Virus record (IMG/VR): IMGVR_UViG_3300047564_006887
Coordinates: 1-20,698 of that record
Source of the DNA: a virus
Reading direction: 5' to 3' (one strand)
Length of the DNA stretch: 20,698 nt
Under the pieces are notes generated by a model that saw only the letters and a list, made by a program, of their open reading frames with translations, did no database searches and was not told the origin of the DNA. Shown piece by piece: positions 1-20,698 of the stretch (position 1 is the stretch's first letter; each line of letters opens with the position of its first letter). The position numbers and the translations under genes were made by a program.

Positions 1-483
1 GGAACGAAACTCTCCATTAACAAAGATGGACATTGAAGTATATTCGACGCTAACACCATTGTAAGGCCCAAACCAAAAAATGTCTGATGTAGTTGTAGTA
101 AGAGTTACTTTTTGTATTGGTTCTTCTACTGGGTTTCCTGGTCCTTGCAAGAAGTATGGAAACAGCAATTGGGTTGGAGTTGGACTTGGTGTAGGTGACG
201 GAGAGCTAGTTGGTGTAGGTGTTGGTACAAATGTATCAGACGGTGTTGGAGTAGGAAATGGCGTTCCGTCTGGTGTTGAAGTTGGAGGAAAAGTCGAGGA
301 AGGAGTTGGTGTAGGAAATGGTGTTCCTTCGGGTGTTGGAGATGGAGTCGGAGTAGATGTTGGAGGTGGAGTCGGAAAAAAAGAAACTTCCTTGGGTTTT
401 CCTTTAATAATCAACTCATCATTAGATATATGGAGTTGCTCAATGCGCTCTCTGACGCCAAAAGCATTACTAGAATCAATCAT
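1..483 (-). CDS. PT-linker adhesin / tail-fibre-like protein, C-terminus cut by window edge
   Basis: The frame is open from an ATG at 483 to the left edge (161 codons, no stop), so the C-terminus is missing. Residues 1-36 form a short N-terminal segment containing RERIEQL. Residues 37-104 are a Pro/Thr/Ser linker with two 20-residue tandem units, and after residue 105 a globular, beta-looking segment begins ([13 protein letters not shown]...). The N-terminal segment resembles that of the adhesin at 11907-13823 (RERVELL, then a PT tract), so the two look like paralogues sharing an attachment segment and linker. It is the last visible gene of a - strand tail-fibre block, which suggests a virion surface or receptor-binding role. 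That role is inferred from context and architecture; I recognise no catalytic motif. The start is supported by a late-promoter-like GATAAGTA ending 6 nt upstream. Confidence 0.75.
214..333 (-). repeat. Two 60-bp tandem units encoding a 20-residue PT repeat
   Basis: Residues 51-70 and 71-90 of the left-edge adhesin are imperfect copies of one unit, P-(E/D)[18 protein letters not shown]. They lie inside a broader Pro/Thr/Ser linker at about 172-375. The + strand therefore shows an apparent G/V-rich reading frame that is only a shadow. Confidence 0.75.
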
Positions 484-489
484 GTTGAA

Positions 490-497
490 TACTTATC
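490..497 (-). promoter_or_regulatory. Late-promoter-like motif GATAAGTA
   Basis: GATAAGTA differs from the T4-type late -10 element NATAAATA at one base and ends 6 nt before the ATG at 483. If it is used with T4 geometry (last A at -6), the transcript would start 1 nt before the start codon. Confidence 0.4.
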
Positions 498-525
498 CAA
501 CAAAATAAAAATTATAACAGACTGA

Positions 526-1452
526 TTAGATAAGAACTACACGAACAAAAGACGAAACTTTAAGTCTATCTCTTGCTGGGGTATTAGAGTTTCCAATTTG
601 AATGTTTGTGGTAGGACTTGTTGGATTTGTTGAAGGGCTTTCTGCATACCAATTTGTTAAAGCATTTACAGCTAAAATATTAGAAGGATTATTGGCATTT
701 CTATTATCTCCGACTGCATCATGCCACCCATTTACAACCATAACAGAACTTGGTCTGTAAGTACCACTAGCATAAAAATAAGATTGTAAACCAAATGTGT
801 AACTTGTATTTGGCTGCAAATTAACAACAGCATTGAGATAAGCCATATTACTTTCTGAATATGAAACGTGGCCTTGAACTTCATCAACATCTAATACTTG
901 TGTTGGAACAGGATAGTTAATTCTACTTGGTCCTTCAAAACGACCTAGTCTAAACCACGATGACCAAGGATTGTCAATATTACTAATATGCATCTTTGCA
1001 GTAATAAAAGCAACCTTAGCAACAGACGGAGAAGTAAATGTAACTCTCATTGGAGAAAGATTTCTATCAATAAAGACGTCTTGCCATCTATTTGATAAAT
1101 TTGCTGTTCCACTTCCCGTCATACGAGCAGAATATACAAAACTTGATTCGACAGCGTAGGATAAACCTGAAGAAGTTTGAAAATTATCAACATACTGTTT
1201 TGGAACAGCGTGCAAGTTTTGTGTTGGGTTACTATTAAGAGTTAAAAACCCACTCATTTCATCTCCAGACCTTTTAACAAACTGAGAGTCGGCTGCTGAA
1301 AGCTGAAGAATTTTGTTGTTAATATCAACAAAAGGATTTAATAGTTGGCTGCCATAGATAAATCTTGTTAGATTGCCTCTTGCAATAGGAAAAGCATCTG
1401 TAGGTTGAATTGCTCCTCCATCTCCAAGTTCTGTAATTTTTACGCCTGCCAT
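526..1452 (-). CDS. Tail fibre-like protein (308 aa)
   Basis: The N-terminus (MAGVKITELGDGGAIQPTDAFPIARG..., residues 1-26) has the same layout as the 528-aa fibre upstream (RISDLPLTNPQAGDFVPIART): a short ITEL/ISDL strand, then 'D-x-FPIAR'. This is typical of phage tail-fibre attachment segments. Residues about 40-90 (FVDINNKI, FVKRSGDEMSGFLTLNSNPTQNLHAVPKQYVDN) match the short shaft repeat common in phage fibres ('G-D-x-M-x-G-x-L-x-L...P...A..K.YVD'). Residues about 100-308 are beta-rich with Tyr/Asn/Ser and look like a C-terminal receptor-binding or trimerisation domain; I do not recognise its family. It sits 13 nt after the chaperone-like gene. The virion location is inferred from the fibre motifs. 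Confidence 0.8.
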   Translation of the reverse strand: MAGVKITELGDGGAIQPTDAFPIARGNLTRFIYGSQLLNPFVDINNKILQLSAADSQFVKRSGDEMSGFLTLNSNPTQNLHAVPKQYVDNFQTSSGLSYAVESSFVYSARMTGSGTANLSNRWQDVFIDRNLSPMRVTFTSPSVAKVAFITAKMHISNIDNPWSSWFRLGRFEGPSRINYPVPTQVLDVDEVQGHVSYSESNMAYLNAVVNLQPNTSYTFGLQSYFYASGTYRPSSVMVVNGWHDAVGDNRNANNPSNILAVNALTNWYAESPSTNPTSPTTNIQIGNSNTPARDRLKVSSFVRVVLI

Positions 1453-1462
1453 ATAATGTTAT

Positions 1463-1470
1463 TACTTATT
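1463..1470 (-). promoter_or_regulatory. Late-promoter-like motif AATAAGTA
   Basis: AATAAGTA is one base away from NATAAATA and lies 10 nt upstream of the ATG at 1452, the same spacing as the exact motif in front of gene 22. It overlaps the stop codon of the upstream gene. Confidence 0.35.
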
Positions 1471-1798
1471 GAGGTTTTACTGGCCATACAATTTCTGTTG
1501 GGTTCGAAAAAGTTGTTGTAATGTCTCTTAGAGCTTGTCTGTAGCTTAACCAAGTTTCTTTGCTAGGTTTAGGTTGAGCATCAGGAGCTGAAATCCAATC
1601 AGATTCCTTTAAAAGATTGTTTCTAATAGCTCTAGCATTTTCCCAAGATAACTCGTTTTTAGTTAACGTCGAGACAAAAACTGCTTCTTTGTTTTTTACT
1701 TCTTCTAATGCATTGATGTAGTCCTTATTTCCCAAATCTTTAGGAATATAAGCATCCTCAATAATAAGACATTTTTCAAATTCTGTATAGGTTTTCAT
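1466..1798 (-). CDS. Tail fibre assembly chaperone-like protein
   Basis: This 110-aa protein ends with a pattern typical of phage tail-assembly chaperones (the Phage_tail_APC type): 'RN-x-LL-x-ESDW' at residues 59-68, then 'ETW-x-SYRQALRDIT' at 81-94 and 'P-x-EIVWPVKP' at 100-109. Such small proteins help fold or assemble the fibre encoded next to them and are usually not in the mature virion. Its place between two fibre genes (3 nt after the 528-aa fibre and 13 nt before the 308-aa fibre) fits that job. The family match is by remembered motif, not by a search. The N-terminal part (MKTYTEFEKCLIIEDAYIP) is less conserved. Confidence 0.75.
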   Translation of the reverse strand: MKTYTEFEKCLIIEDAYIPKDLGNKDYINALEEVKNKEAVFVSTLTKNELSWENARAIRNNLLKESDWISAPDAQPKPSKETWLSYRQALRDITTTFSNPTEIVWPVKPQ

Positions 1799-1801
1799 AG
1801 C

Positions 1802-3388
1802 TTATAATTCAGCGCTAGCTCTCCAATCAAAAAACGGTGCAGCGTCAGTTCCTGTATATATTGGTGCCCAAGAAACAAAAAAGTTTTCTGTAGTTGCTGC
1901 AGTACCTCCAATTACTGTGCCGTATCCAGAAACAAACGTTGAAGGGCCCATAAAAATTGTGCTTACGTTTGCTCCGGAGCTTATTGCTCTGTATGGAAAA
2001 GTTATTGTTGGAACTGCCCTTTTGTTAACTTTATAGTTAACGTTTATTTCATTCGTAGCATAATAAGAACCACCTGATATAAAAATAGCATTCCCCCAAC
2101 GAGCATCGTAATTTCTACCGTACTCATAATACCGTTGGCACAAATCTAACTCAGTTTGGATGGGTCTGTATTCAAAAGGTGTTGCAACTGAACCCTCTTC
2201 TATTTGAACACCCGTTAAATCAAAATAAGCTCCAGTCTTATTATGAAGTGTCTGTAAACCTTGCTGAATAGATATATCATACTTTCTATCTTGAGTATTC
2301 CATACGTTTTCTAACGTTCCTCCGGATTGAAATGCATCATCGCTAAGTCCTAAGTTCCAAATTGCAATTAAACCTATATTGTTATCAAAGAACCATCTAC
2401 TTGCAGTCGATTCATTAGTGTCTCCTGGAACAACAATTGTCTTTTTTTCCCAAACATTTGCTTGGTTAATTGTGTATCCGGTTGCGTAAAATCTACATTG
2501 CGAAGGAAATGGAGTAACAGCTGCATCTCGCGAAGTGAGAACAAATGAATAGTTGCCAGTATAATTTGATCTTACCCAAAACGAAATTGTTATTGTTTTA
2601 GCGCTCGGTGTTCCGTATCTAAACCCTACAACATTAAATCCTTCAATTCTTTGTTGAATATTAAACTGTTCAAGTCCACCTGGAGTGTTTTGATAGTTTG
2701 CACCAACAGTAACATTCGTTCTCATATAATATGACTGTTCGGTATTGCCTTCTGTTCCAGTTGATTGTCTTGAACACGCCGTTGTTTGAGAATTATTGTT
2801 TCTTGAAAAAACAAAAAACCGATCAACTGGATAGCCTGGTACACTATTAGTCAACGTAATTGCTGAACCAGCATTATACTGATCAATTCGCATGTCTCCG
2901 TTGATTATTTTGTTTCTAAAGCTAAAAGCTCCTCCATCAAACGCTAATCTGTTGTGTGTAACGGAGCTCAAATTAATTTGATTTGTTCCAACTGAGCTTA
3001 AAGTTGCAAGCGTTCCTAAACCAAGATTTATTCTTGCTTGAGCTGCTGTTGTAGCTCCTGTTCCACCACTTAAAATTGGAATTGGAGCACTAACAGTTCC
3101 AAAAGGTCCAATACCTAGATTTGTTCTTGCTTGAGGAGCATTTGAAGCATTCGTTCCTCCTTTAGCGATAGGAACCATAATAATATCAGCACATAATGTT
3201 CTTGTTGCTGTGTTAAGGCTCATATCAATTGTTGCTGTATCCCCAGCATTAATCAATTGAGCAGGAATTTGATCTACAAAAAGTTTATACGTTCCAGGAT
3301 TCAGTCCTGTCGTTCTAGCAATCGGCACAAAGTCGCCTGCTTGAGGATTTGTTAATGGTAAATCAGAAATTCTTGTTGGGTTAGGCAT
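1802..3388 (-). CDS. Tail fibre protein with GGT-A-x-x-A-R-x-NLG repeats
   Basis: Residues 1-45 are the 'RISDLP...AGDFVPIART' attachment-like segment. Residues 74-96 and 105-127 are two copies of the classical phage-fibre repeat (KGGTNASNAPQARTNLGIG and SGGTGATTAAQARINLGLG). From residue 158 the protein continues with FRNKIINGDMRIDQYNAG and 'YPVDRFFVFSR'. That block is widespread in phage fibre and tail-spike C-terminal regions with a beta-sandwich, carbohydrate-binding-like character. Near residues 405-425, 'PFEYRPIQTELDLCQRYYEYGR' is the usual downstream signature of this module. The likely role is a receptor-binding fibre. An exact late-promoter motif lies just upstream. The order (fibre, chaperone, second fibre) is typical of phage host-range loci. 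Confidence 0.9.
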   Translation of the reverse strand: MPNPTRISDLPLTNPQAGDFVPIARTTGLNPGTYKLFVDQIPAQLINAGDTATIDMSLNTATRTLCADIIMVPIAKGGTNASNAPQARTNLGIGPFGTVSAPIPILSGGTGATTAAQARINLGLGTLATLSSVGTNQINLSSVTHNRLAFDGGAFSFRNKIINGDMRIDQYNAGSAITLTNSVPGYPVDRFFVFSRNNNSQTTACSRQSTGTEGNTEQSYYMRTNVTVGANYQNTPGGLEQFNIQQRIEGFNVVGFRYGTPSAKTITISFWVRSNYTGNYSFVLTSRDAAVTPFPSQCRFYATGYTINQANVWEKKTIVVPGDTNESTASRWFFDNNIGLIAIWNLGLSDDAFQSGGTLENVWNTQDRKYDISIQQGLQTLHNKTGAYFDLTGVQIEEGSVATPFEYRPIQTELDLCQRYYEYGRNYDARWGNAIFISGGSYYATNEINVNYKVNKRAVPTITFPYRAISSGANVSTIFMGPSTFVSGYGTVIGGTAATTENFFVSWAPIYTGTDAAPFFDWRASAEL

Positions 3389-3401
3389 ATGTGCTCAGGA
3401 A

Positions 3402-3409
3402 TATTTATC
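3402..3409 (-). promoter_or_regulatory. T4-type late promoter GATAAATA
   Basis: This is an exact match to NATAAATA, 13 nt upstream of the ATG of the 528-aa fibre gene. T4 geometry would give an approximately 8-nt leader. The position may be off by one base. Confidence 0.6.
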
Positions 3410-3413
3410 AAAA

Positions 3414-3770
3414 CTATTGTCCAATACAAGGTGCTAGAAAATAATCCTCTGTTTCTTGAATATTAATTTGAGTAAATCCATTTTCTTGTAATGCAATATA
3501 ACAAATTTGTTCTGGAATTGCATAAGCAGAAACACATGGAGCTGCTAGCATATATACAACATCTGGTAGGGTTGGATATGGACCAGGACCAACATCTTCC
3601 ATTAGAATTGGAGATCCCACAGGATCAATCTCGAGTGCTAAATAACAATCTTCTGAAATTGGTTGAGGAATAAGACCGCACTCTAAAACAATCGGAAATC
3701 CGTGTCCTCTATTTCCAGTTCCTTGAATTAAAAAAGCTTGGGAAGGAATATTTTTGATTAGACAACTCAT
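3414..3770 (-). CDS. Small unknown protein of the tail-fibre block
   Basis: This 118-aa protein has no family I recognise. It has several cysteines (C3, and in ECGLIP, EDCYLAL, APCVSAY, QICYIAL and LAPCIGQ), and similar '(D/Q)-x-CY-(L/I)-AL' segments occur twice, which suggests two related beta units. No membrane segment or signal peptide is seen. It is the first gene of the - strand fibre block, divergent from gene 21, with 83 bp between the two starts. That intergenic stretch carries a late promoter for gene 21 and only a weak candidate (AATTAATA, 3778-3785) for this gene. A virion-associated role is plausible from position only. Confidence 0.65.
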   Translation of the reverse strand: MSCLIKNIPSQAFLIQGTGNRGHGFPIVLECGLIPQPISEDCYLALEIDPVGSPILMEDVGPGPYPTLPDVVYMLAAPCVSAYAIPEQICYIALQENGFTQINIQETEDYFLAPCIGQ

Positions 3771-3830
3771 TGTACTCTATTAATTATTCAGACACAAAGT
3801 TTATTCGATGGTGAAAAATAAACAAGTTAC

Positions 3831-3838
3831 AATAAATA
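3831..3838 (+). promoter_or_regulatory. T4-type late promoter AATAAATA for the capsid block
   Basis: This exact NATAAATA lies 15 nt upstream of the gene 21 start, with a predicted leader of about 10 nt. No Shine-Dalgarno is visible in that leader. It would drive genes 21, the 49-aa gene, 22 and 23. Confidence 0.65.
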
Positions 3839-3853
3839 ATTACAATACAATCT

Positions 3854-4528
3854 ATGGGACTAAAATTCTTAACCACGGAGCTTCACCAAGAGCTTGATTT
3901 CTTGATTGAAGAAAAAAATCGTCTTGGAGAACAAAAATACTATTTTAAAGGCCCTTATATGTTGGCCAATCAAAAAAATCAAAATGGTCGCATCTATCAA
4001 TTAGATGAAATGGTTACTGAAGTTGATCGTTATACAAACGACATGATTAAAACTCGACGTGCTATTGGTGAAATGAATCACCCACAGTCAACAGAAGTCA
4101 ATCCCGTTAATGCCTGTCACCTTGTTACAGAGCTAACTCAAAGTGGAAATTATTTTATTGGAAAGTCTCTTATTTTGGATACACCAATGGGACAACTTTT
4201 AAAGTCTCTTGTTCGTGATAATATTCAAATGGGCATTTCAACTCGCGGTCTTGGAAATCTAGCTCCATCTGCTGACGGTAACAAAGTTTCCAACTTTCAT
4301 TTAATTTGTTTGGATGTTGTTCACCAGCCATCTGTTGCTAACGCAATGCTTGAGTCTGTCATGGAATCAAAAGAATGGATGTTAGATCCTCAAGGACGTA
4401 TTATTGAAGTTTCAGCAAATGCTTTAGAAACTCTTAAGTCGAATACTTCAAAATTACCTTCAAGAAACAAAGACGAGTTTTTAAGAGAACAACTCATGCT
4501 TTTTATTAACGCTCTCAAAATTGCCTAA
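3854..4528 (+). CDS. 21: Prohead core protein and maturation protease (gp21)
   Basis: This 224-aa protein has the T4 gp21-type prohead protease fold, a serine protease related to herpesvirus assemblin. Visible motifs are GEMNHP with candidate catalytic His76, GISTRG with candidate catalytic Ser129, and 'CLDVVHQPS' at 152-160 following the catalytic core. Length is about that of T4 gp21. In T4 the enzyme sits in the prohead core and, once assembly is complete, cuts gp22, gp23 and internal proteins after (L/I)-x-E. The same kind of sites are visible here in gp22 and gp23. It is followed 4 nt later by the 49-aa gene and then 22 and 23, the conserved T4-family order. Unlike T4, no portal gene (20) lies upstream; the upstream neighbours are fibre genes on the other strand. 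Confidence 0.95.
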   Translation: MGLKFLTTELHQELDFLIEEKNRLGEQKYYFKGPYMLANQKNQNGRIYQLDEMVTEVDRYTNDMIKTRRAIGEMNHPQSTEVNPVNACHLVTELTQSGNYFIGKSLILDTPMGQLLKSLVRDNIQMGISTRGLGNLAPSADGNKVSNFHLICLDVVHQPSVANAMLESVMESKEWMLDPQGRIIEVSANALETLKSNTSKLPSRNKDEFLREQLMLFINALKIA

Positions 4529-4532
4529 TTTT

Positions 4533-4682
4533 ATGGAAACAGCACAAAAAGACATTAAAACGTTTATTGCCAGTATGGTAGATAAAAATTACAGTGATGC
4601 AAATTCTAGTTTGCATAAAACGATTGAAAATAAAATCAAAGAACAGATCAGACAATCTGTTGACCAAAAAAAATCAAACTAA
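4533..4682 (+). CDS. Small prohead core-like protein (49 aa)
   Basis: A short ATG-to-TAA frame fills the gap between genes 21 and 22, starting 4 nt after the stop of 21. It reads METAQKDIKTFIASMVDKNY then a Lys/Gln/Ser-rich helical segment ending QSVDQKKSN. The pattern 'F-I-x-x-M-V-x-x-x-(Y/F)-x-x-A', followed by a charged helix, resembles small prohead-core or scaffold-associated proteins found beside gene 21/22 in T4-like phages (compare T4 gp67/gp68 in position, not in clear sequence). Its position in the scaffold operon is the main support for a core role. No Shine-Dalgarno is seen, so translation is probably coupled to gene 21. Confidence 0.7.
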   Translation: METAQKDIKTFIASMVDKNYSDANSSLHKTIENKIKEQIRQSVDQKKSN

Positions 4683-4686
4683 TTTA

Positions 4687-4694
4687 GATAAATA
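4687..4694 (+). promoter_or_regulatory. T4-type late promoter GATAAATA in front of gene 22
   Basis: This exact NATAAATA lies 10 nt upstream of the gene 22 ATG, with a predicted leader of about 5 nt. It would give the scaffold its own transcript within the capsid block. Confidence 0.6.
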
Positions 4695-4704
4695 AAAGTA
4701 TACT

Positions 4705-5673
4705 ATGAACGTAAAATCAATCCTTAGTGAACAGTTCAAAGACATGATTTCTGAAGAGACACTCAATACTATTGAGGAAGCCTTCCAGCAAGCAGTTGAT
4801 GAAAAATCAAAACAAAAAGTCGAGCTAGAAGTTGAAAATACAAAAACAAAGCTCAATGAAGAATTTACTAACAAACTACAAGAGGAACTTGAAAACGTTG
4901 ATAAAGATCATACTGCTAAACTTCAAAAACTAGTAGAAGCAATCGACACTGATCATGCCGTTAAGCTTCAAGGCTTAGTTAAAAAGATTGATCAAAAGCA
5001 TACCGGTATGCTAAAGCAGGTAGTTGAGAAGTATGAAAACACGATTAAGAAAGATGCTAAGGAATTTCAAGATCGTCTTGTAGAAGAAATTTCAAACTAT
5101 CTAGACCTTTATTTGGAAAAGACAGTTCCAGCCAAGCAAATTGCTGAAGCTGTTGAAAATGTTAAAGCCGTTAACACAATCAAGCAGATCCGTCAGCTTG
5201 TTGGTATTAATGAAGAGTTCATTGATTCAGAAGTCAAAGAAGCTCTTGTTGATGGCAAGAAAACAATCGATTCTCTTAAGAATGAGTTGAATTCTGTTAT
5301 TAAGGAGAATGTTGAGCTCAAGCATAAAGCTAATAAAGCTGAGGCTCACATCATTCTAGAACAGAAAACAGCTGACATGCCTTCTGCTAAGAAAGCTTTT
5401 ATTAACAAGCTTCTTGCTAATAAAGCCCCTGAGTACATTGAAGAAAACTTCTCTTATGTTGTTGAAATGTTCGACAAAGAGTCACAAGAAGAAGTTTCAA
5501 GTGCTCAAGAAGAGATTAAAAAGGAATTTGTATCCGCTCCAAAAGTAGATCGTCCTCAAGTAATCGAGGAGAAAAAAGAATTTACGAATAATGAGATTGA
5601 GCGCGAACCTTCGAGTGAAGGTGTAAGCGGCTATCTGAACGAGATGAAGAAAATCAGCAAATTTGCTCGATAA
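4705..5673 (+). CDS. 22: Prohead core scaffold protein (gp22)
   Basis: This 322-aa, highly charged, helical protein lies between the protease and capsid genes, exactly where T4 gene 22 lies, and it looks like gp22. It has a short N-terminal segment, a long coiled coil and an acidic/polar tail. Residues 51-110 are four consecutive 15-residue repeats (consensus D-x-(D/E)-H-T-x-K-L-Q-x-L-V-E-x-I), a period that suits a right-handed coiled coil. Candidate gp21 cleavage sites of the (L/I)-x-E|A type are IEE|A (25/26), LVE|A (78/79) and IAE|A (148/149). This fits a scaffold that is chopped up and leaves the head during maturation. The C-terminus (SGYLNEMKKISKFAR) is basic and may contact the capsid protein. 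It is followed 37 nt later by gene 23. Confidence 0.93.
   Translation: MNVKSILSEQFKDMISEETLNTIEEAFQQAVDEKSKQKVELEVENTKTKLNEEFTNKLQEELENVDKDHTAKLQKLVEAIDTDHAVKLQGLVKKIDQKHTGMLKQVVEKYENTIKKDAKEFQDRLVEEISNYLDLYLEKTVPAKQIAEAVENVKAVNTIKQIRQLVGINEEFIDSEVKEALVDGKKTIDSLKNELNSVIKENVELKHKANKAEAHIILEQKTADMPSAKKAFINKLLANKAPEYIEENFSYVVEMFDKESQEEVSSAQEEIKKEFVSAPKVDRPQVIEEKKEFTNNEIEREPSSEGVSGYLNEMKKISKFAR
4855..5034 (+). repeat. Four 45-bp units encoding 15-residue coiled-coil repeats in gp22
   Basis: The units are NEEFTNKLQEELENV, DKDHTAKLQKLVEAI, DTDHAVKLQGLVKKI and DQKHTGMLKQVVEKY. They are exactly contiguous and in phase (residues 51-110). Protein similarity is clearer than DNA similarity. Confidence 0.8.
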
Positions 5674-5693
5674 TTCTTCTATCTCACTGTATT

Positions 5694-5700
5694 AAGGAGA
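5694..5700 (+). promoter_or_regulatory. Strong Shine-Dalgarno AAGGAGA of gene 23
   Basis: AAGGAGA lies 10 nt upstream of the gene 23 ATG. It is the only near-perfect ribosome binding site I see in the window, in front of the gene expected to need the most protein. No NATAAATA lies in the 37-nt gap, so gene 23 probably depends on upstream promoters. Confidence 0.75.
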
Positions 5701-5710
5701 CAAAAAAACT

Positions 5711-7153
5711 ATGGCTAATGTCATGCATATTACTAAAGATTATGCTGAGCAACTCGTCGAGAAGTGGGGTCCAGTATTGGATTTCAAATCAGACAAAGTT
5801 GCTGAGATTACAAACGAGTCAACTCGCTTAAACACAGCTATCCTCTTGGAAAACCAAGAGAAGTGGTGTCTTCGCGAAGCTAGCAATAGTGCCGCTACAG
5901 GTGGTGTTTTCGGTTCCCATCAGGGTACTGCAACAACATTCAGTGGTGACAACTATGCAACTGGTGACGCCCGTTTGCCAAAGGTTCTTATCCCCATGAT
6001 CCGTCGTACGTTCCCCGAGCTCATCACAAATGAGATCGTTGGCGTTCAACCTATGACTGGTCCTGTTGGTCTTGCCTTCGCTATGCGCTACAAGTATGAG
6101 GCCGATCCGCTCGGATACTCAGCTACTGGCGATGGTAGCTTGGCAAACACATTAAGTGCCGCTGGTAACAGAGCTACATCTGATGGTAAAGAGATTGGTT
6201 ACAACTACCTTAACACTGCATTCACAGGTGCTTCATCTGAAGCTCTCTCCGGCCTTGCTGGAGTTTGGGACAGAACACCTGAAGACGCTGGTGTTGGTGC
6301 TTTAATCAGCCAGTTTGAGCTCAGCTCAAACATCCCTCAGATCACTGTTTCGTTTGAAAAGACTGCCGTTGAAGCTCTAACCCGTAGGTTAGCAGCCAAA
6401 TGGTCTGTCGAACTCGAGCAAGATCTTAAGAACATGAACGGTATCGATATCGATTCCGAGCTTACCAACGCTATGTCCTACGAAATTCAGGCTGAAATCG
6501 ACCGCGAGATGATCGCACGTATGATCCAAGTCTGCTTGAACGCAGGTGCTGGTGTCGGCTATTCAACATGGTCTGCTGTATCCGCTGATGGTCGTTGGTC
6601 GGGTGAGCGCGCTCGTGACTTCTACAACAGAATTGTTGTTGAAGCTAACCGCGTTGCTATTCGCAATCGCCGTGGTGCTGCCAATTTCATTATTGCAACA
6701 CCTCGTATTTGCGCAATCTTAGAAACCCTTCCAAACTTCACGTGGATGCCAGTTACAGGCAATGTTAATACCGCCCCTGTTGGTATTGCAAAGGTTGGTT
6801 CGGTCGGTGGTCGTTTCCAAATCTACAGAGACACTCGTACAGAAGCTCAACTCAACGCTGGTTATAACCCAACCGGTAAGGGCTACGCTTCAGTTCGCAG
6901 TAATCCTGTAGATTACGCCCTTCTAGGTTATAAGGGTACAGAATACTACGACAGTGGTATCCTATACTGCCCTTACATCCCTGTAATGGTTCAGCGTACT
7001 ATTGGACCTAACGACTTCAGTCCTCGCGTTGGTCTCTTGACAAGATACGGTGTAGTTGATCACATCTTTGGTGCTAATCTCTACTACCACCTTGTCATTT
7101 GCCAAGGCCTTGGAAACTCGTTCGTTCCTGGTCAAGCTGCAACTTACCTCTAA
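5711..7153 (+). CDS. 23: Major capsid protein (gp23)
   Basis: This 480-aa protein is a clear T4 gp23 homologue with an HK97-type fold. Matching segments include LENQEKW (46-52), the 'RRTFPELITNEIVGVQPM' block (98-115), 'SVELEQDLKNMNGIDIDSEL' in the middle, FIIATPRICAILE, and a C-terminal block with 'GYKGTEYYDSGILYCPYIP' and DFSPRVGLLTRYGV. It is a little shorter than T4 gp23. The N-terminal propeptide probably ends at LRE|A (Glu56|Ala57), a gp21-type site, like T4 gp23 cleavage after Glu65. Codon use is richer in C-ending codons (ATC, AAC, TTC) than the neighbouring genes, as expected for very high expression. No gp24-type vertex paralogue follows. A hairpin terminator lies just downstream. 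Confidence 0.97.
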   Translation: MANVMHITKDYAEQLVEKWGPVLDFKSDKVAEITNESTRLNTAILLENQEKWCLREASNSAATGGVFGSHQGTATTFSGDNYATGDARLPKVLIPMIRRTFPELITNEIVGVQPMTGPVGLAFAMRYKYEADPLGYSATGDGSLANTLSAAGNRATSDGKEIGYNYLNTAFTGASSEALSGLAGVWDRTPEDAGVGALISQFELSSNIPQITVSFEKTAVEALTRRLAAKWSVELEQDLKNMNGIDIDSELTNAMSYEIQAEIDREMIARMIQVCLNAGAGVGYSTWSAVSADGRWSGERARDFYNRIVVEANRVAIRNRRGAANFIIATPRICAILETLPNFTWMPVTGNVNTAPVGIAKVGSVGGRFQIYRDTRTEAQLNAGYNPTGKGYASVRSNPVDYALLGYKGTEYYDSGILYCPYIPVMVQRTIGPNDFSPRVGLLTRYGVVDHIFGANLYYHLVICQGLGNSFVPGQAATYL

Positions 7154-7185
7154 TCGAGATAAAGTCGCACAGCGAATCGAATCAC

Positions 7186-7216
7186 GGAGCCCCAGTCGAA
7201 AGACTGGGGTTTCCCT
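7186..7216 (+). terminator. Intrinsic-type hairpin terminator after gene 23
   Basis: CCCCAGTC-GAAA-GACTGGGG (7190-7209) is a perfect 8-bp stem with a GNRA loop. It can be extended by four weaker pairs (GGAG with TTTC) and is followed by a pyrimidine/T-rich stretch, TTTCCCTTTG. It ends the capsid transcription unit 32 nt after the gene 23 stop. Confidence 0.85.
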
Positions 7217-7219
7217 TTG

Positions 7220-7247
7220 TTGACACTTAAATAAAATAAGTTAAGAT
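7220..7247 (+). promoter_or_regulatory. TTGACA - 16 bp - TAAGAT promoter
   Basis: A perfect -35 hexamer TTGACA (7220-7225), a 16-bp spacer and TAAGAT (7242-7247) lie directly after the terminator. The start codon at 7256 follows 8 nt later, so the transcript would have almost no leader. A one-mismatch late motif (CTTAAATA) lies inside the spacer. Confidence 0.5.
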
Positions 7248-7255
7248 ATACTACT

Positions 7256-7399
7256 ATGGCAGGCAAAGGCGACAAACCACGTCCGGTAAACAAAACTCGT
7301 TATAATGAAAACTACGAGCAAATCACTTGGAGTGTAAACAAAGAAGAAGCTCCAAAAGAAGTTAAGAAAGTTAAAAATAAAACGAAATACGTTTATTAA
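7256..7399 (+). CDS. Conserved small phage protein (47 aa, MAGKGDKPRPVN type)
   Basis: The frame runs ATG to TAA: MAGKGDKPRPVNKTRYNENY, then EQITWSVNKEEAP and a Lys-rich tail. The opening 'M-(A/S)-GKGD-(K/R)-PRPVN...Y-x-ENY-x-x-I-x-W' belongs to a small family seen in many phages and some prophages; I know of no defined function. The protein is very basic and probably a small nucleic-acid- or protein-binding factor, but that is inference. It sits alone on the + strand between the capsid terminator and a - strand operon, and its stop overlaps the stop of the convergent gene by 4 nt. Confidence 0.8.
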   Translation: MAGKGDKPRPVNKTRYNENYEQITWSVNKEEAPKEVKKVKNKTKYVY

Positions 7400-7758
7400 T
7401 TTAGAGCTGCAATCTCCAAGATTTTGTTAAAGTAGCTAGAAGAAACCTTTTTGGGAACCGGTGGCATGTTCTCTAAATGCAGAGAAGAAAGTCTGTAATC
7501 AAAGTAAAGAAGACCGTCTGTTTCATGGTTTTCGACACTAAACGGAATAGGAATTTCAAAGTTTTCTCTTACGTTTTTTTCCGTCATTAGTGCTATTTGA
7601 ATATAGTAATGAATCCTTCTAAAGAGTAACAAGCGACCTCTTTTAATGATTTTATCCCCTATCGAAAAGCTAACTTGCTTCTGAAGCCAGGGAATTAGAT
7701 ATTGTTCTCCTGGAACGTGGTCCAAAGATAAGTTTAATTGTGTAGTTAAATTGTTCAT
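7396..7758 (-). CDS. Unknown phage protein (120 aa)
   Basis: I recognise no domain. The protein has an amphipathic N-terminus, a central basic beta-strand stretch (IIKRGRLLLFRRIHYYIQIAL) and a distinctive ENFEIPIPF...DGLLYFDYRLSSL segment at about residues 66-93, which looks like a small beta-barrel or sandwich. No transmembrane segment is obvious. Its start overlaps the stop of the WYL_2-like gene in TAATG, so it is translationally coupled as the last gene of the co-chaperonin operon. It may belong to a conserved T4-like 'hypothetical' family, but I cannot name one. Confidence 0.75.
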   Translation of the reverse strand: MNNLTTQLNLSLDHVPGEQYLIPWLQKQVSFSIGDKIIKRGRLLLFRRIHYYIQIALMTEKNVRENFEIPIPFSVENHETDGLLYFDYRLSSLHLENMPPVPKKVSSSYFNKILEIAALN

Positions 7759-8144
7759 TATGTGTTCATGAATCTGGCTTTTTGTGCTGAAGACATATCA
7801 ACCAATCTTTCATAAAAATATTTCCAAAATTCATTTGGATCTGGAGACGTTTTAATTACTGCAATAACATCTATGTCGTTGCAATTAATCATACGCCACT
7901 GTTGCATAAAAATGTCCCAAGTTACAACTAAGTTTTTTGATGCTGGATCGTATTTCAGTGATCCAGTTGGTGGTACATAATTCAGCACACGCTTTGCTGG
8001 TTCTGATTTAAGAAGTCTCTGATCTCCTGTACAAAGCATACGTCTATAATCTTTATAACCAGCTTTCTCAATACGTCGTTTGAAGCGTAACTCAGCCGCA
8101 TTTGTTGCTAGCAAAATTTGTAATGCGGTGCGGCCAAGTCTCAT
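7758..8144 (-). CDS. WYL_2 / Sm-like SH3-barrel protein
   Basis: This 128-aa protein contains a segment at about residues 54-95 (NYVPPTGSLKYDPASKNL then VVTWDIFMQQWRMINCNDI). It matches the 'Y-(D/N)-x-x-x-x-NL-x-x-VWD-x-x-x-x-x-WR-x-I-x-x-x-x-I' pattern of the WYL_2 (DUF2693) family of T4-like phages, predicted to be Sm-like SH3 barrels. Such domains usually bind ligands or nucleic acid and may be regulatory. The N-terminus (MRLGRTALQILLATNAAELR) is helical and basic. It lies 5 nt after the GroES-like gene and is coupled to the next gene by TAATG. The family assignment is from motif memory, and the precise role is unknown. Confidence 0.7.
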   Translation of the reverse strand: MRLGRTALQILLATNAAELRFKRRIEKAGYKDYRRMLCTGDQRLLKSEPAKRVLNYVPPTGSLKYDPASKNLVVTWDIFMQQWRMINCNDIDVIAVIKTSPDPNEFWKYFYERLVDMSSAQKARFMNT

Positions 8145-8149
8145 GTAAG

Positions 8150-8542
8150 TTATTTGTTTGACTCACAAATTCCAAAAATACGCTTTTCGTCAAGAAAGAT
8201 TACTGTTTTGTTGCCTTTTTGAATACCAACAATTCCTTTATCTCCTGGAAAGATAATATGTTGTCCTACTTTAACTTGCTGAGTGTGAGGACCAACAAGC
8301 AATACCTTACCAATTCTCCAAGCTTTTTTATCAACAACTTCGTGGGGAAGAATGATGCCGTTACGTATTAATGATTTTCCGTCTTGGGCTACATCTGCAT
8401 ATTCAGCCATGATTATGTCTCCAAGAAGTTCTGTAATTTCATAATCTTCTGGCAAAGGACAATCTTGATATGGATCGAGGTCTCCGAGGCCGTTATTTTC
8501 GCGAGGAAGGATTGGTAAGCTTGGTAAGGATATATTACTCAT
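8150..8542 (-). CDS. GroES-like co-chaperonin (functional analogue of T4 gp31)
   Basis: After a 35-residue polar N-terminus, residues 36-126 follow the GroES pattern. There is a first strand with 'LLGDIIMAEY', then a mobile-loop-like stretch GKSLIRNGIILPHE (55-68) whose IIL resembles the GroES IVL tripeptide that docks on GroEL. 'WRIGKVLLVGPHTQQVKVGQHIIF' (75-98) corresponds to the GroES 'G-x-V-x-x-VG-x-G...VKVGD-x-V-x-F' block, and the end (VIFLDEKRIFGI) matches 'y-l-l-v-x-e-x-d-I-l-a-i'. T4 needs its own gp31 because host GroES cannot help fold gp23. Here the gene lies 1.4 kb from gene 23, which supports the same job. It is the first gene of a three-gene - strand operon. I see no clear Shine-Dalgarno. 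Confidence 0.82.
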   Translation of the reverse strand: MSNISLPSLPILPRENNGLGDLDPYQDCPLPEDYEITELLGDIIMAEYADVAQDGKSLIRNGIILPHEVVDKKAWRIGKVLLVGPHTQQVKVGQHIIFPGDKGIVGIQKGNKTVIFLDEKRIFGICESNK

Positions 8543-8547
8543 ACAAC

Positions 8548-8575
8548 TATTTACACTAAAAAATCAAGGTGTCAA
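8548..8575 (-). promoter_or_regulatory. TTGACA - 16 bp - TAAATA promoter of the co-chaperonin operon
   Basis: On the - strand, TTGACA (8575-8570), 16 bp and TAAATA (8553-8548) are followed 5 nt later by the ATG at 8542. The -10 also reads TGTAAATA, one base from a late motif, so early or late use cannot be decided from sequence. Confidence 0.5.
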
Positions 8576-8576
8576 C

Positions 8577-8584
8577 CTTAAGTA
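8577..8584 (+). promoter_or_regulatory. Late-promoter-like motif CTTAAGTA
   Basis: CTTAAGTA lies 5 nt upstream of the ATG at 8590. It resembles CTTAAATA in front of gene 15 and GATAAGTA in front of the left-edge adhesin, at nearly the same distance from the start codon. It differs from NATAAATA at two positions, so it is weak alone. Confidence 0.3.
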
Positions 8585-8589
8585 ATTAT

Positions 8590-8805
8590 ATGTTCAATAC
8601 ACCTAAAGACGTTCTTCTTATTGCCGAAGCTTATAGTGCTGTTTTAGAAGCTAAGGCAGCAAAGCCAGACTACATTGATATTGATGGTGACGGAAATAAA
8701 AAAGAATCAATGAAAAAAGCTGCTACTGATAAAAAGAAAAAGCCAACAGCTAAAAAAGAAAGTTTGACTTTCAGAGAACTCTACGCTTCAGTCATCAACG
8801 ACTAA
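8590..8805 (+). CDS. Small basic protein with D-x-D-x-DG loop
   Basis: I chose the ATG at 8590 (71 aa, MFNTPKDVLLIAEAYSAVLE...). An in-frame GTG at 8569 would add seven residues but overlaps the divergent promoter. The N-terminal helix contains LIAE|A, a gp21-type cleavage site. Next comes DYIDIDGDGNKKESMKKA, a D-x-D-x-DG calcium-loop-like motif (EF-hand or dockerin style, with the normal position-12 Glu displaced), then a Lys-rich stretch and a final helix (LTFRELYASVIND). The 'D-(I/L)-D-x-DGNKKE-x-MKKA' string is familiar from small proteins of marine T4-like phages with no defined role. It is convergent with the gp62-like gene and the stops overlap. It is a candidate internal head protein (inference). 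Confidence 0.7.
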   Translation: MFNTPKDVLLIAEAYSAVLEAKAAKPDYIDIDGDGNKKESMKKAATDKKKKPTAKKESLTFRELYASVIND

Positions 8806-9137
8806 CTTACTAAGTAACCAACATCTCTCTTAGAGAGTTCGAGGTTTTGAGCAAGTAAAGATACAAGTTTACTCTCTTCTGTTTCTTCTTCTTTTACCTT
8901 TTTAACGTAATTGATGCGTGGCATATACTTCATTTTGGGAAACAAAGAAATCATTGTTTTGTAATGAAGCTCCTTATTCTCGAGAAGAGTTTTTGTGTTT
9001 ATTATATTAAGAGACTCTGCTACAGTGGGGTTCATAAAGCTCAACCATCTTGTAACAAGATAAGGAACATATTGCTCTAAAGGCAAATTTCCTTTTTTGC
9101 TAACTACAATATCTTTTAGATAATCAAAGATTGTCAC
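8802..9137 (-). CDS. Clamp-loader small subunit-like protein (gp62-like)
   Basis: I chose GTG at 9137 because it yields MTIFDYLKDIVVSKKG, like the usual 'MT-(I/L)-FD-(F/Y)-L' start of related phage proteins; a GTG at 9158 would add seven residues. The body shows 'YVPYLVTRWLSFMNP' then 'LHYKTMISLFPKMKYMPRINYVKK', and a C-terminal 'LAQNLELSKRDVGYL'. This is similar in layout to the small clamp-loader subunit gp62 of T4-like phages ('Y-x-PY-x-V-x-R-x-LS...Y-x-x-L...P-K-x-K...KK'). T4 gp62 works with gp44 to load the gp45 sliding clamp at replication forks. It is shorter than T4 gp62 (187 aa). It overlaps the upstream gene by 14 nt. The assignment is by remembered pattern and is moderate. Confidence 0.55.
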   Translation of the reverse strand: MTIFDYLKDIVVSKKGNLPLEQYVPYLVTRWLSFMNPTVAESLNIINTKTLLENKELHYKTMISLFPKMKYMPRINYVKKVKEEETEESKLVSLLAQNLELSKRDVGYLVS

Positions 9138-9657
9138 GTTGTGTTTCGAGAAACACACTTTTCAGCATAGAATGAAAACTAGCAATAGTTTCTGTCGAAA
9201 GCTGTTCAATCTTTTCATCTTCGAGATCAAAAGTGTGCAATTGTTGTTCTGTGTTTTTAATTTCTAAAGGTAGTAAGATATGAGTTAACATAGAATCTTT
9301 AACCTTGTTATTAATAATAATCGAAGACTGTTTATTTTCTACTAGCAAATGGCCTTCGTAAACATACGCATCCGTTCCAATAAGTGTCGTTAAAATGGAA
9401 CCTAGTTGAGCAGCGTAAAGTCTTTGGAAACACACTCCTCCAAAAATATTAATATTTGGAATCTCGTAAGCAACCACAAAGCATTTATCAATTGTTAAAG
9501 GACCAACTTTTGTAGGAGCAACAAAAGTTATAATATTACCCAAGCTCTGAAGTTCGTCCTGAAAAACATGGTAAGCAAACTTGTTCTTAACTAAAGAACA
9601 TTCGTAAAAGCCGCTGTCTTGTATTAGTGTTTTAACTGTTTGGTCGCTAAGTTTCAT
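9124..9657 (-). CDS. Unknown protein with DUF366-like pattern
   Basis: This 177-aa protein is not firmly recognised. The order of motifs is LGNIITFVAP (38-47), then an 'RLYAAQLGSIL' helix, then 'DAYVYEGHLLVENKQSSIII' and 'SMLTHILLPLEIKN'. It resembles the archaeal DUF366 family as I remember it ('LGD-x-x-VAFIGP...RL...DDLY-x-x-GRKLSVSIAT...IH-x-x-LNI'). DUF366 has no proven reaction that I can cite. The gene is coupled by ATGA to the glycosyltransferase and sits in the transglycosylase cassette, so a part in nucleobase or DNA modification is a reasonable guess. A profile comparison would settle the family. Confidence 0.6.
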   Translation of the reverse strand: MKLSDQTVKTLIQDSGFYECSLVKNKFAYHVFQDELQSLGNIITFVAPTKVGPLTIDKCFVVAYEIPNINIFGGVCFQRLYAAQLGSILTTLIGTDAYVYEGHLLVENKQSSIIINNKVKDSMLTHILLPLEIKNTEQQLHTFDLEDEKIEQLSTETIASFHSMLKSVFLETQRDNL

Positions 9658-10325
9658 TTGCAGTATGTTTCTTTAAAAAGATTGTTTGCTTCTTCCCATT
9701 GAGATGTAAGCATAGAGTCTCCTAATCCGTGATGTACAACATGCAATGGTAGTACACCGCAAGATACACGCTTTTCATTTGCTCTCAAACAAAAAGCAAT
9801 GTCATAAAAATGAAACCCAAAAGCTTCATCAAAATAAAGCTCTTTCTCAATTAAGTCCATTACTTTACAAGAAATAAACAAACCATCAACAAGCAAAGCT
9901 CTTGAGTTTGTTGGACCGAAGACTGTGGTCCAAACTTTACCTTCTGGATTAGTATGTCCTGCTTCACCTACCCAGTCGTTTCGATCTGAAGCTAAATGCC
10001 AGGCTAGTTTAGGTTGTGTTTTATCAAATGATTTAGTTCCAGCAATTCCTGTAATTGAATAAGGGCTTGCTAAGAGCTTTTCTACTAAAAACAAGTCTTG
10101 CAGTTCAACATCATCGTGAACAAACAACACCGTTTTATTGAAATTACTGGCATCTTTTAGTATTTCATTGTAGCATTGAGACAACCCTTTTTGATTGTCT
10201 TTAAAGACGTAAAAATCAGCTTTGCCTGCGTCTACATACTCTTGCAAGCCGTTATACACGGGACGTGTTGCAAATTCTTCCAGTGTTTTTGCTTTTGTGC
10301 AAGTAACAATTAATAGTTTACTCAT
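9654..10325 (-). CDS. GT-A type glycosyltransferase
   Basis: This 223-aa protein follows the phage/bacterial GT2-like 'Glyco_tranf_2_5' pattern. It has an N-terminal beta strand and nucleotide-binding region, then FVHDDVEL (68-75) with the acidic DxD-like metal/sugar-nucleotide site. 'YSITGIAGTKSF' follows, then 'LLVDGLFISC' (144-153), and a 'FHFYDIAFCLRA' acceptor/catalytic block (171-182) before 'VLPLHVVHHGLGD'. No membrane segment is present, so it should be cytoplasmic. It overlaps the transglycosylase-like gene by ATGA upstream and the next gene by ATGA downstream. This tight coupling suggests a shared pathway, possibly decoration of a modified base. It could instead modify a surface glycan or a phage protein; the sequence alone does not tell the acceptor. 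Confidence 0.82.
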   Translation of the reverse strand: MSKLLIVTCTKAKTLEEFATRPVYNGLQEYVDAGKADFYVFKDNQKGLSQCYNEILKDASNFNKTVLFVHDDVELQDLFLVEKLLASPYSITGIAGTKSFDKTQPKLAWHLASDRNDWVGEAGHTNPEGKVWTTVFGPTNSRALLVDGLFISCKVMDLIEKELYFDEAFGFHFYDIAFCLRANEKRVSCGVLPLHVVHHGLGDSMLTSQWEEANNLFKETYCK

Positions 10326-11113
10326 ATACTACCGTAAGTCTTTTTAAGATATTGAATGTTTTTAACAGCAAGCGTTTGCTGTTCATCGGTTAATTTGTGA
10401 TCAAAGTAAGCATTTGTAGTTGGAATACGTGTCAAATTTCCGCTCTCAAAGCTAATTCCGTTAATAGCAGCTAGGATTGTATAACAGCTATCCGAGCTAC
10501 GAATACAAGGAATTTTATTTTCCAAATAATATTGAAACTCATTATGTTCTCCCATTCCTAGCAAATGCAAAGGTTTTTTTAGCCATGATCTTGCATGTAG
10601 CTCCTGTATGCATTCGTTCCGAGACTTAGCAATGTCTACATCTCCTTCTGCATTATTCCAACACTTTGGAACAGCAATTTTACTCAAACCAATAGTGGAT
10701 ACCATTGGATTCAATAACATATTGTAATAACACTCTAACCACTCTTCAATGGTTGTGCCTTGAGGACATCCGAAAATTTTAGTGTTTTTAGTGTAACCTT
10801 TATCAATCATTTTAACTGTAAAGAAGTATAGATTATTTGATGTTTGCTTGTAATCAAAAAGGATGTCTGGAGCAATTACTTCGTTTGGTTTTAGCTCAGC
10901 AACAATATCCAACAAAATGTTTTCAGTAACTAGACTGTGTTCTGCCGCTCCGTTGTCAAGAGTAATAAAAGCTCCTGGAATGTTAGCTCGTACATCTAAA
11001 AAATAATTTCTATAGTTTTCATCAGAAAGATAATGGTGAGCTAAAGCAAAATAGCGATCACCTTGATGCATTAAATCAAGATGTTTATTTGGAGGTATTG
11101 CGTAAAAATCCAT
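10322..11113 (-). CDS. tRNA-guanine transglycosylase-like protein (DpdA-like)
   Basis: This 263-aa protein shows the TGT-superfamily barrel signature. FITLDNGAAE (49-58) corresponds to the 'DSGG' block, with Asp53 as the general-acid/base position. 'VIAPDILFD' follows. 'KIFGCPQGTTIEEW' (112-125) corresponds to the QG substrate loop, and 'STIGLSKIAVP' to the 'IGG' strand. 'PLHLLGMGEHNEF' (181-193) corresponds to 'RYLMGVG', and 'IRSSDSC' (204-210) holds Asp208 at the nucleophile position. The zinc-binding CxCxxC...H module of true tRNA enzymes is absent and the protein is short, as in phage DpdA proteins that swap guanine in DNA for 7-deazaguanines. Its partners (T-fold protein, kinase, glycosyltransferase, all coupled or within 1-2 nt) support a base-modification cassette. 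DNA rather than tRNA as the substrate is inference. Confidence 0.82.
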   Translation of the reverse strand: MDFYAIPPNKHLDLMHQGDRYFALAHHYLSDENYRNYFLDVRANIPGAFITLDNGAAEHSLVTENILLDIVAELKPNEVIAPDILFDYKQTSNNLYFFTVKMIDKGYTKNTKIFGCPQGTTIEEWLECYYNMLLNPMVSTIGLSKIAVPKCWNNAEGDVDIAKSRNECIQELHARSWLKKPLHLLGMGEHNEFQYYLENKIPCIRSSDSCYTILAAINGISFESGNLTRIPTTNAYFDHKLTDEQQTLAVKNIQYLKKTYGSI

Positions 11114-11114
11114 A

Positions 11115-11540
11115 TTATTTCCGTTCTAGAATATATTGTTTAACTTCTAAAATTCCTAAATCAACATCTCCTTGATCTGCTGTTTCAAAAGTAGCACTAT
11201 CTCCATCTCGTGCTCGCAAGCTGTATCTAGCTTTTCTAGTCTTAGTTGGACATTCAATCCACAATAAAGTTGCTTCAGGAAAAGCTTTTAAGATGTCAAC
11301 TTGTCTTGGACCTGAAGCAACAATCTGTTTTGGAAACAGTTCATTCAAACTCAAAGTAAGCTGAGAAACAATTTCAGACGATAAATCCTTTGAGTCTTGA
11401 AGAATCTTTCTATCTTGTGTTTGTTTAATTCTTCGAACAATATCTCCAATTTCAATATAAACTCCATCACAAACGTTAGCATAAGCTTTTGCAAATGAAG
11501 TCTTACCACAGCAAAGCTGACCACAAATAAAAGTAATCAT
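11115..11540 (-). CDS. P-loop nucleotide/nucleoside kinase
   Basis: This 141-aa protein starts with a Walker A motif, ICGQLCCGKTSFAKAY (5-20), near the N-terminus. The C-terminal segment RYSLRARDGDSATFETADQGDVDLGI (105-130) resembles the lid and 'R-x-R-D...TFEE-x-x-x-D-x-x-LG' region of dephospho-CoA or deoxynucleotide kinases. 'LLWIECP' (92-98) is the usual core strand. It probably phosphorylates a nucleotide or a nucleoside precursor. The substrate cannot be read; the context suggests supply of a modified nucleotide or turnover of the released base or nucleoside. It overlaps the T-fold gene by ATGA and lies 1 nt before the transglycosylase-like gene. It is short but appears complete. Confidence 0.78.
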   Translation of the reverse strand: MITFICGQLCCGKTSFAKAYANVCDGVYIEIGDIVRRIKQTQDRKILQDSKDLSSEIVSQLTLSLNELFPKQIVASGPRQVDILKAFPEATLLWIECPTKTRKARYSLRARDGDSATFETADQGDVDLGILEVKQYILERK

Positions 11541-11875
11541 TTATATACTCTACTACCATTTTCGTTATCTTCAAGTACCTCAACAAACTCACAATCAAAC
11601 ATATTTAAAAGATGTTGAGCTAGCATTTCACATGACCAATTTTGAAGATTTCCTTCAAATTTTTCTTTCAAAAAGAGTTCAACCTTTTGTTTAAAATCAA
11701 TGATTTCAATATCTCTGTCATTGTGTAATACAGTTTTTTCAAGAGTAATGTAAAAGAGGTGTCTGTGAGGATATTGCAAGAAATGAATATGTGTCTTTTC
11801 TGGCATTGCTTCTACCACACCTGGCCAGTTATGAGTAGCTTCATATTGAAGCTTAACAACAATAGTAGTTTTCAT
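11537..11875 (-). CDS. QueD/PTPS-like T-fold protein lacking the usual catalytic Cys
   Basis: I chose ATG at 11875 (112 aa); an in-frame TTG at 11893 lies inside the promoter. The layout is that of the 6-carboxytetrahydropterin synthase (QueD)/PTPS tunnelling fold. 'EATHNWPG' supplies His15, and 'YPHRHLFYI' supplies His37 and His39, the three likely zinc ligands. 'DRDIEIIDFKQKVELFL' corresponds to the 'D-F-x-x-L-K' helix, 'WSCEMLAQHLL' to 'P-T-x-E-N-x-A', and VLEDNENG to the pterin-anchoring Glu region. The catalytic Cys normally between the first His and the HxH pair is missing. It may therefore run a different reaction on a pterin or 7-deazaguanine, or only bind one. It is first in a six-gene coupled cassette containing a TGT-like enzyme. 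Confidence 0.75.
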   Translation of the reverse strand: MKTTIVVKLQYEATHNWPGVVEAMPEKTHIHFLQYPHRHLFYITLEKTVLHNDRDIEIIDFKQKVELFLKEKFEGNLQNWSCEMLAQHLLNMFDCEFVEVLEDNENGSRVYK

Positions 11876-11882
11876 TGCAACT

Positions 11883-11910
11883 ACTATACACAAATACCTA
11901 AGTTATTCAA
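11883..11910 (-). promoter_or_regulatory. TTGAAT - 16 bp - TATAGT promoter of the modification cassette
   Basis: On the - strand, TTGAAT (11910-11905) overlaps the stop codon of the upstream adhesin gene. It is followed by a 16-bp spacer, TATAGT (11888-11883) and, 7 nt later, the ATG at 11875. The same 16-bp spacing and very short leader occur in front of three other non-structural units. Confidence 0.45.
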
Positions 11911-13823
11911 CCTATAATTGATGGAACTGGAAGATTGTTTAGTCTATCAACCCAAACTTCATACGTCAAATTAACCGGTAAATCTGCAGAAAGTGTGCTT
12001 ATATAAGCTTCTGGTTGAGTGTCGTTGTAAAGAATAGCCCACTTTTTATAGTGTGGAGAAGATGAATCCAGTAACCATGCAACGTAACATTCTTCTGGTT
12101 CGTTTTTATAATACTCATAAGAACTAGTTTGCAGAGTGTAAGTTCCATTCAATGCTGTTAGTCCAGCTCCGTTAACGGTTATATTAGCCAAGCTTGGAAA
12201 ATTAGGTTTTAAGGAGTTGTCTGTTGGAAAAGATATATTTCCTGAAGGTAAATTAGCTTGAAGTGGAGATAAAGCTATCTCTCCTCCAAAGGCGATATCT
12301 CCTCCCGTACCCAGAATTTCAAAATCATGCAATCTAAATACCCCAAGAGTACTAGAAGCTTGATACGGAACATAAGCAAGCGTTAAAGTATTACCAGGAA
12401 CAATCTGAGGCGTAGTAATATTATACAAAGGCTGAGAACACTCAGTACAACCAATAGTGCTGGTGTCTGTAACTGGACTGTTAGCTAATTGTATATAACT
12501 ACCATTGTTTATTTTGTAGAATAAAGCTGCTGAAACAGGACCCGTACTTGATCTTGAAGTGACAAAACCTTTACAGCTTGTAAGTCTAAAATATGTAGAT
12601 TGTGTAGCTCCACTAACAGTAAAAAAGAAAGCTTTATTGTTAGCAAGAGCATCCGTGGCACTCGATGTACTAAATCTACGAGCTGACCAAGCATCTGCAG
12701 CACCGAGTGATCCAGCTTCTTCTAAACCGGTTCCAGCTCCACTATTATAAACGGGTCTTGTTAAAGGAGATACAACAAGTAAATTGTTGTTTATTGGATT
12801 AACAGTAGAAATTGTTGAGTTTAGCCCACGAACAGAACTTAGGTTATAACTAATTGTGTATATTTCTGGTATTATTGGACATGTCATTAAAAACGACCAA
12901 CTATTAAATGTTTCTTGTATGGGACTGTAAGCAGAAAAATACACTGTTGGTGTTGTTGATGTCTTTTCAAAAATTAAATCAAAATTTCCTCTCGAGTCAG
13001 TATCAGAAGGAGCTCCACAATCATTACACTGAATAATTGGAGGAGGTACTGGCAATCCGACATTTGTATGTGCTGTATTAATTTGAGTTTGATAACTGCT
13101 TGAGCCTCTATAAAAAGTATCCAAAACAATATTGTTATCTATTGAAAATTGCAATCTATCTGGAGCAGAATTCATCGAACCTTTTACTCTAACAAAGCCT
13201 AGATCATTACCTAGAGTTACGTTACCAATAAACGGCACAGGAAAGAAACTTCCCGTTTGATAAAAATTGAGAACAGAACCACAAGAAACTAAAGAAGTAA
13301 TTGATGGAGTTGGAGTAGGAGAAGGACTTGGCGAAGGACTTGGCGAAGGACTTGGAGACGGACTCGGGGAAGGAGAGGGGGTTGGAGTAGGAGAAGGAGT
13401 TGTAGATGGAGAAGGACTTGGAGTAGGAGAAGGAGTTGGAGAAGGACTAGAACTTGGTGTCGGACTTGGACTTGGAGATGGAGAAGGACTTGGAGTTGGA
13501 CTAAGACTCGGAGAAGGTGACGGAGTTGGAGATGGGGAAGGACTAGGAGTTGGAGAAGGAGTTGGGGAAGGAGACGGTGAAGGGCTAGGACTCGGAGAAG
13601 GGGATGGTGAAGGAGAAGGAGAGGGACTTGGCGTAGGTGTTGGTGTGCCACTTTGTGTCGGAGACGGTGAAGGACTTGGAGAAGGCGTAGGAGTTGGAAA
13701 CGGTGTAGCTGAAGGCATTGGAGTTGGTGGCTCCGGAAATACTCTAGAATTTTTAATTTTTCCGGTAACATCAGTACCGGTTTTTAATAATTCAACTCTC
13801 TCTCTTAAACTTGGATCATTCAT
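11907..13823 (-). CDS. Large adhesin with Pro/Ser/Thr linker (638 aa)
   Basis: Residues 1-36 form a short N-terminal segment ([16 protein letters not shown]...). Residues about 37-172 are an almost pure PSPS/PTPS linker, and residues 173-638 are beta-rich. The beta region includes '[20 protein letters not shown]' and two CxxC pairs (CNDC near 260, CTEC near 460), plus '[20 protein letters not shown]', a pattern seen in extracellular and adhesin-like beta-sandwiches. No signal peptide is present, as expected for a virion protein. Its start overlaps the gp15 stop by ATGA and it shares its N-terminal layout with the left-edge adhesin. I infer a tail- or neck-attached, long-stalked binding protein. 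A structural role without receptor binding is also possible. Confidence 0.8.
13308..13715 (-). repeat. Low-complexity PSPS/PTPS-coding repeat
   Basis: About 400 bp of imperfect 6-bp units (on the + strand GGAGAA, GGACTT and GGAGTT variants) encode a roughly 136-residue Pro/Ser/Thr linker in the 638-aa adhesin. Synonymous codons vary between units, so selection appears to act on the protein rather than the DNA. Such tracts change length readily by slippage or recombination and may be mis-assembled. Confidence 0.85.
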
Positions 13824-15124
13824 ACTGTTGGCGATGGACTTGGTGTTGGTGTGGGTACTGGAGTACTACTCTGAGTTGGAGTTGGTGTAGGCGTTGTGGC
13901 AAAAGTAGGACTAGGAAATGGAGTTGAAGTAGGTAGATTTGGACGAATGTAAATACCCGACAAATACGGCATTTGATAAGGAATGTAAGCATTATATTGA
14001 GGAGTTCCACTAACAAACGGATTGTACGTGTTATATCTTACATATTGTGTTAATGAACCATAACCAACAGGACCTTCAACAATTACATCTACATACCCCG
14101 TACTAACAGCTGAAGGCATAACAAACGTCAAATAGCTATCCCTGTCATAAGCCCAATAAGCAGGATCAATACGTACAGCCGTAAACGCAGGGTAGTCTGA
14201 AGATAACGTCGGAAACCCTGAAAACGGATTGAAAGTAGTTGTAATGTTTCCTAAAGAAGCTCCCGAAAGATATACATTTTTAATGACTTTGAACCCTGCT
14301 CCATACATGTTGAACTGTTTAATTTCTCCGATATCAGCAAACCACGGTTCAATTACTTTTGGCTGAGGAGGAACTCCAGACAAAAGGAAGTAATCAGTGT
14401 TTTCGTTACTACCTCCTGAAAGTGCGGCTTTGTAACTATCAGATAAAAGATATTCTGTTGGAATGCCTGGAGAATCAGCATTATAAGTTGTTTTAATTGT
14501 ATAGATTGATGCAATATCTTCTGCATTTATAGACTGGAACATCCAACCCTTGAAAGTAAAACTTAAATCGGCTATAACTTTTGCAACTTGATTCGCAGCA
14601 ATATCAAACGGATAACTTATGCTTACATTGCCGTCCCAAAAAACACTAGATCTTATTTCGTGGTCCGGTCTGTTTGGTGTTCTCCAAGAAACTACAAAAT
14701 ACGGATTAATATAAGGCAGAATATGGGAAATAATTTGATCCATGTCTGTTTGATAACGAGTAGCAATTGTAACGTTAATTTGTAAATCAACTGGGAGAGG
14801 CGTTGCTTCATTGCGTACAAAGGCTCCAGCACTTGATGACGAATACGTACCTAAAATTTTGTTGTATACGCGGTTTGTGTCTCTAGAAATACCTCCAATA
14901 TACACAGCTACTACAGGAAGTTGCAAGTTTTGATCCTTGTCAAGAATATCAGCCAAAACTCTTTGTTTTGGTGCATAAACAAGCCGGGTTTTAATCTTAT
15001 CTTGTGGCTGTCTATTTTTATTATAGCGGTTAACAATGATGTCGCTCAACGCGTTCATAAACATTGTCACCATCGTTTGAATCTCAAAATCAAACGTATG
15101 AGGTCTTTTTAGATAGCCAGACAT
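13820..15124 (-). CDS. 15: Tail sheath stabiliser (gp15-like) with C-terminal extension
   Basis: Residues 1-215 follow T4 gp15, the tail terminator that caps the contracted sheath and joins the tail to the neck. Shared features are '[18 protein letters not shown]' (44-61), '[14 protein letters not shown]' (69-82), [20 protein letters not shown] with [13 protein letters not shown] (111-143), '[10 protein letters not shown]' (187-196) and 'IKTTYNAD' (210-217). T4 gp15 has 272 residues; this protein has 434. The extra part is a beta segment at about 265-365 ([20 protein letters not shown]...[12 protein letters not shown]), which resembles an IPT/TIG-type immunoglobulin-like domain, followed by a PT-rich tail (398-434). 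The next gene starts within the stop codon and also has a PT linker, so the two proteins may form one external structure at the neck. Confidence 0.85.
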
Positions 15125-15130
15125 ATAAAG

Positions 15131-15138
15131 TATTTAAG
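15131..15138 (-). promoter_or_regulatory. Late-promoter-like motif CTTAAATA in front of gene 15
   Basis: CTTAAATA is one base from NATAAATA and ends 6 nt before the gp15 ATG, giving a predicted leader of about 1 nt. Confidence 0.4.
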
Positions 15139-15160
15139 AAAAAAGCTTGCGCGTTTCTTC

Positions 15161-15979
15161 TTAATCTCTATAGTAATCGCTTTTTGTAGTGCTAAAATAT
15201 GGGTTGATCAGACGGTCAAACTCTGAAGATGTGTCAAAATCATCTTCGTCGTCGAACTCTAAAGCTGGAATTTCTTTTTCTTCGTCTTCAGCTTCTTCTT
15301 CTCCACCAACTACTTCAATAATAGCGCCAGCTTTTTTAAGAGAATTTGCTGCTTCATCGCCTACTTTTGCAACAATTTCACTCCATTTAATATTGCCTTC
15401 TGCTGGTAGTTTATTGAAAGCTTTTGTGAGAACTGGATCCTCTGAATCTAAATCAGCAGCTTTATAGTAAACAGTTTCTGGTTCTCCGGATGCAGCGGCT
15501 GGTTTTTCTTCTAAAGCTTTGTTTAAAGCTTGTTTAACTTCTTTTTGTGTTACGTCTTTTTTGACTGTTTCTTTTCCACTTGCAGTAGTATATTTGACAT
15601 TTCCAAGAAGATCTTTATTAGATAAGCGATCAGCTAAAAACTTAATAGCCCACTTACCTCCAGCTTTAAATTCTGGATTTTCAGCTGCAACTTCTTTGAC
15701 AGCACTCTGAATAGCATTTTTGAGACCAGCTGCGTCGTCAATTGTTAATGAATATGTGTTTTCATCATTGTCTGTAAATACTTTTTGAATAATAGCGTGA
15801 ATGACTTTTTCGCGGATTTCTGGACTAAGCTTTTGTAAAGGCGACCAGTGTTGGGATTTACCTGGAAGTTCGGAAACTTTTTGTGTAACTTTTTTAGCCA
15901 TTGGAGCAGCGCCCATTCCAAGTTCTGCTGGCATTAATTCTGTTAAGTACTGTTCAATAAGCTTGTCAAATGATTTCAT
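15161..15979 (-). CDS. Unknown acidic phage protein, candidate head-internal protein
   Basis: I do not recognise the family of this 272-aa protein. The first 20 residues (MKSFDKLIEQYLTELMPAEL) resemble the amphipathic head-targeting leaders of T4 internal proteins (M-K-T-Y-Q-E-F-I-A-E-A), with a possible E|L cleavage at 14/15. Residues about 45-130 are helical. There is a middle linker, and residues about 173-224 (AADLDSEDPVLTKAFNKLP...IKWSEIVAKVGDEAANSLKKAGAIIEV) look like a small helix-turn-helix-like domain. A very acidic stretch (GGEEEAEDEEKE...FDDEDDFD) follows. It has an exact late promoter and is transcribed just before gp15, so a virion or assembly role is likely. A DNA-mimic or chaperone-like acidic tail is possible. 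Confidence 0.7.
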   Translation of the reverse strand: MKSFDKLIEQYLTELMPAELGMGAAPMAKKVTQKVSELPGKSQHWSPLQKLSPEIREKVIHAIIQKVFTDNDENTYSLTIDDAAGLKNAIQSAVKEVAAENPEFKAGGKWAIKFLADRLSNKDLLGNVKYTTASGKETVKKDVTQKEVKQALNKALEEKPAAASGEPETVYYKAADLDSEDPVLTKAFNKLPAEGNIKWSEIVAKVGDEAANSLKKAGAIIEVVGGEEEAEDEEKEIPALEFDDEDDFDTSSEFDRLINPYFSTTKSDYYRD

Positions 15980-15994
15980 AACGATGTATAAGTG

Positions 15995-16002
15995 TATTTA
16001 TT
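15995..16002 (-). promoter_or_regulatory. T4-type late promoter AATAAATA
   Basis: This exact NATAAATA lies 15 nt upstream of the ATG at 15979, the same distance as in front of gene 21. It overlaps the end of the upstream coding region. It would drive the acidic protein, gp15 and the 638-aa adhesin. Confidence 0.6.
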
Positions 16003-16636
16003 CTACATTAAATGCTTTTCTAACCTGATTGTAAGCTTCTTTTTTAAGTTCTTCGGGAACCGAAGGAGCCATGCCGCTCTCAAACTCTTGATAGTTTCCA
16101 TCGACCGCAAATTTACGTAGCTTTGAAGCGCTCATTCCTTCAACTCCTTCTGAGTCTGGGTCTCGTTGGCCAGCAGAAACAAACTTATATTCTTTAAATG
16201 TAAATGGAGCTTCTCCTGAAGAATCTGCTTTACCATTATACTTGTTTACAAGTCTCATAAATTCTTCTTCTCTATCTGAACCAGCAATTTGAATTGCTTG
16301 GGTGTATCCCATTTCTTGAAATTTTTTAAGAGCATTAATAAAAGTTGTTCCAAAGTCTGCAACAGAATCAGAGTTTGGTACCATGTGTTTCAATATAGCA
16401 ATACGCTGTTGAAGAGATAAAGGATTTGTCTGAACTTGTTTTGGTGTAGGCTTAGCTGTACTTTGAGAGGGAACGATGTAATAGTCTGCTTTATACTTTT
16501 TAGCTGTACTAATAACTTGTTCAATTAATTTTAAATGTCCAATACTGGGTGGATTGAAACGACCGTAAGCAAATACAACTGTTTTGTTGTTTTGCTCATC
16601 TTCTTCTCCAATAAAGTATTCTAAAAAAGTTTTCAT
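15998..16636 (-). CDS. NMNAT/cytidylyltransferase-like nucleotidyltransferase
   Basis: This 212-aa protein has the HIGH-type nucleotidylyltransferase fold. 'VVFAYGRFNPPSIGHLKLIE' (20-39) carries the G-x-F-x-PP-x-x-GH motif that binds the nucleotide triphosphate. 'QIAGSDREEEF' (116-126) is a typical middle strand, and 'GMSASKLRKFAVDGNYQEF' (167-185) is the ISGT-x-(I/L)-R-like phosphate-binding motif. Such enzymes join NTP to a phosphorylated small molecule (NMN, phosphopantetheine, choline-P and so on); the acceptor here is unknown. It starts with MKTFLEYFIGEEDEQ, close to the T4 internal-protein leader MKTYQEFIAEA. It overlaps the ligase-like gene by ATGA. Three consecutive coupled genes of different nucleotidyltransferase folds suggest one pathway or complex. 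Confidence 0.82.
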   Translation of the reverse strand: MKTFLEYFIGEEDEQNNKTVVFAYGRFNPPSIGHLKLIEQVISTAKKYKADYYIVPSQSTAKPTPKQVQTNPLSLQQRIAILKHMVPNSDSVADFGTTFINALKKFQEMGYTQAIQIAGSDREEEFMRLVNKYNGKADSSGEAPFTFKEYKFVSAGQRDPDSEGVEGMSASKLRKFAVDGNYQEFESGMAPSVPEELKKEAYNQVRKAFNVE

Positions 16637-17574
16637 AGATCAAATTTTGTTTTCATGAACTCTGGATTGTTTGCTTTGAACATTAAGTCCCCAGCCTTTA
16701 CAACATAACCTTCAATATCACCTAGAATACCTTCAGTTTTAGTAAGATTAGAAACAATCTTTTCGTACATTTCTTTTTGAATTGGAAGAAGCATTGATGA
16801 AAGAGCTTGCTCTAAACTTTTTCTTTTTTGTATAGCTTCTCTTTTTCTATCTCCCTTGAGTTGAGCAATTTGTTGAACGATTTGTTTTGATTCAATTTGT
16901 TCAATAATCCCTTTGGCTTTTTTAACTTCTGCTCCTAAATCAATAGGAGTAAAAGCTTCAACATCGGGCAACATAAATTTTGCTTCTTTTGTTGATAGCT
17001 TTAGAAGTTTACTTTTAACTTCATTTGGATCAAGTTTTTCACAATCAACTTTTAAAACAACAAAAGTTGACCAGCTACCAAGATTGCTTTCTTTATATCC
17101 GGATGTTACAAACGAAACCATTCCAGGACGCTCTTTAAGCTTAGTTGCGTTTGGAGAGTATAACCATTCAAGTTGAATAACACAAGGAGCATCACCAATT
17201 ATTGAGTTAATCATTTCTTTTAAACGATCAAAACTGCTCATAAAAGCTTGTTGAGCTGGTGGATATTTTATAGCTTGAGCAAAATCTTGTGGGTTGTATA
17301 CTTTGCCGGAATAGCTTGATTGAACAAAAAACTTTCCGTTTTCATCATTGCCAACTTTTAAAGCCATTCCATCAATTTTTTCTGAAACAGAAGAGTTAGA
17401 AGGATCAATTTTGTTTCCATTTTGTTCAAGATACTCAACTAGTTTTTTAAAATTTTCAAAACCCATTGAATACAATTCAGGTTTATTGTAAGAATAAAGA
17501 TGTTGAATACCAACTCGATCTCCTTCTTTTGCTTCCTGTAAAACGTAGTTATAATATTTCTTGAACGGAATCAT
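16633..17574 (-). CDS. DNA/RNA ligase-superfamily (covalent nucleotidyltransferase) protein
   Basis: This 313-aa protein shows the core motifs of covalent nucleotidyltransferases. SEKIDGMALKVG (64-75) is motif I, with Lys66 as the candidate AMP acceptor (K-x-D-G). 'VIQLEWLYSP' (132-141) holds Glu136 as a motif III-like residue. 'DIEGYVVKAG' (287-296) is motif IV (E-G-x-x-x-K), and 'LMFKANNPEFMKTKFDL' (297-313) supplies motif V lysines and ends the protein, so there is no OB-fold domain. A lysine-rich helical insertion (about 214-285) separates motifs III and IV. The N-terminus MIPFKKYYNYVLQE|A carries an L-x-E|A prohead-protease-like site at 14/15. It resembles the ligase-like DUF6267 proteins of marine T4-like phages in concept. 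Substrate unknown; it could be a ligase, capping-like enzyme or AMPylating effector. Confidence 0.78.
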   Translation of the reverse strand: MIPFKKYYNYVLQEAKEGDRVGIQHLYSYNKPELYSMGFENFKKLVEYLEQNGNKIDPSNSSVSEKIDGMALKVGNDENGKFFVQSSYSGKVYNPQDFAQAIKYPPAQQAFMSSFDRLKEMINSIIGDAPCVIQLEWLYSPNATKLKERPGMVSFVTSGYKESNLGSWSTFVVLKVDCEKLDPNEVKSKLLKLSTKEAKFMLPDVEAFTPIDLGAEVKKAKGIIEQIESKQIVQQIAQLKGDRKREAIQKRKSLEQALSSMLLPIQKEMYEKIVSNLTKTEGILGDIEGYVVKAGDLMFKANNPEFMKTKFDL

Positions 17575-18272
17575 ATAAGTCTCATGCCAATTGTTTCTTC
17601 AGCATCTTTCAGCATTGTTTGTATTTCTTCTGAAGAATAATGTTTCTTTAAATATGCAATGATTGATGATAGACTAAACAAATCTTTTTCTGTAGCATCT
17701 TTACCTAAAACTTTTTGAGCAATTTTATTTGGATCTTTTGTTATAAGCTGTTTTGTTTCTCTGTTAAACAAACCTTTCATTGAAAGGGTTAAGCCTTTAA
17801 CTTTAGCAATTGATGACATTGTAATGTTTCTATGAGCTCCTTTATAGGGAGCTTTTTCGTTACTAGCATAATAAAATTTTAAGAAATCGGGATCATCATG
17901 AAACATCATATCAACTTGAATAAAATCTCCAGTTTCTTCTCCTTTACTATTAACAATAGGAGCTTTGTAAGCAACTTCAATGCCAGTCTTTTTGAGGTTT
18001 TTAGGATCTACTCCTTTTGAGACTAAATCTTTAATCAGTGCGTCCTTTGTAAGTTTAGTACTATCGATTACAACGTCAACGTCCCCAGAAGTTTCTGTTT
18101 TTCCTGTTGAGCCGAGTGTATTATCAACTAAAGATAACCCAGTTAGTTGCTCAATTTTTTGAAGAGTGGGTATAACTTCAGATTTGTTAATTCTTCTGTC
18201 TGAAAATATATTTCCACCCTCTGCAACTAATAGTGAGTTCTTATAATAACTGCAAAAAGATAGTTCGATCAC
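17571..18272 (-). CDS. Pol-beta-superfamily nucleotidyltransferase
   Basis: This 233-aa protein has the pol-beta nucleotidyltransferase signature: LGSTGKTETSGDVDVVID (53-70), with G54-S55, the metal-binding pair D64/D66, and a third carboxylate D121 in 'IQVDMMF'. 'YKGAHRNITMSSIAKVKGLTL' (143-163) is the usual following region. Family members transfer NMP to tRNA ends, antibiotics or proteins (MNT toxins/antitoxins). The start is GTG at 18272, the only suitable in-frame start; an exact late promoter 5 nt upstream makes the message predicted to begin at this codon. Residues 8-18 (SYYKNSLLVAE|GG) resemble a short targeting leader with a protease-like E|G site. It overlaps the ligase-like gene by ATGA. 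Confidence 0.8.
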   Translation of the reverse strand: MIELSFCSYYKNSLLVAEGGNIFSDRRINKSEVIPTLQKIEQLTGLSLVDNTLGSTGKTETSGDVDVVIDSTKLTKDALIKDLVSKGVDPKNLKKTGIEVAYKAPIVNSKGEETGDFIQVDMMFHDDPDFLKFYYASNEKAPYKGAHRNITMSSIAKVKGLTLSMKGLFNRETKQLITKDPNKIAQKVLGKDATEKDLFSLSSIIAYLKKHYSSEEIQTMLKDAEETIGMRLI

Positions 18273-18277
18273 CTACC

Positions 18278-18285
18278 TATTTATC
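18278..18285 (-). promoter_or_regulatory. T4-type late promoter GATAAATA, predicted leaderless
   Basis: This exact NATAAATA ends 5 nt before the GTG at 18272. With T4 late-promoter geometry (last A at -6), position +1 is the G of the start codon. It would drive the nucleotidyltransferase triad as a late operon. Confidence 0.6.
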
Positions 18286-18297
18286 TTTCAAACAGCA

Positions 18298-18822
18298 TTA
18301 ATACCAGTGCGGTTTTGAGCGTGTTGTCCACGTAGCAAAGTCTTTATCATGTTTAACGTAAAGTTGATAGCGCTCTGTAACGGACATTTGGTCAAAGTTA
18401 GGGACAGTTTTGCATTTTGATTCGGGATTTACTGCAACTGCAAACGGAGTAAGTTTGCCTTTTTTGTTGTTTGTTTTATCGATGTTTGCCTTACACCACA
18501 GAATAAACTCTTTAGTAAAATGAGGATTTGAATCTGGCCAGCGATAGTCTCGTTCATTAAACATTTCCAAAGCGTGTTCAACTAACCACATATAGTTGTC
18601 AGTTGATTCTCTTACCCAAATTGAACAAGGATGGTTAGAATAACCTTTGCCTGACTTGCGGACTTTGCCAGCTTTTGTTCTAGGAGCTTTTTCTAGTGCT
18701 TCGTTGCTAAAACAATGCTGAAGCATAATTGCAGATTCAATCTGCATTTTGGATCTTGTATGTTGATCACAAAGCTCTTGAGCTGCAACAACGGGATCTG
18801 TATTAGTAACAAAAATATTCAC
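18298..18822 (-). CDS. Endonuclease V / pyrimidine-dimer glycosylase-like protein
   Basis: I chose GTG at 18822 because it gives MNIFVTNTDPVVAAQELCDQ, the usual start of the phage family 'M-N-I-F-x-x-D-x-DP-x-x-AA-x-x-x-CD-x-H', and because the -10 box covers the alternative GTG at 18831. Family features are CDQHTRSKMQIESAIML, where the Glu after K-M-x-x-E corresponds in position to catalytic Glu23 of T4 endonuclease V. 'NHPCSIWVRESTDNYMWLVEH' follows, then 'FAVAVNPESKC' and the end 'RYQLYV...WTTRSKPHWY'. T4 DenV cuts the glycosyl bond at UV pyrimidine dimers and nicks the DNA. This family is larger and shares only part of that sequence, so repair of damaged or modified DNA is a reasonable but unproved role. 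Monocistronic. Confidence 0.72.
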   Translation of the reverse strand: MNIFVTNTDPVVAAQELCDQHTRSKMQIESAIMLQHCFSNEALEKAPRTKAGKVRKSGKGYSNHPCSIWVRESTDNYMWLVEHALEMFNERDYRWPDSNPHFTKEFILWCKANIDKTNNKKGKLTPFAVAVNPESKCKTVPNFDQMSVTERYQLYVKHDKDFATWTTRSKPHWY

Positions 18823-18829
18823 TACACCC

Positions 18830-18857
18830 ACAGTATAGTGTTTACTAAAAATGTCAA
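18830..18857 (-). promoter_or_regulatory. TTGACA - 16 bp - TACTGT promoter
   Basis: On the - strand, a perfect TTGACA (18857-18852) overlaps the stop of the upstream 536-aa gene. It is followed by 16 bp, TACTGT (18835-18830) and, 7 nt later, the GTG at 18822. The -10 is poor (three of six), so support comes from the shared geometry with three other promoters. Confidence 0.45.
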
Positions 18858-20464
18858 CGCAAAGCTAGTTTATGTGCCCCTTGACGACCTCCAAAATCGA
18901 TTGCAAAACCAATTTGTTGAACATGATCTTGGTAAAATTTTAATAAATCAGCAAAGCTTATATTTGTAGGAATAGCAAGAGCTTCTCCTGTTGTGTAGTT
19001 AAAAACCATCAACGATTGAAAACCTTCTGTTTTAGCATACTCAGATAAATGAAGTGCAAATACTAAACCTCTTAACGCATTAATGTCGTGTCTTTGTAAG
19101 CGTTGAAGGTAACCACTGTCTAACGCTTGTTGTAAGTTTTTAAGTAACCCTTCATCATGTTCGGAATTTGGTCTTGCTTCAAATAACACATTAGCAAGTT
19201 GTTGAGAAGAAAAACCAAGATCGCTCAAAAAGAAATCTTGAAATGCTACTGTTAAAGAAGATGCTTGCTCTTCCTTTCCTTCTCTTGCTGCAGCTAAACT
19301 TGCAATTTTTTTGTAAACACTCTTAGCTTTTCCAAACAAACCTGCTCCTGAATACAACATTTGTTGTATTGCCATAAAAATATTGTCTTTAGGATTTTGT
19401 AAAACTTCTTGTGTAATTTTGTTTTTGTCTAAAAAGCCGTTATTAACTAAAATTTTAATGCCTTCTAAAACTTTTGCTTTTGTATCAGCTCTCATTGCGT
19501 CAATATTCATACCAAATAAGTTGTTAAACTTTTGTTTAAACGACTCTGAATTTTGGACTAACTCCTTGCTTAAGGCTTTTAATTCTTCAAAAAATTTAGG
19601 GGTTAAAGGTAACAGTGAGCTATTTGTTTCAAGTGACTCAATCGTGTCGTCGTAGGCTTTTTTGTATTTGAACAAGTCTCGGTTTGGGGTAGTTGATTTT
19701 GTTTTAAGTAGTTCATCAATTGCTGACTTTAGAGCTCCTCCGCTTGCATATTTTGCATATCCAAGAGCAGCTCCACTTAACTTGTTTTCTTTTCCGTAGC
19801 TTGAAGCCTTAGCTTCGACAATATTTCCTGCAAAATCTAAGTCTCCTTTTGTTGAAGGCTTTTTTGCATTTGTTAAAAGAGTAATAGACATTTCACCTGG
19901 ACCTACGTCCGTTCCTTCAATGCGACCAACTTGAGTGATTAAACTCTTTGCAAGGTTTGATAAATTTTCTATAGGAGTTCTTAATGACTCTCCTATTACT
20001 TTTTGAATACCTGTAACAATTACCTCGATTACATTGAACTTTTTACCTGCATTTGAACCAATAACGTAGTCTTGTAAGTTTGTAAGTTTTTCTTTTGAGC
20101 TAGAGAGTTTGGTAAGATCTAAAATATCAATTTCTTTTTGTAAAATAAGAGAGCCAAGTTTTCTCGTAGATAAAATAGCATTATTTGGTTCCCAACCTGC
20201 ATCCTGTAACATTTTAGATGTAGTTGCAATAATGCTATAGGATTTAATGTTGTTTTTAATATCGTTTGCTTCTTCTGGATCATCAACGACTCCAAGAGTT
20301 GTGTATTTGTCATCATCTTTAGCAAAAAATACAGTTCTTTCACTTAAAAGCTTTTTATTGTAGGCTTCAGCTAGTGTTTTTGGTTTGTTTGTCTGGGCTT
20401 TAGGAGACGTTTTACCTTGCAATAAAGATTCATAGATCTTTTTTAACTCAAATTCTTGGCTCAT
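18854..20464 (-). CDS. 536-aa protein with PD-(D/E)XK nuclease signature
   Basis: The core at residues 183-221 (EGTDVGPGEMSITLL...KGDLDFAGNIVEAKAS) has the order E191 ... D208 ... E217-x-K219, a complete restriction-endonuclease-like catalytic set (helix Glu, strand Asp, E-x-K). Similar 'G-x-GE...GDL-x-x-x-G-x-x-VE-x-K' cores occur in large phage proteins of unclear function. The rest (230-536) is mostly helical with long charged segments and no further family I recognise; the C-terminus (FAIDFGGRQGAHKLAL) is conserved-looking. The N-terminus carries 'KIYESLLQGKT' and 'KTLAE|AYNKKLLSE', with an L-x-E|A site at 33/34, so it may be packaged and processed in the head. It could serve in host DNA breakdown, packaging or recombination. 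It lies 6 nt after the upstream gene. Confidence 0.72.
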   Translation of the reverse strand: MSQEFELKKIYESLLQGKTSPKAQTNKPKTLAEAYNKKLLSERTVFFAKDDDKYTTLGVVDDPEEANDIKNNIKSYSIIATTSKMLQDAGWEPNNAILSTRKLGSLILQKEIDILDLTKLSSSKEKLTNLQDYVIGSNAGKKFNVIEVIVTGIQKVIGESLRTPIENLSNLAKSLITQVGRIEGTDVGPGEMSITLLTNAKKPSTKGDLDFAGNIVEAKASSYGKENKLSGAALGYAKYASGGALKSAIDELLKTKSTTPNRDLFKYKKAYDDTIESLETNSSLLPLTPKFFEELKALSKELVQNSESFKQKFNNLFGMNIDAMRADTKAKVLEGIKILVNNGFLDKNKITQEVLQNPKDNIFMAIQQMLYSGAGLFGKAKSVYKKIASLAAAREGKEEQASSLTVAFQDFFLSDLGFSSQQLANVLFEARPNSEHDEGLLKNLQQALDSGYLQRLQRHDINALRGLVFALHLSEYAKTEGFQSLMVFNYTTGEALAIPTNISFADLLKFYQDHVQQIGFAIDFGGRQGAHKLALR

Positions 20465-20470
20465 AACGTA

Positions 20471-20698
20471 TTAATTATCAGAGTTTTTGTCCTCATCATC
20501 ATCTTCTTCGTCGTCATCAACTTCTACAAAAGCTAGAGCAACATTTTCAGGAATTGGAACTCCTAATGCTGAAATAAATCGTTGAAAGGCATCAAGTATA
20601 GCATCGATTGATGTCTCTTCTCCATCAATTGAAATTTCAATGTTTTGGTTTAATTCAGGAGAAGAATATTGAAGTTTAATTCTTGCCCCGTCAAATTT
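20471..20698 (-). CDS. Acidic phage protein, N-terminus cut by window edge
   Basis: The last 75 residues are visible and the frame is open to the right edge. A beta-alpha segment (ARIKLQYSSPELNQNIEISI, then 'GEETSIDAILDAFQRFISAL') precedes a very acidic end (VEVDDDEEDDDEDKNSDN). I do not recognise the family. The pattern of a short beta sheet, one helix and an acidic tail fits small phage accessory proteins. It ends 6 nt before the 536-aa gene, so both are likely in one operon. Confidence 0.65.
   Translation of the reverse strand, partial: KFDGARIKLQYSSPELNQNIEISIDGEETSIDAILDAFQRFISALGVPIPENVALAFVEVDDDEEDDDEDKNSDN

What the first reader, a model, noticed from the sequence alone, without database searches (positions are those of the whole stretch)
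8802..11875. Coupled cassette resembling a 7-deazaguanine-type DNA modification system
Six - strand genes overlap by a few bases or are 1 nt apart: a QueD/PTPS-like T-fold protein, P-loop kinase, TGT/DpdA-like transglycosylase, GT-A glycosyltransferase, DUF366-like protein and gp62-like subunit. The TGT-like protein has aligned Asp53/Asp208 positions and lacks the tRNA-enzyme zinc module. Established knowledge: phage DpdA proteins exchange guanine in DNA for 7-deazaguanines and protect against restriction. A set with a kinase, a glycosyltransferase and a replication subunit in one unit is not one I know. The product could be a new, possibly glycosylated, modified base. FolE, QueE and QueC are not in this window, so the precursor would come from the host or from elsewhere in the genome.
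Basis: partly seen in the sequence, partly recalled or inferred. Interest (0 to 1): 0.88.

Follow-up and report, generated by a model that had tools for sequence, protein, structure and literature searches.

The report
Phage guanine-swapping cassette with nucleotide kinase
A T4-like phage carries a tightly packed gene set that probably swaps the guanine of DNA for a 7-deazaguanine, and comparison of about 190 related loci suggests that, unlike the best-studied systems, the swap is made on the free building block (dGMP) before DNA is copied, by an enzyme that nearly always sits beside its own nucleotide kinase.

Summary
In detail: six minus-strand genes, 8802-11875, overlapping or 1 nt apart. 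The 263-aa protein has a tRNA-guanine-transglycosylase fold (AlphaFold pLDDT 94; all 50 best PDB matches listed are TGTs), keeps both catalytic aspartates and lacks the zinc module. It is a divergent branch of the small phage guanine transglycosylases of Campylobacter phage CP220 and Flavobacterium phage immuto ('DpdA3', name from memory). T-fold, kinase and transglycosylase also occur together in Cellulophaga phage phiST and Chryseobacterium phage MA9V-3, with QueD, QueE and FolE; window-clade contigs G004 and G007 carry QueD and QueE elsewhere. QueC is absent. T-fold and QueC exclude each other in 24 phages, so the route leaves the queuosine path at 7-carboxy-7-deazaguanine. New point: 62 of 64 non-redundant small-DpdA loci have a nucleotide kinase within 2.5 kb (four assigned kinase families), against 2 of 40 DpdA1/DpdA2 loci. 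I therefore favour base exchange on dGMP followed by phosphorylation to the dNTP, which fits the reported 100% replacement in CP220; replacement in DNA after replication is the main rival. A glycosyltransferase is fixed in the window clade; glycosylated 7-deazaguanine is plausible but chemically unresolved. No activity was tested.

The parts
11537..11875 (-). T-fold, QueD-like protein (phrog_17812); takes the place of QueC, probably acts on 7-carboxy-7-deazaguanine (fits the decarboxylase named DpdL, recalled, not checked)
   Evidence: metal-triad candidates H21/H43/H45 invariant in 36 sequences; mutually exclusive with QueC; weak profile match to QueD
11115..11540 (-). P-loop kinase of the UPF0200 / adenylate-kinase-related family; proposed kinase of the 7-deazaguanine deoxynucleoside monophosphate
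   Evidence: PDB 3h0k/3lw7, E 6e-7; AF2 pLDDT 93; best fold match 3lw7, AMP-bound; fused to the T-fold protein in G008, G009, G011, G012
10322..11113 (-). Small guanine transglycosylase (TGT barrel without zinc module, divergent branch of the CP220/immuto DpdA type); D208 nucleophile, D53 general acid/base, D83 and Q118 guanine recognition (roles by homology to TGT)
9654..10325 (-). GT-A type glycosyltransferase (PF13712), conserved HDD motif; possible sugar transfer to the modified base
   Evidence: always directly downstream of the transglycosylase in the window clade
9124..9657 (-). DUF366-like protein, not found in L008, L024, L025 and L033; role unknown
8802..9158 (-). gp62-like clamp-loader small subunit, operon neighbour
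   Evidence: phrog_225, E 3.8e-6

Best explanation
The cassette installs a 7-deazaguanine in phage DNA by a nucleotide-level route. QueD and QueE (with FolE from phage or host) make 7-carboxy-7-deazaguanine; there is no QueC, and the T-fold protein processes this base instead. The 263-aa transglycosylase exchanges the guanine of dGMP (free nucleotide) for the 7-deazaguanine through an Asp208-deoxyribosyl-phosphate intermediate; the adjacent kinase phosphorylates the product, the host completes the dNTP, and the polymerase incorporates it in place of dG. In this T4-like clade a glycosyltransferase may then decorate the base in DNA. The logic would parallel T4 hydroxymethyl-dCMP synthesis (gp42, gp1 kinase, then glucosylation). 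Shown: fold, catalytic residues, gene linkage, absence of QueC, kinase association. Inferred: the substrate (dGMP), the T-fold chemistry, glycosylation.
For: TGT fold and conserved active site. QueD+QueE in G004, G007, phiST, MA9V-3, G009-G012 and QueE in G008; FolE in most; QueC in none of 21 records searched. T-fold present in 16 genomes, QueC in 0 (or 1 weak partial match) of them; all 8 genomes without the T-fold have QueC (p about 1e-6 to 1e-5). Kinase within 2.5 kb: 16/17, 25/26 and 21/21 non-redundant loci of three small-DpdA clades, versus 0/12 DpdA1 and 2/28 DpdA2; by an unbiased Walker-A count 51/64 versus 0/40. The kinases belong to different families by clade (UPF0200; DNMK, the T4 gp1 family; AAA_28; DUF3310, the T7 gp1.7 nucleotide-kinase domain, PMC10700055, in RHph fused to the transglycosylase) with about 5 label changes on the tree. 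T-fold and kinase are fused in four contigs. MazG-like NTP pyrophosphohydrolase in 58/59 immuto-type loci, also in phiST and G010. CP220, whose transglycosylase is related (E 6e-13), has 100% of dG replaced (PMC8306585), whereas DpdA1 phage CAjan has about 32% and DpdA2 phage nt-1 about 0.1% (PMC6884629).
Against: No assay or mass spectrum exists for this phage. The abstract of Cui et al. 2023 (recalled, not readable here) concludes that insertion is post-replicative in all phages. TGT enzymes act on polymers, and nucleotide exchange by this fold is not documented to my knowledge. Gene neighbourhood is indirect: kinases could simply replenish dNTPs, and related loci are not independent (about five kinase origins at best). 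The kinase seeds were taken from neighbours of the small DpdA genes, which favours that group; the Walker-A count is unbiased but misses DUF3310. The T-fold assignment rests on a weak profile match and a His triad.
Confidence: 0.58

Rival explanations
1. Ordinary post-replicative system: the small transglycosylase exchanges guanine for the 7-deazaguanine in DNA, as concluded for phage DpdA enzymes, and the kinase only supports nucleotide supply.
For: Deletion of dpdA abolishes modification in CAjan, a DpdA1 phage (PMC6884629). The fold is that of a nucleic-acid-modifying enzyme. The GenBank annotation of the immuto homologue is DNA guanine transglycosylase.
Against: Does not explain why only this branch, and not DpdA1 or DpdA2, is tied to nucleotide kinases of different families, one of them fused, nor the reported complete replacement in CP220 (PMC8306585). 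The protein is little more than the barrel.
Confidence: 0.33
2. The kinase phosphorylates or activates a group on the base (for example the carboxylate of CDG) together with the T-fold protein, to which it is fused in some phages, and the transglycosylase then inserts the product into DNA.
For: T-fold/kinase fusion in G008, G009, G011, G012. A carboxylate can be a handle for DNA hypermodification (PMC12783734).
Against: Kinase association also holds in CP220/immuto-type loci that lack the T-fold protein, and the kinase folds like NMP kinases.
Confidence: 0.06
3. The enzyme modifies tRNA or boosts host queuosine instead of DNA.
For: TGT fold; QueD and QueE present in relatives.
Against: No zinc module; profile scores place it with phage DpdA proteins, not with E. 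coli Tgt (weak match); no QueC in these genomes, which preQ1/queuosine needs.
Confidence: 0.03

Closest known systems
Small phage DNA guanine transglycosylase of CP220 (CPT_0056) and Flavobacterium phage immuto (DpdA3 as I recall the name from Cui et al. 2023)
   Same: Length about 260 aa, no zinc module, same invariant Asp/His/Arg positions, adjacent nucleotide kinase, 7-deazaguanine genes in the same genome
   Different: 23-30% identity; the CP220 and immuto genomes have QueC and lack the T-fold protein, window type is the reverse; kinase family differs
Cellulophaga phage phiST gp036-gp042
   Same: Same T-fold, kinase and transglycosylase trio in the same order, 42% identity for the transglycosylase; QueD-QueE-FolE in front; no QueC
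   Different: No glycosyltransferase or DUF366-like gene beside it; has a MazG-like pyrophosphohydrolase
DpdA2 system of Acidovorax phage ACP17
   Same: CDG route with the T-fold protein and without QueC, and a glycosyltransferase beside it
   Different: Another, larger transglycosylase family; GT-B type glycosyltransferase; no kinase
DpdA1 system of phages 9g and CAjan
   Same: TGT-family enzyme inserting a 7-deazaguanine
   Different: QueC or Gat-QueC, preQ0-derived base, no kinase, partial replacement
T4 gp42/gp1/glucosyltransferase (own knowledge)
   Same: Proposed logic: modify the dNMP, phosphorylate with a dedicated kinase, glycosylate in DNA
   Different: Acts on cytosine by hydroxymethylation, unrelated enzymes

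Membership tests
TGT/DpdA superfamily | TGT-type TIM barrel | tested here: met
   AF2 pLDDT 94.2, Foldseek best E 1.6e-7, all 50 best PDB rows are TGT
TGT/DpdA superfamily | Catalytic aspartates and guanine-recognition residues | tested here: met
   D53, D83, D208 invariant in 20 of 20; Q118 invariant in an alignment of 26; D208 aligns with E. coli Tgt D264
tRNA-guanine transglycosylase (Tgt) | CxCxxC...H zinc module | tested here: not met
   No CxCxxC motif in any of 20 sequences
Small phage DpdA (CP220/immuto type, 'DpdA3') | Sequence homology above chance | tested here: met
   A4 profile finds CP220 CPT_0056 at E 6e-13, RHph_I1_18 at 6e-11, Bakedbeans at 4e-9; nt-1, 9g and CAjan not found
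Small phage DpdA (CP220/immuto type, 'DpdA3') | 7-deazaguanine precursor genes in the same genome | tested here: met
   QueD and QueE in G004 and G007 of the window clade, phiST, MA9V-3; not in the window fragment itself
Small phage DpdA (CP220/immuto type, 'DpdA3') | Modified (completely replaced) guanine in virion DNA | not testable with these tools
   Needs LC-MS of virion DNA; complete replacement is reported for CP220 and CPt10 (PMC8306585)
preQ0-dependent systems (DpdA1 type) | QueC present | tested here: not met
   QueC in none of 21 records of this family
Nucleoside monophosphate kinase superfamily (kinase gene) | P-loop and NMP-kinase fold | tested here: met
   Conserved P-loop (G7, G12, K13), PDB 3lw7/3h0k and adenylate and UMP/CMP kinases as best matches
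GT-A glycosyltransferase (PF13712) | Profile match and acidic motif | tested here: met
   11 of 11 members match, best E 3e-9; window protein 26.2 bits, cut-off 27; HDD motif invariant
QueD/PTPS T-fold | PTPS profile match | tested here: inconclusive
   No Pfam match for the window protein; hhalign to phage QueD Prob 53%; His triad conserved

The most novel reading that the evidence does not exclude
The small DpdA branch is a mononucleotide (dGMP) guanine transglycosylase: phages convert the dGTP precursor pool to 7-deaza-dGTP with a transglycosylase plus dedicated kinase, giving complete guanine replacement, and this T4-like clade then glycosylates the 7-deazaguanine in DNA, a glycosylated 7-deazaguanine not described before to my knowledge.
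Probability: 0.3. Interest if true: 0.9.

Novelty: new variant of a known kind. Interest (0 to 1): 0.76.

Why it matters
Complete versus partial guanine replacement in phage DNA lacks an explanation that I know of. A nucleotide-level exchange would explain it, would be a new substrate class for the TGT fold, and would supply enzymes that make 7-deaza-dNTPs in cells. It also makes the T-fold protein and two unrelated glycosyltransferase families testable as parts of a QueC-independent branch.

Tried and rejected
PDB sequence search with the transglycosylase profile found nothing useful, so fold comparison was used. phrog_887 does not detect the small DpdA of CP220. Similarity search of phages for the glycosyltransferase and the DUF366-like protein gave no match; PDB profiles for both were empty or insignificant. 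In one search the T-fold and kinase profiles merged because of fused proteins; they were separated. MazG by Pfam is found only in G010 and, below the cut-off, in phiST, so a dGTP-removing enzyme is not shown for the window clade. A tRNA role was rejected for lack of QueC and of the zinc module. Promoter-like sites were at shuffle level and terminator-like sites only slightly above it. Cui et al. 2023 and Crippen et al. 2019 are not held. Two paper searches for a nucleotide-level mechanism or DpdA3 found nothing on it.

Full report
What is there. The window is a 20.7-kb record of a T4-like phage (major head protein, head maturation protease, tail sheath stabilizer). The six genes are as described, in one minus-strand run with 4-nt, 4-nt, 4-nt and 35-nt overlaps and one 1-nt gap. 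The same order recurs in many IMG/VR contigs at 60-70% protein identity; in some a ThyX-like gene is inserted between T-fold and kinase. In L008, L024, L025 and L033 no DUF366-like gene was found between the glycosyltransferase and gp62.

The transglycosylase. AlphaFold gives a confident model (pLDDT 94); the 50 best PDB matches listed are all tRNA-guanine transglycosylases. Across 20 divergent relatives D53, D83, R165, H183, L185-G186, D208 and N252 are invariant, and none has the zinc motif. A profile alignment to E. coli Tgt, weak in score, puts D208 on D264 and Q118 on its IIQG motif. The family profile finds CP220 CPT_0056 (E 6e-13), a Rhizobium phage protein (6e-11) and a Vibrio phage protein (4e-9), but not the DpdA of 9g or CAjan nor DpdA2 of nt-1. 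The CP220 protein is 44% identical to an immuto protein annotated as DNA guanine transglycosylase. So this is a new branch of that small DpdA type; I recall the name DpdA3 from Cui et al. 2023, which is not held here.

The pathway. phiST has QueD, QueE, FolE, a MazG-like enzyme, T-fold, kinase and transglycosylase in a row; MA9V-3 has QueD, QueE and FolE nearby. Two long contigs of the window's own clade carry QueD and QueE elsewhere, one of them also FolE (QueD of G004). QueC was not found in any of 21 records. Across 24 phages the T-fold protein and QueC exclude each other, apart from one weak partial QueC match in D479. The T-fold protein therefore takes the place of QueC, and its likely substrate is 7-carboxy-7-deazaguanine. 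This fits a decarboxylase (DpdL in the abstract of Cui et al. as I recall it), but the chemistry is not shown.

The kinase. It is a P-loop enzyme whose best sequence and fold matches are the UPF0200 adenylate-kinase-related protein of Sulfolobus, solved with AMP, then adenylate and UMP/CMP kinases. In four contigs it is fused to the T-fold protein.

The pattern. Every kind of small DpdA examined lies by a nucleotide kinase, but the kinase family changes with the clade: UPF0200 in the window/phiST branch, DNMK (T4 gp1 family) in D479 and Ahp1, AAA_28 in CP220, immuto and CC_R7, and DUF3310 in RHph, where it is fused to the transglycosylase; the small P-loop protein in BSTP10 is unassigned. DUF3310 is linked to the nucleotide kinase of phage T7 (PMC10700055). 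In wider sets of IMG/VR loci, de-replicated at 85%, a kinase lies within 2.5 kb in 16/17, 25/26 and 21/21 loci of three small-DpdA clades, and in 0/12 DpdA1 and 2/28 DpdA2 loci (Fisher p 1.6e-23). Because the seeds came from small-DpdA neighbours, the unbiased Walker-A count is also given: 51/64 against 0/40. Loci share ancestry, so about five kinase origins is the honest number of events. MazG-like pyrophosphohydrolases accompany 58 of 59 immuto-type loci.

Interpretation. A dedicated dNMP kinase is what a phage needs when the modified nucleotide is made as a monophosphate, as in T4 (own knowledge). I therefore propose base exchange on dGMP. It would explain why CP220 has all dG replaced (PMC8306585) while DpdA1 phage CAjan has about 32% and DpdA2 phage nt-1 about 0.1% (PMC6884629). 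The published conclusion as I recall it is post-replicative insertion, and I have no biochemical data; I put the nucleotide route at 0.58 against 0.33 for the classical one.

The glycosyltransferase. All 11 relatives scanned match PF13712, and it always follows the transglycosylase in the window clade. Independently, 49 of 55 DpdA2 loci have both a T-fold protein and an unrelated GT-B glycosyltransferase, while the 4 DpdA2 loci with QueC have neither. This supports sugar transfer to a QueC-independent 7-deazaguanine, yet an unsubstituted 7-deazaguanine offers no hydroxyl, so either the T-fold product keeps a handle or the enzyme acts elsewhere.

Not explained. The roles of the DUF366-like protein and of gp62 in this run are open; gp62 is probably an operon neighbour.

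Noticed in passing
L011:8877-9518 (also L009, L024): A ThyX-type thymidylate synthase gene is inserted between the T-fold and kinase genes in part of the clade, another link to nucleotide synthesis.
   Followed up: partly
DpdA2 loci L319-L398; L107:5963-7375: A widespread set of DpdA2, GT-B glycosyltransferase and T-fold protein (49 of 55 loci with both) without QueC nearby, a candidate for glycosylated 7-deazaguanine in phages.
   Followed up: partly
L106:6236-7387 and L003:7647-8528: T-fold protein fused behind an N-terminal domain without clear Pfam match in Vibrio phage Bakedbeans (about 260 aa) and Chryseobacterium phage MA9V-3 (about 178 aa).
   Followed up: no
G004:85201-85884 and G007:40411-41082: A small P-loop protein, NadR-like by eye, lies near QueE in two window-clade contigs, a possible second kinase of the pathway.
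   Followed up: no
window 8150-8542 (-): Cpn10/GroES-like co-chaperonin beside the cassette.
   Followed up: no
window 11907-13823 (-) and 13820-15124 (-): Long Pro-Ser/Thr-Pro repeat tract in a structural-looking protein, with a short related tract at the end of the tail-sheath-stabilizer-like protein upstream.
   Followed up: no
G004:75145-80247: A run of ORFs that look like glycosyltransferases and a methyltransferase by eye, lying among replication genes.
   Followed up: no
G004:118415-118957, L125:4834-5229, phiST gp064: Purine-type phosphoribosyltransferases recur in these genomes and could recycle the guanine released by base exchange.
   Followed up: partly
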